Shown here: one piece after another, positions 1-64,000 of the stretch
Layout: every line of letters begins with the position of its first letter
Numbering within the stretch: the stretch's first letter is position 1
Source: Parafrankia discariae
Lineage (GTDB): Bacteria; Actinomycetota; Actinomycetes; Frankiales; Frankiaceae
Direction of reading: 5' to 3'
DNA length: 64,000 nt
Assembly (NCBI RefSeq): GCF_000373365.1
Contig: NZ_KB891103.1
Coordinates: forward strand, 367,474 to 431,473
Notes under the pieces: model-generated
Told to the model about the DNA's origin: nothing
The model's database searches: none
What the model saw: the letters and a program-made list of their open reading frames with translations, nothing else
Translations under genes and position numbers: made by a program

Positions 1-49
1 GCCCGGCGGACTCCGTGGCGTTGATTTCCGCCGTTTCGGAGGCACTTCG

Positions 50-289
50 ATGAGGACATCCGGGAAACCCGCGATCACCGACCCGTCCACGCTGCCCTGG
101 CGCAAGAGCCGGCACAGCGGCGGGGAGGGCGGCATGTGCGTCGAGGTGGCCGACGTGGACGGCGGTGTGGCGGTCCGCGACTCCACCGACCCGCTCGGCC
201 CGGTTCTCGCCTTCAGCGGCGCGGAGTGGGACGCGTTCCTCGCCGGCGTCCACGACGGCGAGTTCGACCGCCCGCGCGCCCACCGCTGA
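50..289 (+). CDS. DUF397 domain protein
   Basis: A 79-residue protein with the DUF397 pattern: a Trp followed by KSRHSGGEGG, then CVEVADV, then VAVRDSTDPLGPVLAFS, an aromatic EWDAF and a final GEFD. The family is typical of actinomycetes and is usually encoded beside an XRE-type regulator, where it is thought to act as a regulatory partner. The ATG follows a good GGAGG ribosome site. Bases 1-24 read in frame to a TGA and could be the last codons of such an upstream gene, but too little is visible to identify it. Recognition of the family is firm; its molecular role is not established. Confidence 0.9.
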   Translation: MRTSGKPAITDPSTLPWRKSRHSGGEGGMCVEVADVDGGVAVRDSTDPLGPVLAFSGAEWDAFLAGVHDGEFDRPRAHR

Positions 290-766
290 CCGGCGCCGAC
301 CGCGCCCTCGGGGGATGTCGAGCCGCTGACCGGCCGTTCTTCGGCTCTTGCGTAACCGGCCCACGTCGCGCACTCTGTAGATGTTCGTGCGGGCCGCGTT
401 GTTCAGACGTCACGGTCGTGTCGATCGTGCGAGGCTCGCTGAGGCCGAGCGCGGGCGCACGGTGCCCGTCCGTCACGGAGGAGCGACGTCGTGATTGCCA
501 TCGAGCGGGTACCCGCCCCGGCCTGACCCGGTACGACCTGCCGAGCGGCCACCCCGCACCGGCTCCGTGACCGGGCTTTCCGCGACGCGGACCGCGTTTC
601 CGACCGGCACCGCCGGTCACGACACCGCCGGTCGCGTCAAGCCCGATCCGACTCGTCCACCCGGTCCACTCCGCCAAGCCCAGTTAACAGTTCGACCCAC
701 TCCGTTGCATTTTGAGTCCGCCCTGTAGCACTCCGCCTGTTCCCCTGGTACCGGGAGGTGATCGCC
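290..766. other. intergenic region, no gene supported
   Basis: Several long open frames cross this stretch on both strands, but their translations are Arg/Pro/Gly-rich and lack any domain, as expected by chance at this GC content. The last 15 bases carry the ribosome site of the next small gene. I see no clear promoter or terminator. Confidence 0.5.
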
Positions 767-925
767 GTGGCCACCGCCACGACCAACCTGCTGAACACCC
801 CGCTGAGCGATCCGCGTGCGGAGCGGGTCCGCCGCGCCGCACTCGCCGCGTATGTGGACGGGAAGGTCAGCTTCGCGCAGGCGAACTCCCGGGTCAGCAA
901 GGCGATCGAACGCTTCGGGCACTGA
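767..925 (+). CDS. 52-residue hypothetical protein
   Basis: A short frame that reads VATATTNLLNTPLSDPRAER, followed by an alanine-rich probable helix (RRAALAAYVDGKVSFAQANS) and ending KAIERFGH. I chose the GTG at 767 because a GGGAGG ribosome site lies at 753-758, 8 nt upstream; an in-frame GTG at 758 would overlap that site. The codon third positions are strongly G/C and the product is soluble and helical, which supports a real gene. Antitoxin-like or small regulatory proteins can look like this, but no family is recognised and no partner gene adjoins it. Confidence 0.55.
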   Translation: MATATTNLLNTPLSDPRAERVRRAALAAYVDGKVSFAQANSRVSKAIERFGH

Positions 926-950
926 CCGCGCGCCGGACGGGCGGGCGACG

Positions 951-1928
951 TCAGACCAGGTTGAGCCGTCGGTCGGCCATCCCGATCGTGAGACGCTGAC
1001 CCCAGGTCAGGGCCACCGAGTCGGTCTCGATGCCGTCGCCGAAGACGACCAGGCGCTCGGATTCGACCAGCAGCTCGAGCCGGACCGATCCGACGAGGAG
1101 CCCCTCGGTGCAGGCCGTCCCCGTGCTCGGAGACGGCCACGCCTCGCGGGTGAACCAGATCAGGGCAGGTGCCTCGCCGGCCGGCAGGTCGAGGGCGCTG
1201 TGCCGCTCCCGCCAGACGGACCGACACCACCCGGTGCTGCCCGTACCGGTGCTGACGATCAGCCCGGACGACGCCTGCCGCTCTGTCGTGACTCCGTCGT
1301 ACCCGGGCGCGCGCAGGAGGTAACGGGCCGTCTGGTGGCCGGGGTCCCCGATGTAGACCTCGTTCAGGGCACGCACCACCTGTCCGTCGTCGGAGCGTGC
1401 CTCGACCATGGTGAGGTGGCGCAGCGGGCCGCCGGCCCCGTGGCCGTCGGCACCGCGCCCGTCAACACCGCGCCCGTCAACACCGCGCCCGTCGGCACCA
1501 CCCGCGTGCCGGACCGCCTCGACGACAGCCAACAGGTGCCCGGTCTCGCCCGGCTGGTGCCGGACGAGCACCCCGGGGTTGCGCGCGGGGTCGGCGTCGA
1601 TGCCCACGACGGGCTGCCGGTCGACGTACTTGGCGACGTTGGCGACGAGACCGTCCTGGCCGACACAGATGATCACGTCCTCCGGGTCGAACAGGAAACG
1701 GTCGAGGTCGGCGCGTTCCACCTCGCCACGCCGCCAGCTCGGCGGCACCGCGGCGGCCACCTGGCGCCGGGCCGCCGTCTGGGCGGCATGCCGAGCCTCC
1801 ACCTCGGCGATGTCCCGGCCCCGCGACCGCAGGAAGAACTCCGCCTGGCCACGGGTGCCGTGGTGCTCGAGCAGCTCGGTGTACTCGGTACGCCGGTGGA
1901 CGATCACCGCGCGCGGGGCGAGACTCAC
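951..1928 (-). CDS. ATP-NAD kinase-like protein, SPFH partner
   Basis: A 325-residue protein with the fold signatures of NAD kinases. The usual GGDG motif is present as VGQDG (residues 89-93, Asp92 kept), and later LNEVYIGD and GTGSTGW match the NE and TGST motifs that bind the nucleotide. The altered first glycine suggests a divergent kinase or a non-classical substrate. The GTG start overlaps the stop of the SPFH gene upstream (GTGA, 1925-1928), so both are translated from one message. A glycine/aspartate-rich insert near residues 140-165 is encoded by a 15-nt tandem repeat. The Nudix regulator and its operators next door point to NAD(P) or ADP-ribose metabolism. Activity is inferred, not shown. 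Confidence 0.75.
1451..1495. repeat. 15-nt tandem repeat inside NAD-kinase-like gene
   Basis: Three copies of a unit reading CACCGCGCCCGTCAA or a near variant, in frame. On the coding strand they give repeated Asp-Gly-Arg-Gly-Val/Ala pentapeptides. The repeat lies between conserved motifs, so it probably expands a surface loop without touching the active site. Confidence 0.85.
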
Positions 1929-3013
1929 CGCTCGCCCCCGGCTGGCGCGCCGGCCGACGCGCCAGCCGGGGCCGCGGCCGTCAGGCCGGGCCGGACGAAG
2001 CGGGCGACCGCCTCGGTGAGGACGTCCGGTGTGATGGTGAGGGCGCCGATGTCCGGCAGGTGGTCGGCCAGGTCGCGCACGGCGAGGGCGACCAGCGTCG
2101 CCGTGTCCATGCCGGCGAGCGCGCCGATCCGGGCGGCCTCGGCGTCGGCCTCGGCCGCACCGACCAGGCGGACGGCGTCGGCGCGAGCGGCGGCCTCCAA
2201 CCGCACCCGCCCGGCCTCGGCGCGAGCGGCGGTCTCGGCCCGCTCGGCCTGCGCGGTGGCACTGATCCGCGCCGCCGCCGCCTGCTCGGTCATCCGGCGT
2301 TGCTCGTTGGCGCCTTCCTGGACGACGAGCTGCTCCCCGCGACGGGCCAGCTCGATCTTGCTCTGCAGCTCGTTCTCGCCGATCCGACGCTCCTGCTCGA
2401 CCGCCAGCGCGCGGCGGCTGTAGGTGGCGCGGTCGGCCTCGGTCTGGATCCTCTCCCGGGTGGGGGTGCCCAGCGCCTTCTCCATCTCCGGCACCGGCCG
2501 GATGGCGACGACCCGGACGCCCACGAGCGCGATCCCGGTCTGAGCGAGACGGGCGTCGCCGCCGAGACCCTGACCGACACGCTGACGGACCGCCGCGACA
2601 CCGTCCACCAGGGCGTCGGTGAGCGGCATGCGGACGAGCTGGTCGGCGGCGTACTGCTGGGCGGTCTCCGTGATCATCTCGGCCAGCCGGGCGAGCGGGT
2701 CCTCGCGCCAGCTCCCCAGCTCCGGGTCGATGCCGAAGTCGAGGCGGCTCGCGGCGAGCGCCGGGTCGGCGATCCGGAAGGTGACGGTCGACTGGACGGC
2801 CACGTCGGCGAAGTCCGCGGTGCGTGCGTGGAAGACCACCGGGAGTTCACGGTCGTCCACGGGGACCTCGCTGATGACGGCGGTCCGCGGCCGGTACCAG
2901 AACACCAGGCCGACGCCCTCGTGGGCGACGGCGGTGCCCCGCTGGTGCCGGATGTACGCCGTCGGGGTGCCACGCAGGTGACGCAGGAACAGAACACGAC
3001 TGATGTCGGCCAT
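1925..3013 (-). CDS. SPFH/Band 7 (stomatin-like) protein
   Basis: A 362-residue SPFH protein. The N-terminal half holds the Band 7 domain (for example [20 protein letters not shown] and a following beta-rich stretch). Residues about 205-310 form a long Ala/Glu/Arg coiled coil typical of the oligomerising region. I start it at [10 protein letters not shown], where a GAGGAGGT ribosome site precedes the ATG; the open frame continues upstream into the regulatory region but that part is not protein-like. No N-terminal membrane segment is obvious, so it is probably peripheral or cytosolic. It is co-translated with the NAD-kinase-like protein and divergent from the Nudix regulator, and it probably scaffolds an NAD-linked function. 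Confidence 0.88.
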
Positions 3014-3031
3014 CGCCGACCTCCTCACCCT

Positions 3032-3054
3032 CTTATCGTCGAACTGACGATAAG
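3032..3054. promoter_or_regulatory. palindromic operator 1 (probable NrtR site)
   Basis: A perfect 9-bp inverted repeat, CTTATCGTC and GACGATAAG, separated by 5 nt. It sits 19 nt upstream of the SPFH start codon in the divergent promoter region. Its core TCGTC-N5-GACGA recurs in operator 2. Together with the adjacent Nudix-wHTH gene this is best read as that protein's binding site. Confidence 0.8.
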
Positions 3055-3078
3055 AAGGACTGTAGGCCTCCACCCCCC

Positions 3079-3099
3079 TTTTCGTCAACCTGACGAGAT
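3079..3099. promoter_or_regulatory. palindromic operator 2 (probable NrtR site)
   Basis: A second, less perfect copy of the same operator: the core TCGTC (3082-3086) and GACGA (3092-3096) keep the 5-nt spacer. It ends about 12 nt before the ATG of the Nudix regulator, so it likely mediates autoregulation. The centres of the two sites lie 46 bp apart. Confidence 0.7.
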
Positions 3100-3111
3100 A
3101 CCATCGCGGCC

Positions 3112-3921
3112 ATGACCACGCCGCCCGCCCCCGACCTCCGCGCCGCGCCCGGACTCGACGGGATCGTCCCGGTCGCGCTGGCCGTGGATCTCGTCGTGTT
3201 GACCGTGCGCGACGATGATCTCTGCGTGCTTCTGGTCCGGCGCGGGATCGAGCCCTTCGCGGGTCGCTGGGCGCTGCCCGGCGGGTTCGTCCGGCCCGAC
3301 GAGGACCTCGACGCGGCCGCCGTCCGGGAGTTGCGGGAGGAGACCGGCCTGGCGCGCTCCACCAGCCATCTCGAACAGCTCGCCACCTACGCCGACCTGG
3401 GCCGCGACCCACGCGGGCGGGTGGCCACGGTCGCGTACCTGGCCCTCGCGCCCGACCTGCCGGTTCCCGTCGCCGGCACCGACGCGGCGGCCAGCCGGTG
3501 GTGGGCGGTCACCGACATCCCGCGAGCCGGCTCAGCCGGCGGCGTGGGCGGAGCCGGAGACCCGGGCCGTACGGGCGGCGGCGTGGGCGGCGGGATGACC
3601 GGGCTGGCCTTCGATCACGCCGGGATCCTCGCCGACGGGGTCGAACGTGCCCGCTCGAAGATCGAGTACAGCCCGGTGGCGACCGCGTTCTGCCCGGCCG
3701 AGTTCACCGTCGCGCAGCTGCGGCGGATCTACGAGATCGTGTGGGGGACCAGACTGGATCCCCGCAACTTCCACCGCAAGGTCACCCGCACGGCGGGCTT
3801 CCTCGTCCCGACCGGACGGACCACTACGCGCGACGGCGGCCGTCCGGCCGAGCTGTTCACCCGCGGGGACGCCCGCCTGCTGCATCCGGCGATGCTGCGG
3901 CCGGAACCCGGAAACCGCTGA
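3112..3921 (+). CDS. NrtR-family Nudix transcriptional regulator
   Basis: A 269-residue protein with a Nudix domain followed by a winged-helix domain, the architecture of NrtR regulators of NAD metabolism. The Nudix box is complete (residues 58-80: GGFVRPDEDL then AAAVRELREETGL), so hydrolysis of an ADP-ribose-like substrate remains possible; many NrtR proteins have lost it. The C-terminal part (FTVAQLRRIYEIVWGTRLD, then FHRKVTRTAGFLVPTG) matches the DNA-binding half. A Gly-rich linker (about residues 143-163) joins the two. No strong ribosome site precedes the ATG. It is divergent from the SPFH/NAD-kinase-like pair, and the shared operators suggest it represses both sides and itself. Confidence 0.88.
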   Translation: MTTPPAPDLRAAPGLDGIVPVALAVDLVVLTVRDDDLCVLLVRRGIEPFAGRWALPGGFVRPDEDLDAAAVRELREETGLARSTSHLEQLATYADLGRDPRGRVATVAYLALAPDLPVPVAGTDAAASRWWAVTDIPRAGSAGGVGGAGDPGRTGGGVGGGMTGLAFDHAGILADGVERARSKIEYSPVATAFCPAEFTVAQLRRIYEIVWGTRLDPRNFHRKVTRTAGFLVPTGRTTTRDGGRPAELFTRGDARLLHPAMLRPEPGNR

Positions 3922-4295
3922 CCACCCGGCACCGGCGCGGCCCGGACCCGCCCAGCCCGGGTGACCCGAGGCCATTCGGCGCGAGTGTGGGTGGGAGCGA
4001 GCGCCAGTGGGGCGGAATCGACGTCCAGAACGGAACGATCGGGGCGAGGCGGGGGCAGGCCGCACCAATGCGGTCCTACCCGTGGACTCGCTCACGCGAT
4101 GCACACATCAAGAAACTGTTAGTAACGCATCGTGTGCCGAGCGTGAGACAGTCTTCGTGGCCGGCCGCCCGGGTTCACCCCCCGATCGCCCGGGCGCCCG
4201 GCCGTCCAACCAGGTGATCCGCGGCGGGCCCAGCGCCGAAAGACTCGGCCGTGGGCCAGGCCCAACGCAGGGCGAGCCTCAGCGCGGGTCACGCC
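3922..4295. other. intergenic region, no gene supported
   Basis: This stretch lies between convergent genes. Open frames here have no recognisable features. A pair of GCACAC and GTGTGC half sites flanks a less GC-rich segment near 4098-4140, but the arms are short and the loop is long, so I assign no function. Confidence 0.5.
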
Positions 4296-4574
4296 TCAGT
4301 GCAGGGCCGGCGGTTCCGCGGCCCGGGAGACGTCCTGGTCGAGCGCCGCGCGGCTGAGGGCGGCCGTCCAGCGATGGAAGTCGATCAGTGACGCGCGCGG
4401 CTCCTGCCGCCACAGCGCCTGGGTCACGTAGGCGGACAGGCCGTTCGGGCCGACCCGGCGCAGCACGACCTCCAGCAGATCGCTCGGCAGATTGACCGAG
4501 ACGACCCGGTACCCCGGGTCCTGGTAGCCCGCCGCATCGTCGAACCCCGAGTCGTCCGCGTACACGCGATCCAC
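4296..4574 (-). CDS. small protein, possible ribbon-helix-helix
   Basis: A 92-residue protein. Its middle, YRVVSVNLPSDLLEVVLRRV followed by GPNGLSAYVTQALWRQEP, has the spacing of a CopG/Arc-type ribbon-helix-helix: a short strand and two helices. Such proteins are often antitoxins or small repressors. No toxin gene adjoins it. The start is uncertain: the GTG at 4574 has a weak GGGA ribosome site, a TTG lies at 4577, and another GTG lies at 4565. Codon usage fits the neighbourhood. Confidence 0.6.
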   Translation of the reverse strand: MDRVYADDSGFDDAAGYQDPGYRVVSVNLPSDLLEVVLRRVGPNGLSAYVTQALWRQEPRASLIDFHRWTAALSRAALDQDVSRAAEPPALH

Positions 4575-4673
4575 CAATCCCGGCCGAGCGGGGCCGCATC
4601 TCGAACACCTGTCGCGATGCCCTCACCGACCCACGGGCCCACGGGACATTTCGCCCATGAGCCCCATCCTGAC

Positions 4674-5801
4674 TCAGCTCTGCGCACTCCGCAATGGGTC
4701 CATGACCACGCCGAACCGGTCGGCCGACCCGTGCGCGGGCGCGCCACCCGGGGTGGGTCCGCCGCCGTCACAGCCGGCTCCCGCCCCGGGAACAGCCCAG
4801 TCGTCCTCGTCGGTGGCACCGTCGAGGGGACGATAGCCGTCCTCGTCGGCGGGATCGTAACCGGCTCGGGGATCGACGGCCGGCTCGTCCTCCACCGACT
4901 CGTCCTCGACCGACCGGTTGGCGGCCATCCGGTCGCGGCCGAGCGCGCCGATGCCGGCGGCGACCATCACCAGCGAGACGACGAAGGCGAGCAGGCGCGG
5001 GCCGTCCGGCGCGGGCTCGTCGAACAGGGTCAGCCCCAGGGTCACCGGGAGGAACGCGGAGACACCGCTGGTGACGGGGAAGGCGATGACCGCGGCCCGG
5101 CCCTGCAGACCGCGCTGTTCCAACCCGAGAGCCAGCACGGAGAACAGGATGAGGATGTAGGGCGTCGGGGTGGAGAGCAGGTCGATGAGGGTCGAGTCGC
5201 TGTTGCGGCGTTCGTGCACCGCGAGCCCGATCTGGCGGGTGGCCAGGGTCGCGATGGCATAGCTGACCCCGGCGGCCAGCCCGAACCCCAGTGCGGCCCC
5301 GGCGACCCTGCGTTTCGCCGCGGCCAGGTTCGCGCCGAACGCGCACAGCAGGGAGAAGATCAGCCCGAGGATCAGGAAGGCGAGCAGGACGCCGTTGCCC
5401 GCCGGGCTGCCGACCTCCGCGTTGCGGTGGAACGCGTAGGCGAGCAGCCCGACACCGGCGACCATCGAGCCCACGCCGCTCCAGCCGACCCGGCTGATCC
5501 GCTCGCCCAGCAATCGGCGCGCGAGCATGGTGAACACGATCATGTCGAGGGCCATCACCGGCGCGACGAGGGCGACCGGCGCCACCGACAGGGCGTAGAC
5601 CTCCAGCAGGAACGAGCCGGCCTCCACCCCGAGGCCGACCAGCCACAGCGGGCGGGTGGCCAGCCGGGCCAGCAGCCCGAGCCCGAGGCCGGTGCCGGCC
5701 TCCTCCCTCCGGGCGGCCATCGCCTGCAGCAGCGGTGCGACCCCGTACAGGGCCGCCGAGACAACGGTCGTGGGCAGCCCGAGTACGAGCGCCGTGTTCA
5801 T
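4674..5801 (-). CDS. EamA/DMT-like multi-pass transporter
   Basis: A 375-residue protein with about nine to ten hydrophobic segments over residues 1-290, arranged as two halves, as in drug/metabolite transporter (EamA-like) families of actinomycetes. The C-terminal 85 residues are acidic and disordered (ESVEDEPAVDPRAGYDPADE and onward) and should be cytoplasmic. The ATG at 5801 has a GGTGAG ribosome site; an in-frame ATG nine codons upstream is less convincing. The substrate cannot be told from sequence. It is transcribed toward the small RHH-like gene and away from the glycosyltransferase operon's promoter. Confidence 0.8.
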   Translation of the reverse strand: MNTALVLGLPTTVVSAALYGVAPLLQAMAARREEAGTGLGLGLLARLATRPLWLVGLGVEAGSFLLEVYALSVAPVALVAPVMALDMIVFTMLARRLLGERISRVGWSGVGSMVAGVGLLAYAFHRNAEVGSPAGNGVLLAFLILGLIFSLLCAFGANLAAAKRRVAGAALGFGLAAGVSYAIATLATRQIGLAVHERRNSDSTLIDLLSTPTPYILILFSVLALGLEQRGLQGRAAVIAFPVTSGVSAFLPVTLGLTLFDEPAPDGPRLLAFVVSLVMVAAGIGALGRDRMAANRSVEDESVEDEPAVDPRAGYDPADEDGYRPLDGATDEDDWAVPGAGAGCDGGGPTPGGAPAHGSADRFGVVMDPLRSAQS

Positions 5802-5973
5802 GCGCGGCTCACCATCGCAGCGTCCCATCCGCCGGCACGGGCGGCCCAGTCAGGGTGCGCCGCCGCAACGGCGGCGACCCCGGCGGCATCATCTCCCACA
5901 ACGCGACGGCTCCCCCAGCACATCTCATGACGTCTCGACCCTCACGGCACCCGGCCCACCCGAGCCCGCGGCA

Positions 5974-7146
5974 TCACCAGTGGACGCCCAGCCCGACCTG
6001 GGCCAGCGCCGCACCGAATGCCTGCTCCCAGGCCTGTGGGCTGACGGCGACCCGCTGCGAGGGCGGCTTGACCCGGTCCAGACAGGCCAGGGCCGACCGG
6101 GTCAGGGACAGCGAGTCCGTACTGGTCACCTCGGCGTGGCCACGGTCGAGTTCCTTCTGTAGGTTGTCCCGCCCGTGGCCGGGGACCACGTCCATCAACA
6201 GCAGGTCGCGCCCGATCACGCGAGCCTCGCTGCAGGTGTCCCCCGACGAGGTCACTACCAGGTTACTTGCAGCCATAAGTTCGGGAATCCGGTTGGTGAA
6301 ACCGAACGGGATCACCCGGTGGTCGCGCTGCGCGAGGGCGGACAGCCGGGCGGCCAGCTTCTCGTTGCGGCCGGCGACGGCGAGCACCCACACCCCGGCG
6401 GCGGCGAGCGCCTCGGCCGCCTCGACCAGCGGGCCGAGACCCCACGACCCGGACATGAGCAGCACACACCGGCTCTCCAGCGGGATGCCGAGGTTGCCCC
6501 GGGCCTCCTCCTGGGTCGGCGGGTCGTAGAACGGGGTGCGCACCGGGGTCGGCACCACGGCGACCCGGGCCTGCGGGGCGAACCGGCGCACATAGCGGGC
6601 GGCGGTCTGGGACGTCACCAGGAACAGGTCGGTGTTGTCCTGCACCCAGATGCGGTGCACGCAGCAGTCCGAGGAGAAGACCGCCGTGGTCATCCCCGGG
6701 AACTCCGACTTCAGCCGGCTGACCGCCGCCGCGGCGGAGGCGAAGATGGAGATCACCAGATCGGCCGGCTCGGCCCGGATGTCCTCGCGCAGCCGCGGCA
6801 CGAGGAAGTGGCTGGACGTCCGCTCGATCGCCCGCGCCACCCGCCCGCCCGTACGCAGCTGGGAGAAGTGCAGCGCGTCGTACACCCCCGGGACGGCGAT
6901 CAGCCCGCGGAAGGCGTTCTGCCCGAGCGTGCCGTTGCGGCCGTCCGTCAGGCGCAGGCAGTCCGCGGTGCGGGTGTGGAACCCGCGGCGCTCCAGCGAC
7001 GTCGCGCAGGCCTCGGCCATCACGTCATGGCCCATCCCGAGGGAGCCGGAGAGCAGCAGCACGTTCCCGCGCCGAGACTCGGGCTCGCCCGCCGCAGTGA
7101 CGTCGTCCATGATCCCCTCGATCCCGTCCATCTTCGACATGCTCAT
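5974..7146 (-). CDS. MGDG-synthase/MurG-like glycosyltransferase
   Basis: A 390-residue GT-B glycosyltransferase of the GT28 type. The N-terminal LLLSGSLGMGHDVMAEAC matches the glycine loop of monogalactosyldiacylglycerol synthases and MurG, and a second Rossmann half carries LLMSGSWGLGPLVEAAEAL and later SSGDTCSEARVIG, the sugar-nucleotide loop. Such enzymes add a sugar to a lipid or lipid-linked acceptor at the inner membrane face. The start overlaps the upstream epimerase stop (ATGA, 7143-7146). As last gene of the aminotransferase-epimerase-glycosyltransferase operon, it probably transfers the sugar those two enzymes make. Donor and acceptor are unknown. Confidence 0.8.
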   Translation of the reverse strand: MSMSKMDGIEGIMDDVTAAGEPESRRGNVLLLSGSLGMGHDVMAEACATSLERRGFHTRTADCLRLTDGRNGTLGQNAFRGLIAVPGVYDALHFSQLRTGGRVARAIERTSSHFLVPRLREDIRAEPADLVISIFASAAAAVSRLKSEFPGMTTAVFSSDCCVHRIWVQDNTDLFLVTSQTAARYVRRFAPQARVAVVPTPVRTPFYDPPTQEEARGNLGIPLESRCVLLMSGSWGLGPLVEAAEALAAAGVWVLAVAGRNEKLAARLSALAQRDHRVIPFGFTNRIPELMAASNLVVTSSGDTCSEARVIGRDLLLMDVVPGHGRDNLQKELDRGHAEVTSTDSLSLTRSALACLDRVKPPSQRVAVSPQAWEQAFGAALAQVGLGVHW

Positions 7147-8210
7147 TCCGATGAGGTCGCGGAGACGCCGAGATCCCCGATCGACGGCGCAGTCACCGCG
7201 GGTGGCTGCCGGTTCGCCTGATACCACTCGATGTACTGCCGGACGCCGTCCAGGAACGGCGTCGTCGGCCGCCAGCCGAGGAGGCCGGCGGCCCGCTGCG
7301 CGGAGATCTCCCGGCCGCGGAAGTCTCCGGGCCGGGCGGGCATGTGCTCGATCTTCGTACCGGGGAAGTGCCGCTGGACGGCCTGGGCCATCTCCAGCAC
7401 GCTCACCGGCTCGTTGCCCTCCAGGGCGAGGGTGGTGTTCGCCGCCGAGTCGGCGAGCGCGAGCACGTGCGCGTCGGCCAGGTCACGGACGTAGACGTAG
7501 TTGCGGAACTGCAGGCCGTCGCCGGCGACGGTCAGCGGCCGACCGTGCGCGGCGTTGTGGACGAACCTGGCCAGCACCAGCTCGTCGCGCATGCCGGGGC
7601 CGTAGGGGATGCCGTACCGCAGGATCGTGAACGGGAGCCCGTAGGTCTGCTGGTAGCTGTGCAGTAGCAGCTCGGCCGCGAGCTTGGTCGAGGTGTACAC
7701 GTGCCCGGCCCGGGCCAGCACGATCTCGGCGTCCTCGGTGAGCGGCGCGGGCCGCGGGTGCTCACCGTGCCCCGCCGGAGCCGGGATGCTGTCCGCCGGA
7801 TGCCCGGATGGCTGCGCGGGCGGCTGGCCCGGCAGCCGCGCGGGCGAGTCGGCGACGGCGCCGTAGACCCAGACGGTGCTCGCGAACACGACGCGGCGGA
7901 CACCGACGCGCCGGGCCGCCTCACAGACCTTGCCGGTCCCCTCCACGTTGAGGCGCACCGTTCGCACCGGGTCGGCGAAGGCGAAGTCGACGTTCGACAT
8001 TCCGGCGATGTGGAAGACGACGTCCACGCCGGTGAACGCGTCGACGAGCGCGTCGAGGTCAAGAACGTCGATCTCGCGGTAGGCGGCACGCGGGTCGGGC
8101 CGCCCGCAACCGCTCAGATCGAGCGACAGCACCTCATGACCGGCGTCGAGCAGGCGGTCGACGACGTGTCCGCCGATGAATCCGGATCCTCCCGTGACGG
8201 CTATCTTCAT
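7143..8210 (-). CDS. NAD-dependent sugar epimerase/dehydratase
   Basis: A 355-residue extended short-chain dehydrogenase. The NAD-binding motif VTGGSGFIGGHV is at residues 5-16, the Tyr-Lys catalytic pair is in YTSTKLAAE, and FRNYVYVRDLADAHVLAL is the family's substrate-domain signature. It probably remodels a nucleotide sugar. A Pro/Gly/His-rich insert (around GQPPAQPSGHPADS) splits the catalytic domain just before the YxxxK region and looks like a recently grown loop. The ATG at 8210 overlaps the aminotransferase stop (ATGA), so it is the middle gene of a three-gene operon. Confidence 0.87.
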   Translation of the reverse strand: MKIAVTGGSGFIGGHVVDRLLDAGHEVLSLDLSGCGRPDPRAAYREIDVLDLDALVDAFTGVDVVFHIAGMSNVDFAFADPVRTVRLNVEGTGKVCEAARRVGVRRVVFASTVWVYGAVADSPARLPGQPPAQPSGHPADSIPAPAGHGEHPRPAPLTEDAEIVLARAGHVYTSTKLAAELLLHSYQQTYGLPFTILRYGIPYGPGMRDELVLARFVHNAAHGRPLTVAGDGLQFRNYVYVRDLADAHVLALADSAANTTLALEGNEPVSVLEMAQAVQRHFPGTKIEHMPARPGDFRGREISAQRAAGLLGWRPTTPFLDGVRQYIEWYQANRQPPAVTAPSIGDLGVSATSSE

Positions 8211-9343
8211 CGCCAGGCACCGTCCAGTTCCATTCCGTGAACGACGGCACGGAATGCCGAGATGACATGTTCGGTCTCGGCGTCGGTCATGTCGGAATGC
8301 AGGGGCAGGCACACGTGCCGCGCGCAGATGTCCTCGGCGACCGGAAGCTGGACCCGCGCATACCGCTCGAACACCGGCTGCTGGTGCAGCGGGGCTTCGT
8401 ACACCTCACCCGCCATGGAGACACCGTGGCCCTCCCGGAGCTCCTTCTTCACCTGTGCCCGGTCCACACCCCGGGAAAGGAGAACCGGGTACTTGTAGTA
8501 GTTGGTGACGCCGTCCTGGACCGCCAGCGGCCGTTCCACGCCCAGTTCGTCGATCGCCTGGTCGTAACGGGCCGCGACACGACGGCGGCGGGCCAGGAAG
8601 TCGTCGAGGTGGCGCAGGTGGGCGCGGCCGGTCGCCGCGTGCACCTCGCTCATCCGCCAGGCGTATCCCTCACGGATGTGAATGTTACCGAGGAATCCCG
8701 CCTTGCCCTGGTCGCGGTAGAGGAGGGCTTCGTCGCGCAGCCGGTCGTCCGAGGTGACGACCATTCCACCCTCACCGCACGTGATCAGCTTGGTCGGGTA
8801 GAAGGAGAACGACCCCGCCACCCCGAAGGAACCGGCGTGCCGGCCGGCGAGGCTTGATCCGTGCGCGTGGGCGGCGTCCTCGACGAGCACGATGCCCCGT
8901 TCGTCGAGCAGGCCGCGCAACTCGTCGATGTCCGGCGGGATCATGCCGCCGATATGCACGACGACAACGGCTTTCGTCCGCGGGGTGACGGCCGCGGCGA
9001 CGGTCTCCGGGCTGAGCGCGAAGGTGTCCGCGCTCACATCCGCGAAGACCGGCGTCCCGCCGGCACGCAGAACCGCGAACGCGGTAGCGGCAAAGGTGTT
9101 GGTGGGCACGACGACGTCGAATCCGCCTACGTCGATGCTTCTCAGGATGATCTCGAGGGCGGCCGTTCCGCTGTTCACGGCGACGGCATGCCGCGCGCCG
9201 TGAGCGGCCGCGAACGCCGCCTCGAATTCCTGGGTGTGCACACCGAGAGTCAGGGCACCGGTCGAGAGGACCTCGGCCGCGACCGACGCGACCTCCGCGC
9301 GGTCTTCTGGCGAGAACACGATGCGCGCCGCGGGGACCTGCAC
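8207..9343 (-). CDS. DegT/DnrJ/EryC1/StrS sugar aminotransferase
   Basis: A 378-residue PLP-dependent aminotransferase that installs an amino group on a keto nucleotide sugar. Visible signatures are NSGTAALEIIL (cofactor phosphate binding), VEDAAHAHGSS (Asp156 binds the PLP ring nitrogen) and SFYPTKLITCGEGG with the Schiff-base Lys185. Its length is normal for the family. The GTG start at 9343 has a GGGGGG ribosome site 8 nt away. It is the first gene of the operon with the epimerase and glycosyltransferase, which implies that an amino sugar is made and transferred. A route to a secreted glycolipid or glycan is likely; the exact sugar is unknown. Confidence 0.9.
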   Translation of the reverse strand: MQVPAARIVFSPEDRAEVASVAAEVLSTGALTLGVHTQEFEAAFAAAHGARHAVAVNSGTAALEIILRSIDVGGFDVVVPTNTFAATAFAVLRAGGTPVFADVSADTFALSPETVAAAVTPRTKAVVVVHIGGMIPPDIDELRGLLDERGIVLVEDAAHAHGSSLAGRHAGSFGVAGSFSFYPTKLITCGEGGMVVTSDDRLRDEALLYRDQGKAGFLGNIHIREGYAWRMSEVHAATGRAHLRHLDDFLARRRRVAARYDQAIDELGVERPLAVQDGVTNYYKYPVLLSRGVDRAQVKKELREGHGVSMAGEVYEAPLHQQPVFERYARVQLPVAEDICARHVCLPLHSDMTDAETEHVISAFRAVVHGMELDGAWR

Positions 9344-10166
9344 CAGTTCAACCCCCCTAGGTCAACGAGCCTATTAGCTGTAGTCGGTCGCGCACGCAGC
9401 GCGAGCAGCTTCGAACGCTACCGGCTCGCCCCCGGGCCGGCTCGCAACATCGCGAAACCTGAACATCCGACTGGTCGAAACCAAAGGTCCGGTCCGCCCA
9501 GATCGCGTTGATTTGCACCGGACCCTGCCGTTGGCAGGCTACAGACCCCCGGCGGGACCTCGGTCGTTGCTGCCGCGTCGACGCCGCGACAACCCGGTCG
9601 ACACATCACCGCACGCCTTTTTCCTTCACCTGATCTCCACCACAACGTAACTGTTCACAGTTTTTGCGCGACGTACCGCAACCGATGCCGGACGATTGCT
9701 ACCCATCAGAATCGGCTGGGTTCGTGTTGTCATCACCAGGATGGGCGCGGATCACCAGATGGGTAGGCCCGATCGGTGTCAAACATCCGACGGCACGACA
9801 ACCCATCCGGACACTGACCCACCGAACCGACACCTGCCGGACGAACACTGGCCGAACAGGGACGCTCCGAACGGGCACCCGTCGCCGGCCCGCACCTCGA
9901 CGACGGCACCGCGCGCTCCGGACCACGCCCGGCGCGGCGCACACGAGTGTGGGAGAAGGCCCGTCGACAGGTTCCATCGGCATGCCACCGACATTCGACA
10001 CGGGAGAAGAAGAAGTCCCGGCGGCCGCGCGGCTCCTCGCGTACGGGGGGAACGCAGGGAGTACACGGAGCTCGCCGGGACGTCTGTCCAGCTTACGACC
10101 CCCAGATGTCGGACGCGACAGGACTAAAGTCCCGAGCCTGGTCCGACCCACGGTCTGGCGGCGGGC
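9344..10166. other. long intergenic region with degenerate repeats
   Basis: This stretch lies upstream of the aminotransferase operon and downstream of the phosphoesterase. It should hold the operon promoter, but I cannot point to convincing -35/-10 boxes. Around 9822-9890 runs of about 15 nt related to CCGAACAGGGACGCT repeat imperfectly. Open frames here read as low-complexity Arg/Thr-rich peptides and are not supported as genes. Confidence 0.5.
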
Positions 10167-10820
10167 TCACGCCTCCTCGAAGACGACCTCACCACGGTCC
10201 GCGTCGAAGAACAGCCAGTTGGACGGCCGCCCGATCGCCGGGCCCACGTTCACCACCACGGTGACCGGATCGGGCCCCGCGGGCCGTACCGGCACCGGCA
10301 CCCCGGAGACCACCGGGACGGACCGGACCGCCCCGGACCGCCCGCTCCGGCGGATCTCGAAGACGGCCCGGCGGTGGGTGTGCCCCACCAGCACCAGCGG
10401 GACGGCCGGCACGTCGCGGACGCGGGGGACGAACGAGCCCGAGCCCGGATCGACATCCCAGCCGATCTGGTGGCCGTGCATCCCCACCGCGCAGTCCACA
10501 TGGGTCATCGACACACCGGACAGCAGGGGGGCCAGCAGCTCCGGCACCTGCTCCGGAGCGAGCAGGTCCCGGATGCGTTCCTCCTGGTTGCCCAGGATCC
10601 GCCGCAGGTCGGCGAGCTCGGCCCAGAGTCTGGGGTCGGGCTCGACGACCTCGTCGAGGGACCAGAACCGCCCTGGATCGTGCCGGCGCATGGGCACCTT
10701 GGCCTCGAGGTAGTCACCCAGGCACACCACCTCGTCGACGCCGACCTCGTCGGCGGCGGCCAGGACGCGCCGCAGGGCCTTGCGTTTTCCGTGCAGGTCG
10801 GCCATGACCGCGTACCGCAT
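10167..10820 (-). CDS. calcineurin-like metallophosphoesterase
   Basis: A 217-residue metallophosphoesterase. The metal-binding motifs occur in order: ADLHG (Asp8, His10), GDYLE (Asp36), GNQEE (Asn78) and GHTHR (His147, His149). The usual GNHE motif reads GNQE, so the catalytic histidine is replaced by glutamine; this may lower or change activity. Size and motif order fit the YfcE/MJ0936-type phosphodiesterases. The ATG at 10820 is used. It stands alone on the minus strand, divergent from the Nit1C-type cluster, so no pathway is implied by context. Confidence 0.82.
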   Translation of the reverse strand: MRYAVMADLHGKRKALRRVLAAADEVGVDEVVCLGDYLEAKVPMRRHDPGRFWSLDEVVEPDPRLWAELADLRRILGNQEERIRDLLAPEQVPELLAPLLSGVSMTHVDCAVGMHGHQIGWDVDPGSGSFVPRVRDVPAVPLVLVGHTHRRAVFEIRRSGRSGAVRSVPVVSGVPVPVRPAGPDPVTVVVNVGPAIGRPSNWLFFDADRGEVVFEEA

Positions 10821-11027
10821 GCCATCCAGCTTGCTCCGCAGACGGGAGCCTGGACGACACGATCAACAGAAAGATCACATCGAGTGAACAGAAGCCCCCC
10901 CTCCGACTACCCGGAGGGGTCAGCGCAGGACCAGGCCAGGACGATCGAGGGACCAAAAGGGCCAGTGCCGCGACCGGATTGTCACGTTGGCCACACCCGG
11001 GAAACACCAGGGTGCTTCACTGCGACC

Positions 11028-11891
11028 GTGCCGCGACCGGACGTACACGATGCGCATCGACATCTCGGGGTGCTGCCGGCCCACCCCTATTACGGTGGAC
11101 CGCCGGTGGTCCCCGACGTCCGCGCCCGGGCGACGATCGCGCAGCTGCGCGCGGACCTGGACGCCGAACGGACGTCGGCGGCCGTGGTGATCCCGAACTA
11201 CGGCGTGCCGGAGCCCTCGGTCGCCTTCGGGTTCAACGAGCTCTGCGTCGAGGCGGCCCAGGTGGACGAGCGGATCCTGGCCGGCCTGTGGGTCTCGGCC
11301 CGGCCCGAGGACACCGAGGCCACCGAGCGCGCGCTGGCGCTGGCGGGCGAGCGGGGGGTGGTCGCCCTCAAGCTCAGCTTCCTGCTTGGCGGGGACGTGA
11401 CCGACCCGGCCTGCCGGAGCCGGCTGGACCGGATCTTCGCCGTCGCCCGCGCGCACGACCTGGTTGTACACGTCCACACCTCACCCGGAGGTGCCGCCGA
11501 CGTCGACCGGATGGGCACGCTGGTCGATGACTACGCGGACGAGGTCACAGTTCATCTGGTCCATCTGGGTGGTGGCGCGAGTGGGCACATCAAGCTGATC
11601 GGCGGCCGCTTCTTCGACTGGGTCGCCGCCGGGCGCCGGGTCTACACCGACGCGAGCTGGGCGGTGGGCTTCGCGCCGCGGTGGTTCGCGGCGGAGGTGG
11701 CTCGTCGTGGCCTCGGCCACGATCGGCTGCTGTTCGCCAGCGACGAGCCGTGGAGCGACCACGAGGGCGAGCTCGCCCGGCTGACCAGCGCCATCGGTGA
11801 CCCGGAGCTCGCCCGGCGGGTCCGCACGGAGAACTTTCATGATCTATATCTGCGGAAGCGGACACCGCGACCACATCCAGCGACTACTTAG
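11028..11891 (+). CDS. amidohydrolase-family (TIM-barrel) protein
   Basis: A 287-residue amidohydrolase-2-like protein. The first strand carries VHDAHRHLG, an H-x-H-like metal motif, followed by a middle HVHTSPGG and a late LLFASDEPWSDH with the conserved Asp, as in metal-dependent hydrolases or decarboxylases of this superfamily. The GTG at 11028 is the most plausible start because homology begins right after it; the frame is open further upstream. It ends 81 nt before the MSMEG_0572-like gene on the same strand and may be the first gene of the Nit1C-type cluster, although it is not one of the standard members I know. Confidence 0.72.
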   Translation: MPRPDVHDAHRHLGVLPAHPYYGGPPVVPDVRARATIAQLRADLDAERTSAAVVIPNYGVPEPSVAFGFNELCVEAAQVDERILAGLWVSARPEDTEATERALALAGERGVVALKLSFLLGGDVTDPACRSRLDRIFAVARAHDLVVHVHTSPGGAADVDRMGTLVDDYADEVTVHLVHLGGGASGHIKLIGGRFFDWVAAGRRVYTDASWAVGFAPRWFAAEVARRGLGHDRLLFASDEPWSDHEGELARLTSAIGDPELARRVRTENFHDLYLRKRTPRPHPATT

Positions 11892-11972
11892 TAACCGTCG
11901 GGCGGTCAAGATGTGGGTAGTCCGATCACAACCGCCCAGATCGAGACACCACCGACCGAGACAGGAGCACGC

Positions 11973-12482
11973 ATGGAGCTGACGGAGCTGGAGCGCCAGA
12001 GCCTCACCGAGGTTCCACACCCCTCGCTGCCGCCCGGGAGCAACCTCTACGGCTCGACGAAGCTCTTCCCCGACTACCAGGCCGAGGACGGCGAGTCCTA
12101 CCTGACGCTCATCCACGGCATCGCGCACGAGTCGTCGGTGAGCTTCGTCGCGATCCTCCAAGCCACCCGAGCACTACGTAAGGGCTTCGAGTCAGTCATC
12201 TACTTTTACGGGCCCGGCGCGATGAACTGCATGGCCACCCGCGGGTTCCCGCACACCGGCGACTCCGCGTTCGCCGGCGAGCACAACATCAACGCCCAGA
12301 TCGAGACCTTCATCAAGGAGGGCGGCAAGGTCTACGTCTGCCGGTTCGGGCTCTCCCTGCACGGCCTGCGCGAGGAGGACCTCATCGAGGGCGTCATCCC
12401 GGCGCACCCGCTCGACATCCAGGACTGTGTGATCCATTACACCCGCAAGGGCGCGATCGTGAACTCGACGTACATGCTCTGA
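11973..12482 (+). CDS. MSMEG_0572/Sll0783-family nitrogen-starvation protein
   Basis: A 169-residue protein that I recognise as the MSMEG_0572 family (NitB/Sll0783-like), marker gene of Nit1C clusters. Characteristic stretches are LFPDYQAEDGESYLTLIHGI, YFYGPGAMNCMATRGFPHTG and EHNINAQIETFIKEGGKVYV, which resemble DsrE-like sulfur-carrier folds. The ATG follows ACAGGAG with good spacing. In Synechocystis the homologue responds to nitrogen starvation, and the cluster in Pseudomonas has been linked to growth on cyanide nitrogen. Its biochemical role is not settled. It precedes the radical SAM gene by 455 nt of repeat-rich DNA. Confidence 0.85.
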   Translation: MELTELERQSLTEVPHPSLPPGSNLYGSTKLFPDYQAEDGESYLTLIHGIAHESSVSFVAILQATRALRKGFESVIYFYGPGAMNCMATRGFPHTGDSAFAGEHNINAQIETFIKEGGKVYVCRFGLSLHGLREEDLIEGVIPAHPLDIQDCVIHYTRKGAIVNSTYML

Positions 12483-12937
12483 CGCCCCGCGTCCGGCTCC
12501 GGGCGCTCCCGGCTCCGCCCACGGCGGGCGCCGCGCACCGCGAGCGCCGGGTACCGCGGGAGCCAGGCACCGCGGGTCCCGCGCACCGCGGGTACCAGAC
12601 ACTCGCGTTCCACCAGTTCCACCAGTTCCGACAGTTCCACAACCTGGCAGTACCTCCACCAGCAGCTTCTCCGCACCCAGCAGCTTCTCCGCATCTCGGC
12701 GTACCGGGCCCCGCGGACCTGGGCCCAGCAGGCACGGGCTCCCGCGCGCGTCCGCGCGCCGGCCGGCACCTCGGATGCCTCCCGGCCTCGGATGCCTCCG
12801 GACATCAGGCGCCGTCGAGGCCCGGCTGCCCCGAAATATCTCCACCCCGATATCTCCACCCCGATCTCCCGCCCAGGCCCACAGGCGCTGCCCCATCCGC
12901 CACCGGGCCGGGCGCGGATTCCCGACGGGAGACACAG
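12483..12937. repeat. intergenic cluster of short direct repeats
   Basis: No gene is supported here. Instead several families of short direct repeats follow one another: CACCGCGGGT-like units (about 12536-12600), GTTCCACCA-like units (about 12605-12645), a 16-nt CAGCAGCTTCTCCGCA occurring twice (about 12662-12695), CCTCGGATGCCTCC occurring twice (about 12770-12800), and TATCTCCACCCCGA occurring twice (about 12838-12866). The last 30 nt hold the ribosome site of the radical SAM gene. The standard small Nit1C gene of the MSMEG_0570 family is not visible here. Confidence 0.65.
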
Positions 12938-14068
12938 ATGAGAAACGGTCCGGCGGCCGAACTCCGGCCTGACGACGGAGCCGAGATCCCCGTGGGCGTC
13001 CGCCCGTCGGGCGGCCTCGACCTCGCGGTCCGCAGCGCCGTCGCCGTCCGCGGGGTGCGCGTCAACACCCCGGTACGCCGCCGCGGCGGCGCCGGCCCGA
13101 GCGACGACGGCCACGTCGTCGTCGCGGGCCAGGGGCTGGCCCTGCCGATCGTCCCCAGCAGCCCGTACTCCGTCGACGCCGGCCGGCTGCTGCTCGACGG
13201 TGTGGACCTCGGCGTCGAGGCCCGACCGGTGCGCCGGCCGCGCTTCTACGACCTGAGCACCGCCGACGGCGTCCCCTACTCCCAGCTCGCCCGGCTGCAC
13301 GGCGCGGACGTCCTGGCCACGACCGTTCTTCAGACCTGCGTGCGGTACCAGGAGCCGGAGCGCTGCCGGTTCTGCGCGATCGAGGAGTCGCTGCGGACCG
13401 GGGCGACCACCCGGCTCAAGACCCCCGGGCAGCTCGCCGAGGTGGCGCTGGCCGCCGTGCGGCTCGACGGGGTGCGCCAGATGGTGATGACCACCGGCAG
13501 CACCGCCGGCCCGGACCGCGGTGCCGCGCTGCTCGCCGAGTGCGTGCGGGCGGTGACGGACGCCGTGCCGGGGCTGCCCGTCCAGGTGCAGTGTGAGCCG
13601 CCGGCCGACCCCGCGTTCATCGGTGAGCTGCGCGCGGCCGGGGCGAGCACGATCGGCATCCACATCGAGTCGCTGGACGAGTCCGTCCGGCGGCGTTGGA
13701 CGCCAGGCAAGGCGACCGTCTCGGTGGAACGGTACGAGCGGGCGTGGGCCGAGGCCGTCCGGGTGTTCGGCCGCAACCGGGTGTCGACCTACCTGCTGAT
13801 CGGGCTCGGGGAGGATCCGGACGAGCTGGTAGCCGGCGCCCGCCGGCTCATCGCGATGGGCGTGTACCCGTTCGTGGTCCCGTTCCGTCCGCTGGCGGGC
13901 ACGCTCGCCGAGCGCGACGGGGCGCGGGCCCCCGAGCCGGGCCTCGTCGCGGACGTGACGGCCCGCGTCGCCGCCGAGCTGCGCGCGGCCGGCATGCGCG
14001 GCGCGGACCAGGGCGCGGGCTGCGCGGCCTGCGGGGCGTGCTCGGCCCTGCCCCAGGCCGGGGGGTGA
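12938..14068 (+). CDS. radical SAM protein, MSMEG_0568 family
   Basis: A 376-residue radical SAM enzyme of Nit1C clusters. The cluster-binding cysteines are Cys134, Cys143 and Cys146 (CVRYQEPERCRFC), giving CX8CX2C instead of the classical CX3CX2C. Conserved middle stretches include MVMTTGSTAGPDRG, HIESLDESVRRRWTPGK and YLLIGLGEDPDELV. A second cysteine group near the C terminus (GCAACGAC) may bind another cluster or a metal. The ATG follows GACGGGAG. The stop overlaps the next gene's possible GTG. Its reaction is not known; it is always found with a nitrilase and an AIR-synthase-like protein. Confidence 0.9.
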   Translation: MRNGPAAELRPDDGAEIPVGVRPSGGLDLAVRSAVAVRGVRVNTPVRRRGGAGPSDDGHVVVAGQGLALPIVPSSPYSVDAGRLLLDGVDLGVEARPVRRPRFYDLSTADGVPYSQLARLHGADVLATTVLQTCVRYQEPERCRFCAIEESLRTGATTRLKTPGQLAEVALAAVRLDGVRQMVMTTGSTAGPDRGAALLAECVRAVTDAVPGLPVQVQCEPPADPAFIGELRAAGASTIGIHIESLDESVRRRWTPGKATVSVERYERAWAEAVRVFGRNRVSTYLLIGLGEDPDELVAGARRLIAMGVYPFVVPFRPLAGTLAERDGARAPEPGLVADVTARVAAELRAAGMRGADQGAGCAACGACSALPQAGG

Positions 14069-14073
14069 GCGCG

Positions 14074-15534
14074 ATGTCCAGCCTGCTGTCGGGGGGGCAC
14101 TCGCCGATCCGGCACCGCACCGTGGACACGCTGGCGATCTGGGGTGACCGCCGCGCGCTGGCCGGCCAGCCGCCGTACCGCGTCGAACAGGCCGAGGACC
14201 TGGCCACCTTCACCGCCTACGCCCGGCTGCGGCGGGAGGTCTTCGTCGACGAGCAGGGCCTTTTCCCGGCGACGGTGGCCGGCGATCTCGACGAGGTCGA
14301 CAGCGACCCGCGCAGCATCGTCCTGGTGGCCCGGGTGGTCGGCGGGCCGGAGGACGGCACGGTGATCGGCGGGGTCCGGCTGGCGCCGATCTGGCGCGGC
14401 GAGGACATCGGCGCCTGGCAGGGCGGCCGGCTCGTGGTCGCCGCGGCCGCCCGCGGGCGCTACGCGGGGGTCGGCGCCGCGCTGGTCCGGGCGGCGTGCG
14501 CGCGGGCCGAGAACGAGGGGGTGCTGCGCTTCGACGCCGCGGTGCAGCCCGACCGAGCCCGCTTCTTCGGCCGGCTCGGCTGGATGATCGCCGGGACGAC
14601 CACGGTCGCCGGCCGCCCCCACGTGCTCATGCGCTGGCCCATCAACCGGCTGGCGGCGGTGGCGGCCTCGATCAAGGCCCCGCTGGCGACCCTGCTGGCC
14701 GGGATGCGCCCCGGCGGCCCCGGGTTCGTCGGTGACGACGGGGCACCCGTGCCCGGCACCGACGTCGTCGCGGCCTGCGACGCGATCGTGCCGTCGATGG
14801 TCGAGCGCGACCCGTACTGGGCCGGCTGGTGCGGCGTGCTGGTCAACCTCAACGACCTGGCGGCGATGGGTGCCCGGCCGGTGGGCATGCTCGACGCGGT
14901 CGCCGGCCCGACGGCGTCCCGGGTGGCCCGGGTGATCGGCGGGCTGCGGGCGGCGGCGGAGCGCTACGGCGTGCCCATCCTGGGCGGACACACCCAGCTC
15001 GGGGTGGCGGCCGCGCTGTCGGTGACGGCCCTGGGCCGCGCCGAACGGCCGATCCCCGCCGGCGGCGGCCTGCCGGGGCACGCGGTGACCCTGACCGCCG
15101 ACCTGGGCGGCGACTGGCGCCCCGGGTACTCCGGCCGGCAGTGGGACTCGACCTCCGACCGCCGGACGGCGGAGCTGCGCGCACTGCTGGACCTGCCGCG
15201 GCGGCACCGCCCGTGCGCGGCGAAGGACGTCAGCATGGTCGGGATCGTCGGCACGCTCGGGATGCTCGCCGAGGCGAGCGGGTGCGCCGCCGAGCTGGAG
15301 GTGGCCGCGGTCCCCCGGCCGGCGGGCGCCACCGTCGGTGACTGGCTGACCTGTTTCCCCGGTTACGCGATGCTCACCGCCGACGTCGACGACCGGCCCG
15401 TCCCCGCGCTCAGCCCGGCGACGTCGCGGCGCTGCGGCCGGCTGCTCAACGGGACCGGAGTGACCCTGCGCTGGCCGGACGGCGTGCTCACCCCGGCGCT
15501 GTCCGGCCATGTGACGGGGCTGGGCCACGCGTGA
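14074..15534 (+). CDS. GNAT acyltransferase-AIR synthase fusion (MSMEG_0567 type)
   Basis: A 486-residue two-domain protein. Residues about 15-190 form a GNAT N-acyltransferase (GGRLVVAAAARGRYAGVGAA resembles the acetyl-CoA loop; FFGRLGW closes the domain). Residues about 205-486 form an AIR-synthase/PurM-like domain (VLVNLNDLAAMGARPVGM, GGHTQLGVAAALSVTALG, KDVSMVGIVGTLGMLAEASG). In cyanobacteria and Pseudomonas these are two genes; here they are fused as in Mycobacterium. The ATG at 14074 has a GGGGGG ribosome site; the GTG at 14065, overlapping the upstream stop, is an alternative. The combination suggests acylation of an amine and an ATP-dependent activation or cyclisation step. Confidence 0.88.
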   Translation: MSSLLSGGHSPIRHRTVDTLAIWGDRRALAGQPPYRVEQAEDLATFTAYARLRREVFVDEQGLFPATVAGDLDEVDSDPRSIVLVARVVGGPEDGTVIGGVRLAPIWRGEDIGAWQGGRLVVAAAARGRYAGVGAALVRAACARAENEGVLRFDAAVQPDRARFFGRLGWMIAGTTTVAGRPHVLMRWPINRLAAVAASIKAPLATLLAGMRPGGPGFVGDDGAPVPGTDVVAACDAIVPSMVERDPYWAGWCGVLVNLNDLAAMGARPVGMLDAVAGPTASRVARVIGGLRAAAERYGVPILGGHTQLGVAAALSVTALGRAERPIPAGGGLPGHAVTLTADLGGDWRPGYSGRQWDSTSDRRTAELRALLDLPRRHRPCAAKDVSMVGIVGTLGMLAEASGCAAELEVAAVPRPAGATVGDWLTCFPGYAMLTADVDDRPVPALSPATSRRCGRLLNGTGVTLRWPDGVLTPALSGHVTGLGHA

Positions 15535-16544
15535 TCGCGGACCGCGGGGACGCCACACGCGGGGGGCCGGCAGCGGCCTCCCGCGCGGTGACGATCGCCG
15601 CGGTGACCGCTCCGTTCACCCGTGACCTGGACGAATGCCTCGCGGCGATCAGCGTGCTGGTCGCCGGGGCCCGCCGGCGCGGGGTGGATCTGCTCGTCCT
15701 GCCCGAGGGGGCGCTCGGCGGCTACCTGCGGGCGCTGCCGCCGCGTGGGGACGATCTGACCCCGCGCGGGGGGCCGCCCGCCCTCGACCCGGACGGCCCG
15801 GAGATCACCCGGCTGGCGGCGATCGCCGGGGATATGGTGGTCTGCGCGGGCTACGCGGAGCGTGACGGGCGATACCGGTACAACAGTGCGGTGTGTGTGC
15901 ACGGTGGTGGCGTCCTCGGCCGACACCGCAAGGTCCACCAGCCGCTCGGTGAGTCCCTCGCCTACGAGGCCGGCCGCTGCTTCACCGCGTTCGACAGCCC
16001 GCTCGGCCGGATGGGGATGATGATCTGTTACGACAAGGCGTTCCCCGAGTCCGGGCGTAGCCTGGCGCTCGACGGCGCCGACATCATCGCCTGCCTGTCA
16101 GCCTGGCCGGCCGCGCGCACCCACCCGGCCGACGACCTCGCCACGGACAGGTGGCGGCACCGCTTCGACCTCTACGACCAGGTGCGCGCGCTGGAGAACC
16201 AGGTCGTGTGGGTGTCGTCCAACCAGGCCGGCACGTTCGGCTCGCTGCGCTTCGTCGGCAACGCGAAGATCGTCCATCCGGACGGCTCCGTGCTCGCCTC
16301 GACGGGCACCGGCGCGGGGACGGCCGTCGCGACGGTCGACGTCCCCGCGGCGCTGCGGGCGGCCCGCCGCGGCCTGAACCACCTGCGGGACCGCCGCGCC
16401 GCCAGCTACGACAAGCAGTGCCTGCTGGCCGGTGAGCCCTACGACCCGCGGCGGGCCGCCCAGCCGGCTGGCTCCCGCGCCGCCGACCCGCGCCCCGCCG
16501 ACCCGCGCCCCGTCAGCCCTCGCCCCGCGGGACCGGTGCGCTGA
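15531..16544 (+). CDS. Nit1-type nitrilase/amidohydrolase
   Basis: A 337-residue carbon-nitrogen hydrolase with the full catalytic triad: Glu59 (VLPEGALGG), Lys134 (GRHRKVHQP) and Cys166 (MMICYDKAFPES). It belongs to the Nit1C nitrilases and should hydrolyse a nitrile or amide to an acid and ammonia. The GTG start overlaps the upstream stop (GTGA), giving tight translational coupling. The last 25 residues are a Pro/Arg/Asp tail encoded by a 15-nt tandem repeat (about 16484-16535) and are probably dispensable. The natural substrate is not known; cyanide-derived compounds are candidates from work on Pseudomonas. Confidence 0.9.
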   Translation: MIADRGDATRGGPAAASRAVTIAAVTAPFTRDLDECLAAISVLVAGARRRGVDLLVLPEGALGGYLRALPPRGDDLTPRGGPPALDPDGPEITRLAAIAGDMVVCAGYAERDGRYRYNSAVCVHGGGVLGRHRKVHQPLGESLAYEAGRCFTAFDSPLGRMGMMICYDKAFPESGRSLALDGADIIACLSAWPAARTHPADDLATDRWRHRFDLYDQVRALENQVVWVSSNQAGTFGSLRFVGNAKIVHPDGSVLASTGTGAGTAVATVDVPAALRAARRGLNHLRDRRAASYDKQCLLAGEPYDPRRAAQPAGSRAADPRPADPRPVSPRPAGPVR

Positions 16545-18142
16545 TGCCCGACGCGATCATCATCGGCGCCGGGGCGGCCGGCCTGACCGCGGGCCTGCTG
16601 CTCGCCCGCCGCGGCTGGCGGGTCGACGTGCTCGAACGGGACGTCGACGACCGGCCCGGCGACCTGGCCGGTGTGGACGGCTGGCGCCGGCCGGGCGCGA
16701 CGCAGACCTGGCACTCGCACGCCTTCCTGGCCCGCTGCCGGTCGCTGCTGGCCGAGCACGCCCCGGACGTCCTCGACGCGCTGCGCGCCGCGGGCGCGCT
16801 CGAGGTCCGGCTCACCGAGCACGCGCCGCCGACGCTGACCGGCCCCGCGCCGGCCGACGACGAGCTCGTCGTCCTCGGATGCCGGCGGGCGGTACTGGAC
16901 TGGGTGCTGCGCGAGGTCGTCGCCGCGCAGCCCGGGGTGACCGTCCGGTCGGGGACACGCGTCGTCGGCCTGCGCACCGAAACCGCCCCGGGCGGAGCCG
17001 GTGGCGGGATCGGAGCCGGTGCCGGGGCCGGGGCTGGCGGCGGGGCCGCGTTCTCGCGCGGGCCGGTGCTGGTCCGCGGCGTGCGGCTGGCCGACGGCTC
17101 CAGCCGGGACGCCGACCTCGTCGTCGACGCCGCGGGCCGGCTCTCGCCGGTGCGGCGGTGGCTGGTCGACGCGGGCGCCGACCTGCCCATGCCGGCCGAG
17201 GCCGACTGCGGCATCGCCTACTACTCACGCTTCTACCGGCGCACCGGCCCGACTCCGGACATCGCGCTCAACCGCGGTCACACCACCGGCGCCTCCTTCG
17301 ACCGCTACTCCTGCCTGATGTTCCCGGCCGACGGCGACAGTTTCTCGCTGACCTTCGGGGTGCTCCCCGAGGACGCCGACATCCGGGTGCTTCGGCACGG
17401 CGCGGCGTTCGACGCGGCGGTGCGGTCCATCGAGCTGTTCGTCCCGTGGCTGGATCCCGCCGACGTACGGCCGGTCTCGCCGGTCACCGCGATGTCGCAC
17501 CTGACCAACCGGCTGCGGCCGCTGGTCGCGGACGGGCGTCCGGGCGTGCTCGGGCTGCTGGCGATCGGCGACGCGGCGGTCATCACCAACCCCGCGCACA
17601 CCCGGGGGGTCTCGCTCGGCGTCCTCGGCGCCGTCCGGCTGGCGGAGGTCGCGAGCACGCTGCGCGACCCCGCCGAACGGGCGCTCGCCCTGGACGAGTC
17701 GACGCGGGCGGAGCTCGCGCCGTGGTTCGAGGACTCGTGCGCCCAGGACGCGGCCCGGCTGCTGCGCTGGCGGCCCGAGCAACCGGTCGTCCCGCGGGCC
17801 CGGGGCGCCGAGCCCGCCGAGGGCGCGCCGCCGACCGGCTACACCCCCTGGCCGGCGGCCCCGGCCACCGGTGCGGGCGCCGCGTGGCCGGCCGGTGTCA
17901 CGAACGGCGAGGCCTATCTCGCCGCGCGTCGCGACCCCGGGATCTGGCACCGTTTCACCCGGCTGCAGAACCTGCTCGCCACCCCGTCGGACGTGCTGGG
18001 CGAGCCGGGGTTCGCCGCGCGGGTCCGCGAGGTCCTGGCGACGGGCTGGCGGCCCGCGGGCGTGCCCGGACCGGGCCACGACGACCTGGTCGGGCTGGCC
18101 GCCGACGCGCTCGCCCGGGTCGGCGCCCCGGAGCCCCGGTGA
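16544..18142 (+). CDS. FAD-dependent oxidoreductase/monooxygenase
   Basis: A 532-residue flavoprotein. The N-terminal IIGAGAAGLTAGLLLARRGW is a classic FAD-binding motif. AIGDAAVITNPAHTRGVSLG near residue 345 is the second FAD motif (GD with a following Pro), as in aromatic hydroxylases and geranylgeranyl-reductase-like enzymes. A Gly/Ala-rich insert (around GGIGAGAGAGAGGG) interrupts the domain at residues 145-167. ATG overlaps the nitrilase TGA (TGATG). It occupies the position of the flavin monooxygenase found in other Nit1C clusters (NitH/MSMEG_0569-like), but looks more like the PHBH-type class than the usual family, so its assignment is by context. Confidence 0.82.
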   Translation: MPDAIIIGAGAAGLTAGLLLARRGWRVDVLERDVDDRPGDLAGVDGWRRPGATQTWHSHAFLARCRSLLAEHAPDVLDALRAAGALEVRLTEHAPPTLTGPAPADDELVVLGCRRAVLDWVLREVVAAQPGVTVRSGTRVVGLRTETAPGGAGGGIGAGAGAGAGGGAAFSRGPVLVRGVRLADGSSRDADLVVDAAGRLSPVRRWLVDAGADLPMPAEADCGIAYYSRFYRRTGPTPDIALNRGHTTGASFDRYSCLMFPADGDSFSLTFGVLPEDADIRVLRHGAAFDAAVRSIELFVPWLDPADVRPVSPVTAMSHLTNRLRPLVADGRPGVLGLLAIGDAAVITNPAHTRGVSLGVLGAVRLAEVASTLRDPAERALALDESTRAELAPWFEDSCAQDAARLLRWRPEQPVVPRARGAEPAEGAPPTGYTPWPAAPATGAGAAWPAGVTNGEAYLAARRDPGIWHRFTRLQNLLATPSDVLGEPGFAARVREVLATGWRPAGVPGPGHDDLVGLAADALARVGAPEPR

Positions 18143-19470
18143 GCGGAAACGGCGAGGCCCCGGCGGGCGAGGGCGGCGCGGACGGCCCGGCGGGCGGCAG
18201 CACGGTGGACAGGAGCGCGCCGGGCGGAAGCATGGCGGACGGCCCGCTGTCGGTGGCGCTGCTGACCTACTCCACCCGGCCCCGCGGCGGGGTGGTGGCC
18301 ACCCTCGCGCTGGCCGAGGCGCTGGCGCGCGCCGGGCACCGGGTCAGCCTGTGGACACTGGCCCGCGGCGGGGACGCCGGCTTCTTCCGCCCGGTCGACC
18401 CGGCGGTCGAGGTGGTGGCGGTGCCGTTCCCGGAGATCGCCGGAGAGGCGGTCGGCGCGCGCGTCCTGCGCTCGATCACCGTCCTGCGGGAGGCCTTCGA
18501 GGCGTTTCCCGGTGGGTACGACATCGTCCACGCCCAGGACTGCATCACCGCGAACGCCGTGGCCGACTGCATGCGCACCGTCCACCACCTGGACGCCTTC
18601 ACCACCCCCGAGCTCGTCGCCTGCCACGAGCGGGCGCTGCGCCGGCCGTACGCGCACGTGTGCGTGTCGGCGGCCGTCGCGGCCGAGCTGGCCGACGGCT
18701 GGGGGATCACCGCGACGGTGATCCCGAACGGCGTCGACGCGGCCCGCTTCAGCGCGGCGGCCGGACCGGAGGACCCCGCCCGCACGGCCCGTGAACGCTG
18801 GCGGGCCCGGCTCGGCCGGTACGTGCTCGCCGTCGGCGGGATCGAGCCCCGCAAGGGGACCGCCGACCTGGTCGAGGCGTTCGCCCTGCTGCGGGAGCGG
18901 GCGACGCCGGTGTCGCTCGTTCTCGCCGGCGGGGAGACCCTCTTCGACTACCGCGGGTACCGCGAGCGGGTGCTGGCCAGGGCCGCGCGCCTCGGCGTCG
19001 AGCCCGTCATCCTCGGGCCGGTGGCCCACGAGGAACTACCCGCCCTGGTCGCGGCGGCGGACGTGTTCGCGTTCCCGTCCGTGAAGGAGGGGTTCGGGCT
19101 GGCCGCGCTGGAGGCGCTGGCCGCGGGCGTCCCGGTGGTCACCCGTGACCTGCCGGTACTGCGCGAGGTGCTGGCCGCGGCCGGGGACGCGGTGCGTTTC
19201 GCCGCGACACCGGCCGGCCTCGCGGCCGCGTTGGAGGCGTACCTGGACTCCGCGGAACAGGGTGGCTCCACGGAACAGGGCCATCGCGCGGAAGCGCCCG
19301 CGCGGCCAGCCGGGCGGGCCGCCGGGCAAGCGGTCGCCTCGGGGTACAGCTGGTCGGCCGCGGCCGACCGGCACGTCGCCCGCTACCGCGAACTGATCAG
19401 GGCGCGGTCCACCGGCCGGCCGGCCGGCCGCATCAGCGCCACCACCGACAAATCATCTGTCTCACTGTAA
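18139..19470 (+). CDS. MSMEG_0565-family glycosyltransferase (GT4)
   Basis: A 443-residue GT-B glycosyltransferase. LLTYSTRPRGGVVATLALAE and LARGGDAGFFRPVDPAVEVV are near-diagnostic for the MSMEG_0565 family of Nit1C clusters. VIPNGVDAARF and FPSVKEGFGLAALEALAAGV are GT4 donor-site motifs. The GTG start overlaps the upstream stop (GTGA); about 33 extra, Gly-rich N-terminal residues precede the conserved core, so MADGPLSVALL may be the real start. A repeat-like stretch (EQGGSTEQGHRAEAPARPAG) lies before the last helix. It implies that the cluster's product is glycosylated. Confidence 0.88.
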   Translation: MSGNGEAPAGEGGADGPAGGSTVDRSAPGGSMADGPLSVALLTYSTRPRGGVVATLALAEALARAGHRVSLWTLARGGDAGFFRPVDPAVEVVAVPFPEIAGEAVGARVLRSITVLREAFEAFPGGYDIVHAQDCITANAVADCMRTVHHLDAFTTPELVACHERALRRPYAHVCVSAAVAAELADGWGITATVIPNGVDAARFSAAAGPEDPARTARERWRARLGRYVLAVGGIEPRKGTADLVEAFALLRERATPVSLVLAGGETLFDYRGYRERVLARAARLGVEPVILGPVAHEELPALVAAADVFAFPSVKEGFGLAALEALAAGVPVVTRDLPVLREVLAAAGDAVRFAATPAGLAAALEAYLDSAEQGGSTEQGHRAEAPARPAGRAAGQAVASGYSWSAAADRHVARYRELIRARSTGRPAGRISATTDKSSVSL

Positions 19471-19675
19471 GAATTTAATAACGGAGAGCGATAGCCCGGA
19501 TCCGGACGGTCCCACTGGGTGTCGAATCGACTCTGCTCCGTCGGTCGAGTCGAGTCGGAAATCCGACGAATGTGTCACGGTGCCGATGGACCCCGGCCGC
19601 ACCGCGCCCACGGTGTTTCATCGAGGATGCGGCGGTCGCCGAGAACCACAACGACGAGCCGAACGGCAGACATAG

Positions 19676-20560
19676 ATGTATGACGAAGCACCGGCCTGGT
19701 ACGAGGCCGCCATCGATACTCGTCCCGAGCGGCTGGAGACCGAGGTCGACGGGACGACCATCAGCTACCGGTGCTGGGGACGGGTCGGCGGCCCCGCGAT
19801 CGTGATGGTGCACGGTGGCGCGGCCCACGCGGGCTGGTGGGACCACATCGCGCCACTGATCCCGGCCGAGTACCGGGTGGTCGCCCTGGACCTGTCGGGC
19901 CACGGTGACAGCGGGCGCCGCGAGGAGTACTCGCTGAGCACGTGGGCGTCCGAGGTCGTGGCGGTGATCGACCACGCCGGGATCACGTCCCCACCGATCG
20001 TCATCGGGCACAGCATGGGTGGCTGGGTGACCATCACGACGGCCGCCGAGTACCCGGACCGCGTCGCCGGCATCGTCGTCGTCGACTCGCCGGTGAAGGA
20101 GTCGACCCCGGAGGAGCGCGCCGCCCGCGAGCGGACCGCCTTCGGCCCGCTGCGGGTCTACGCGACGGCGGCCGACGCGCTGGCGCGGTTCCGCACCGTC
20201 CCCGAGCAGCCGAGCAGCCTGCCCTACATCATCGACCACATCGCCCGGAACTCCATCGGGGCGATGCTCGGCGGCTGGACGTGGAAGTTCGACCCGAACG
20301 TGTTCGGCAACCGGACGCCGTCCCCCGAGATCCTGCGCAAGGTGCACTGCCGGGTCGCGCTGTTCCGCGCCGAGAACGGGCTGGTCACCCCGGACATCGG
20401 CGAGCTGATGTACAACCTGCTGGGCCGGGTCGCGCCGGTCATCGAGATCCCGCTCGCGGGGCACCACGTGATGCTCGACCAGCCGCTGATGCTGGTCACC
20501 GGGATCCGCACCATCCTCGCCGACTGGGAGCACTCGTCCCCCCAGGAACGCGCCGACTAG
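19676..20560 (+). CDS. alpha/beta hydrolase
   Basis: A 294-residue alpha/beta hydrolase. The oxyanion-hole motif VMVHGGAAHAGWWDH, the nucleophile elbow GHSMGG (Ser113) and the C-terminal LAGHHVMLDQP (catalytic His) are all in place; the acid is probably in the strand around RAENGLVTPD. The fold is that of esterases, haloperoxidases or C-C hydrolases. The ribosome site before the ATG is weak. It lies 205 nt after the glycosyltransferase on the same strand and may belong to the Nit1C-type cluster, but could be independent. Confidence 0.82.
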   Translation: MYDEAPAWYEAAIDTRPERLETEVDGTTISYRCWGRVGGPAIVMVHGGAAHAGWWDHIAPLIPAEYRVVALDLSGHGDSGRREEYSLSTWASEVVAVIDHAGITSPPIVIGHSMGGWVTITTAAEYPDRVAGIVVVDSPVKESTPEERAARERTAFGPLRVYATAADALARFRTVPEQPSSLPYIIDHIARNSIGAMLGGWTWKFDPNVFGNRTPSPEILRKVHCRVALFRAENGLVTPDIGELMYNLLGRVAPVIEIPLAGHHVMLDQPLMLVTGIRTILADWEHSSPQERAD

Positions 20561-20698
20561 CCGGCCGGCCGGCGGGGCGGGCCGGCACCCTCTGCCACAT
20601 CCACGGTTAATCCGAGGTCGGGCGGGCATCCGGGTCTACACCGATCCGAATGGACACCGCCGGAGGGCGGGGTCAGGTCCGGTCGAGAAGGAGACGGC

Positions 20699-21265
20699 AT
20701 GACCAGCACCTACACCCGCCAGCCCACGACGTCGACCCCAGCACCCCCCGCCGATCTCCCGGTCGCCCCGGGAGGCGTCCCGACATCCGCGGACGGCGTG
20801 CCCGCCGACCAGGCCGGCATCCCGGGCCTTCCGCCCGATGCCACGGTACGGATCACGCCGTCAGCCCCCGCCACGATGACGGAGCCCCGGCCGGCCTCGA
20901 CCGGCCGCCTCGTCTCCGACGTGGCGGCGGACGTCTCCACCCTGTTCCGCCAGGAGATCGCACTCGCCAAGGCCGAGCTGCGCGCGGAGGCGACGAAGGC
21001 CGGCAAGGGCGCGGGGATGTTCGCCGGAGCCGGCGGGGCCGGCTACTTCGCGCTGCTCTTCGTCCTGCTCGCGGTCATGTTCGGGCTGGGCGAGGTCATG
21101 GCGCTGGGCTGGGCCGCGCTGATCGTCGGAGTGGTGCTCGCCGCGGTCGCCGCCGTGCTCGCCCTGCGCGGCCGCAGCACGGTCCGCGAAGTGCACCCGG
21201 CGCCGACGCAGACGGTCGAGACGCTGCGCGAGGACGTCCAGTGGGCGCAGAGCCGCCGCCACTGA
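20699..21265 (+). CDS. actinobacterial holin-X/phage-holin 3_6-like membrane protein
   Basis: A 188-residue protein with a Pro/Thr-rich disordered N terminus (1-65), then RLVSDVAADVSTLFRQEIAL and AKAELRAEATKAGKGAGM, followed by two adjacent membrane segments (about 110-160). This is the pattern of the DUF1469/holin-X family common in actinomycete chromosomes, usually next to a DUF3618 gene as here. It is thought to act in envelope stress, not phage lysis. A GAAGGAGA ribosome site precedes the ATG. It is followed 95 nt later by the DUF3618 gene on the same strand. Confidence 0.88.
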   Translation: MTSTYTRQPTTSTPAPPADLPVAPGGVPTSADGVPADQAGIPGLPPDATVRITPSAPATMTEPRPASTGRLVSDVAADVSTLFRQEIALAKAELRAEATKAGKGAGMFAGAGGAGYFALLFVLLAVMFGLGEVMALGWAALIVGVVLAAVAAVLALRGRSTVREVHPAPTQTVETLREDVQWAQSRRH

Positions 21266-21360
21266 GCCCGTCCGGCCCACCGCCACCCGCGACCAGCAAC
21301 CAGCGACGAGCGACGGAGAAGACGTCCCAGGCCGACGTCCAGGCCGAAAGGAAGGCGCGC

Positions 21361-21876
21361 GTGACCAGCACAACACCTGACGAGATCCGGGCCGACATCG
21401 AGGCGACCCGCGCCCAGCTCGGCCACGACCTCGACGAGCTCTCCGACCGCATCAGCCCGCACAAGGTCGCCGGGCGCACCGCCGCCGGGGTCAAGGACAA
21501 GGTCGCGGGGGCGGGCAGCGCGCTGAAGCCGAAGCTCGACGAGGCGACCGTCCGGGCCCGAGGGACCGCCGGGCACGCGGCCACCGCCGCGCAGCAGACG
21601 GCCCACCGCCAGCTCGACGCCCACCCGCAGGTCGCGGACGTCCTGCACCGGACGACGGCGACCGCCGGCAGCGCGATGACCGTCGGCCGGGAGAAGGCCG
21701 CCCAGACGGCCGCCGCGGGGCGTGCGAAGGCGGGACCGCTCATCACGGCCGGGCGTGACCGGGCGCGGGAGAACCCGCGCGCGGCCGGCTCGGCCGCGGG
21801 CGGAGCGGCGGCCCTGGGCGTCGTGGCCGCCCTGATCGCCCGCCGCCGCCGCCGGCGCCGCGCCGGCGGCGTCTGA
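21361..21876 (+). CDS. DUF3618 protein
   Basis: A 171-residue protein. It opens with the DUF3618 motif (TPDEIRADIEATRAQLGHDL then DELSDRISPHKVAGRTA), continues as an Ala/Lys-rich amphipathic helical region, and ends with a short hydrophobic segment followed by a string of arginines, which should anchor it in the membrane with a positively charged cytoplasmic end. The GTG at 21361 follows AAAGGAAGG. It is paired with the holin-X gene, a common actinomycete arrangement. Function unknown; envelope association is inferred. Confidence 0.9.
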   Translation: MTSTTPDEIRADIEATRAQLGHDLDELSDRISPHKVAGRTAAGVKDKVAGAGSALKPKLDEATVRARGTAGHAATAAQQTAHRQLDAHPQVADVLHRTTATAGSAMTVGREKAAQTAAAGRAKAGPLITAGRDRARENPRAAGSAAGGAAALGVVAALIARRRRRRRAGGV

Positions 21877-23277
21877 TCACGGCGATTCCGGCGGCGGCGG
21901 TACCGCGTGACCGCTGACCGATCCGGTGGCCACGGCTGATCCGGTGGCCACAGCCGATTCCGAGGTCGGCGCGCGCGGCACGGCGACGATGCCGTGCCGC
22001 GCGCGCAGCTCGCGCATCCGCGACTCCTGGTCGGCGCTGATCTCCTCCTCGGCGAGGCGCGCCTGGGCCGTGTCGGCCGTCCAGCGCACAGCGGTCTCGA
22101 CGCCGTCGCGGCGCAGCAGATAGTCCTCCCAGCGCCCGGCGAGCCGCGCCGCGACCACCGGAGCCAGATCACGGCGTTCCCGGGCGGTGTGACCGACCTG
22201 GAGCGCGTCGACCTCGACGGCGGTCTCGTCCCGCCAGCGCTCGAGCCGCTCGCGCTGCCGGTAGGAGGTGCGGTCCAGACCACGCTTGAACAGCAGCGGG
22301 GCGAGGTCGACACCGAGCAGGAGCAACGTCAGCAACAGGCGCCACACCAGGACCGAGCGGTCCTCGGTGGTCAGCCGCCAGAACGCCTTCTCCCGCATCA
22401 GCAGGTCGTCCGCCGCGCCCGTCGTGGCCTCCACCGTGCCCGCGAAGGCGGAACGGCTGGCCTGCTGAGTGGCTTGGAACTTGTCAAGGTCGCGCTGGGC
22501 GGCGTCGCGCAGCCGGGTGGCGTCGGTGACGGCGACGGTCGCCGCGGCCAGCTCGGCCAGCTTGATCTGATAGACCGGGCCGGCCCCGCCCAGGCAGTCC
22601 GGGCCGCCGGCGAGCTGGCAGTTCACCTCCGCAGTCTTCGCCTCGACGAGATCGTCGGCGGCGTCGAGGCCTTTCTGTTTGGCGGCGAGATCGGCCGTGC
22701 GGGCGGCGATCTCGCTCTCCTGGTTCGCGTCCCACCCGGCCAGTACGCGCCCGGCGTCCTCCTGCTGGATCTCGGCGACCCGGTTCGCGATCGAGGACTC
22801 GAAGATCCGGAGAAGCACCGTCTCCCCGACAATTACCGCCGCGCACACCGCGATGAACACCCGGACCGCCACGGAGAATCCGGCCCGACCGGTCTCCACT
22901 CCGCCGTCCGCGCCATAACGGTACGGGGTCTGGGTCAGCAGGACGGACCGGTCGATGAAGAAGATGAACAGGGCGTAGAAGATGCCGAAGGGCAGCGCCT
23001 GGAGTGTCCCGATGCCGAACCCGATGGCCACCACCGTCGACCCCGCGCAGGTGGCGAGTGCCGCCGTCAGCAGCATCAGCGTGCCGGCGGTGACGAAACG
23101 GGCGCGATCCGTCGGCGGGAGGAATTTGGCCTGCGCACCGGCGAAGAATGCCAGCATGTCCCCGAAAGCCCGCACCGGGCCAGGCCGGCGCATCCGCTCA
23201 CGGGAATGTTCGGAAGTCTGCGGTGAATCTGACACAGGACCCCCGTCCAACCGGTACCTCACAGATTCGCGCAGCAT
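21877..23277 (-). CDS. DUF4407 membrane protein
   Basis: A protein of 466 residues (452 if the GTG at 23235 is used; neither start has a good ribosome site). It matches DUF4407: three to four membrane segments near the N terminus (around TLMLLTAALATCAGSTVVAI and FGIFYALFIFFIDRSVLL), a long periplasmic or cytosolic coiled-coil region with two cysteines (residues about 170-300), another membrane pair near 315-335 and a charged C-terminal coil. Its stop abuts the DUF3618 stop, so the two genes are convergent with no spacer. The Ala/Thr/Gly tail repeats ATGSAVATGS-like units. Role unknown. Confidence 0.85.
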   Translation of the reverse strand: MLRESVRYRLDGGPVSDSPQTSEHSRERMRRPGPVRAFGDMLAFFAGAQAKFLPPTDRARFVTAGTLMLLTAALATCAGSTVVAIGFGIGTLQALPFGIFYALFIFFIDRSVLLTQTPYRYGADGGVETGRAGFSVAVRVFIAVCAAVIVGETVLLRIFESSIANRVAEIQQEDAGRVLAGWDANQESEIAARTADLAAKQKGLDAADDLVEAKTAEVNCQLAGGPDCLGGAGPVYQIKLAELAAATVAVTDATRLRDAAQRDLDKFQATQQASRSAFAGTVEATTGAADDLLMREKAFWRLTTEDRSVLVWRLLLTLLLLGVDLAPLLFKRGLDRTSYRQRERLERWRDETAVEVDALQVGHTARERRDLAPVVAARLAGRWEDYLLRRDGVETAVRWTADTAQARLAEEEISADQESRMRELRARHGIVAVPRAPTSESAVATGSAVATGSVSGHAVPPPPESP

Positions 23278-23474
23278 TTTGCCGGGCGGATCGGGCGCCG
23301 CCGGTTACGCCTCCGGGCAGCGCGGCAACGTTATCTCCCGACCGCCGTCCCCACAATTCACGGCCGAGATCGGCGGCCCGGTGGGGCGGTCAACCGGATT
23401 TGTCGTGCCCGGGATAGTCTCTTTTTCGGCGGAGGTGCCGGCGCCAGCCGGGCCGAGTTCGGACGGAGCGAGCG

Positions 23475-23924
23475 ATGGCACAGATCAGTGTCGAGGTGGA
23501 ACGGATCGTCGGCGGCCCGCCGGAGCGGGTGCTGGCGCTGCTGGCCGACTACGCGGGCACGCGGGCCGAGCTGTGGCCAGAAATGATCACCGACTACAAG
23601 GTGGTCGAGGGCGGCGAGGGCCCCGGTACCCGGATCACCTACCGGCTGCACGCCACCCGCAAGCGCGTCCGCGAGGTGGACGCGCTGGTCAGCGCCCCCG
23701 CGGCGGGCAGCCTGCTGGAGACCGACCAGTGCTCCTCCCTGCGCACCCGCTGGCAGGTGCGCGCGGCCGGCGCCGGCGGCAGCACGGTCACCGCGCTGAC
23801 CACCTGGGACGGCGCGAGCGGGGTCGGTGGGTTCTTCGAGAAGACCTTCGCCCCGATCGGCATCCGCAAGCTGGGCAACGCCGTCCTGGACGGCCTGGAG
23901 ACCCGGCTGCGCCAGCCGGCCTGA
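23475..23924 (+). CDS. SRPBCC-family protein
   Basis: A 149-residue START-like protein. MAQISVEVERIVGGPPERVL is the usual first strand and helix, YKVVEGGEGPGTRITYRLHA the second part, and a long C-terminal helix (FAPIGIRKLGNAVLDGLETR) closes the cavity. Such proteins bind hydrophobic ligands or act as cyclase or dehydratase-like enzymes. There is a GGACGGAGCG sequence before the ATG. It is convergent with the MEDS/kinase gene and has no operon partner. Confidence 0.87.
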   Translation: MAQISVEVERIVGGPPERVLALLADYAGTRAELWPEMITDYKVVEGGEGPGTRITYRLHATRKRVREVDALVSAPAAGSLLETDQCSSLRTRWQVRAAGAGGSTVTALTTWDGASGVGGFFEKTFAPIGIRKLGNAVLDGLETRLRQPA

Positions 23925-23946
23925 CCAGCGGTCTCCTCCGCGAACG

Positions 23947-24046
23947 GGGCCGGGGCCGGGCTAACCGGCCTCGGCGGCGCCGACGGGCGGCGTTGCGCAC
24001 CCTCCGCGACACCTGGGCCGGGGCCGGGCTAACCGGCCTCGGCGGC
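23947..24046. repeat. 32-bp perfect direct repeat pair
   Basis: Two identical 32-bp copies at 23947-23978 and 24015-24046, 68 bp apart. The right copy contains the stop and last codons of the MEDS/anti-sigma kinase gene (…EAG, stop); the left copy repeats the same codons and stop downstream. This looks like a recent small duplication of the gene's 3' end. Confidence 0.9.
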
Positions 24047-25165
24047 CGCGCCGTCCTCGGTGGTGCCGTGGGTGGGCGCCGCGCCACGGATCGCGATGTG
24101 CAGGCGGACCACGGTGCCGGCCGGTGAGGAGCGGAGCTGGACGAGGTCGCAGAGCTGGTGGGCCAGCCACAGCCCCCGGCCGCCCTCGGAGTCCAGTTCC
24201 GGGATCCGCTGGCCGACCAGCGGGTCGAGTACCCGGCCGCGGTCGGCGACCTCGCAGATCAGGGTCGGCCCCTCCACCCAGACGCGCAGCCGGCCGATCC
24301 CACCGCCGTGGCGCACGCTGTTGGTGACGATCTCGTGGATGGCCAGCTTCAGGTCGTCCACCCGGCTGTCGGGCACGCCGACCTCGCAGGCCCGGCCGAC
24401 CGCCATCCGCCGGGCGGCCGACACGTCCCGCCCGGTGAAGCGCAGGCTGACCACGGCCCGGCCGGCCACGGCGGGCGCCGGCAGCCCCATCTCGAACGGC
24501 TCCGGCACCCCCGGCCCCAGCGGCGCGGAAGCCGGTGGACGGACGCGGCCCGGAGGTAGGCCGGGCGGAGGGCCCGACAACGGGCCGGGCGGAGGACCGG
24601 GCGGTGGGCCCGACAACGGGCCGGGTGCGGCGCGGTACCGGCCGCCGCCACCGCGGGCCGCGCCGTCGCCCAGCACCCGCGGATGGGTGCGCCACGCGGC
24701 GTCCACCACCGGTGCCGGCAGCGTGGCGGCGTCGTAGGCGCAGCGTAGCCGCAGCCCGGACGATGCCCCGAAGGCCAGATTGGCCAGTGATTCGCAGTGG
24801 TGGCACTCGGCTATCTCGGCCGCGCTCCGCCCGGCCCAGACCAGCTCGCCGAGGCCACGCGCGCGGGTTCCCCGGGCCCGGGCCTCGTCCAGAAAGGCCG
24901 ACCAGGCCGGAATGACCCGGCCTGGATTTCGCCCGAATTCGGTGATGTCGAGGAAGGAGACCTTCGCCACGATCGAGCCCAGCACGGATCGCAGCAGCCC
25001 GGCGTTGGCGGGCGTGACCGCGACCAGGACGGCCTCGTCACGCTGGACACCGGCCCGGACGAATTCCACCGCGCCAGCCAGGAAACCGGCCGGGCCGCGG
25101 TGGACGAGCGCCTCGTGCACGAATGCCACGGTTGGACCGACCTCTGACCCGCGGGCGTCCCTCAC
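24029..25165 (-). CDS. MEDS domain-anti-sigma factor kinase (HATPase_c)
   Basis: A 378-residue protein. Residues about 10-160 form a MEDS sensory domain (VAFVHEALVHRGPAGFLAGA, then DEAVLVAVTPANAGLLRSVL). A Pro/Gly-rich linker made of repeated GPPPG and GPLSG units follows (about 185-225). The C-terminal domain is an RsbW-like HATPase: the N box is in LAIHEIVTNSVRHGG and the G box in GGRGLWLAHQL. It should bind or phosphorylate an anti-anti-sigma partner, linking a signal to a stress sigma factor. I chose the GTG at 25165, 5 nt after GGGGGGG; a TTG at 25189 is the outer alternative. No cognate sigma gene is nearby. Confidence 0.85.
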   Translation of the reverse strand: MRDARGSEVGPTVAFVHEALVHRGPAGFLAGAVEFVRAGVQRDEAVLVAVTPANAGLLRSVLGSIVAKVSFLDITEFGRNPGRVIPAWSAFLDEARARGTRARGLGELVWAGRSAAEIAECHHCESLANLAFGASSGLRLRCAYDAATLPAPVVDAAWRTHPRVLGDGAARGGGGRYRAAPGPLSGPPPGPPPGPLSGPPPGLPPGRVRPPASAPLGPGVPEPFEMGLPAPAVAGRAVVSLRFTGRDVSAARRMAVGRACEVGVPDSRVDDLKLAIHEIVTNSVRHGGGIGRLRVWVEGPTLICEVADRGRVLDPLVGQRIPELDSEGGRGLWLAHQLCDLVQLRSSPAGTVVRLHIAIRGAAPTHGTTEDGAAAEAG

Positions 25166-25565
25166 GGTGTCCCCCCCGAATTCGATCAATCACGGCCCGG
25201 ACCGCCGCCGGGACGGCGTCATCGCGGTTCCGGGCCTCCCCGGCCGGAGCGGCGACGTCGTGGTCCCCGTACAGAACGTGACAGGCCAATCCGAAACACC
25301 ATGACATGGTATGTCGACGGAAGAACACCGTATTGCGCTAAAGAGCCTGGGTGCCGCCGGCCGGGCCGCCCGGCGGGTGTCCCCGGCGGGCACGGCACCC
25401 GGGCGGGCGACCAGCGCCGCGGCGGGGCCGCGCGGGCGTCCGGGCCGGTACCGGGGCTCACCCCGACCGGCACCGGTGATCCGACGAGAGGGATTATCGG
25501 GAGTACCAACCCCCGGGTCCGAACCGTGGGGACGACGAGCACACAGGCAAAGGCGGTTGCGGATC
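25166..25565. other. divergent intergenic region
   Basis: This stretch separates the MEDS gene from tex, which diverge, so it should carry both promoters. A frame in phase with tex is open back to 25311, but it reads as Gly/Arg/Pro-rich and nothing in it resembles the Tex N terminus. I cannot place a definite promoter. Confidence 0.5.
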
Positions 25566-28295
25566 GTGACGACGGTGTCCGTCTCAGAGACGGTGTCTGT
25601 CCAGGCGCGGATCGCCGCGGAGCTGGGCGTGCGCGAGGGGCAGGTGGCCTCGGCGATCGACCTGCTCGACGGCGGGGCGACAGTGCCGTTCATCGCCCGG
25701 TACCGCAAGGAGGTGACCGGCACCCTCGACGACGCCCAGCTGCGGACCCTCGAGGAGCGGCTGCGGTACCTGCGGGAGCTGGCGGAGCGGCGCGCGGCGA
25801 TCCTGGAGTCCATCCGGAGCCAGGGCAAGCTCGACGACGCCCTCGAGGCGCAGATCATGGCCGCCGACACCAAGGCCCGCCTGGAGGACATCTACCTCCC
25901 CTACAAGCCGAAGCGCCGGACGAAGGCGCAGATCGCGCGCGAGGCCGGGCTGGAGCCGCTCGCGGACGCGCTGCTGGCCGACCGCTCGCTCGACCCCCGG
26001 GCGGAGGCGGAGCGTTACGTCGACGCCGAGAAGGGCGTCGCCGACGCCACCGTGGCGCTCGAGGGCGCCCGCGCCATCCTGGTGGAGCGCTTCGCCGAGG
26101 ACGCCGACCTGATCGGCGCGCTGCGCGAGCAGATGTGGTCCCGCGGGTATCTCGTCAGCCGGGTCCGCGAGGGCAAGGAGGCCGACGGCGCGAAGTTCGC
26201 CGACTACTTCGACTTCGCCGAGCCGTTCACGAAGCTGCCGTCCCACCGGATCCTCGCGATGTTCCGCGGGGAGAAGGAGGAGATCCTCGATCTCACCCTG
26301 GAGCCGGACGAGCCCGCCGACCCGGCGGAGCCCCCGGCCCCCGGCCCCACCGACTACGAGCGGCGCATCGCCGAGCGCTTCGACATCGCCGACGCCGGCC
26401 GCCCGGCCGACCGCTGGCTGCTCGACGCGGTGCGCTGGGCCTGGCGGACCCGGGTCCTCGTCCACCTCGGCGTCGACCTCCGCATGCGGCTGTGGACGTC
26501 CGCGGAGGACACCGCCGTACGCGTGTTCGCGGCGAACCTGCGTGACCTGCTGCTCGCCGCCCCCGCCGGGGAGCGGCGCACCATGGGCCTCGACCCGGGG
26601 TTCCGCACCGGCGTCAAGGTGGCGGTGGTCGACGCGACCGGGAAGGCCGTCGCCACCGACACGATCTACCCGCACGTCCCGGCCCGGCGCTGGGACGACT
26701 CCCTGGCCACTCTGGCCCGGCTGGCCGCCGAGCACGGCGTGGAGCTGATCGCCATCGGCAACGGGACGGCCTCCCGGGAGACCGACAAGCTGGCCGACGA
26801 CCTGATCCGCCGGCATCCCGAGCTGAAGCTGACCAAGGTGATGGTGTCCGAGGCCGGTGCCTCGGTGTACTCCGCCTCCGCCTACGCGTCCCAGGAACTG
26901 CCCTCGATGGACGTCTCGCTGCGCGGCGCGGTGTCCATCGCGCGCCGCCTGCAGGACCCGCTCGCCGAGCTCGTCAAGATCGACCCGAAGTCGATCGGGG
27001 TCGGCCAGTACCAGCACGACCTCTCCGAGGCCCGGATGTCGTCCTCCCTGGACGCCGTCGTCGAGGACTGCGTGAACGCGGTCGGCGTGGACGTCAACAC
27101 CGCCTCGGCACCGCTGCTCTCCCGGGTCTCCGGCATCAGCGGCGGGCTGGCCGACAACATCGTCCGCCACCGGGACACCAACGGGCCGTTCCGGTCGCGG
27201 ACCGGCCTGCTGGAGGTGGCCCGGCTGGGCCCGAAGGCGTTCGAGCAGTGCGCCGGCTTCCTGCGGATCACCGGCGGCGACGACCCGCTCGACAGCTCCA
27301 GCGTGCACCCGGAGTCCTACCCGGTCGTCCGGCGGATCCTGACGGTGACCGGTGGCGACCTGCGCGCGCTGATCGGCGATACGAAGACGCTGCGCTCGCT
27401 GAAGCCCACCGAGTTCGTCGACGACACGGTCGGCCTGCCGACGGTGACCGACATCCTCGCCGAGCTGGAGAAGCCCGGCCGCGACCCGCGGCCGGCGTTC
27501 AAGACCGCCGAGTTCACCGAGGGCGTCGAGACCCTCGCCGACCTGGTGCCGGGGATGGTCCTCGAGGGTGTGGTGACCAACGTCGCCGCCTTCGGCGCCT
27601 TCGTCGACATCGGCGTGCACCAGGACGGCCTCGTCCATGTCTCGGCGATGTCGAAGAACTTCGTCAGCGACCCCCGCGAGGTCGCCAAGCCCGGGGACAT
27701 CGTGCGGGTGAAGGTCCTCGACGTCGACATCCCGCGCAAGCGCATCTCGCTCACCCTGCGCCTGGACGACGAGCCGGGCGCGGCGGACGCCGGCGGCGGG
27801 CAGAGCGGTCAGGGCGGTGAGCGGCGCGCGGGCCGCGGTGGCCGCGGTGGGCAGATCCGCGGTGGCGCCGGTGGCGCCGGCCGGAGCCAGGAGCGTGACG
27901 GGGGGCCGCCCGCCGACCAGCAGGGCGGCCGGCAGGCGGCGGCGGCCGGCGGCGGGCAGCCGGGTGGCGGCCAGCCCGGAGGCGGGCGTGGCGGTCCGGG
28001 TCAGCGTGGCGGCCCCGGCCAGCGGGGTGGTCCGGGCCAGCGCGGTGGCGGTGGCGCGGGTCAGCGCGGCGGTGCCGGTGGCGCGGGTGGCGGTCAGCGC
28101 GGTGGCGGTGCTGGCGGTGGCGGTGCTGGCGGTGGCGGTGGCGGTGGCCAGCGCGGTGCGGGCCACCGTGGCGGGCGGACCGACGGGGCCATCGCCGACG
28201 CGCTGCGCCGCGCCGGTCTGGTCACCGGCGACGAGGTCACCCTCAGCGGCAACCAGGACGACGCGCGCGACAGCCGCCGTCGCGGGCGCCGCTAG
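25566..28295 (+). CDS. tex: Tex-family transcription accessory protein with RGG tail
   Basis: A 909-residue Tex protein. In order: the N-terminal Tex helical domain (VSVQARIAAELGVREGQVAS then IDLLDGGATVPFIARYRKEV), a YqgF/RuvC-like domain from about residue 339 (MGLDPGFRTGVKVAVVD), helix-hairpin-helix repeats (about 500-570), and an S1 RNA-binding domain from about residue 664 (LEGVVTNVAAFGAFVDIGVH). Tex binds RNA and influences transcription and stress survival. The GTG at 25566 fits the family N terminus. Unusually, about 170 residues follow S1: a Gly/Gln/Arg-rich tail with repeated GPGQRGG and AGGGGAGGGG units, then a short conserved-looking end (IADALRRAGLVTGDEVTLSG). Confidence 0.95.
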   Translation: MTTVSVSETVSVQARIAAELGVREGQVASAIDLLDGGATVPFIARYRKEVTGTLDDAQLRTLEERLRYLRELAERRAAILESIRSQGKLDDALEAQIMAADTKARLEDIYLPYKPKRRTKAQIAREAGLEPLADALLADRSLDPRAEAERYVDAEKGVADATVALEGARAILVERFAEDADLIGALREQMWSRGYLVSRVREGKEADGAKFADYFDFAEPFTKLPSHRILAMFRGEKEEILDLTLEPDEPADPAEPPAPGPTDYERRIAERFDIADAGRPADRWLLDAVRWAWRTRVLVHLGVDLRMRLWTSAEDTAVRVFAANLRDLLLAAPAGERRTMGLDPGFRTGVKVAVVDATGKAVATDTIYPHVPARRWDDSLATLARLAAEHGVELIAIGNGTASRETDKLADDLIRRHPELKLTKVMVSEAGASVYSASAYASQELPSMDVSLRGAVSIARRLQDPLAELVKIDPKSIGVGQYQHDLSEARMSSSLDAVVEDCVNAVGVDVNTASAPLLSRVSGISGGLADNIVRHRDTNGPFRSRTGLLEVARLGPKAFEQCAGFLRITGGDDPLDSSSVHPESYPVVRRILTVTGGDLRALIGDTKTLRSLKPTEFVDDTVGLPTVTDILAELEKPGRDPRPAFKTAEFTEGVETLADLVPGMVLEGVVTNVAAFGAFVDIGVHQDGLVHVSAMSKNFVSDPREVAKPGDIVRVKVLDVDIPRKRISLTLRLDDEPGAADAGGGQSGQGGERRAGRGGRGGQIRGGAGGAGRSQERDGGPPADQQGGRQAAAAGGGQPGGGQPGGGRGGPGQRGGPGQRGGPGQRGGGGAGQRGGAGGAGGGQRGGGAGGGGAGGGGGGGQRGAGHRGGRTDGAIADALRRAGLVTGDEVTLSGNQDDARDSRRRGRR

Positions 28296-28314
28296 CCGCG
28301 CCCGGATTTCGCTC

Positions 28315-28365
28315 CGAAGGGTGTTGCCTCAGCCGCGCCTGTACCGGCTGGGGCAACACCCTTCG
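28315..28365. terminator. strong hairpin terminator after tex
   Basis: A 21-bp stem (28315-28335 with 28345-28365) closed by a 9-nt loop, with a single G-U pair. There is no U-tract, as is common in actinomycetes. It lies between the convergent tex and lyase genes and can serve both. Confidence 0.9.
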
Positions 28366-28519
28366 ACGAGTGTGGATCTTCCTGGTGAGATCAGCGGCTG
28401 GGCGATCTCACCGGCAGCGCTGACCGCGGCCTGGCTCCCACGGTCGGTACCTGGGGAACCATGTCACCGGGTGCGCGTCACGTAAGCCAGCGGGAACCGT
28501 ACCGGGCCCGTCGGCCAGG

Positions 28520-29419
28520 TCAGCATGAGCTGGCGGGGCCGGCCTGGATGAACCGGTCGGAGACCACGAAGGTGGCGAAGTCGGCGTACTGGTCGATGGG
28601 GCTGGCCCAGCTCAGGTCATCGCCGCCGAAGAAGGTGGAGAAGAAGACGCCCTCGATGCGCAGCGCCGGCGTGCTGCGGTAGAAAAGACCGCCCTGGTGG
28701 AAGACCTCACGACCGTCGACCCAGACCGTCACCGATCCGTCCGCCGCCTGCGGACTGTTCAGACAAACCCGTTGCTGAATGGCCGCCCACCTCCCCGGGA
28801 CGAATTTCCAGCTCCCCAGGCCAAGCGTCGTACCGTACTCTTTCGAGCGTGGGAGGTAGGCGTACACCTGTCCCTTTCCGCCGGCCCGCCACATGTATCG
28901 CGTCGAGAATCCATTCGTACCGTCCGGGGTGTTTCCACCGGCCACGTGGGTGCCGCCGAAGAATCCCGGAAGCTTGCCACCTCGGGCGAACTGGAAACCC
29001 TCCTGGAACCGGACACGGTAGCTCAGGAAGAGGTCGTCGGCGGGTCCGTCGCGAAGCTGGAGATAGACCTGGGCACCGCCGGAGGGGGCCCCGTCCTGTT
29101 CCACGGAGAGCTGGCTGGCCGAACCCGCCGGATAGCTGACCCGGATGTGTTTCCAGCCGCAGCCCGCCTCCGGCCGCTCCACGGTGACGTCGTCCAGGCC
29201 GAAGGCACCCCGCCGGCGCATGATCAGCTCGTCACCGAAGAAGCTCTGCAGCCGTGGGGGCATCGGCGGTGTCGCCGGGGCACTCAGCCCGTTCGGCTCG
29301 GGCACTTCGGGCTCCGGCCGGTGCTCGTCCGGCCCGGTGGTGCAGCCCGCGGCACCCACGGCGCCCGCGGCGCCGAGCAACGCCGTCAGAATCGCTCCTC
29401 TTCGCGACAGTACGGTCAT
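28520..29419 (-). CDS. polysaccharide lyase (PL14-like) lipoprotein
   Basis: A 299-residue exported protein. The N terminus has a positively charged start, a hydrophobic stretch and AAGAVGAAGC, a probable lipobox, so it is likely lipid-anchored outside the cell. The body matches family-14 polysaccharide lyases (alginate or glucuronan lyases): GGKLPGFFGGTHVAGGNTPD, then GFSTRYMWRAGGKGQVYAYL, a GLGSWKFVPGRWAAIQQRVC block and FFSTFFGGDDLSWASPIDQY. It would cleave uronic-acid polymers by beta-elimination. It lies 349 nt downstream of the acyltransferase on the same strand, as the last gene of the polyuronate locus, and could trim or release the polymer, as AlgL does in alginate producers. Confidence 0.85.
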   Translation of the reverse strand: MTVLSRRGAILTALLGAAGAVGAAGCTTGPDEHRPEPEVPEPNGLSAPATPPMPPRLQSFFGDELIMRRRGAFGLDDVTVERPEAGCGWKHIRVSYPAGSASQLSVEQDGAPSGGAQVYLQLRDGPADDLFLSYRVRFQEGFQFARGGKLPGFFGGTHVAGGNTPDGTNGFSTRYMWRAGGKGQVYAYLPRSKEYGTTLGLGSWKFVPGRWAAIQQRVCLNSPQAADGSVTVWVDGREVFHQGGLFYRSTPALRIEGVFFSTFFGGDDLSWASPIDQYADFATFVVSDRFIQAGPASSC

Positions 29420-29768
29420 CGCGATGCCCCCCGACCCGCATTTCGCCCGCCTGGCCCGCCGCCGACGATTTCACCTGTCGGCGCGCGGCACGATCTCCCG
29501 AAAGCGCGAACCACGAATTCGAATCATCCGCGCCGGCTGGAATTCTAGCCCCGGGCCGGACGGCGCCCGGGCATGACGCCGACCCGGCACGCCGACCGGC
29601 ACGCCGACCGGCGGTGACCCCGGCGGCAGTCCCGGCACCGGCCGGCTTTCTTGCCCTTTAATGTCGCGCTCGCCGTTTCGTGAGCTGATGCGGTCCGATT
29701 CTTTCCCGAAGGGGCGAGCAGAACACGAAAGGGTCAACAGAACGACGGTATCCGGGGTCTTTTTCGGG
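29420..29768. other. spacer between acyltransferase and lyase genes
   Basis: This stretch has no supported gene. It is slightly less GC-rich than its surroundings and probably carries a separate promoter for the lyase. Short direct repeats GGCACGCCGACC occur near 29587-29612. Confidence 0.45.
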
Positions 29769-32072
29769 TCATCCGGCCAGCCGGATCAGTTCCGGGCCCA
29801 GATACGACGCCAGAGTGGTGGAGTAGGTACCGGTGATGTGGCTCTTGTCGTAGTAGACGACCGTGTCGCCGATGATCGGCGGGCACTGTTCCTTCGCGCA
29901 CAGCCACGGCACCGGGTCGACCAGCATCGCGCCACCGTCACGGGCACCGTTGGTCTCGATGGCCCGCTGCGGTTCGGTCAGTTTCGCGTCGGAGACCCGT
30001 ACGACACACCGGCGGATGTTCGACGGATTCCTGGCCAGACAGTCCGGGACGTCGAATCCCGGGTAGGGCGTGTCCGAGATGAACACGACCTTGGCGCCGG
30101 TCGAGCGCAGCGTGCGCACGAGGCTCGCCATCCCGCCGGCGCCCACCCGGATGGCCTCGGTGCGCGCCTCGGAACCGACGATGACCAGATCCGGGTGGAG
30201 CGCGCCGATCCTGGCGAGGACCTCCGCCCGCCAGGTGTTGCACTCGGTGTAGACCCGTTTCAGGGTTTCCAGCACGAAGTCCTGGTAGTCGGCCGGTGGG
30301 CAGCCGCCCTTCGTGTAGGGGATCAGCCGCCAGCCGCGCTCGCGGCTGACCTCGTTCATCGCGTTGAACCACTGGTTCGCGTGCGAGTCGCCGTAGAGGA
30401 CGACCGTCCGGTGGCCGTTCGGGTCCCCGTAGACGCAGTCGGTGGGCGTGCTGGCGGTGATCGACGCGTAACACCTGTTCGCCTTGTAGTCGAACGGGAC
30501 CTGTTCCAGCGACGGCCGCAGCCCCGCCGGCAGCCCCGGCAGATCCAGCGACCGCTCGATCACCCGGGACAGGGCGGTGGACGCCCCCGCCGCCCCCACT
30601 GTTCCCTCGACGCCAGCCACTCCGGCGGCACCCGCCACTCCGGCGGCACCCGCCACTCCGGCGCCACCCGCCACTCCGGCGCCACCCGCCACTCCGGCGC
30701 CACCCGCCACTCCGGCGCCACCCGGTCCTCCCGCCGGGCCGGCCGCCAGGCCGGGGGCCGGCGTCCCACCGCCGGTGGTGGGGATGGCCGCGACCTGGCC
30801 CACGGCGAGCGCCACCGCCACCGCGGTGCCGGCCAGGCATCCACCGAGGCCGAGACCGACCGCCGGCCGGCGGACCAGCACCGCCCGGGTCCGGACCGGG
30901 TTCTCGACCGCGTGGTAGGTGACGGCGGCCAGGACCAGCGAGCCCAGGACGGCGGCGACCTTCCCGGCCGTCCCGAGAGGTGCCCCGGCGGCCTCCGGCC
31001 AGAGCACCAGCACCGGCCAGTGCCACAGGTACCACGAGTAGCTGAGGCGGCCCACCACCTGCAGCGGCCACCGCCGCAGCAGCAGCTCGGCACCCCGGCG
31101 TGGCCCGGCGCACCCACCGGCGATCACGAACGCCGAGCCCGCGACCGGCAGCAGCGCCGCCAGCCCCGGGTACTGCGTGCTCTCGTCGAACCGCGCCGCG
31201 GCGATCAGGATCCCCAGCAGGCCCAGCCAGCTCAGCTGGGACGACAGCGCGCGGGGCATCCGGGCGAACGCGGGCGCGCCGAGCGCGACCAGCGCCCCCG
31301 CCGCCAGCTCCCACGCACGGGTGTGGCTCCCGAAGTAGGCCCACGGCGCCGACCGCGGCGTGAGCAGCACGCTGAGGGCCAGCGAGCCGCCGAACACCGC
31401 GACGAGCACGACGAACACCCGCCCCGTGCGGACCGGTCCGGTGCCGGCCGGTCCGGTGCCGGCCGGTCCGGTCCCGGCCGGTCCGGTCCCGGCCGGTGCG
31501 GTCCCGGCTGGCCCGGTGCGGACCGCTCCGCCGCGGCCCCGGTGCGAGCCTCCGGCGATCACCGTGGTGACGACCACCAGCACCAGCGGCCACAGGGCGT
31601 AGAACTGCTCCTCGACGGCGAGCGACCAGAAGTGCTGGAACGGGGACGGCGGACCGTCCGCCCGCAGGTAGTCCGTCCCGGCCTGGGCGAGCCGGATGTT
31701 GATCGCCGACACGGCGGAGAACGCGGCGTCCACGCTGATCGAGTGCAGGCGCAGCGGTGACGCCCACCGCCAGGCGGCCACCATCGTCGCGACGATGACC
31801 ACCGTCGCCACCGGGATGATCCGCCGCGCCCGCCGGGCGTAGAAGCCCCGCAGCGAGATCCGCCCGCTGGCGGCCCGTTCGGCGAGCAGCTGCCTGGTGA
31901 TGAGGAAGCCCGAGATCACGAAGAAGACATCCACGCCGACGAACCCGCCGGCGACGGCGAGCCCGGAGTGGCCGAGCACGACCAGGGCCACCGCGACCGC
32001 GCGCAGCCCCTCGATGTCCGGCCGGAATTTCCTGAGCCGGGCGTCCCCGCCGGCCACCTCAGACTCCGGCAC
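29769..32072 (-). CDS. OafA/YrhL-type O-acyltransferase with SGNH domain
   Basis: A 767-residue integral membrane protein. The N-terminal acyltransferase-3 domain (PDIEGLRAVAVALVVLGHSG, FVGVDVFFVISGFLITRQLL, FYARRARRIIPVATVVIVAT, HFWSLAVEEQFYALWPLVLV) has about 10 membrane segments. The periplasmic SGNH-like domain begins around VVLYGDSHANQWFNAMNEVS. Such enzymes O-acetylate exported glycans. Two low-complexity linkers, one of repeated AGTGP units and one of repeated GVAGGA units, come from tandem DNA repeats. The GTG start lies 14 nt inside the upstream epimerase-like gene. In this locus it is the natural candidate for acetylating the polymer, the job done by AlgI/J/F in alginate producers. 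Confidence 0.9.
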   Translation of the reverse strand: MPESEVAGGDARLRKFRPDIEGLRAVAVALVVLGHSGLAVAGGFVGVDVFFVISGFLITRQLLAERAASGRISLRGFYARRARRIIPVATVVIVATMVAAWRWASPLRLHSISVDAAFSAVSAINIRLAQAGTDYLRADGPPSPFQHFWSLAVEEQFYALWPLVLVVVTTVIAGGSHRGRGGAVRTGPAGTAPAGTGPAGTGPAGTGPAGTGPVRTGRVFVVLVAVFGGSLALSVLLTPRSAPWAYFGSHTRAWELAAGALVALGAPAFARMPRALSSQLSWLGLLGILIAAARFDESTQYPGLAALLPVAGSAFVIAGGCAGPRRGAELLLRRWPLQVVGRLSYSWYLWHWPVLVLWPEAAGAPLGTAGKVAAVLGSLVLAAVTYHAVENPVRTRAVLVRRPAVGLGLGGCLAGTAVAVALAVGQVAAIPTTGGGTPAPGLAAGPAGGPGGAGVAGGAGVAGGAGVAGGAGVAGAAGVAGAAGVAGVEGTVGAAGASTALSRVIERSLDLPGLPAGLRPSLEQVPFDYKANRCYASITASTPTDCVYGDPNGHRTVVLYGDSHANQWFNAMNEVSRERGWRLIPYTKGGCPPADYQDFVLETLKRVYTECNTWRAEVLARIGALHPDLVIVGSEARTEAIRVGAGGMASLVRTLRSTGAKVVFISDTPYPGFDVPDCLARNPSNIRRCVVRVSDAKLTEPQRAIETNGARDGGAMLVDPVPWLCAKEQCPPIIGDTVVYYDKSHITGTYSTTLASYLGPELIRLAG
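30617..30724. repeat. six 18-nt tandem repeats in acyltransferase gene
   Basis: Six head-to-tail copies of CCACTCCGGCGGCACCCG or a one-base variant. They encode GVAGGA/GVAGAA hexapeptides in the linker between the membrane domain and the SGNH domain. The high identity suggests recent expansion and likely length variation between strains. Confidence 0.92.
31435..31524. repeat. six 15-nt tandem repeats in acyltransferase gene
   Basis: Six copies of GGTCCGGTGCCGGCC or close variants encode AGTGP-type pentapeptides in a loop between two membrane segments. The frame is maintained throughout. Confidence 0.9.
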
Positions 32073-33546
32073 CGAACGCCGGCCGGCCGGTCACCCGCGC
32101 CCGACGCCGACGGGCGAGGCCGGTGACGCCGCTGAGCAGGACCAGCACGAGCGGCACCGACGCCCAGATCCCGACGAGCACCCGGGTGCGCCACTGGTCG
32201 CCGTTGTCGCGCAGCGTGTTCCCGTCGAGATCGGTCCCCTGCGCCGCGAGCTGGTTGTCGACGATCGTGTTGCCCCGTACCCGGAGGTTCTCCGCGCCGC
32301 CGCGGACGTGCAGGCCCACCCGGTTCCCGGTGACCGTGTTCTGCTCGACGACGTTGTCGGGTGAGGAGGCGAGCACGATGCCGTCACCGCGGTTGCCGCT
32401 GGCGGTGTTGCCGACGATGCGGTTCCCGGTGCTCGAGGCGTCCATCATGATGCCGTTGAGCCGGTTGTCCCGGGTGATGTTGCCGGCCACGACACCGCCG
32501 GTGACGAAGTCGGAGAAGATGATGCCGTGCCGGCCGTTGCGCTCGCTGACGTTGTTGCGCACCGAGATCCCGGTCGAGTGGCTGTGCGGGTCGACGCCGT
32601 AGAGCGTGTTGTCGTGGAACCAGTTCTGTTCGATGCTCACGTCACGGGCATGGTCCGTGTACGTCCCGATGAAGCTGTGGTCGACCTCGGAATGGGTCAT
32701 GCTCCCGGTGGAGCGGTCCGACCAGGAGACACCGTAGGAGCTGTTCCAGTCCCGTCCGAGATAGCTCAGGTGACTGCGGGTGATGGTGAGGGTCGCCGCG
32801 TTCGTGGCGACCACGAACGGCCGCTGCTCGTCGACGCTGCTCCGCTGCGAGTCGTCACTCGTCGTGCTCGGGCGGACGGCGACGCCGTCCAGCGCCAGCC
32901 GCCCGCCGTCCACGCCGAGCAGCACGCCGCGCCGGGCCACGAGCACCAGCTCCGAGACCGGAGCGGTGATCGTCAGTGACGCCCCGGGCGAGACGACGAG
33001 CGCGGCGGACACGGTGACCCGGCCGCGGCCGTCGTATCCGACCCACGAGGGGTCGTCGACCTTCTCGACGACGTCCAGCAGCCCGGTGACCGGCTGCCGC
33101 AGCGGGACGACCCGCTCCGGCCGGCCGCCGGCCAGCAGCGTGACCGCGCCGGGCCCCACCGCGATGCTGCGGATCTCCGGTGCCGGGCTGGTCCGCGCGT
33201 CGACGGTGTTGGGCGGCAGCCCCAGGATCACGTTGCTGAGCGGGTCGTAGGACGGTGTGTAGGCGTGCCGGTGGAAGTACTCGGTGGTCGAGGTGAGCTC
33301 CCGGTAGTCCCGGCCGACGGTCACGCTGAGGGTGACCGCGCTCAGCGCCGTCATCACGGCCAGCAGGAAGTGGACGCCCCGGCGGCGGGACCGCTCGCGC
33401 CGGGCCCGGGCGGCCGCCGTCACCGCGGCCCGCTCGCCCGGCGCCCGCGCCGGCTGCCGCACGGGCACCGCGGTCGGCAGGGTGGCCGTGTTGGCCGTGC
33501 TCGCCGAGCCCATCGAGTAGGGCTGGTCGGTCGGGTGGGTCGTCAT
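32059..33546 (-). CDS. membrane-anchored beta-helix protein, mannuronan C5-epimerase-like
   Basis: A 495-residue protein with a membrane segment at about 58-78, a right-handed parallel beta-helix (about 180-445) and a second membrane segment at about 456-477 before an Arg-rich tail. The repeats have the NNVSERNGRHGIIFSDFVTG style of the AlgG/CASH family. Residues 316-321 read YGVDPH, the catalytic signature of mannuronan C5-epimerases (YG-x-DPH); the next residue is Ser where AlgG has Asp. It would convert residues in an exported polyuronate. Start and stop overlap the neighbouring genes (ATGA with the GT2; 14 nt with the acyltransferase). Substrate specificity is inferred. Confidence 0.8.
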   Translation of the reverse strand: MTTHPTDQPYSMGSASTANTATLPTAVPVRQPARAPGERAAVTAAARARRERSRRRGVHFLLAVMTALSAVTLSVTVGRDYRELTSTTEYFHRHAYTPSYDPLSNVILGLPPNTVDARTSPAPEIRSIAVGPGAVTLLAGGRPERVVPLRQPVTGLLDVVEKVDDPSWVGYDGRGRVTVSAALVVSPGASLTITAPVSELVLVARRGVLLGVDGGRLALDGVAVRPSTTSDDSQRSSVDEQRPFVVATNAATLTITRSHLSYLGRDWNSSYGVSWSDRSTGSMTHSEVDHSFIGTYTDHARDVSIEQNWFHDNTLYGVDPHSHSTGISVRNNVSERNGRHGIIFSDFVTGGVVAGNITRDNRLNGIMMDASSTGNRIVGNTASGNRGDGIVLASSPDNVVEQNTVTGNRVGLHVRGGAENLRVRGNTIVDNQLAAQGTDLDGNTLRDNGDQWRTRVLVGIWASVPLVLVLLSGVTGLARRRRARVTGRPAFGAGV

Positions 33547-34883
33547 CGGTTTCCCTCCCCCGCGACGGACGCCGGCACGCGACCCCCGCCGGCCACCGCG
33601 TCGCCGTGCCGGGTGGCGCCGTCCCCGGTGGTGCCGTCGTCGTCCCGGTCGCGCTCACGCTGGCCGCTGGTGGCCGCGGTCTTGGCGATGACCTCGAAGC
33701 TGCGCGGATTCCCCATGTAGAGCGTCGCGACGAGCGCGACGATCGTGAACGTCGCCGTGACGGGTGCCAGGACCACGGCCGCGAGGCTCTGCAGGACGCG
33801 GTTGGTCCAGAATTTCGCGGTGCTCACCCCGGGCTGGCGCAGGCCGGCGTTGACCCAGCCACTCAGCCCGAAGTTCACCAGCCAGACCGCCAGCGAGCAC
33901 CAGAAGAGCGAATGCGCCCACCCGGCCACCTCGATCGTGTCGGTGAGAATCAGGACGACCGCCGAACCCGACGCGAGGAACGTGAACAGGCTGAGGAAGT
34001 ACCGGATCGCGATCCTGATCGCGGCGCCGAGCGGGAGCACGTCGCGGTTCACGATGGCGTGGATGTTGCCCCACATCCACCGGCGGCGCTGCTTGAAGTA
34101 GGCCTGCCACGTCCACGGTGAGGTGAGCTGGATGTACTCGTGGAAGAAGCCCCAGCGCAGACCGGCCGCCGCCGCGTTGCAGCCGAAGGTGAGATCCTCG
34201 GAGGCGAAGATCCGCCAGTTCCAGGTGACTGTCCGCTCGGTGTGGCCGGTGATGGTGAGGCCCTCCCCGTGGACGAAAAGCGGGCGCCCGAGGATTCCCT
34301 GGAAGGAGGAGCAGTAGGTCATGCAGTTGTGGAACCGCAGGTCGTCGATGTGGCTCAGGATGAAGTGCGCGAACGGCCCGCTGCCGTAGTCGATGCGCGG
34401 GGCCGTCACACCCTGGCAGATGTCGTAGTCGGCCGCGTAGGCGGTCTCGAGGTACTCCCACGTCGGCGACGTGTCGTCATCGAGAAACGTTATCTTCGTG
34501 TCGGCCGTGTCGTAGCCGAGGTGCTGGCGGACGATCCGGCTGAACTCCAGGGCACGGGCCTTGTACTGGGCCACGCAGGTGAAGTCCGTCGGCACCGTGA
34601 TGACCCGGTCCGCCTCGGGGTAGATGTCACCGTTCCCGGGCTCGTTGGTCACCCAGATCTCGTAGTTCATCGTCATCGGGAACGAGCGGATCTCCCGGAT
34701 GATCTCGTTGACGCGGTCCTGTTCCCGGCCGACGGTGGTGATCTGGATGATGTATCGCGAGAAGAGGTCCCGGTTCTGCCGGAAGGTCGTGTGGAACCAC
34801 CACTCGCCCGCGGCGAGGATGAAGATCTCGATCATCGGTCGGAGGAAGGCCACGAGCAGCAGCCAGGGCAGCCAGGTGCTCAT
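33543..34883 (-). CDS. processive GT2 glycosyltransferase, egghead/Alg8-like
   Basis: A 446-residue membrane glycosyltransferase. One hydrophobic segment precedes the catalytic domain and several follow it (about 285-395). The GT2 motifs are present: FLDDDTSP (Asp135-137), ASEDLTFG (Glu229-Asp230) and KQRRRWMWG (QxxRW at 265-269), the set seen in processive polymerases. Stretches such as VAQYKARALEFSRI and TSPWTWQAYFKQRRRWMWGN resemble egghead-type beta-1,4-mannosyltransferases. It should polymerise and extrude a beta-linked glycan, like Alg8 for mannuronan. It is co-translated with the dehydrogenase upstream and the epimerase-like gene downstream. The charged C-terminal tail is low complexity. 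Confidence 0.83.
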   Translation of the reverse strand: MSTWLPWLLLVAFLRPMIEIFILAAGEWWFHTTFRQNRDLFSRYIIQITTVGREQDRVNEIIREIRSFPMTMNYEIWVTNEPGNGDIYPEADRVITVPTDFTCVAQYKARALEFSRIVRQHLGYDTADTKITFLDDDTSPTWEYLETAYAADYDICQGVTAPRIDYGSGPFAHFILSHIDDLRFHNCMTYCSSFQGILGRPLFVHGEGLTITGHTERTVTWNWRIFASEDLTFGCNAAAAGLRWGFFHEYIQLTSPWTWQAYFKQRRRWMWGNIHAIVNRDVLPLGAAIRIAIRYFLSLFTFLASGSAVVLILTDTIEVAGWAHSLFWCSLAVWLVNFGLSGWVNAGLRQPGVSTAKFWTNRVLQSLAAVVLAPVTATFTIVALVATLYMGNPRSFEVIAKTAATSGQRERDRDDDGTTGDGATRHGDAVAGGGRVPASVAGEGNR

Positions 34884-36004
34884 CGGGGTGCGCCTTCCGT
34901 CGCCTCGACGCCGCGGGAGTCGCGCGGCTGCCGCGGAAGCCGGTCAGGCGACCAGAGCGCGCGGGCGGCGGCCAGCCCAGGACCCCGACCCGCGGCACCG
35001 GCACCGGCACCGGCACCGAATCCATCGCCGACGCCGGCGCTGAACCCGTCGCCTACGCGCTCGCCCGTGCCGTCGCCGAATCCGTTACCGGACCTGTCGC
35101 CGAGCGAGTCGACGGCCCCGGCCCGCTCGCCGGTCACGGCGCCGCCGGCGGCGCGGTCGACGAAACGGCTGTTCATCTCGATGACCGACCGCAGGATCGG
35201 CATGTCCACGCCGACACCGGCGGCGAACCCGAGGAAGGCCATGGTGTCCTTCGGCAGGCAGACGCCCCCGTACGGCGCGCCACCTCTGGTCCCGTAGGCC
35301 GGGTTGAAGGACGCCTCGGCTGATCGCGCGACCGTCTCGGCCACCGCCCCGAGGTCGAGGTGCAGGCGCTCCGCGACGACGTGCATCTCGTTCCAGAACG
35401 AGATCTTCGTGGCGTTGAAGATGTTGTGCGCACACTTGACGAACTCGGCGGTCATCGGATCATCAAAGATCCGCATAGTCCCCCCGAACGGCGCGAAAAG
35501 CTCCGCAAGGCGCTCCTGGACCCGCCGGTTACGGGCCCCGACAACGGTCATCCACGGCCAGCGGAAGTCCTCGGCGGCCGACGAGGCGCGCAGAAACTCC
35601 GGATTGCTGGCCAGCAGGAACCCGCTGCCCTGGCGCAGCCCGGACTCCTGCTCGAGCAGCGGGCCGACCAGACCCTCGGTCGTGCCCGGATCGACGGTGC
35701 TCCGGACGACAACGGTGTGCACGGCGGACGTCTCACGGAGCGCGCGGCCGAGGCCGCGGATACCGGCCACGAACGCGGTGAGATCGTAGCGGCTGCCGGC
35801 ATTCGGTGTCGGCAGGGTGAGGAAGACGACGGAGTCGCCCTCCGACCGCAGGTCGATCTCGGGCCGCGCGTCCAGGCCGATCTCGTTCAGGAATGCGATT
35901 CGCTCCGGCGAGACGTCGATGAACGTGACCCGGTGCCCGGCGTCGAGCAGCCCCCTCCCGGTGGCTGTTCCAACGACTCCGGATCCGACGACAAAGATTC
36001 GCAT
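34880..36004 (-). CDS. UDP-glucose/GDP-mannose dehydrogenase lacking third domain
   Basis: A 374-residue nucleotide-sugar dehydrogenase. The NAD motif GSGVVGTATG (7-16), FLTLPTP, VVVRSTVDPGTTEGL, NPEFLRASSAAEDF, EFVKCAHNIFNATKISFWNE (Lys190, Asn194) and GGVCLPKD with the catalytic Cys249 are all intact. Instead of the usual C-terminal UDP/GDP-binding domain, the sequence runs from about residue 285 into a Gly/Asp/Ala-rich repeat tail. A four-electron oxidation to a UDP- or GDP-uronic acid is expected from the family, but loss of the third domain makes substrate binding unclear. The ATG at 36004 has AAGGAG upstream. It is the first gene of the polyuronate operon. Confidence 0.85.
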   Translation of the reverse strand: MRIFVVGSGVVGTATGRGLLDAGHRVTFIDVSPERIAFLNEIGLDARPEIDLRSEGDSVVFLTLPTPNAGSRYDLTAFVAGIRGLGRALRETSAVHTVVVRSTVDPGTTEGLVGPLLEQESGLRQGSGFLLASNPEFLRASSAAEDFRWPWMTVVGARNRRVQERLAELFAPFGGTMRIFDDPMTAEFVKCAHNIFNATKISFWNEMHVVAERLHLDLGAVAETVARSAEASFNPAYGTRGGAPYGGVCLPKDTMAFLGFAAGVGVDMPILRSVIEMNSRFVDRAAGGAVTGERAGAVDSLGDRSGNGFGDGTGERVGDGFSAGVGDGFGAGAGAGAAGRGPGLAAARALWSPDRLPRQPRDSRGVEATEGAPR

Positions 36005-36177
36005 CTTCTTCAGCTCCTTGGGGCGCGCCCAGGGCATGGTCGACCCGGGCGGCGTCGAGCGGGCGCGGACGATGACGTCCGGGAATCCGCGCGGAGGGTG
36101 ACGGAGGGCCGTCCCGGTCCACGCGGCACTGTCGTGGAGTCCGCGTCCCGGTCGGGCCGCGCGGACTCACGGTCCTC

Positions 36178-36201
36178 GGGCTTTGGGCTTTGGGCTTTGG
36201 G
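36178..36201. repeat. GGGCTTT heptamer repeat
   Basis: Three perfect copies of GGGCTTT followed by GGG, about 175 nt upstream of the dehydrogenase start. Short repeats in a promoter region can change expression by slippage; this is inference. Confidence 0.85.
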
Positions 36202-36290
36202 CCCGGTGATTCTCTAAACGATTAGGCGGTGCCGCCGCGGCAGGTCCCCACCGGCCCGCGGCCCGGCGTCCGCCGTCGCCGTCGACGATG

Positions 36291-36350
36291 TGACCGGCGG
36301 CCGTATGACCGGCGGCCGTGTGACCAACGGCGGTATGACCGGTGGCGGTG
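36291..36350. repeat. four 15-nt tandem repeats upstream of polyuronate operon
   Basis: Four copies of TGACCGGCGGCCGTA with a few substitutions, the last two diverging. They lie about 290 nt upstream of the dehydrogenase start. Confidence 0.85.
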
Positions 36351-36753
36351 CGATCGATGGCGTGCGCCCCCCGGGCACGCTCGCGGACATGGGCGCAATG
36401 CCGTCCGCATGCTGTGTTGCCATCACTGCCGTTTCCCCCAGTGGTTCGCGGCCGGACCCCGGAACCGACCCCCCAGACATGTTTACCGATCGATGATTAC
36501 CCCAGAACAGAGCATCCCCAAATACCCCGTCCAAGTGCGGAAGAGTAGTCGATCGGCACGTGGTTCGTCGCAGAAGGCCGACACCGGGCGTGTTACGCGA
36601 GACGACCGTGAAGCGAATTCCGGCATAGAATTGCGCGACAGCGACCCGACCGGAACCGCGGTTAATCCTCTTCCTGGCGGTCCGGGAGCTTATCTTCCCC
36701 CGCCGGGGATCGGGCGGCGCCGCCCGATGACACGGGACGGCGCCGCCGGGTCG

Positions 36754-38058
36754 TCAGAGGTACAGGCCGGTGTGGCCCTCCCGCTCCGGGGTGGTCGCGG
36801 GCATCCGTCCGTCACGGAGGGCGAACAGCTCGGCCAGGGTCGCGGACGTCCCGACGCCCGCGTCCGCCGGCGTCCCGAGCCAGGCGAGCGCCTCCCCACG
36901 CGGGAGCGGCCCGACCTCGACCTGGGCCAGGCAGCGGCCCGGCCGCACGATCGCGGGATGCAGGCGGGCCAGCGGTTCGTTGGTGGTGACCGCGACCAGG
37001 ACGTCCCGGCCCTGCCCGACCAGGCCGTCGGTGAGGTTGAGCAGTCTGGACAGCGCCTGGCCGGAGACGCTGCGGGCGTCGCCGCGCAGCAGCTCGTCGC
37101 AGTCCTCGATCACCAGCAGCCGCCAGCGGCGGCGGGGCGAGTCGTCCGTGCGCGCGGTGTCCCCGGCGTCCACCGAGCCACCACTCTCCGCGTCGGTTCC
37201 GGCGGCTCCGTCGGCCGCGGCCGTTCCGGCGGCACCGGCGGAGTCCGGCACCGTGTCGCCGAGCGCCAGGCTGGTCCCCTCGGCCGGTCCGTCGTCGTCC
37301 GCGTCGTCCGACCCGATCGCCACCTCCATGAGGTAGCCGGGATCGCCGAAGAGCGCCTCCGGGTCGAGCACGCAGTCGACCTGGCACCAGCTCCGCCACT
37401 CGTGCGCGAGCGCGCGCAGGATCGTCGTCTTGCCGGTTCCCGCCGGCCCGTGCAGGAGGATCAGCCGGCCGACCAGGTTCTCCGGGCGCATGGTCATCAG
37501 ATGGTCCAGCGGCGTCAGCGTGGTCTCCGCGTAGTTTCGCCGGATCGACCGCCAGGCCGTCGTCGCGGCCCGGCGGATGATCCTCGTCGGCCCACGCTGG
37601 GTGGAGAGATACCAGAAGCCCATGGTCACGGTGCCCTCGCCGACGGACTCCGCCGTCGCCTGGCGCACCACCCCGTCGAGAACCGTCCGGGCGAGCTCCT
37701 CGCTGACCGCCGTCACCAGGACCTCGGCGCTGCCGCCGCGCCAGCGCACGGCGCGCATGGTCCAGCCGTCACCGGTCGCCAGCCGCGAGTCACGGGCGTC
37801 CTCGACCACGGTCCGCACGACCTCGGCGTCGACCGGCAGCAGGCTCGCGCCGGGCTTGAGCCGGTCGATGCGGGCGCTGCGCGCCCAGGGCTGGTCTCCC
37901 TTGGTGAACGGGCCGAGCGCGAGCGCGTCGACGACGTCGTAGGGGGTGTCCGAATCGTCGAGAGCGACGACGAAGGGCAGCTCCGCCGGGAGCCGGCCGG
38001 AGCGCTCACCCCTCACACGATCGCCGTTGGACGAGGAACCCTGCCGCGGAATGGACAC
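36754..38058 (-). CDS. AAA-family ATPase (DUF5925-like)
   Basis: About 434 residues. The N-terminal half (LPFVVALDDSDTPYDVVDAL, then VVEDARDSRLATGDGWTMRA) resembles the DUF5925 region of actinomycete AAA proteins. The ATPase core follows: Walker A GPAGTGKTT near residue 205, Walker B LLVIEDCDELL, and LVAVTTNEPLARLHPAIVRP with the sensor and arginine residues. A long acidic Ala/Gly/Asp insert sits between Walker A and B. I favour the GTG at 38058, because the 28 residues encoded upstream to 38142 look unlike protein; the ribosome site is weak for both. It may remodel a protein complex. About 300 nt of apparently empty DNA follow before the next gene. Confidence 0.8.
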   Translation of the reverse strand: MSIPRQGSSSNGDRVRGERSGRLPAELPFVVALDDSDTPYDVVDALALGPFTKGDQPWARSARIDRLKPGASLLPVDAEVVRTVVEDARDSRLATGDGWTMRAVRWRGGSAEVLVTAVSEELARTVLDGVVRQATAESVGEGTVTMGFWYLSTQRGPTRIIRRAATTAWRSIRRNYAETTLTPLDHLMTMRPENLVGRLILLHGPAGTGKTTILRALAHEWRSWCQVDCVLDPEALFGDPGYLMEVAIGSDDADDDGPAEGTSLALGDTVPDSAGAAGTAAADGAAGTDAESGGSVDAGDTARTDDSPRRRWRLLVIEDCDELLRGDARSVSGQALSRLLNLTDGLVGQGRDVLVAVTTNEPLARLHPAIVRPGRCLAQVEVGPLPRGEALAWLGTPADAGVGTSATLAELFALRDGRMPATTPEREGHTGLYL

Positions 38059-38362
38059 GAGACAGATACTCGGTGACGACTGCTCCTGACACCACCTGGT
38101 TCCTCCATTCCGTCGCGGAAGGTGGTGGGAGACGCCCGGCACGCCGCATCCTGGCGGCCTTGCGGGGGCCCGGTCTCACCCTGTGTGGCCGGGGCCCCAC
38201 CGGTCATGCCCGGACGACCTCCCGCCGCATACGCCTGGCCCGCTCCCGCGGCAGGAGGTCGGTGGCGGACCGTCAGTGCCCGTACTGGTACCACGCAGGA
38301 GCCATCAGGGTGGCTCCCGCGTGGCCGCCGGGTGCCGGGCCCGACACCCGGGCCGGGCTGGC

Positions 38363-38779
38363 TCAGGGCCCGGATCCGGCCACCTCGAGCACGGCTCGCA
38401 GGAGCTCGATGAGACGGTCCCAGCCGACGAGGAGGGCGGCGCTGTTCTCACCGGTGACGGGATCCGACGCGAGCAGGTGCAGGGTCTTCACCACGGCGTA
38501 GAGGTACTGCGGGCGCGGGCGCCAGACGGTGAGCTGCGGGTAGGTCTCGTCCAGCGTCTGGTGCAGGACGCGGCGCAGCGGCGTGTCGGGGCGCCGCCGC
38601 GCCGGGTCGGTACGGTGCAGGATGGTCACCACCGCGTCGATCTCGTCCACGTCCGGCAGCCATGTTCCGGCTCGCAGCGCGCTCTCGGCCTCGGTGAGGG
38701 CCTCGTCCACGGCTGCCACCGGATCGCCGCCGCCGTCGGGCACGGGCGGCGGCGCCCAGTCGTCGTCGTCATCGGTCAC
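38363..38779 (-). CDS. conserved-looking hypothetical protein
   Basis: A 138-residue acidic-to-neutral helical protein. It begins with a run of aspartates (VTDDDDDWAPPP), then ALTEAESALRAGTWLPDVDE and VTILHRTDPARRRPDTPLRR, and ends with VGWDRLIELLRAVLEVAGSG. The GTG at 38779 is preceded by a weak GAGA-type site. It is divergent from the sugar kinase, with 48 nt between the two starts, so the genes may share a control region. I do not recognise the family; the coding pattern on this strand is good. Confidence 0.6.
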   Translation of the reverse strand: MTDDDDDWAPPPVPDGGGDPVAAVDEALTEAESALRAGTWLPDVDEIDAVVTILHRTDPARRRPDTPLRRVLHQTLDETYPQLTVWRPRPQYLYAVVKTLHLLASDPVTGENSAALLVGWDRLIELLRAVLEVAGSGP

Positions 38780-38827
38780 TGCACTACCGTCTCTCAACGA
38801 AGCCACGATGGGACACGGGGTGATCGG

Positions 38828-39925
38828 ATGCACAACCCGCGGCCAGCGGACTCCAGGCCGCTGATCAGTCTGCCGCCGTCCCTCCGGCCGCCCCCGGAGA
38901 CGGTGCCGGCACCGGAGGCGGTCGCGGCACTGGAGCCGGTGCCGGCGCCCCGCGTCGCTCTCCCCCGCCCCTTCCTGCTCGGCGTGGACGGCGGCGGTAC
39001 CAAGACCACCGCCGCCGTCCTCGACCTGCGGCGGTCGACGCTGACCACCGCCACCGCGGGCCCGAGCAATCTCGACGTCGTCGGCCTCGACGGCGCCGCC
39101 GCCGCGATCATGGAGGCCGTCCGCGGGGCACTCGGCCGGGCGGGTGCCACGGCCCACGAGGTGGCCGCCGCGGTACTCGCGGTGGCCAGCGCCGACACCG
39201 ACGAGAACCAGGAGGCCCTGCGCGACCGGCTCACCGAGCTCCGGCCGGTCGGGCGCCCGCTGGTCCTCAACGACGTCGTCGCGGCCTGGGCCGCCGGCAC
39301 GCTGGGCCGTCCCGGTGTCGCCGTCATCAGCGGGACGGGCAGCAACGCCCTGGGCGTCGCCGCCGACGGGCGTACCTGGCGGTGCGGCGGCTGGGGGCAC
39401 CTGCTGGGCGACGAGGGCTCGGGCTACTGGATCGGCCTGCACGGGATGCGCGCCGCCGTGGAGTTCCGTGACGGGCGCGCCCCCTGGTCCGCGCTCGTGC
39501 CCCGCCTGCTGGCCTTCTACCGCCTCGACCTGGTCGAGAGCGTCGACGATCTCGTCTACGGCAGCCTCGACAAGGCGGGGATCGCCGCGTTCGCCGTCGA
39601 GGTCGCCGCCGCCGCGGCCGCCGGTGACGCCGTCGCCCACCGGATCCTGACGGAGGCCGGCCGGCTGCTCGCCGACCAGGTGCGCACCGTGATCGACCGG
39701 CTCGGCCTGGTGGGCGAGTTCCCCGTCGCGCTCGTGGGCGGCACGTTCAACTCCGGGCCGCCGTTCCTGGAGGCGTTCACCGCCCTTGTCACCGCCACCA
39801 GCCCACACGCGCGCCTCGTCCGGCCGCGGATGTCCCCGGCCGTCGGGGCCGTCCTGCTGGCGGCGCGGCAGGCTGGCGCCGAACGGCTGGTCGACTGGGC
39901 CGGCCTGGGCGCGCTCAGGGCCTGA
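38828..39925 (+). CDS. BadF/BadG-type ATPase, N-acetylglucosamine kinase-like
   Basis: A 365-residue ASKHA-fold kinase. GVDGGGTKTTAAVLDLRRST is the phosphate-1 motif, VLNDVVAAWAAGTLGRPGVA and VISGTGSNALGVAADGRTWR are phosphate-2, and GGWGHLLGDEGSGYWIGLHG is highly typical of eukaryote-like GlcNAc kinases. The N-terminal 45 residues are Pro-rich and disordered. It probably phosphorylates N-acetylglucosamine or a related amino sugar taken up or released from cell wall. The ATG lies in a tight divergent promoter region with the hypothetical gene. It is convergent with the membrane-anchored protein gene, with only 29 nt between their stops. Confidence 0.88.
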   Translation: MHNPRPADSRPLISLPPSLRPPPETVPAPEAVAALEPVPAPRVALPRPFLLGVDGGGTKTTAAVLDLRRSTLTTATAGPSNLDVVGLDGAAAAIMEAVRGALGRAGATAHEVAAAVLAVASADTDENQEALRDRLTELRPVGRPLVLNDVVAAWAAGTLGRPGVAVISGTGSNALGVAADGRTWRCGGWGHLLGDEGSGYWIGLHGMRAAVEFRDGRAPWSALVPRLLAFYRLDLVESVDDLVYGSLDKAGIAAFAVEVAAAAAAGDAVAHRILTEAGRLLADQVRTVIDRLGLVGEFPVALVGGTFNSGPPFLEAFTALVTATSPHARLVRPRMSPAVGAVLLAARQAGAERLVDWAGLGALRA

Positions 39926-39954
39926 TCAGGGCGTCGGCGTCGCCGAAGGCCTGG

Positions 39955-40392
39955 TCAGGGCGCGGACGTCGCGGTCGGACCAGGGGCCGGGGCGAACGGG
40001 TCACCGGACACCGACGGGACCCGCGCGAACGGCGGCGCGGAGGCCGGCGAGGTGCCGACCGCCGACGGGTCGGTGGAACCGAACGGATCGGCGGTGCCGG
40101 ACGGGTCCGCCGTCGTGGTCGGGGTGGCGGTGACCTCCGGGGAGGGCGAGGCGGTCGGCGTCGGCGAGGTCTCCGGCGCCGGGGCGGTGCTCGCCCGCGC
40201 CCGCGGGGTCGGCGTGGCGCTCGCCTGCTCGTCACGCCGGTCGGCCTTGGCCTGCTCGACCGCCGCCGTGTACGAACGCGAGGCCGGCAGCGACTCGGGC
40301 CGCACCATGATGTACAGCGCGAACACGGCGGCGAGCGCGAACCCGAGCAGCAACGTCGAGCGCTGCGCCGGAATCCGGTCGAGGAACCTCAT
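39955..40392 (-). CDS. single-pass membrane protein with Pro/Thr/Ser-rich tail
   Basis: A 145-residue protein. Residues about 12-32 (TLLLGFALAAVFALYIMV) form one membrane segment; the rest is a low-complexity Thr/Pro/Ser/Ala tail (for example SPTPTASPSPEVTATPTTTA), likely outside the membrane and possibly glycosylated. The ATG overlaps the MscS stop (ATGA, 40389-40392), so it is translated together with the channel. No known family; it could be an accessory subunit or an envelope spacer. Confidence 0.7.
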   Translation of the reverse strand: MRFLDRIPAQRSTLLLGFALAAVFALYIMVRPESLPASRSYTAAVEQAKADRRDEQASATPTPRARASTAPAPETSPTPTASPSPEVTATPTTTADPSGTADPFGSTDPSAVGTSPASAPPFARVPSVSGDPFAPAPGPTATSAP

Positions 40393-41375
40393 GAGGACGT
40401 CGGTGGGGCCGTGTCGAGGTCGGCCGGCACGTGGATCCCGGCGCGCAGCAGCGCCATTGTGATCTTGGCACGCAACGCCCGGCCGACCTCGAACTGCTTG
40501 CCCGGCAGGGTCCGGGCGACGACCCGGATCTTGAACTGGTCGAGGTCGATGCTCTCCACCCCCATCACGGTCGGTGCGTCCAGCAGCAGGTCGTGCAGCG
40601 CGTCGTCGGCGTACGCCTCGGCACCCACCCGGGTGAGTACTTCACTGACCGTCGTCACGTCAACGCTCGTGGGTATCGGGACGTCCACCACGGCCCGGGC
40701 CCAGCCCCGGGACAGGTTCACCACCTGGACGATCTGCCCGTTCGGCGTGATCACCACCTCGCCGTTGGACGTCCGCACACTGGTGATGCGCAGCGTGACC
40801 TCCTCCACCGTCCCGGTGATCGCGCTCGGCGCCCCCTGGACGATCAGGCGGACGAGGTCCCCGAAGCCGTACTGCCGCTCGGTGACCAGGAAGAACCCGG
40901 CGAGCACGTCCTGGACGACGCGCTGCGCGCCGAAGCCGAGCGCCACGCCGACCACAGTCGCCGGGGCGACGATGCCGGTCACCGGCACCCCGAGGCGCTG
41001 GAGCACCAGCACGACCGCCACGCAGTAGACCAGGGCCAGTGACACCCAGGTCAGCACCTGGACGACCGCGTGCCGGTGTTTCGTCGCCTCGGAGCGGACC
41101 ACCCCGTCGGTCTGGCTCGACCGCTGGTCGATGCGCCGCTCGACGCGGTCGCCCACCCAGGTCGCGAACCGGGTCAACAGGACGGCCGCGATCACGATCA
41201 TGACGATCTCGAGCCCGCGGCCCCGGGCCCACTCGGAGATGTCCGTCAGCGGAGCGGCCGCCGTGATCATGGCGTCAGTGTGGTCAGGACGGCTCGATCC
41301 TGCCCGCATCGCGTTCTCGCGAGCCACCCGCGGCCAGCGGTCCCGCGCAGACAGGTCCGGTATGCCCTCACCCAT
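40389..41375 (-). CDS. MscS-family mechanosensitive channel
   Basis: A 328-residue small-conductance mechanosensitive channel. After two membrane segments comes the pore-lining helix and beta domain (TGIVAPATVVGVALGFGAQR and VVQDVLAGFFLVTERQYGFG; then TSNGEVVITPNGQIVQVVNL, a hallmark). It releases solutes on hypo-osmotic shock. The start is uncertain: the ATG at 41375 has GGTAGG upstream, but an ATG at 41270 (MITAAAPLTDISEW) would give a more typical N terminus. It is followed without a gap by the single-pass membrane protein gene. Confidence 0.92.
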   Translation of the reverse strand: MGEGIPDLSARDRWPRVARENAMRAGSSRPDHTDAMITAAAPLTDISEWARGRGLEIVMIVIAAVLLTRFATWVGDRVERRIDQRSSQTDGVVRSEATKHRHAVVQVLTWVSLALVYCVAVVLVLQRLGVPVTGIVAPATVVGVALGFGAQRVVQDVLAGFFLVTERQYGFGDLVRLIVQGAPSAITGTVEEVTLRITSVRTSNGEVVITPNGQIVQVVNLSRGWARAVVDVPIPTSVDVTTVSEVLTRVGAEAYADDALHDLLLDAPTVMGVESIDLDQFKIRVVARTLPGKQFEVGRALRAKITMALLRAGIHVPADLDTAPPTSS

Positions 41376-41628
41376 CCGAACCTACCCGCGCCCCCGGCCC
41401 CGACCACCCGCGCCCCACAAGCCGCAAAAAAATCTCCACCTACGCCCACGCCCGACCGGAGGGCCCCGCGGCCGGCGCCATCGGCTTGACCTGCGGTTGA
41501 TGGGCAGTTGAAGTCATCCGTGTACTGCGCCGTTCATCTTCTATTCGCGTGTGGATTAACGCGGGTCCCTAACGTCCCTGAGGCACCGACCGCGCGACCC
41601 GGCCCGGTCGGACCTGACTGGGGGGCTC

Positions 41629-43326
41629 GTGCTCATCCGCCGTTTCTGGCCACCTCTCGCCGCCGCCGCCGGCCTGGCGGTGATGGCCCTGCTGGCATCA
41701 CCGGCGTCCGCCGTGGTGGTGCCCAACCCGGTCACGCTGTCCGCGCCGGGGGCCGTCCTCTCCCTGACGCCGACCGGCAGCTACGACACCGGGATCTTCG
41801 ACGAGAGCGCAGCGGAGATCGTCGAGTTCTACGCGAAGGGCAAGCGCCTGCTGAAGGTGAACGCCGCCGCCGGCGAGGTCGAGGTGCTCAGCATCGCCGA
41901 CCCGGCCAGGCCGACCCGGCTGTTCGCGCTCCAGACGACGGGCGTCACCGCCGCGGACGGGTCGGTCATCCCGGCCGGCGCGGTCGCGAACTCGGTGGCC
42001 GTGCGCGAGGACGACGGCCTCGGCGTCGTGGCGGTCGAGTCCGACCGGAAGACCGACGCCGGCTGGCTGGTGTTCTTCGACGCGGCGGGCACGGGCGCCG
42101 CTCTGGGCGCGGTACGGGTCGGCGCGCTGCCGGACATGGTGACGATCACCCCGGACGGTGACCGCGCGGTCGTGGCCAACGAGGGCGAGCCGGCCGAGGA
42201 CTACTCGGTCGACCCGGAGGGCTCGATCTCGATCATCGAGCTGCCCCGGCACGTCGAGACCGTCGGGCAGTCGGCGGTTCGGACCGCCGGGTTCCACGCG
42301 TTCGAGGGCGCGGGGCTGCCCGCCGGTATCCGTGTCTTCGGTGGCCGCGCCGACGCCGGGACCGGTACGCCGGCCTTCCCGGTGAGTGAGGTCCTGGAGC
42401 CGGAGTACATCGCCGTCGACGAGCACTCCGACACCGCCTACGTGACCCTGCAGGAGGCCAACGGCATGGCCGTGGTCGACCTGAGGTCGGCCAAGGTCGA
42501 GAAGATCTGGCCGTTCGGCACCGTCGACCACAACGTCGTGCCGTTCGACGCCAGCGACCGCGACGGCGCCGTCAACATCCGTACCTGGCCCGTGCAGGCC
42601 TACCGCCTGCCGGACACGGTCGCCACCTTCAAGGTGAAGAGCACGACCTACCTGATCACCGCCGACGAGGGCGACACCCGGGACTGGGACGGCTACTCGG
42701 AGGTCGTCCGGGTCAAGGACCTCGGCTCGGGGGGTCTCAAGCCGATCTGCCCGTCGGTCGCCGAGGCCGCCGGCATGACGGTCGCGGACCTGCGCAAGGA
42801 CGCGAACCTCGGCCGGTTGAACATCACGAAGGCGCAGGGCCTGTCGGCCGACGGCAGCTGCTACTCGACGCTCTACGCATACGGCGGCCGTGGCTTCTCC
42901 ATCTGGACCACCGACGGCAAGCTGGTGAGCAGCAGCGCCGCCCAGTTCGAGCAGCTCACCGCGCAGGCGCTGCCGACGTTCTTCAACTCCAACCACACCG
43001 AGGTCGCCTTCGACGGCCGCAGCGACGACAAGGGTCCGGAGCCCGAGGGTGTCACGGTCGGTGAGATCGAGCGCCGTCTGTACGCCTTCGTCGGCCTCGA
43101 GCGCGTCAGCGGGATCTTCGTCTACGACGTCACCGACCCCCGGTCGCCGGCGTTCGTGACCTACGTCAACAACCGCGACTTCGCCGGCAACACCGGTGAC
43201 CTGGGTCCCGAGGGCCTGGCCTTCCTCTCCGACAGCGACTCGCCGACCCGCAGGCCGCTGCTCGCGGTCGGCAACGAGGTCTCCGGCTCGACCACGGTGT
43301 ACACCGTCGACGTCCCCCGCCGCTGA
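41629..43326 (+). CDS. secreted choice-of-anchor I (phosphatase-like beta-propeller) protein
   Basis: A 565-residue secreted protein. A Sec signal (PPLAAAAGLAVMALLASPASA) is cut near residue 28. The body is a beta-propeller with the features of the choice-of-anchor I family: LPDMVTITPDGDRAVVANEG, YSVDPEGSISIIELPRHVET, EPEYIAVDEHSDTAYVTLQE and PEGVTVGEIERRLYAFVGLE. The family is often annotated as alkaline phosphatase-like because related proteins hydrolyse phosphate esters; that is not proven here. The GTG has a GGGGGG site only about 3 nt away. A strong terminator follows, so it is a single-gene unit. Confidence 0.85.
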   Translation: MLIRRFWPPLAAAAGLAVMALLASPASAVVVPNPVTLSAPGAVLSLTPTGSYDTGIFDESAAEIVEFYAKGKRLLKVNAAAGEVEVLSIADPARPTRLFALQTTGVTAADGSVIPAGAVANSVAVREDDGLGVVAVESDRKTDAGWLVFFDAAGTGAALGAVRVGALPDMVTITPDGDRAVVANEGEPAEDYSVDPEGSISIIELPRHVETVGQSAVRTAGFHAFEGAGLPAGIRVFGGRADAGTGTPAFPVSEVLEPEYIAVDEHSDTAYVTLQEANGMAVVDLRSAKVEKIWPFGTVDHNVVPFDASDRDGAVNIRTWPVQAYRLPDTVATFKVKSTTYLITADEGDTRDWDGYSEVVRVKDLGSGGLKPICPSVAEAAGMTVADLRKDANLGRLNITKAQGLSADGSCYSTLYAYGGRGFSIWTTDGKLVSSSAAQFEQLTAQALPTFFNSNHTEVAFDGRSDDKGPEPEGVTVGEIERRLYAFVGLERVSGIFVYDVTDPRSPAFVTYVNNRDFAGNTGDLGPEGLAFLSDSDSPTRRPLLAVGNEVSGSTTVYTVDVPRR

Positions 43327-43340
43327 CCCGACCGCCCACG

Positions 43341-43385
43341 ACGGGCCCGCCTTCCGGTAGGCAACAGACCGGAAGGTGGGCCCGT
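43341..43385. terminator. hairpin terminator between convergent genes
   Basis: A stem of about 18 bp (43341-43358 with 43368-43385) with one G-U pair and a 9-nt loop. It lies between the choice-of-anchor I gene and the convergent TetR gene and can end both transcripts. Confidence 0.9.
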
Positions 43386-43424
43386 TCGCGTATCGGCACG
43401 GCCGGCGTGGCCGGCGCGAGCCTC

Positions 43425-43472
43425 CGGTCGGGCCCGCGGTCGGGCCCGCGGTCGGGCCCGCGGTCGGGTCAC
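43425..43472. repeat. 12-nt tandem repeat at TetR 3' end
   Basis: Three perfect and one decayed copy of CGGTCGGGCCCG. The array ends just inside the last codons of the TetR gene (stop at 43469). Confidence 0.85.
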
Positions 43473-44092
43473 CCGGGTGGGGCGCCGGGCCGGGGTCGAT
43501 GGTCGAACGCGGCCAGCATCTGTTCCATCGCCAGGTCGACGCCCGCGCGGTCACCGGTGGCGAGCAGGTCCAGGAGCAGGCCGCGGGTGGTCGCGAGCGC
43601 GAGGCGGGCCCGCGTTCGCGCCTGCGCCGGCGGCAGGCCGTCTCGCACCAGGAACTCGGTCATCGGGCCGAGCCAGTCCTCCACGACTCCGTCCAGCAGC
43701 GGCCGGGCGTAGGCACGGCCCTGCAGCGCCTGGCCGTAGATCTCGAAGAACAGGCGCTCGAACGGCGCCAGTTCCGGCTGGCTCAGCCGCCGCCACATCT
43801 GACGCCCGAGCTCGACCGCGGAAGCCGCCGGTTCGCGCCGCATCTCGGCGAACGCGGCCCGCTGCTGCTCCTCCATCGCCCGGACCACCTCGACGAGGAG
43901 GCCGTCCCGGGAACCGAAATGGTAAATGATCATGCGATGGCTGGTGCCGAGGGCGGTCGCCAGCTGGCGCAGGCTCAGGTCGCCGATCCCGTGCTTCGCC
44001 AGGTGGGCGATGACGTCCGCCAGCAGGGCCTCTCGCGCGCGGCGCCCCGCGTCGGTCCGCGGACTGTCCGGCAGCTGACCTTGCGACGCCAT
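43469..44092 (-). CDS. TetR-family regulator
   Basis: A 207-residue TetR protein. The DNA-binding domain spans about residues 20-65, with the recognition helix in LRQLATALGTSHRMIIYHFG. The C-terminal ligand domain contains ELAPFERLFFEIYGQALQGR. I start it at MASQGQLPDS (44092); the frame is open 16 codons further, but those codons are made of the operator repeats. The first base of the start codon coincides with the edge of operator copy 1, so binding would block its own translation region and promoter. It is divergent from an SRPBCC gene and probably represses both. Confidence 0.88.
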   Translation of the reverse strand: MASQGQLPDSPRTDAGRRAREALLADVIAHLAKHGIGDLSLRQLATALGTSHRMIIYHFGSRDGLLVEVVRAMEEQQRAAFAEMRREPAASAVELGRQMWRRLSQPELAPFERLFFEIYGQALQGRAYARPLLDGVVEDWLGPMTEFLVRDGLPPAQARTRARLALATTRGLLLDLLATGDRAGVDLAMEQMLAAFDHRPRPGAPPG

Positions 44093-44139
44093 GTACCAGA
44101 TGGTACATATACCACCTGGAAGATGTACCACCTGGTACA
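44092..44139. promoter_or_regulatory. three contiguous 16-bp palindromic operators
   Basis: Three 16-bp blocks lie head to tail: 44092-44107 and 44124-44139 are perfect inverted repeats (TGTACCA, 2 nt, TGGTACA), and 44108-44123 is a degenerate copy (core ACCACCTGG). They fill the space between the TetR start and the SRPBCC leader. They are almost certainly the binding sites of the adjacent TetR protein. The exact 16-bp phasing suggests cooperative binding. Confidence 0.88.
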
Positions 44140-44195
44140 CACCCCGGCGCCATCGGCGCCGGTCGAGCAGCCGATCGCCCCACGGGAGGCACCCG

Positions 44196-44642
44196 ATGTA
44201 CTACGAGACCTCGGTGACCATCGACGCCACGGCCGACGAGGTCTGGGCCGTGCTGCGGGACGTCGAACGCTGGCCCACCTGGACTCCGACGATGACCACC
44301 GTGGACACGGCCGACGGCGAGCTGCGTGACGGCAGCCTCGTGCGGATCCGGCAGCCCCGACTGCCCGCGGCCGAGTGGACCGTGACCGACCTGGTGCCCG
44401 GCGCGGGCTTCTCCTGGATCTCCAGGGCCACCGGCATGACCACGGTCGCCGACCACCGAATCACGCCGGCCGCGGAACCCGGCAGGGTCACGGTGCGACT
44501 GAGCCTGCGACAGTCCGGGCCGTTGGCTCCGGTGGTGGCGCCGTTCATGGCGCGGCTGGTCCGCCGCTACGTCGACACCGAGGCCCAGGGGCTGCGACAG
44601 CACTGCGAGCAGCGGTCCCGCGCCGGCCGAAGCGACAGCTGA
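44196..44642 (+). CDS. SRPBCC-family protein (probable TetR target)
   Basis: A 148-residue START-like protein. MYYETSVTIDATADEVWAVL is the conserved first strand and helix, WPTWTPTMTTVDTADGEL and RQPRLPAAEWTVTDLVPGAG follow, and a long C-terminal helix ends the fold. It would bind a hydrophobic ligand. The ATG follows CGGGAGGC at a good distance. It is divergent from the TetR gene with three operators between, so its level is probably controlled by a small hydrophobic signal sensed by TetR. Confidence 0.87.
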   Translation: MYYETSVTIDATADEVWAVLRDVERWPTWTPTMTTVDTADGELRDGSLVRIRQPRLPAAEWTVTDLVPGAGFSWISRATGMTTVADHRITPAAEPGRVTVRLSLRQSGPLAPVVAPFMARLVRRYVDTEAQGLRQHCEQRSRAGRSDS

Positions 44643-45754
44643 AACCCGGAGCCTCCCTCGCCCGGCCACCGGAATGCGACCGGCGGGGCGGATTGGGTCA
44701 CGTACCCGGCCGGCCCGCCTCGAGCTGATCCCGCAAAACACCGGCTCGAACCGACCACATTCCGGATCATCCGCACCGGAAATCGTTCCCGGTGATTCCC
44801 CGGACGGCTCTCCCCGGGATCGGCCACAGCAGCGACGGGCCGGGGAGCCGAGGTCGGCCCGCCGAACCTGGAAGGTAACGCGCCGAAGCAGCCAGCTGAC
44901 CATTTCTTCTCAGCTTTCTCCGGCCCCGCTGTCGCGATATCGGATCGGCATCCGTTCCCACCGGCTCCGGGTACCGTCCGGAATCGGGCCGAAGACGAGC
45001 GGCCGTCAGCCGACCGCGCCCTCGCCGGGTCCGCCCAAAGTCGGCATACACACTCATCAACGCAGGTCAGGCCACTGATCGCGGTAACGGTCGGATCTTT
45101 GGGCCGCTGCACGACGCGGCCGCCGCCCCGCGCGGTCGGGTCCGGCGACGGGTCGTCACCGCGGGACGCGGACGCGCGGAACCGGCCGCCTTTCACGCCG
45201 ACCGGCCCGGTCGGGCACCTACCCGAATTCGCCTGCCCGAATGGGCCAATGAAGCCGGATCCCGAGCCCGGCGGGCCGTTGACCGACCGTCTCCACGGGC
45301 CCGGACCACGCCAGGATCTGACCACGTTCAGCAGTCGGACTGACACACTGCGGCGTTCGATGTCAAGATGAACAAACAGTTCATTTCGGTCATTATGCTG
45401 CGGAGACGGAACATAAATGCCTGTGGCGCAGCGAATTCCGAAGATCGTCCATGGCGGCCGAGCGGATCATCCCGAGCACCCGACGGCCCACGCCCACCAC
45501 CGATCCGGACACCCGGAACAAGGTCATCGGCGCAGTACGCGATTAATACAGAGGAGCACTCGGACTCTCCCACACGCCAGACCCTCCCGGGTTGCGGTGA
45601 ACCTGGCGTTGGTAGTTTTCTGCGCAAGTCGAGACTGACCGGCAAACGCTGATCCACACCCTGCGCCGGACCGCCGTACTCCCGATAAGGGCGGTTCGAC
45701 GGGCGCCGTCGGTGAGTGTCATGGCGACTCGTCACAGTCAAGGGAGAAGGATTA
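44643..45754. other. 1.1-kb region without a supported gene
   Basis: Open frames on both strands give Arg/Ser/Pro-rich translations without domains. GC content is lower from 45340 to 45760 than in flanking genes, as in a long 5' control region for the glycine-rich secreted protein. I found no riboswitch pattern, tRNA or clear terminator. A small RNA is possible but not visible. Confidence 0.45.
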
Positions 45755-47143
45755 ATGCGTATCACCAGAATGCGGGCCGTGACGGCCGGCGTTCTCGGCG
45801 CGGCCATGACGGCGGCGGCCGTACCGGCCTGGGCCGTTCCCACGCCGGCTGCGACCGCGAGCCCGTCCGCCGACATCACCGAGGGCATCCTCGGCTCGCC
45901 GGATCCCACCGCCTCCCCGGGAAGCGGGATAACCGTCAACCTCGATCCGAGCGCCTCGCCGAGCGCCACTCCCGGGGCCACCCCGAGCACGGGTCCGAGC
46001 CCGTCCCCGGGCACCGGTCCGGGCGTCATCATCAGCAGCCCTTCGGCCACGCCGACCGGTACCGGTGACGCGACGCTGGACCAGTTCCTGTCCCTGCTCC
46101 CGTTCCGGCTCCCCTTCGACCGGGAAATCGACGGCATCGACGACTTCGAGACCAACCCGCTGCGCCTCAGCTACACCTGCACCGGCGCGGGCACCACCTG
46201 GCGGGTGAGCAACCAGTCGGACGTCGCGTTCGGCTTCGGCTGGTTCGACACCAGCCAGGGCTCCGGGATCTCCACCCTCGGCCCGGGACAGTCGCTGGAA
46301 CTGCCGTCCCGCGCCATGGCCGTGATCGCCTCGCCATGGAACGAGACGACCGGAAACCTCCTGGTGACCGTTCCGGCCGTCGGCGTCTCCACCTGCGCCG
46401 GAACACCGGCGCCCACGGTGATCCCGGGCGGCGGCGGGGTGGGCTCGACGCCGCCAGCCGGTGTCGGTGCCGGCGTCGGTACCGGCGGCGGGACCGCTGG
46501 CGGGGTCGGGGGCGGCGGCACACCCGGCGGCGGCGGAGGCGCCACGGGCGGCGGGGGCACTCCGGGCGGTGGCGGCGCACCTGCCGGGGGCGGTGGAACC
46601 GGCGGCGTCGGCGCGCCCGGCGGCGGAACCGGCACCGGCACCGGCGGGAACGGCACCGGCACCGGCGGCGGTGGCGGTGGCGGCGGCGGCGGCGGCACCG
46701 GCACCGGCGGAACGGGCACCGGTGGCGGCAACGGCGCACCCGGCGGCGGCAACGGCGGCACAGGCACACCTGGTGGCGGTGGGGGCACACCCGCCGGCGG
46801 CGGTAGCGGAGGCGGAGGCGGAGGCGGCACACCCGCCGGCGGTAGCGGCGGTGGCGGCGGTGCGCCTGCCGGCGGTAGCGGTGGTGGCGGCACCGGCGGC
46901 ACCGGCGGCGGTGGCGGTGGCGGCGGTGGCGGCGGTGCGCCTGCCGGCGGTAGCGGTGGCGGTGGCGGTGGCGGCGGCGGTGGCGGCGGCGGTGGCGGCG
47001 GCGGTGGTGGCGGCGGCGGCGGCGGTGGTGGTGGCGGCGGCGGCGGTGCGCCTGCCGGCGGTAGCGGCGGCGGCGGCGGGCTGCCTGTTGCTGCGCCCGC
47101 CGCGCCGACCGCGGTGTCCGCCGTGCCGTACTACACCGGCTGA
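45755..47143 (+). CDS. secreted glycine-rich (PGRS-like) protein
   Basis: A 462-residue exported protein. The signal peptide (MRITRMRAVTAGVLGAAMTA then AAVPAWA) is cut near residue 28. A Ser/Pro/Thr-rich spacer follows (to about 100), then a small folded-looking domain with two cysteines (about 105-220: TCTGAGTTWRVSNQSDVAFG). From about residue 225 the protein is almost pure glycine, with repeated GGAPAGGSGG and GTGTGG units and one very long glycine run, ending VAAPAAPTAVSAVPYYTG. The repeat style recalls mycobacterial PGRS proteins, but no PE domain is present. The ATG follows GGGAGAAGG. It may be a surface or matrix protein. Confidence 0.8.
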   Translation: MRITRMRAVTAGVLGAAMTAAAVPAWAVPTPAATASPSADITEGILGSPDPTASPGSGITVNLDPSASPSATPGATPSTGPSPSPGTGPGVIISSPSATPTGTGDATLDQFLSLLPFRLPFDREIDGIDDFETNPLRLSYTCTGAGTTWRVSNQSDVAFGFGWFDTSQGSGISTLGPGQSLELPSRAMAVIASPWNETTGNLLVTVPAVGVSTCAGTPAPTVIPGGGGVGSTPPAGVGAGVGTGGGTAGGVGGGGTPGGGGGATGGGGTPGGGGAPAGGGGTGGVGAPGGGTGTGTGGNGTGTGGGGGGGGGGGTGTGGTGTGGGNGAPGGGNGGTGTPGGGGGTPAGGGSGGGGGGGTPAGGSGGGGGAPAGGSGGGGTGGTGGGGGGGGGGGAPAGGSGGGGGGGGGGGGGGGGGGGGGGGGGGGGGGGAPAGGSGGGGGLPVAAPAAPTAVSAVPYYTG

Positions 47144-47282
47144 TCGCCGGCATGAAGCGGGACACCGTCAGCCCTCGTCAGCCGGGCTAGCGACACCGGC
47201 GCCGCCCCCGGCGCTCCCGGCGAGCGTCGGGGGAGGTCGCGGGGATCGAAGGCGAACTCCGCGACGAGCACGGAACGGCAGA

Positions 47283-47315
47283 GTGGGAGGCTTCCAGGAT
47301 CTGGAAGCCTCCCAC
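47283..47315. terminator. perfect 15-bp hairpin terminator
   Basis: A perfect 15-bp stem (47283-47297 with 47301-47315) with a 3-nt loop. It lies between the convergent glycine-rich protein gene and the GH26-like gene and is likely a two-way terminator. Confidence 0.92.
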
Positions 47316-47459
47316 CTTGGCTGGCCCTCGGCGCGGGGGCGGTGCCCGCGGTCCGCCGCCGAGCCCGCCCGCCGGACCCGATACACGCCCGGTGGGATCG
47401 AGTACCGGGCTCAGGCAGGGCTCACTCGCGGGACGCGCCAAGGCCAAACCAAGTCGGGC

Positions 47460-49418
47460 CTATGTCCGCCGCCAGAGCTGCTGATAGCGAGCGCCGGCGT
47501 TCGTGTTCCGGTAGATACAACCGGGCCCGAGAGGTCGGTACAGGTTGGAGCCCACGTTCCCGGGATCACAGTTGCCGAAGTAGAACTCGTACGACAGCCC
47601 CCGCCCCGCGCGTTCCACGAACCAGTCGTTCATCCACTGGATGAAGTTGGCGCTGTCGCCTCCCCCGTTCGATCCCGCCCCGCTCACGACTCCCCACTCA
47701 CCGACGCCGAACTTCTTGTTGTGGGCGATCGCGAAGTTGTAGTAGTAGGCCAGCCCACCGACCGCGGTGGCCTGGGCATCGAATTCCGCCTTCGTGCGTG
47801 ACGGCGGCCAGAAGTCATAGTAGTCCAGACCGATGTCGTCGACCCAGGCGTCCCCCGGGTAGATGTCGAGCGCGTTGTGGCTGGGCGGATTCTGCGAGTA
47901 GTGGGCGTTGAGACTCCACGATATCTCGGGATCAGGTTCGGCCGTGGCCCTGATGGAGTCCACCACATGGCGCCAGCAGTTGATGAAGGCCGTCGGACTC
48001 GTGGCGGACCACTGGAACCAGTCGCCGTTCGCCTCCCATCCGAGCCTGATGATCGAATTCTGGCGACCGTAGGCGTTCAGCGTGCTGCCGAAATTCCGCC
48101 AATATGAGTCGTACGCGCCGGTCGCGCAGGTCGAGTTGCTCGCGCCCATATTCTCCGGGAAGGGCGGGTTCGCGATTATCAGTCGGCCCGGCCAGCCGGC
48201 GAAGTTCCGCAGCAGATCAGTGGGCTGCGTGATGTTCGTCCAGCTGTTGCGCGTGGTGTAAAGCAGGACGAAGTCACAGGGCGCCCCCCGCCAGGTGCAG
48301 AATGCGTCTATGTTCGTCGTGTTCATCACCGGGTCCGGGAAGCTCCCCGAGTTCCACGGTTTGCCGGAGAGGAGTCCCGCGTACAGCGGCGGCACCGGGG
48401 TCGGCGTCAGGCCGGCGGGGACCTCCACACGGTCGAAACTCACGGAGTTCCCGGTGGACGCCGCATTGCGCTGCCCTGTGTTCGCGAGCGTGAAGGCGTG
48501 GTTTCCAGGAGAGAGCTGGGCAGAGCTGTACAACAGCGTGATCGACGCGGTCGGCGCGTACGTGTCGATGGGGAAGGCCATTCCTCCGTCCACGCGCACC
48601 TCGGCGCGCCCTCCGTTGGGCCCCTTGACCCCGTAGATGTCCGCCTGGACGCCGGAGAAGCGGATGGTGGCCGCCGCACCGGCGGCCGTGGACGTCCGGA
48701 TGCTGTTGTTGGGAGAGACGGCCACACAGCCCACACACTGGGTCCAGGTGCCGGCGTAGGAGACCTGGTTCGCTCCCATCCCGAGGGCGGTGTCCTCAAC
48801 GGTGACCGGAGGTGTGATCCGTGGTGTCGGCACGACCGCCGCGTCGCCGACCACGGCACGGTCGAATCCCACGTAGAAGTTCGACGAGGCGCCGCTGCGC
48901 TGATGCACGTTCGTGATCGTCAGGGTGTGGACGCCCTCGGGCAGCCGCGCCGAGCTCCAGTTCAGAGCCACCGCCGAGGAGATGAGAAAAGTATCGACCA
49001 TGGTCGGCGTCGCACCGTCGACACTAAAGGCCGCGAACCCCCCGAGCGGGTTCCTGATGCCGAATACGGAGATCTGGGCTCCGGAGAACCGGATCGTGGC
49101 TTGGGAACCGTAGCCGTAGGAGTAGCGAAAGCTGCTGTTCGGGGTCGCCGGCCCGCAACCGGTGCACACCGACCATGCTCCCGTGTAGGAGACCTGGTTG
49201 ACGCCCGTGCCGACGGCGGTGTCCTCGATGGTCGTCATGGTCGTCTGCGCACGGGCCGGGGCCACCGCCGGCCCGAGTACCGCGCCGGCCATGGCAATCA
49301 CGATGAGCGCGACAAGATTCGTTACACGGCGGGCAGGGCCCGAACACCGCCGGTTGAATCTACCGAAGCGCCCCGAAGGGCGATGCTTCGCCCGGATTTT
49401 TTCTCTCGTTGCACGCAT
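47460..49418 (-). CDS. secreted GH26-like glycoside hydrolase with two beta-sandwich repeats
   Basis: A 652-residue exported enzyme. A long signal sequence ends at about APARA (residue 57). Two homologous beta-sandwich modules follow (about 60-190 and 205-335); each contains TxEDTAxGxGxNQVSYxG, paired cysteines and an ATIRFSG strand, and they may bind carbohydrate. The C-terminal barrel (about 345-652) has RLGWEANGDWFQW (acid/base Glu462) and KFGVGEWGVVSG (nucleophile Glu574), as in GH26 beta-mannanases. It likely cuts a beta-mannan-type polymer outside the cell. It sits alone, facing a terminator, but its specificity may relate to the egghead-like synthase locus 12 kb away. Confidence 0.82.
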   Translation of the reverse strand: MRATREKIRAKHRPSGRFGRFNRRCSGPARRVTNLVALIVIAMAGAVLGPAVAPARAQTTMTTIEDTAVGTGVNQVSYTGAWSVCTGCGPATPNSSFRYSYGYGSQATIRFSGAQISVFGIRNPLGGFAAFSVDGATPTMVDTFLISSAVALNWSSARLPEGVHTLTITNVHQRSGASSNFYVGFDRAVVGDAAVVPTPRITPPVTVEDTALGMGANQVSYAGTWTQCVGCVAVSPNNSIRTSTAAGAAATIRFSGVQADIYGVKGPNGGRAEVRVDGGMAFPIDTYAPTASITLLYSSAQLSPGNHAFTLANTGQRNAASTGNSVSFDRVEVPAGLTPTPVPPLYAGLLSGKPWNSGSFPDPVMNTTNIDAFCTWRGAPCDFVLLYTTRNSWTNITQPTDLLRNFAGWPGRLIIANPPFPENMGASNSTCATGAYDSYWRNFGSTLNAYGRQNSIIRLGWEANGDWFQWSATSPTAFINCWRHVVDSIRATAEPDPEISWSLNAHYSQNPPSHNALDIYPGDAWVDDIGLDYYDFWPPSRTKAEFDAQATAVGGLAYYYNFAIAHNKKFGVGEWGVVSGAGSNGGGDSANFIQWMNDWFVERAGRGLSYEFYFGNCDPGNVGSNLYRPLGPGCIYRNTNAGARYQQLWRRT

Positions 49419-50573
49419 CCTTATATCCCACCGTGAACCAAGGCGGCCACACTCTCCACAAAGGAGGTCACAACCACGAACAGCACCTCAGGATAAATCA
49501 CCTCAGGGTTTCACCGCGACGCCGCAGTTTTTTCGGAGATTCAAGACACCCGAACCCAATGGTCACCATCCGAGGATGCCGCATCGATTGATCACCGCCG
49601 AATGGCATAAAAATTTCGATCCATCGGCCGTAAATCCCAGAGAGAAACCACCGACTACGCCTTTCAGAACAGTGGTTAACTTCTCGTGACCGTCCAGTCA
49701 GCGACCTGTTTTCGACTGGGAGAAGGTACCGTCGTGAACGCTGGCGACAGGCCTCGAGCCCAACGGCCGAGGGCGGCGCGACGCATCGGGGACCGACAGC
49801 GCGAGCTCCACGGGCCGGCCGACCCGAGTGTGGTCGGGCCCGCTTGGGACTACCGGCCGTATCACGGATCGCCGAGGTCACCCGGTCCGGCGGCCCGGCG
49901 ACTCCCCGCTCCGCGGCTCAGCGGCTCCCTCCCGACCCGGCCCAATGGTTCAGCGGGGCCCGTCCGGCCAATCGGCGCAGCGAGGGCGAGCCAGGCGGTG
50001 GCACCGAAGCCGCAATCTCCCCAGGGCGGTGTCACCCGCGCGAAGCCGGTATTCCGCAGGCGAAGAGGCCACGCCTTCGGGTTACAGCGCGGCGGGCCCG
50101 GAACCGCTCGACCCCGCCGCACTGTCGACGTCCGCGGCGGCACGAGCGGCCGACCTGGGCATCCGCTGGCGCGCGGACCCCCGACCATCAGCCATCCCAG
50201 CTGATTCGACCACTGCCAGCCCGAATGAAAACAGGCACTTAACCAGCAGTTTCCGAGCCATTATCTAAACCGTCACCAGGATCTTTCGAGGAATTTCTCG
50301 GCAATCCCCTGAAAGTTTTCCGGGCCAACGGTCGAGTTTTTGCCGTACAACCATCCGGCGGGGGTCCAGAACGCGAGACACAGCGAGCAATATTTTTGTG
50401 GCACGCATGTGGTCCGACGATGTGTCGTAGACGGTCTACCGATGCCGCAGAATGAAATTCTCTGACACTGATGACGGTCTCGGAACACCAGATGACCGCC
50501 CCAGGCGTTCACGCCCGGTCAACGTCGTGAGCCACCGAACTCCCGAAGCCAGACAAATGGAGCGAAGCCTTTC
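49419..50573. other. 1.15-kb region without a supported gene
   Basis: This stretch lies between the divergent GH26-like and HAF-repeat genes. Less GC-rich segments at 49430-49700 and 50200-50460 suggest control sequences. Open frames (for example one at 49686-50204 on the plus strand) are Arg/Pro/Gly-rich and lack domain features. No terminator, tRNA or riboswitch was recognised. Confidence 0.45.
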
Positions 50574-51740
50574 ATGCCAAATGACCGTCGAGCAGTCGCG
50601 CGCTTCGCGGTGTCGGCCGCTGCCGCGGGGCCGATCAGCCTGAGGAACCCGGCGTCAGTGGCTACCGCGACCACTACGGCGATACCCCCGTGGCGGGCCG
50701 GTCGGGCCGCGACCCCCATAGCCGGGCCACCGGGCGTGCCGGGACGCCTGGTGTGCGGTGACGCCAGTGGCCTGCTGGCCGGCCTCTGGCAGAGCGGCCG
50801 GGATCGGGCCGACGGCTTCCTGCGGCAGGGCAACACGATTCGCCGCCTCCCCGGAAACAGCCGTCCGATCGCCATGAGTCCGTTGGGCGTCGTGGTGGGT
50901 GAGATGACCGGCGGGCATGGCCGACAGGCCTTCCGCTGGAGCTACGGCATCCACTCCGCGCTTCCCCACCTGGGCGGGACGGACATCCCAGGAGGGCGTT
51001 TCAGTACCGCCGTGGGTGTCAACGGCCTGGGCCTGGTCGTCGGGAGCAGCAGCACGAACAGCGGGGACCGGCATGCCTGTCTGTGGAGGGGAGACATCGG
51101 CGAGGATCTCGGCACCCTCGGCGGCCCGGTGAGCTCCGCCGCCGCCATCAACGACCTCGGCCTGGTTGTCGGAACGAGCCAGACGCCCAGTGGGGACAAT
51201 CATGCGTTCGTGTGGTCCGACCACCGTATGCACGACCTTGGCACCCTCGGGGGCACCTGGAGCCGCGCGTCCGGCGTGAACAACGCCGGGCTGGTCATCG
51301 GGAGCAGCGGCACCGCGGACGACCGGACCCACGCATTCTGTTGGCAGAACGGAATAATGACAGATCTCGGCACGATCGATGGAGAAGAGCACAGCGAAGC
51401 TGTCGCGATAAACAAGGCCGGCCAGGTGCTCGTACGCAGCTACGGCGAGGGAGTTCGGGGATTCCTCTGGGCCGGTGGCGGTCGTACCGAGATCCTCGGT
51501 TTCGGCGAGGGTTGGGTCGACCCGGCCGGGCTCAACGACTCCGGTGTGGTCTGCGGAACAGCCGAGCTCCCGAACGGGGACGGGCACGCGTTTCGCTGGC
51601 GGCACGGAGTGGTCACCGATCTCGGAACCCTCGGCGGGAGGCAGAGTTCGGCCAGTCACGTGACGGCCAGCGGAGTCGTTCTCGGTGAGGCGATGGGTGT
51701 CTCTGGTTCTGTCCCCCACGCCACCTTCTGGACGCAGTAG
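50574..51740 (+). CDS. HAF-repeat protein
   Basis: A 388-residue protein made of about seven HAF repeats after an N-terminal region that may be a poor export signal. The repeat consensus is HAFxWxxGxxxDLGTLGG with intervening GVNNAGLVIGSS-type units (for example NHAFVWSDHRMHDLGTLGGT, GHAFRWRHGVVTDLGTLGGR). Such proteins form beta-propellers and are probably extracellular. The ATG is preceded by GGAG at a long distance. The stop overlaps the next gene's first codons, so it is co-transcribed with the TetR gene. Confidence 0.85.
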   Translation: MPNDRRAVARFAVSAAAAGPISLRNPASVATATTTAIPPWRAGRAATPIAGPPGVPGRLVCGDASGLLAGLWQSGRDRADGFLRQGNTIRRLPGNSRPIAMSPLGVVVGEMTGGHGRQAFRWSYGIHSALPHLGGTDIPGGRFSTAVGVNGLGLVVGSSSTNSGDRHACLWRGDIGEDLGTLGGPVSSAAAINDLGLVVGTSQTPSGDNHAFVWSDHRMHDLGTLGGTWSRASGVNNAGLVIGSSGTADDRTHAFCWQNGIMTDLGTIDGEEHSEAVAINKAGQVLVRSYGEGVRGFLWAGGGRTEILGFGEGWVDPAGLNDSGVVCGTAELPNGDGHAFRWRHGVVTDLGTLGGRQSSASHVTASGVVLGEAMGVSGSVPHATFWTQ

Positions 51741-51742
51741 TG

Positions 51743-52492
51743 ATGCCTGAGAGCGGTGGTACGCGGCATGCGACCGTGAGCGGCCAGAGTGGCGATGCCG
51801 GCATCGCCTACAGACCGGCGGAACGGCGCCGACGCTCCGACGCCGTCCGCAACCAGGAGCGCCTGCTGACCGCCGCGCGGGCGGTCTTCGCCGAGTTCGG
51901 TACGAACGCACCGTTGAACGCGATCGCGCGACGCGCCGGGGTCGGCCCCGCGACGCTCTACCGGAACTTCGCCAACCGCGAGGACCTGATCGAGGCGGTG
52001 TACCGCCAGGATGTCGCCAGCCTCCACCACCAGGCGGACGAGCTGGGCGACCGGCTCCCACCCGGCGCGGCGCTCGCCGCCTGGCTCCGGCAGCTCGCGA
52101 GGCATCTCCTGATCCGGCAGGGGGTCTCCACACTCCCACTCGAGGCCCCGCAGATAGCGCCGCTACCTCGGGCGGCGCCGCCCGCCTCCCCCGCCACGCC
52201 ACTCGGTGACGCCGGGGCCGGACTGCTCGCCCGTGCTCAGCGCGCCGGCAACGCGCGTACCGACATCACCGTGGACGACCTGGTGACGGTCACGGCCGCA
52301 CTCGTGTCGGCGCTGGGCCCTGGCCGCGGGTGGCGAGACTCCGGCGCGCCTGAGGCTCAGCCGGCCGCCGGTCAGGAGAGGGAACTCGGCGCCCGACATT
52401 CACAAAATCATTATTCCGGCGTAGATCTTGACCGGCTGCTGTCACTCATCGCGGACGGCTGGCAGATCAGCGACCGCGACGGTCATCCCTGA
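51743..52492 (+). CDS. TetR-family regulator with SBP_bac-type C terminus
   Basis: A 249-residue TetR protein. The helix-turn-helix covers about residues 30-80 (RNQERLLTAARAVFAEFGTN then LNAIARRAGVGPATLYRNFA). The ligand domain (LPPGAALAAWLRQLARHLLI) is typical of actinomycete TetR proteins with a transcriptional-regulator C-terminal domain. A disordered insert (EAQPAAGQERELGARHSQN) precedes the last helix. The ATG at 51743 follows directly on the HAF gene stop (TAGTGATG); a GTG at 51740 is equally possible. It may control the HAF gene and its own operon. Confidence 0.87.
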   Translation: MPESGGTRHATVSGQSGDAGIAYRPAERRRRSDAVRNQERLLTAARAVFAEFGTNAPLNAIARRAGVGPATLYRNFANREDLIEAVYRQDVASLHHQADELGDRLPPGAALAAWLRQLARHLLIRQGVSTLPLEAPQIAPLPRAAPPASPATPLGDAGAGLLARAQRAGNARTDITVDDLVTVTAALVSALGPGRGWRDSGAPEAQPAAGQERELGARHSQNHYSGVDLDRLLSLIADGWQISDRDGHP

Positions 52493-52599
52493 GGACTGTT
52501 CCGCGACCCGGCTGGCCGGGTCCGAGTCGACCGGGTGGATCATACTGGGGTGCGGGTCATCTCCGCTGCCGGCCCTGGCCCGACCCGACGCCCCCGCCG

Positions 52600-52885
52600 T
52601 GACCAGATCGCGATCGTGGACGGCACGTCGACCCCGACCCGCGACCACGCCCTGGCCGCCCGTCGAAGAACTGCCGGTACTCGACGAGCCCGTGGGTCAC
52701 GATCGACGTGGAAGGAGGAATTCAACCGAGCGCACCACGAGGTCCGGGCCCGCGTCGGGCACACCCTCGCCGGAATGAAGACCTGGAAGATTCTGCGGGA
52801 CTACCGCCGCCAGGCCCGCGCCCTCGGGGTCACCCCTGCCGGAATCGTCTATCTCCACAACATCAGCCGGACCGGTGGACCAGCC
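52600..52885 (+). pseudogene. IS5-type transposase remnant
   Basis: A decayed fragment of an IS5-family DDE transposase. One frame reads IVDGTSTPTRDHALAA, the next frame PSKNCRYSTSPWVTIDV, and a third stretch HHEVRARVGHTLAGMKTWKI then LRDYRRQARALG and GIVYLHN. The order and spacing match the transposase C-terminal half, with at least one frameshift and an internal deletion. No terminal inverted repeats could be identified. Confidence 0.75.
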
Positions 52886-53034
52886 TCGCTGACCATCCAC
52901 ACCGCACCCAACCGATTTACGAAACAGCCTCTAGCTGTGCTCGCAGGCGGCGTGGGGCCTGGAGGGCGTCCCCGCGGCAGGCGGTCCTCCCGGACGCGGG
53001 CACGCATCAGCCGTCCTCCAGCTGGAATGCCCGC

Positions 53035-53760
53035 TCAAATCACGATCAGGTGCAGGCCGCCGTGATCCGTTCCAGGGCCGGAGAGGTCCGGCTCGTTCCA
53101 GGTCGACTGCACGAGCGACGCGATATCGCCAGGTACGGCGACGATGACAGTCTCGTACTTGCCGAGGAGATCAATGACAATTGATCTGATTCGCATGAAT
53201 TCGATTCGCGTGTGTCCGACTTGCACCAGGCAGAGGTCGCCATTGTCCAGACGCGCCATTCCGTCGGGTACCTGCTCGCCGGCGGCGACCCGGGAACGGT
53301 TCTCCATTCGCCATTGCCGCTCGCTGAGCCAGCCCACGACAACCAGGTCGGAGAGACCGTCGCGCTCCAGCCGCAGCCGAGTTCGGGCCACCATCGCGTG
53401 GTGGACCGCCGTCGCGGCCACGCCCGACGCCGCCGTGGGCGAGGGCACACCTCCGGTGCTCACCAGCTTCTCCCCGTCCGGCGTCAGCCGGACGAGGCGC
53501 CCCTGGTTGGCGAGCACCGGCTCGGCGTACGCGACCCCGGCGTTGGCCCAACGAGTCACGATCGACCGTGCCGCGTTCTTCGAGATGAGCCGAATGGGGT
53601 CGAGCACGTCAGGCAGATCGCTCTCGAAGACCGCATACATATCGAAGATCCACTCTAGCGCGCGCAAGTCGCGCGCGTTAAGTCGAACCGCCCCCTGATC
53701 GGCTCTCCTCCTAGGTATCCGAGTAGCCACCGCTTCCGCTACCTCCTGCGCTCGCAGCAT
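53035..53760 (-). CDS. replication-relaxation-like wHTH protein
   Basis: A 241-residue protein. The N-terminal part (RDLRALEWIFDMYAVFESDL, then ARSIVTRWANAGVAYAEPVL and RLVRLTPDGEKLV) has the look of the winged-helix domain of replication-relaxation proteins that occur on actinomycete integrative elements. A middle HHAMVARTRLRLERDG and C-terminal MARLDNGDLCLVQVGHTRIE, GKYETVIVAVPGD recall a PD-(D/E)xK-like region. It lies among remnants of mobile DNA and may be left from an integrated plasmid. Similarity is by eye and moderate. Confidence 0.6.
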   Translation of the reverse strand: MLRAQEVAEAVATRIPRRRADQGAVRLNARDLRALEWIFDMYAVFESDLPDVLDPIRLISKNAARSIVTRWANAGVAYAEPVLANQGRLVRLTPDGEKLVSTGGVPSPTAASGVAATAVHHAMVARTRLRLERDGLSDLVVVGWLSERQWRMENRSRVAAGEQVPDGMARLDNGDLCLVQVGHTRIEFMRIRSIVIDLLGKYETVIVAVPGDIASLVQSTWNEPDLSGPGTDHGGLHLIVI

Positions 53761-54872
53761 ACCGGCCAGAAGTTTAGATGCCCATAGGACTTTCGGCCCC
53801 GAGAGTCATCACTAGCCTGACGAGAGAAGAGTATATGACGAAGAGACGGAAGCGCGGAGACGAGCGACCGGCACTCGCGCGAGTTTTCCGACTGGCCAGC
53901 AGGTAACCGGCGGATGACCGGCTTCCGCCAACCAGACCAGCCCTTAAAAGGTTGAGACGCACGTTACGATGACAGGCCGGAGCACGCATACGCGAAACAA
54001 ATTATTCAAATCAGGCACAGATCTTCGAAGGTCGCGACGGGTGACCCGTCCGCATTGTCCGGGTTTTTGAGATACCGACATCCGCCTGGACCATTCTTCG
54101 CGCGACGAGCCGTCGAACTTCAGGGCGCTGGAACCAGCAAGGGGCTCGGGCAGGCCCGGCCGCCAACTCCAGACCAACCGGAAACCGCTCTCCGGAACGG
54201 AGAATATGCCGGTCTCCCGCAGCCAGAACGACCGTCGCGATGCCCTGGTGGCACGCAAGTGGGCCCACAGCGCGCCACACACGCACAGGCCACGATCCCG
54301 CCGGCGCCGAAGAGTTGCAGAGCCACGCTCGACGTAGTTAACCGACCGCCCATAGTCACCAGGAAGCAAGTGCCCCATCTGGTGCTCACCTGACGCTCCC
54401 CGTAGTCGTTCATGGCTAGTCGAGGCCGGGCTCGCCAACCGCAGCGGGCCGGTACTGCGCGATCCAGGCGGCCACCTCGCTCCGGTCCCAGATCCTCATC
54501 GGGCGCGACGCCGTAAGCGGGACGGGGAACGATGGCCGGCGTGATGAGCGCACTGGCTCGGTCGGAAAGTCATGGCCCGGCTGAGCCGCGCAGCGATCCC
54601 CGGCTGCCGCCGCTCCCGCTCGGCTCAGCTGTCAGCCGGAGGCACCACCCAATCAGACCCGTTTTGATCGATAGACAGATATTAACCAGGAGTACTTAGA
54701 TCTGTTCTATATCCGCCTCGGCCGGTTCGGCGTGGAAGAACCGTGAGGAGACCGACGAGACGATCCCGCGTGGTCCGTCAGGAGCGCCGGCTGGCGCCGC
54801 ACCGGTAAGCGGCCGTGCCGGCCTGTCATCGCCGCCGCCGCGGGGATGAGGCAGGCGCGGGTGGGTTCGGGT
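53761..54872. other. degraded region between element remnants
   Basis: Apart from the excisionase-like remnant listed separately, I find no supported gene. The stretch is less GC-rich than average, and the open frames in it (for example 53944-54438 minus) are not protein-like. It looks like decaying mobile-element DNA. Confidence 0.5.
54417..54620 (-). pseudogene. remnant of an AlpA/excisionase-like HTH gene
   Basis: Reading from about 54620 down to the TAG at 54417 gives GHDFPTEPVRSSRRPSFPVP then LTASRPMRIWDRSEVAAWIA. The FPxP, RIWDRSEV and AAW pattern is the C-terminal half of small MerR/AlpA-type excisionases. The N-terminal helix-turn-helix half and a proper start are missing. The ATG at 54499 would give only a 26-residue peptide. 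Confidence 0.4.
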
Positions 54873-55628
54873 TCACCCGCGACCGCGTCCGCGTCCGCGT
54901 CTGGTGTGGCCGATCTGGCCGCTCCACGCGAGCAGGGCACCCAGCGACGGCAGGCAGGCGACAGCGAGGACCGTGGCCAACAGCCATCCGGCAAAAACGT
55001 CCGTGGGCCAGTGCACCCCGAGGTAGATCCGGCTGAGCCCAACGGCGAAGGCCCAGACACCCGGGACGGCGACAGCCGCGGCTCTGGTCGAGCGCCTGCG
55101 CGCCCGGCGGTACAGCACCGCGGCGAGACCCGCGGCGACCAGCGCCGAGGTGGTCGTGTGGCCGGATGGGAACGCGAAGCCGGACGGATGGGTTATCCAG
55201 TCCGCCACGGGCGGTCGCGCCCGGCCGACGATGACCGCCAGCGAGGTCCTCAACAACTGCCCCAACAGCAGCGCCGCGACTCCCGTGACGGCGCCCAGCC
55301 ACCATCGCCGCCACCTCGGCGCCGCCAGGGCGCCGGCGAGCGCGGCGAGGGAGTAGGCGCAGGCACCGGCGCCGGTGTCGGTGACGGCGACCACGACGTC
55401 GGACATCCCGGGGTTACGGTGGGCCAGCACCCACCGGTGCCACCCGGCGTCGAGACCGAGCGGCGTTCCGCTCCGGAAGACGACAGCGCCCAGCAGCACC
55501 GTGAGCAGGATCCCTGCCACTCCGACGACGGCGTACCGGACGGTCTCGGTGCGGGCCCGCTCCGGAGCGGGCGGGCCCGCCGGCCGGTCAGAGGTCGAGC
55601 GCACCGATTGCCCGCCGGGTCGACGCAT
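54873..55628 (-). CDS. PAP2-family membrane phosphatase
   Basis: A 251-residue integral membrane phosphatase. The three signature motifs are in order: VGRARPP, PSGHTTTSA and SRIYLGVHWPTDV, with the catalytic His in the last. About six membrane segments surround them. It removes phosphate from lipid phosphates such as undecaprenyl pyrophosphate or phosphatidic acid. The N-terminal 25 residues are Arg/Pro-rich and the C terminus ends in an Arg-Gly repeat (RRGRGRGRG). The ATG at 55628 is preceded by a weak site. It is intact although its neighbours are fragments. Confidence 0.9.
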   Translation of the reverse strand: MRRPGGQSVRSTSDRPAGPPAPERARTETVRYAVVGVAGILLTVLLGAVVFRSGTPLGLDAGWHRWVLAHRNPGMSDVVVAVTDTGAGACAYSLAALAGALAAPRWRRWWLGAVTGVAALLLGQLLRTSLAVIVGRARPPVADWITHPSGFAFPSGHTTTSALVAAGLAAVLYRRARRRSTRAAAVAVPGVWAFAVGLSRIYLGVHWPTDVFAGWLLATVLAVACLPSLGALLAWSGQIGHTRRGRGRGRG

Positions 55629-56095
55629 GTCCGCCGACGGGAGACCCCGTCGGCACGTCGGCGATCATCGCACGGGTCGCCGGCAGGGCTCGTCGGGACA
55701 CGATGGCCACCGCCTCGATGTCAGGCGCCGCGACACGGTCGATGATGATCGCTTCCAATGTTCCTGTTCCCCGGTCGAGCTTTCTCGGTCGGTCGTTCGC
55801 GACTGGCCTTTCGTGGCCGTTCTCTGCGCGTTTCTTCCCTCCGCGGTCGGGCTTTCGCGTTCGGTCCCGCGGTCGTTCCGGGCCCCGAGACGTGCTCGAC
55901 CGGAGAGCGCGTCCCATCCGCCGGGTGTGCCCCGTCCGAAGACCGCTCCTCGCCAGGGGAGACTAGGACGGCCGACATGTGAGGACGATGTGGGACGGTC
56001 CTCGTGGCGGATACCGGCGCGCCCGTACCTGGCGGATCGGCGGGGCGGTGGCCGGCCGCAAGGGCAGCTCCCGCTGGCTGGCGGGTGCCGGCGCC
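55629..56095. other. region of repeats and no clear gene
   Basis: Between 55750 and 55900 the motif TCGGTCG/TTTC recurs (GGTCGAGCTTTCTCGGTCGG and similar), giving Arg/Ser-rich frames that are not convincing. The right end may hold more of the truncated ABC ATPase, but I cannot read a consistent frame. Confidence 0.4.
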
Positions 56096-56314
56096 TTCTC
56101 GCTCGGCATGGGCCAGCGGCTCGGCATCGCCGCGGCGCCGCTCGGGGACCCACAGACCGTCATGCTGGACGAGCCGGTCAACGGGCTCGACCCGGAGGGC
56201 GTGCTGTGGATCCGGAATCTGCTCACCGACCTGGCGGCCGCCGGGCGGACCATCTTCGTCTCGTCGCACCTGATGAGCGAGATGGCGCTGGTCGCCGACC
56301 ATCTCATCGTCCTC
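56096..56314 (+). pseudogene. ABC transporter ATPase fragment
   Basis: About 73 residues from the second half of an ABC-2-type exporter ATPase: signature FSLGMGQRLGIAAAPLGDPQ, Walker B VMLDEPVNGLDPEG and the switch SSHLMSEMALVADHLIVL. Walker A and the whole N-terminal half are missing, and the sequence breaks at 56314, where a DedA fragment begins on the other strand. It cannot encode an active ATPase. Confidence 0.85.
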
Positions 56315-56457
56315 ACCCCGGCGATCACCGGCGTGAACGTCCGCACGATCGGCACGAAACGCGCCAGCACGATCGAACGACCACCATGCTTCTCGAAGAA
56401 CTCGTGCGCCTGCTCCACATACTCCCGCTTGAACAGCCGCGAGTCCGGACGCCGGAA
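56314..56457 (-). pseudogene. DedA family gene fragment
   Basis: Forty-eight residues of a DedA (SNARE-associated) membrane protein: FRRPDSRLFKREYVEQAHEF, FEKHGGRSIVLARFVPIVRT and FTPVIAGV. This is a short internal piece of a family usually about 200 residues long. Its end coincides with the end of the ABC fragment, so the two were joined tail to tail by a rearrangement. Confidence 0.85.
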
Positions 56458-56590
56458 CAGCGCCACCGTGATCTCACACTGCCGACCCACGCCGCCCAGC
56501 GAGGTCGTCCGAACCGGCGGAATAAGCCGTCGCCGGCGACGGCTGGAATCCTGAGTACTGAAGGACCGGTCGCGGCGGAGGGACAGGGTC

Positions 56591-57466
56591 ATGGCGGTTG
56601 ACGTCGGCAGGGTCGGAGTGTGGCGGGCCTCGTTCTACTGGCCCGGCGACCTCGGGCAACGCGCGGAGATCGCCGCGGAGCTGGCCGAGCTCGGGTACGA
56701 CGCGATCTGGGTCGGCGCGTCCGCCGCCGACCTCACGCTGGCGGAGACGCTGCTGGACGCGACGCCGCGGATCGCCGTGGCCACCGGGATCGTCAACGTC
56801 TGGACCGAGCCACTGGACCAGGTCGTCGACAGCTACGCCCGCGTGTCCGGGGCCCACCCCGACCGGCTGCTCCTCGGCCTCGGGGCCGGGCACGCCGCGA
56901 ACGTCGAGCCGACCGGGCAACGCTACGAGCAACCGTACCGGAAGGTCGTCGACTACCTGGACGGCCTCGACGCGGCGAAGACCCCGGTACCCCGGGAGAA
57001 CCGCGCGCTCGCCGCGCTCGGCCCGCGGGTTCTCGCGCTCGCCGCCGAGCGCACGGCGGGCGCGCATCCCTACCTCGTCCCGCCGGAACACACCCGGCGG
57101 GCGCGGGAGATCCTCGGGAGCGCTCCGCTGCTCGCCGTCGAGCAGAAGGTCGTCCTGGAGACCGACCCGGAGCGGGCCCGCGCGATCGGCCGCGCCACGG
57201 TGAGCCGCTACATGCCCCTCCCGAACTACACCAACAACCTTCTCCGGCTCGGTTTCACGCCGGACGACTTCGCCGGCGGCGGCAGCGACCGTCTCGTCGA
57301 CGCGCTGGTCGCCTGGGGTGATCTCGACGCGGTGCTCAGCCGGGTGCGGGAGCACCAGGACGCGGGCGCGGACCACGTGTGCCTCCAGGTCCTCACCGAG
57401 GACCCGACGACCGTTCCCCGGCCGCAGTGGCGTGCCCTCGCCACCGCGCTCGACCTGGCCGCCTGA
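56591..57466 (+). CDS. LLM-class F420-type oxidoreductase
   Basis: A 291-residue luciferase-like monooxygenase of the F420-dependent type found in actinomycetes (TIGR03620-like). The barrel shows VGVWRASFYWPGDLGQRAEI, ELGYDAIWVGASAADLTLAE, ATGIVNVWTEPLDQV and LLLGLGAGHAANVEP. Length is normal for the class. The ATG follows GGAGGGACAGGG. It stands alone between the ABC/DedA scar and the two-component genes. Cofactor preference (F420 over FMN) is inferred from the subfamily, and the substrate is unknown. Confidence 0.87.
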   Translation: MAVDVGRVGVWRASFYWPGDLGQRAEIAAELAELGYDAIWVGASAADLTLAETLLDATPRIAVATGIVNVWTEPLDQVVDSYARVSGAHPDRLLLGLGAGHAANVEPTGQRYEQPYRKVVDYLDGLDAAKTPVPRENRALAALGPRVLALAAERTAGAHPYLVPPEHTRRAREILGSAPLLAVEQKVVLETDPERARAIGRATVSRYMPLPNYTNNLLRLGFTPDDFAGGGSDRLVDALVAWGDLDAVLSRVREHQDAGADHVCLQVLTEDPTTVPRPQWRALATALDLAA

Positions 57467-57718
57467 CGGCTGGTTTCGCGGCGGCTCGTTACCCGGGACA
57501 TCGCGGAGGATTTTTCGGGGCGGCCACCTCGACCACACCATCGGAGGCCGTCTACCAGGCATTCTCCGTCATCACTCCGGCACCGGCGAGCAGGGCTGGT
57601 GGAAGGCGCCTTTCCGGTGTTCCGCTGAGTGCACAACCGCCTTGTCGACGGTCACCACCTGGCGAATAATCGATCAGTAATCTGAGCGATCCGCCGGTCG
57701 GATTCGGGCGGTCTGGGA

Positions 57719-59515
57719 GTGGGGGACGCGGCCGTGCGCGGTCAGGCGGGCGGGCTGCTCCTCCCGGGGGCGGTGGCCACGGCGTCCCCGACCAGGAGCG
57801 GGGGCGGGTCGCGCGGGCCGTACGGTGTGCCGGCGCTCGCCGTGGCGGGCGCGGTCCTCGGGGCGGTGGTGCTCTGGCTGGCCGACAGCGGTCGGGACAA
57901 GGACACGACCAGCACCTTGTTCTCCGGCCTTGTCGGCGGGCTCTACCTGCTGACCGGTTCGGTCACCCACCTGCGCCGGCCGGGCCGGCTGGGGCTGCGG
58001 ATGGTGCTGGTCGGCATCTCCTGGTTCGCCGAGGACCTGCAGGTCTCGAACCACCCGGTGCCGCACACCGTCGGGATGTTCTTCCGGTGCGTCGCCTCGG
58101 GCTGCCTGGTGCACCTGCTGCTGGCCTTTCCCGAGGGGCGGCTGCGGACGCGCACCGAGCGGGCGTTGACCGGCTGCGTGTATGTGTTCGTGGGCGTCCT
58201 GGTGCCGCTGGGCGTCCCGTTCTACGAGTCGTACACGCCGAACCTGCTGTTCGTCACCAACCTCGCCCGGACGCAGGACCTGCTGATCGACAGCGTGCAG
58301 GCGGTGGTCGCCGTCGTCGTCGGCGGCCTGCTCGTCCGGCGCTGGTTCACCGCCACCCCGCCGGCCCGCCGGGTGCTCGCGCCGGTGTACGGGGTCGGGC
58401 TCGTCGGGAGCGTCGCGTCGCTGCTCCACCCGGCGCTGACCGGCTCGACCGCGCTGCTGGTCAACGAGGTCGCCCACCTGGCCACCCTCGGGCTCCCGGT
58501 GGCGTTCCTGGCCGGCGCGCTGCGCGTCCGGCTCGGCCGCACTGCCGTCGGGGACCTCCTGCTCCAGCTGCCGCAGCGGCCGCCGACGGAGCTGCGCCAC
58601 CTGCTGGCCCGCGCGCTCGGCGACCCCACGCTGCGCATCGCCTACCCCCGCCCGGACGACGCCGGTCCCACCGACGGCTACGTCGACGCCGACGGGCGGC
58701 CGGTGACACCCCGCCCGAAGGACGCGGTGAGCCCGGTCCGGCGTGGTCTGCGGGTGGTCGCCGTGCTCCTGCACGACCCGGCGCTGCGCGCCGACCGGCA
58801 CGTCCTGCACGCGGTGACGGCGGCCGCGGCGCTCGAACTGGACAACCAACGGCTCGCCGCGGAGGTGCGGGCCCAGCTCACCGAGGTCCGGGCGTCCCGG
58901 GTCCGCATCGTCGCCGCGGCCGACGAGCAGCGCCGCCGGATCGAACGCGATCTGCACGACGGCGCCCAGCAGCAGCTCGTCACGGCCGCGCTGATCCTGC
59001 GACTGGCGCGGGACCGGCTCGGCCCGGAGCCACCCGACCCCGAGCTCGGCGTGCTCCTGCGGCGGGCCGCCGACGGACTGGAGGTGGCGGTGACGGAGCT
59101 GCGCGAGCTCGCCCGCGGCATCCACCCGGCGGTGCTCACGGAGGCCGGGCTACTGCCCGCGCTGCGCGCGCTCGCCGCCCGCTCCGCCTTCCCCGTGCGG
59201 GTCGTCGACGGGCCCGCGCTGCCGCCGCTGCCGGACCAGGTCGCCGCGACGGCCTACTTCGTCGTCGCCGAGGCGGTGACGAACGCGGCGAAGCACGCCC
59301 GCGCCAGCCAGATCCACGTCCACGTCCGGACGTCCGGGAACCGCCTGCTCGTCACCGTCGCCGACGACGGTGTCGGCGGCGCCGACACGCGCGCCGGAAC
59401 CGGCCTGCTCGGGCTGCGCGACCGGACCGCCGTGCTCGACGGCAGCCTGGTCGTGCGCAGCCTCCCCGGCGCCGGGACGTCCGTCCACGCGGAGTTACCT
59501 CTGGAGGGGCCTTGA
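57719..59515 (+). CDS. NarL-type sensor histidine kinase
   Basis: A 598-residue membrane sensor kinase. About eight membrane segments fill residues 35-270. A GAF-like or linker region precedes HisKA_3 (ADEQRRRIERDLHDGAQQQL; His413 is phosphorylated), and the HATPase domain has FVVAEAVTNAAKHARASQIH and DDGVGGADTRAGTGLLGLRD. The GTG start is preceded by GGGAG. It is translationally coupled to the response regulator (TTGA overlap, 59512-59515). The membrane region suggests sensing of an envelope or lipid signal. No target gene is obvious. Confidence 0.92.
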   Translation: MGDAAVRGQAGGLLLPGAVATASPTRSGGGSRGPYGVPALAVAGAVLGAVVLWLADSGRDKDTTSTLFSGLVGGLYLLTGSVTHLRRPGRLGLRMVLVGISWFAEDLQVSNHPVPHTVGMFFRCVASGCLVHLLLAFPEGRLRTRTERALTGCVYVFVGVLVPLGVPFYESYTPNLLFVTNLARTQDLLIDSVQAVVAVVVGGLLVRRWFTATPPARRVLAPVYGVGLVGSVASLLHPALTGSTALLVNEVAHLATLGLPVAFLAGALRVRLGRTAVGDLLLQLPQRPPTELRHLLARALGDPTLRIAYPRPDDAGPTDGYVDADGRPVTPRPKDAVSPVRRGLRVVAVLLHDPALRADRHVLHAVTAAAALELDNQRLAAEVRAQLTEVRASRVRIVAAADEQRRRIERDLHDGAQQQLVTAALILRLARDRLGPEPPDPELGVLLRRAADGLEVAVTELRELARGIHPAVLTEAGLLPALRALAARSAFPVRVVDGPALPPLPDQVAATAYFVVAEAVTNAAKHARASQIHVHVRTSGNRLLVTVADDGVGGADTRAGTGLLGLRDRTAVLDGSLVVRSLPGAGTSVHAELPLEGP

Positions 59516-60327
59516 CCACCGCCACCACCCCGCCCGGCCCGCCCGGCCCGCCCGGCCCGCCCGGCCCAGCCGGCCCGCCCGCGGGGGTGACCCGCGTCGT
59601 GCTCGCCGACGACGCCGCGCTTTTCCGGGACGCGCTCGCCGAGCTGCTGGAACGCGACGGGTGCGCGATCGTCGCGCAGGCCGGGGACGCCGCCGGGCTG
59701 CTCGACGCCGTCGAACGGCACCGCCCGGACCTCGCGGTCGTCGACATCCGGATGCCGCCCGGCTACCACCTGGAGGGGCTGCGTGCGGCCGTGCGGCTGC
59801 GGCGGAGCCATCCCGGGACGGGCGTGCTGCTCCTGTCGCAGCATCTGGAGGCCGCCCACCTCGACGAGCTGGTCGGGCACACCGCGCGCGGCGTCGGCTA
59901 CCTGCTGAAGAACCGGGTCACCGGGCCCGGCTTCCTGGACGCCGTGCGCCAGGTGGCGGCGGACGGCTGCGCGTTCGACCCCGAGGTCGTCCCGCTGCTC
60001 GTCGGCGGCAGGGGCGGCCGGCGCGACGAGCTGGCCGAGCTCAGCCCGCGGGAGCGGGAGGTCCTCGCGCTGATGGCGCAGGGCCGGTCCAACAACGCGA
60101 TCGCCGACGAGCTGCACCTCACGACCCGCACCGTCGAGACGCACGTCCGCGGGGTCTTCCAGCGGCTCGCGCTGCCCGACGAGGCCGAGCACAACCGCCG
60201 CGTCCTCGCGGTGCTCGCCTACCTGCGCTCGGCGCGACGGGCCACGACCAGCGCCAGCGCGGCCGCCGACAGCGTCGACTTGGGCAGGAACCCGGCGGCG
60301 GACGACCGTTCGACCGCGTCGCCGTAG
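59512..60327 (+). CDS. NarL/FixJ response regulator
   Basis: A 271-residue response regulator. A collagen-like N-terminal stretch (PPGPPGPPGPPGPAGPP) precedes the receiver domain (VTRVVLADDAALFRDALAEL; phosphorylated Asp78 in AVVDIRMPP; Lys in YLLKNRV). The LuxR-type HTH follows: ELSPREREVLALMAQGRSNN then LTTRTVETHVRGVF. The TTG start at 59512 has a TGGAGGGG site and overlaps the kinase stop; a GTG at about 59587 would remove the Pro-rich tail. The last 36 codons overlap a convergent CheY-like gene. Confidence 0.9.
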   Translation: MTTATTPPGPPGPPGPPGPAGPPAGVTRVVLADDAALFRDALAELLERDGCAIVAQAGDAAGLLDAVERHRPDLAVVDIRMPPGYHLEGLRAAVRLRRSHPGTGVLLLSQHLEAAHLDELVGHTARGVGYLLKNRVTGPGFLDAVRQVAADGCAFDPEVVPLLVGGRGGRRDELAELSPREREVLALMAQGRSNNAIADELHLTTRTVETHVRGVFQRLALPDEAEHNRRVLAVLAYLRSARRATTSASAAADSVDLGRNPAADDRSTASP

Positions 60328-60602
60328 TGCTCGGCGTCGCGCACCGAGCAGAAGACCACGGTGGCTCCGGGGGCCGTTCGTCGTAACGCCCGGCAGACGG
60401 TGAACCCGTCCATGTCGGGCAGGGCTATGTCGAGCAGCACCACGTCGGGGCCCGCCTCGGGCACACCGGCCAGCGCCTCGGCCCCGGTCCCGGCGTCGCC
60501 CACCACCTGGTAGCCGCCGCTCTCCAGGAGGGCGCGGGCGACGGCGCGGAACGGCTCGCTGTCGTCGACGATGAAGACGCGGCCCACCGCCACCCGGTCC
60601 AT
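60219..60602 (-). CDS. CheY-like single-domain response regulator
   Basis: A 127-residue receiver domain with no output domain. Asp13-Asp14 (FIVDDSEPFRAVARALLESG), the phosphorylated Asp58 (VVLLDIALPDMDGF) and Lys108 (GFLPKSTL) are in place. The ATG at 60602 gives MDRVAVGRVFIVDD. Its 3' 109 nt lie antisense to the end of the NarL-type regulator gene. It may accept phosphate from the adjacent kinase or another one and act through protein contacts. Confidence 0.88.
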   Translation of the reverse strand: MDRVAVGRVFIVDDSEPFRAVARALLESGGYQVVGDAGTGAEALAGVPEAGPDVVLLDIALPDMDGFTVCRALRRTAPGATVVFCSVRDAEHYGDAVERSSAAGFLPKSTLSAAALALVVARRAERR

Positions 60603-60723
60603 GTCACGGACGGTAGCACCCGGCGGCCGTATCGGATCTCGGTGCCAGCACTGGGAAAATCGCTCCCGAAAGCCCGTGCCGGCACGGATGTGCCCAGATC
60701 CGGTCCGTCCGACACTCCTTCCC

Positions 60724-61245
60724 ATGAAGGCCGTCCTGACCGGGCTCGCGTGCGTGTTCGCCGTGATCGTCGTATTCGTGGTAGTCCGTGGCCAGATCGA
60801 TTCCGACTCCGCCTCCGACTCAAATCCCGGCTCCGGCTCCGGCTCGGGCTCCGGCTCCGGCTCCGGCTCGCTCGGTCTCGGCGGTGGCGGCCCGAACGGG
60901 CCGGGGCCGGCCGAGCGTCCGGACATCCCGACGGGCGTGACGCCGGACTCGACCGGAACCGCGACCGTCACACAGCGGGGCACGAACGGCACCTCCCGCG
61001 TCGACTGCTCGAGCATCGACAGCGAGCTGAAGATCTCCGCGTTCGACGGGGCGGTCCGCTGGAACGCGGCGTCCGCGTCCGGTGTCTCGGTCAGCCCGTC
61101 GTCCGGGTTCCTCGACGAGGGCGAGAGCGATGTCGTCCGCATCGGCGGGAGCTACTCCGGCGGCGGTGGGGGCTTCAACGTGGTCGTCTCCGCGCCGAAC
61201 CGGTCCGGATCGGGCAGCGTCACCTACCAGTTCACGTGCGCATGA
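60724..61245 (+). CDS. exported or membrane-anchored protein with Gly/Ser linker
   Basis: A 173-residue protein. An N-terminal hydrophobic segment (MKAVLTGLACVFAVIVVFVV) anchors or exports it. A repeated Ser-Gly linker follows, then a beta-rich domain with two cysteines (TATVTQRGTNGTSRVDCSSI and NVVVSAPNRSGSGSVTYQFTC). No family is recognised. There is no good ribosome site before the ATG. Its stop overlaps the next gene (ATGA), so it starts an operon leading to the vWA and PP2C-like genes. Confidence 0.7.
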   Translation: MKAVLTGLACVFAVIVVFVVVRGQIDSDSASDSNPGSGSGSGSGSGSGSLGLGGGGPNGPGPAERPDIPTGVTPDSTGTATVTQRGTNGTSRVDCSSIDSELKISAFDGAVRWNAASASGVSVSPSSGFLDEGESDVVRIGGSYSGGGGGFNVVVSAPNRSGSGSVTYQFTCA

Positions 61246-61919
61246 CAACGCGCCGCGCGTCGCTGTGGCGGCATCCGGCGCTGACACCCGGTTACGCGGC
61301 GGCGATCGCGGTCGGTGCCGTCGCGCTGTCGAGCGTCGTCGTGGCGTCGGCGGCGGCGTCGCAGTCGCCGGTCACCGGCAAGCCGGAGCAGGTCGACGTC
61401 ACCCTGGTCGGGGCGCCGGGCACCTCGCTCCCGGCCGGCCTGACCGTCCAGATCCGGCACGGCACGACCGTGCTGGCCGATGGGGGGATCGACGCGGAGG
61501 GCCGGTGGTCCGAGAACGTCGTTCCCGGCGACCACGAGGTGTGCGTGGTCTCGTCGACGACGCCGATCCGGGTGGCCGGCTCGGACCCGGCCTCGACGTG
61601 CACCCGGGAGCGGGTGTCCGGCGACACCCCGACCAAGGTCACCGTCGAGCGGGTCCGCGTGGTCGCGGAGCGGGCGGACGGGGACGACCCGCCCCCGAGC
61701 GGCGGCACCGTCACGATCCGCCACGGGCGGAGCGAGCCGCGGAGCGACGCCCTCGACTCGAACGGGCGGTTCATGCCGTCCGAGCTGCCGCTGAACGCGG
61801 TGGTCTGCCTGGACCCGCCGGCCGGGTGGCGGTTCGCCGACACGGAGACCCGCGACCAGCAGTGCCAGGCGGTCACCAACCCGGCCGCCGACGTGCTGTT
61901 CCGCCTGGAGGAGTCATGA
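61242..61919 (+). CDS. membrane-anchored carboxypeptidase-regulatory-like protein
   Basis: A 225-residue protein. One membrane segment (YAAAIAVGAVALSSVVVASA) is followed by two similar beta-sandwich units, each with a xVxIRHGxxxxxDGxxxxGRW/F pattern (LTVQIRHGTTVLADGGIDAE and GTVTIRHGRSEPRSDALDSN) and cysteine pairs. This looks like a duplicated carboxypeptidase-regulatory or prealbumin-type fold outside the membrane. Start and stop overlap both neighbours by 4 nt (ATGA), so translation is coupled through the operon. Function unknown. Confidence 0.72.
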   Translation: MTTRRASLWRHPALTPGYAAAIAVGAVALSSVVVASAAASQSPVTGKPEQVDVTLVGAPGTSLPAGLTVQIRHGTTVLADGGIDAEGRWSENVVPGDHEVCVVSSTTPIRVAGSDPASTCTRERVSGDTPTKVTVERVRVVAERADGDDPPPSGGTVTIRHGRSEPRSDALDSNGRFMPSELPLNAVVCLDPPAGWRFADTETRDQQCQAVTNPAADVLFRLEES

Positions 61920-62551
61920 CGGGGCGCACCGCTGCGGGACGGGCCCCGGCGGGACGGGCGGGGCGGGTCCAGCTCCCGCTGCTCGCGGCGTCGGCGCTCG
62001 TCGCGTCCGGACTCGGCTGGGCCCTGCTGTTCCGGGACCGCCCGTTCGAGACGACGCTCGCCGTGGTTCTCGGGTCCGCCGCCGCCGGCACGCTGCTCGC
62101 GGCTCTGCTGGGGCAACCGGTCACGGACCGCGGCCAATCCCCGGAACCGAGGCGCCCGTCGTCCGGGCCGGGCGCCGGCGGCGCGCGGCCGGAGACCGGG
62201 CAGCCGCAGACCGGGCAGCCGGAGACCGCACAGCTTGTGCTGCCGGTCGGGCAGCCGGTCGGGGGCGCCCCGCCCGCGGGGCAGTGGTGGGGCAGGGACG
62301 CCCCACCGCCCGCGGCGGCGCCCACCGCCGCGGCCACGCCGGCCCGCCCGGCACCGCGCGATCTCGGGGAGCTGCGCGACTCCGCCCGCGTCGTGCAGTG
62401 CCCGCGCTGCGGCGCGTTCCGCCTCGACGTCCGGCAGACCGGTGCGGGCTACGCGTTCCGCTGCCGCGTCGACGGCCACGAATGGACCTGGCGGCCCGGC
62501 ACCGCGTGGCCGGTCACCGTCGTCGCGAGTCGCCGCCGGAACACCCGCTGA
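61916..62551 (+). CDS. membrane protein with C-terminal zinc ribbon
   Basis: A 211-residue protein. Two adjacent hydrophobic segments lie near the N terminus (VQLPLLAASALVASGLGWAL, AVVLGSAAAGTLLAALLG), followed by a Pro/Gln/Gly-rich linker with repeated TGQPQTGQPE units, and then a C-terminal zinc ribbon-like domain (CPRCGAFRLDVRQTG, ending CRVDGHEW). The last metal ligands are Cys and His. It overlaps its upstream gene and is 17 nt from the vWA gene. It may tether the vWA/PP2C module to the membrane, by inference from context. Confidence 0.72.
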   Translation: MTGRTAAGRAPAGRAGRVQLPLLAASALVASGLGWALLFRDRPFETTLAVVLGSAAAGTLLAALLGQPVTDRGQSPEPRRPSSGPGAGGARPETGQPQTGQPETAQLVLPVGQPVGGAPPAGQWWGRDAPPPAAAPTAAATPARPAPRDLGELRDSARVVQCPRCGAFRLDVRQTGAGYAFRCRVDGHEWTWRPGTAWPVTVVASRRRNTR

Positions 62552-62568
62552 CCAGGACGGATGGACGA

Positions 62569-63411
62569 ATGTACGAGCAGACCTTCTCCCGCACCAACCC
62601 CGGCTGCATCGTGTTCCTGCTGGACCGGTCCGACTCGATGAAGCAGCCGTGGCAGTCCAGCGGGGGCACGCTCGCCGAGGGCGCCGCCCGCGCCGTGAAC
62701 AAGATCCTGCTCGACCTGTGCGTGAAGTCGGCGAAGGAGGTCGGCGGCCGGGCCCGGCACTACTTCGACGTCGGCGTCTTCGGTTACGGCGCCTGCCCGG
62801 TGGCGGGCGGCGAGGGCGTCGAACCGGCTCTGGGCGGCCAGCCGATCGTGCCGATCCCGGAGGTGTTCGACCATCCGCTGCGGGTCGAGGCCGAACAGTC
62901 GGTCGACGCCGTCGCCGGGTCCAAACTCCCGGTCTGGATCGAGCCGGTGTTCGGCTACCGCACCCCCATGTGCCAGGCCATCGCGACGGCGGGCGAGCAC
63001 GTGTACGGGTGGGCGGCCAGCCATCCCGACTCGTTCCCGCCGATCGTCATCAACATCACCGACGGGATGGTCACCGACAGCCCGTACGACGGCGCCGGCC
63101 TCGCCGAATGGGCCGCCCGGCTCACCTCGATCGAGACCCACCACGGCCAGGCGCTGCTGTTCAACATCTTCCTGTCGCCGACGCTCGCGCCCGAGGCGCT
63201 GTTCCCGGTCACCGCGGCGGGGCTGCCCGAACCGGGCCCCGAGCTGTTCGCGATCTCCAGCACGCTGCCGGCGTCCATGGTCGCGAACGCCCGCGGCGCG
63301 CGGGTGGAGATCGCCGACGGCGCCCGCGGGTTCGTGTTCAACGCCGGCCTGGCGACGCTGGTGTGGTTCCTGGAGATCGGCACCCGGGTCGCCGACGTCC
63401 GGGACCGGTGA
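62569..63411 (+). CDS. vWA-domain protein (TerY-like)
   Basis: A 280-residue von Willebrand A protein. The metal-ion-dependent adhesion site is complete: DRSDS (Asp19, Ser21, Ser23) and a later TDGM with Thr. The core strands FDVGVFGYGACPVAGGE and FPPIVINITDGMVTDS are typical of TerY-like vWA proteins. The ATG at 62569 is favoured by the conserved start MYEQTFSRTNPGC. It is followed 11 nt later by a PP2C-like phosphatase; vWA, PP2C and a Ser/Thr kinase form the TerY-P triad of stress signalling. The kinase would lie beyond this window. Confidence 0.85.
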   Translation: MYEQTFSRTNPGCIVFLLDRSDSMKQPWQSSGGTLAEGAARAVNKILLDLCVKSAKEVGGRARHYFDVGVFGYGACPVAGGEGVEPALGGQPIVPIPEVFDHPLRVEAEQSVDAVAGSKLPVWIEPVFGYRTPMCQAIATAGEHVYGWAASHPDSFPPIVINITDGMVTDSPYDGAGLAEWAARLTSIETHHGQALLFNIFLSPTLAPEALFPVTAAGLPEPGPELFAISSTLPASMVANARGARVEIADGARGFVFNAGLATLVWFLEIGTRVADVRDR

Positions 63412-63422
63412 GGACCCGCTGA

Positions 63423-64000
63423 TGATCCTCGCCCGCTCCGCCTGTTTCTGGCTGGAGAAGCTGGGCAGCGCGGCGTCGGAATGGGAGGACGCCGCCGCCT
63501 TCCACGACGGCGACCCGGCCGCCGGTACCACTCCCCGCTACGCGGTCGTGGACGGCGCCACCGAGGCCTACGACGCGATCCGCTGGGTGGCGCACCTGGT
63601 CGGCTCGTTCGTCGCCGACACCGGGCCCGACCTCACCCCGGACGCGCTGCGCGCCTGGTTCGAGCAGGCCCAGCGGCTGTGGGTGGCCGGGGCGCCCACG
63701 CGGTTCGCGACGGTCATCGAGGAGCACAAGTTCCACACCGAGGGGTCGTTCGCGACGTTCCTGGGCTGCCGCCTCACCGGCCTCGGCGGGCCCGGGGCCC
63801 GCTGGGAGGCCGCCGCGCTCGGCGACACCGTGCTGTTCCACGTCCGGGCCGGCCGGCTGCTCACCCACTTCCCGCCGATCGGCGTGGACGACTTCGGGCT
63901 CTCCCCCGACGGGATCGGCACCCGCCCGGAGGCACTCGGCCCGATGCTGCGCGCGCTGGAGCTGTCCAGTGGCGAGGTCCACCCGGGCGACGTGCTCTAC
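63423..64000 (+). CDS. PP2C-like phosphatase, partial at window end
   Basis: The first 192 residues of a PP2C-type protein; the end of the window cuts it. RYAVVDGATEAYDAIRWV contains the metal-binding Asp-Gly, and GSFATFLGCRLTGLGGPGAR with AAALGDTVLFHVRAGRLL matches the second and third PP2C blocks. An upstream WEDAAAFHDGD provides the early acidic residue. It would dephosphorylate Ser/Thr on partner proteins. It directly follows the vWA gene, as in TerY-P-like sets. The ATG at 63423 gives MILARSACFWLEKLG. Confidence 0.82.

Follow-up and report, generated by a model that had tools for sequence, protein, structure and literature searches.

A candidate operon for an alginate-type, C5-epimerised polyuronate in Frankiaceae

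Can a monoderm actinomycete make an alginate-type polymer at its surface, and with which enzymes? As far as the pertinent sections of PMC4444821 go, bacterial alginate has been described from Pseudomonas and Azotobacter; the part of PMC11468063 that deals with Actinomycetota carrying PL41 lyase genes, mainly Streptomyces, says that these are not known to possess any pathway for alginate biosynthesis. A title and abstract search of the open-access literature returned no report of an actinobacterial or Frankia alginate pathway. In the window analysed here, a stretch of 64,000 nucleotides from Parafrankia discariae, an initial annotation had placed a five-gene polyuronate locus, and the coordinates, strand and Pfam families of the five open reading frames all agree with it (Table 1). 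The reading that we favour, at a probability of roughly 0.6, is an operon for a C5-epimerised polyuronate, most probably of alginate type (mannuronate/guluronate), displayed at the surface of the cell and made by families other than those of Pseudomonas.

Table 1. Features of the five-gene set, which spans 36004-28520 on the minus strand of this Parafrankia-type genome.
Feature	Position	Strand	Remarks
Short NDP-sugar dehydrogenase, 374 aa	34880..36004	-	NAD and central domains, no PF03720
GT2 of PF13632, 446 aa, presumed polymer synthase	33543..34883	-	Processive-type motifs LDDD / SED / QRRRW
AlgG-like right-handed beta-helix protein, 495 aa, presumed C5-epimerase	32059..33546	-	Predicted membrane helices at both ends
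YGVDPHS active-site motif of the beta-helix protein, residues 316-322	32575..32601 (span of residues 316-324)	-	
OafA-type acyltransferase fused to SGNH domain, 767 aa	29769..32072	-	PF01757 + PF19040
PL14-family lyase, 299 aa	28520..29419	-	PF21294; export signal judged by eye, perhaps that of a Tat-type lipoprotein

As had been claimed, the first three genes are coupled by ATGA overlaps, found at the dehydrogenase/GT2 and GT2/beta-helix joints. By ORF coordinates, the beta-helix and OafA genes overlap by 14 nt and 349 nt separate the OafA and PL14 genes. Is this arrangement conserved? In the samples of genomes drawn for the survey, the GT2 is present in 10 of 58 relatives. The proposed survey of gene order bore the locus out: all five genes keep their order on one contig in nine of these ten genomes, and in the tenth they are divided between two contigs. 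The same ten of the 58 genomes carry the GT2, the short dehydrogenase and a strong PL14 class (185-203 bits), which we count in favour of the preferred reading. GT2 and AlgG-like matches likewise fall in the same seven genomes among 296 of the class, where absences are lower bounds because in the large searches not every candidate of a genome was scored (six per genome in this GT2 search, four in certain others). The co-occurrence of the operon genes is more than chance. No relatives of the GT2 were found among plasmid records at 1e-10.

The GT2, presumed to be the polymer synthase, has processive-type LDDD, SED and QRRRW motifs, invariant in seven of seven Frankiaceae sequences. It has no NCBIfam match at 0.1 and no match in a PDB profile search at E 1, and its predicted structure is poor (mean pLDDT 41.6). 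A DnaJ-like PDB match from a single-sequence search (E 0.035) was discarded as weak and apparently spurious.

Does the beta-helix protein (PF13229) resemble an epimerase? By profile, by sequence (E 4e-25) and by fold its best match is AlgG, which outranks the other beta-helix proteins; its matches are not confined to non-epimerase CASH proteins. The structure-based search that had been suggested, run with a predicted model of mean pLDDT 71.9, placed AlgG 4nk6 at the top (Z 36.7, rmsd 2.5, 316 residues aligned, 26% identity), with the AlgE mannuronan C5-epimerases at Z about 29. The Frankiaceae protein shares with AlgG and AlgE the fold and the Tyr316, Asp319 and His321 of YGxDPH, which, together with the rank of AlgG, argues for an alginate-type polyuronate. 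It differs from these epimerases in being membrane-anchored, as predicted, at both ends, and from AlgG in having Ser322 at the last Asp of DPHD and Asp346 at the charge-neutralising Arg345. Both replacements count against the preferred reading, as does a score of 108.4 bits with the AlgG NCBIfam model NF038177, far under its cut-off of 700.

Which sugar would such an epimerase receive? The dehydrogenase is shorter than normal, a point absent from the initial annotation. It has PF03721 and PF00984 and is like the GDP-mannose and UDP-glucose dehydrogenases (GMD and UGDH; 1mfz, 3vtf) in its NAD and central domains and its catalytic Cys and Lys, but it stops after domain 2 (about residue 285), where a variable low-complexity tail follows; the C-terminal nucleotide-binding third domain (PF03720) is absent in a Pfam search. 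The claim that all five functional classes are present does not stand as worded for two proteins: this one lacks the domain with which AlgD and UGDH bind the nucleotide, and the beta-helix protein has Arg345 and the fourth DPHD residue replaced. The catalytic residues Cys249, Lys190 and Asn194 do not vary in any of ten short dehydrogenases, and the short form makes up a separate group (98-99% support). The sequence evidence on the substrate points partly to GDP-mannose and partly to UDP-glucose, and the choice of mannuronate over glucuronate is tentative. The profile prefers GMD by 24 bits (203.5 against 179.5 for UGDH), a point for an alginate-type product, and the short dehydrogenases are without the UGDH RIG stretch, whereas pairwise identity is slightly greater to the UGDH 3vtf (0.39-0.41) than to GMD (0.36).

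That pairwise closeness speaks against the preferred reading and for a glucuronan-type product, in which the dehydrogenase would oxidise UDP-glucose, the GT2 make a glucuronate chain, the beta-helix protein convert it to iduronate and the PL14 enzyme cut it. We regard this alternative as unlikely, though the foremost of the competitors. The profile and the missing RIG stretch weigh against it, and the beta-helix epimerase family is mannuronan-specific where tested, according to the portion of PMC4444821 that treats it.

The lyases bear on the same choice. The operon enzyme matches PF21294 at 190.6 bits (gathering cut-off 27), and its Lys149, Tyr186 and Tyr188, invariant in six of six sequences, align with residues of AkAly30. 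We take the aligned Lys and Tyr to be the catalytic residues of AkAly30 and of PL14, and the lyase-like protein, whose catalytic residues had been put in question, keeps them. It has these residues and PF21294 membership in common with both AkAly30 (5gmt) and vAL-1 (3a0n), and aligns better with the former, which points to an alginate-type substrate; it differs in being bacterial, in lying within a putative synthesis operon and in not conserving the polyM-preference loop of AkAly30 (Cys115-Cys124), the last counting against the preferred reading. The glucuronan-type alternative gains from the membership in PL14 of vAL-1, entered as EC 4.2.2.14 in PMC8618178. It loses from a PL7 lyase gene that adjoins three of the ten operons: the one PL7 searched is closest to AlgAT5 and the polyguluronate lyase 1uai, has QIH, and gives E values of 1e-54 to 1e-60 with polyguluronate lyases but only 1e-5 with a glucuronan lyase. 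We score this PL7 for an alginate-type polymer, and its presence at only three of ten operons against. The acyltransferase fits the OafA-SGNH architecture, Acyl_transf_3 plus an SGNH domain (PF01757 at 94.3 bits, PF19040 at 114.4 bits); with the SucT succinyltransferase model NF058601 it scores 215 bits, below the cut-off of 1275. Acetylation and cleavage had been assigned to families other than those of Pseudomonas, and the two families identified here agree.

A second Frankiaceae cluster, also present in the Parafrankia genome (C129), groups the same four roles in a UGDH-like gene, a NodC-like GT2, a beta-helix protein and a weak PL14. Its dehydrogenase has PF03720 where tested, unlike the short form, and its GT2 class is unrelated to that of the operon. 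YGxDPH is absent from seven of seven of its beta-helix proteins, including the one in the Parafrankia genome, which weakens the glucuronan-type alternative; the operon protein has YGVDPH. Its PL14 scores are 83-127 bits, against 185-203 for the strong class (14 weak matches, with neighbourhoods covered for seven). PL14-like genes in such UGDH-like clusters count against the preferred reading, and PL14 alone was dropped as proof of mannuronan.

How far does the gene set extend? In distant-profile searches confined to Actinomycetota, the short dehydrogenase, again without PF03720, recurs in five further genomes (L040, L041, L072, L073, L074), accompanied by a GT2 in every locus seen. An AlgG-like neighbour occurs in four of the five, by construction in L072, L073 and L074, which were picked by the beta-helix profile and not by their short dehydrogenases and GT2s, and in one of L040 and L041, which were picked by GT2. 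Repeat searches returned again only G456 and G480. The ATGA coupling of dehydrogenase, GT2 and beta-helix genes is kept in the distant locus L041, where a GH113 gene follows the AlgG-like gene, and L074 encodes a protein of 814 aa, in a single reading frame throughout, that joins an AlgG-like half to a GT2 half; all three observations favour the preferred reading. A 970-aa ORF in L072 was rejected as a GT2-epimerase fusion, the GT2 part seeming by eye to continue into another frame. Related loci carry hyaluronan-synthase/NodC-like GT2s, another class, which counts against the alginate-type reading; the GT2s paired with short dehydrogenases there share 40-46% identity with that of the UGDH-like clusters, a point for the glucuronan-type alternative. 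The set is therefore not one fixed five-gene pathway, and the proposal of an independent polyuronate pathway stands in part.

Could the product be uncharged or otherwise different, such as a mannan or an amino-sugar chain, the dehydrogenase serving as a regulator or acting on another substrate, and uronates of the host or the soil being the targets of the beta-helix protein and the lyase? The missing nucleotide domain, the replaced Arg345 and the GH113 gene in L041, GH113 being a mannanase family, would suit this; the invariant Cys249, Lys190 and Asn194, the constant company of a GT2 and the epimerase-synthase fusion in L074 would not, and we think it very unlikely. Most improbable of all is a locus for feeding on alginate or plant uronates, as the PL14 and occasional PL7 lyases might suggest, since the operon opens with a dehydrogenase gene coupled to that of a GT2, and Pfam finds among its five genes no transporter, no DEH enzyme and no member of an oligo-alginate lyase family.

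Gene content, its conservation, translational coupling, the families and most of the active-site residues are observed directly; each reaction, the sugar and export are inferred. For an alginate-type polyuronate we propose the following route. An NDP-hexose, for which GDP-mannose is the favoured candidate, would be oxidised to the uronate by the short dehydrogenase. The GT2 would polymerise the uronate, and the chain would leave by the membrane channel of this enzyme. As the chain emerges, the anchored AlgG-like protein would epimerise it at C5; it would also be acylated by the OafA-SGNH protein, and the exported PL14 lyase would trim or release the polymer. Because the domain that normally grips the nucleotide is absent, we propose that the dehydrogenase acts together with the GT2 and that the nucleotide would be held by the latter. 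Such a tie between a two-domain NDP-sugar dehydrogenase and a polymer synthase would, if so, be an unusual arrangement for the family.

Why would this matter beyond Frankiaceae? According to the passages of PMC11468063 concerned, the mannuronan synthase of brown algae has yet to be identified, the GT2s of algae lack homology to Alg8, the nearest epimerases among bacteria are actinobacterial, and an actinobacterial donor for the dehydrogenase is not strongly supported; such a donor of the alginate-specific steps is proposed in the relevant part of PMC8307928. The operon bears on this missing synthase, and a compact actinobacterial dehydrogenase-GT2-epimerase unit makes the questions of synthase and donor testable. 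The most far-reaching reading, which we consider quite unlikely, is that the operon is a living actinobacterial relative of the pathway that brown algae may have acquired. It would have a class of mannuronan synthase with no relation to Alg8, a GMD whose nucleotide domain has been lost and which oxidises the sugar while the synthase holds the nucleotide, and an epimerase working at the synthase, fused to it in one genome.

How does the operon compare with the alg operon of Pseudomonas and Azotobacter (AlgD, Alg8, Alg44, AlgG, AlgX/I/J/F, AlgL, AlgK, AlgE)? Dehydrogenase, GT2 synthase, AlgG-like epimerase, acyltransferase and lyase are alike in role and are clustered in both. By Pfam, Alg44 (PilZ), AlgK and AlgE-like genes are not among the five, and the GT2 is without detectable relatives in NCBIfam or PDB. 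The operon falls outside the canonical alg system: its dehydrogenase is shortened where AlgD is full-length, OafA-SGNH replaces AlgI/J/F/X, and PL14 replaces the PL5 lyase AlgL.

What would this operon make? We put at roughly 85% the probability that it directs synthesis of a polyuronate that is epimerised, acylated and trimmed by a lyase, and we consider an alginate-type polymer fairly likely. The ATGA overlaps and the 349-nt gap between the OafA gene and the PL14 start, both described in the initial annotation, were confirmed in place; the overlaps fall at the dehydrogenase/GT2 and GT2/beta-helix junctions, coupling the first three genes, while the beta-helix and OafA genes overlap by 14 nt. 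The window also carries a long plus-strand ORF (25311-28295), Tex-type-like by eye, with a Gly/Arg-rich tail.

Features of the operon in the window and of the lyase region beside the operon in the related locus L034
Feature	Location	Strand	Basis or context
NDP-sugar dehydrogenase, 374 aa	first gene within 36004-28520	-	ORFs + Pfam
GT2, 446 aa	within 36004-28520	-	ORFs + Pfam
Beta-helix protein, 495 aa	within 36004-28520	-	ORFs + Pfam
OafA-SGNH protein, 767 aa	within 36004-28520	-	ORFs + Pfam
PL14 lyase, 299 aa	last gene, ends toward 28520	-	ORFs + Pfam
PL7 lyase	L034:5222-6115	-	beside operon
Second AlgG-like protein, YGLDGHD	L034:3519-4982	+	beside operon

The structure and profile searches that the initial annotation had called for place the beta-helix protein nearest AlgG by model, sequence and fold, ahead of non-epimerases. 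AlgG is its top curated-model match (108 bits, cut-off 700), its top PDB sequence match (E 3.8e-25) and its top fold match (Z 36.7, with other alginate epimerases at about 29 and the first other protein at 27.9). The place of AlgG Arg345, a residue number we presume, was set via the mutant chain 4nk8 (title D317A), whose change falls on the motif's first Asp; it holds Asp or Glu in seven Frankiaceae sequences and Lys in locus L041 from outside the family. Unlike AlgG, the protein has Ser322 for the last DPHD residue. Tyr316, Asp319 and His321 fit the active-site stretch of AlgG and AlgE described in PMC4444821 and PMC8824271. Because the latter ties AlgE Asp 178 to calcium, the protein may, by analogy, be a calcium-assisted enzyme.

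The lyases also bear on polymer composition. PDB matches of the PL14 protein run from AkAly30 (5gmt, E 2e-26) through other alginate lyases (6kcw, 9e-11) to vAL-1 (1e-6). The lyase-like protein of the initial annotation has the expected Lys and Tyr residues: Lys149, Tyr186 and Tyr188 are invariant in 6/6 and align with AkAly30 residues that we take to be the active ones. In contrast to AkAly30, it does not retain the Cys115-Cys124 loop, which PMC8618178 names for polyM preference. A PL7 gene (PF08787) adjoins the operon in three of 10 genomes (G010, G025, G028), followed in two of them (L034, L035) by a second AlgG-like gene. The PL7 of L034 is nearest AlgAT5 (8e-61), then polyguluronate lyase 1uai (9e-55), and contains QIH, tied in PMC8618178 to polyG or MG activity with stated exceptions; together, these matches and QIH are the best hint that the polymer may contain guluronate. 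The window's genome has PL7 solely on another contig (L054, G000:C116:15585-16208, minus strand), where the surrounding region was not identified as a copy of the operon. The OafA-SGNH protein exceeds both Pfam cut-offs; in NCBIfam it matches SucT alone, far under cut-off. Its interdomain linker between acyltransferase and SGNH (window 30579-30743, minus strand) is collagen-like and Gly-rich (Pfam Collagen, below cut-off).

How widespread is this arrangement? The same 10 of 58 relatives hold the GT2, the short dehydrogenase and a PL14 match in the strong class, scoring 185-203 bits: 6/6 of the window's genus and 4/8 of a second genus. Named GT2 relatives are Parafrankia soli, P. colletiae, Parafrankia sp. 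EUN1f, Frankia nepalensis and two further Frankia strains. A survey of gene order, also proposed initially, found the five genes in order on a single contig in nine of the 10 (window, L002, L003, L004, L007, L028, L034, L035, L036); in the tenth, G025, they are divided over L033 and L064. Across 296 genomes of the class, GT2 and AlgG-like matches coincide in the same seven. Four of 396 phylum genomes have a GT2 match at 1e-8, namely the window's genome, G456 and G480 (about 1e-100) and G356 (weak, 5e-10), and no further cases were found in class samples of G456 (247 genomes) and G480 (27 genomes). Among the genomes sampled, the unit is uncommon and patchily distributed.

Outside Frankiaceae, all five loci with a short dehydrogenase contain a GT2, four an AlgG-like protein and three the YGxDPH motif. 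Two were found via GT2: L040 pairs a dehydrogenase with a GT2 but has no beta-helix gene, and L041 has, in a row, short dehydrogenase, GT2, AlgG-like protein and GH113, with both ATGA overlaps. The GH113 (mannanase family) protein comes immediately after the AlgG-like gene (L041:12398-13459, plus strand). LDDD, SED and QR-R-W positions are conserved even in the L040 (44% identical) and L041 (40% identical) GT2s; the window's GT2 has no NCBIfam match at 0.1, and its profile found no relative among solved structures. The beta-helix profile matches five of 396 phylum genomes, three of them new (L072-L074), where beta-helix presence is by construction; in all three, a short dehydrogenase and a GT2 lie no more than about 7 kb away. 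In L074 a one-frame fusion (8320-10764, minus strand) beside the short dehydrogenase has one half like AlgG (4nk6, E 1e-16), while the other is a GT2 that matches hyaluronan synthase at E 1e-23. The L073 beta-helix protein lacks YGxDPH, and a further protein encoded at this locus shares 50% identity with the PL14 of the window.

Could the product instead be a UDP-glucose-derived glucuronate/iduronate polymer cut by PL14? The main support is system B, a second Frankiaceae cluster (L055 on G000 C129, L058-L063) with a UGDH-like gene, NodC-like GT2 (2/2 typed, L059 and L060), beta-helix proteins and weak PL14. System B favours that alternative because the L072-L074 GT2s, which belong to a different class, resembling NodC or hyaluronan synthase, and were not found by the window's GT2 profile, are 40-46% identical to the system B GT2. 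System B is a candidate for another uronate polymer and gives the window's operon an internal point of contrast. Its weaker PL14 match (83-127 bits) occurs in 14/58 genomes, with a UGDH-like gene within about 7 kb in all seven neighbourhoods fetched; PF03720 was confirmed in the dehydrogenases of G000 C129 and L060, YGxDPH is absent from all seven beta-helix proteins searched, and the L060 PL14 matches AkAly30 at 7e-4 only. A third beta-helix match near a 446-aa dehydrogenase-like ORF (G315, L075:1518-5599, minus strand) is perhaps another such cluster.

For the alginate-type reading, the dehydrogenase substrate matters. The window's enzyme has NAD and central domains without PF03720, which is present at three other places in its genome; Frankiaceae homologues likewise terminate in a variable tail, and the domain is absent from L040 (310 aa), L041 (287 aa), L072 (312), L073 (340) and L074 (307). 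Cys249, Lys190 and Asn194 are invariant in 10/10 short forms. Unrooted trees with 12 full-length sequences, eight of them from Frankiaceae clusters, split short from full-length forms with 98 and 99% ultrafast bootstrap. The profile scores GMD at 203.5 bits against 179.5 for the best UGDH, and the UGDH RIG stretch is missing from the short forms, most of which, though not L040, have GMD's Arg there; identity runs in the opposite direction, 0.36 to GMD versus 0.39-0.41 to UGDH 3vtf. From sequence, we lean tentatively toward GDP-mannose as the predicted substrate.

We found no report of this locus in the open-access library searched. In PMC7112194, a survey of 1733 genomes places predicted alginate operons largely in Pseudomonas. 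Compared with the canonical alg operon, the window's locus would work alike in its proposed function, yet it is not a member of that operon type.
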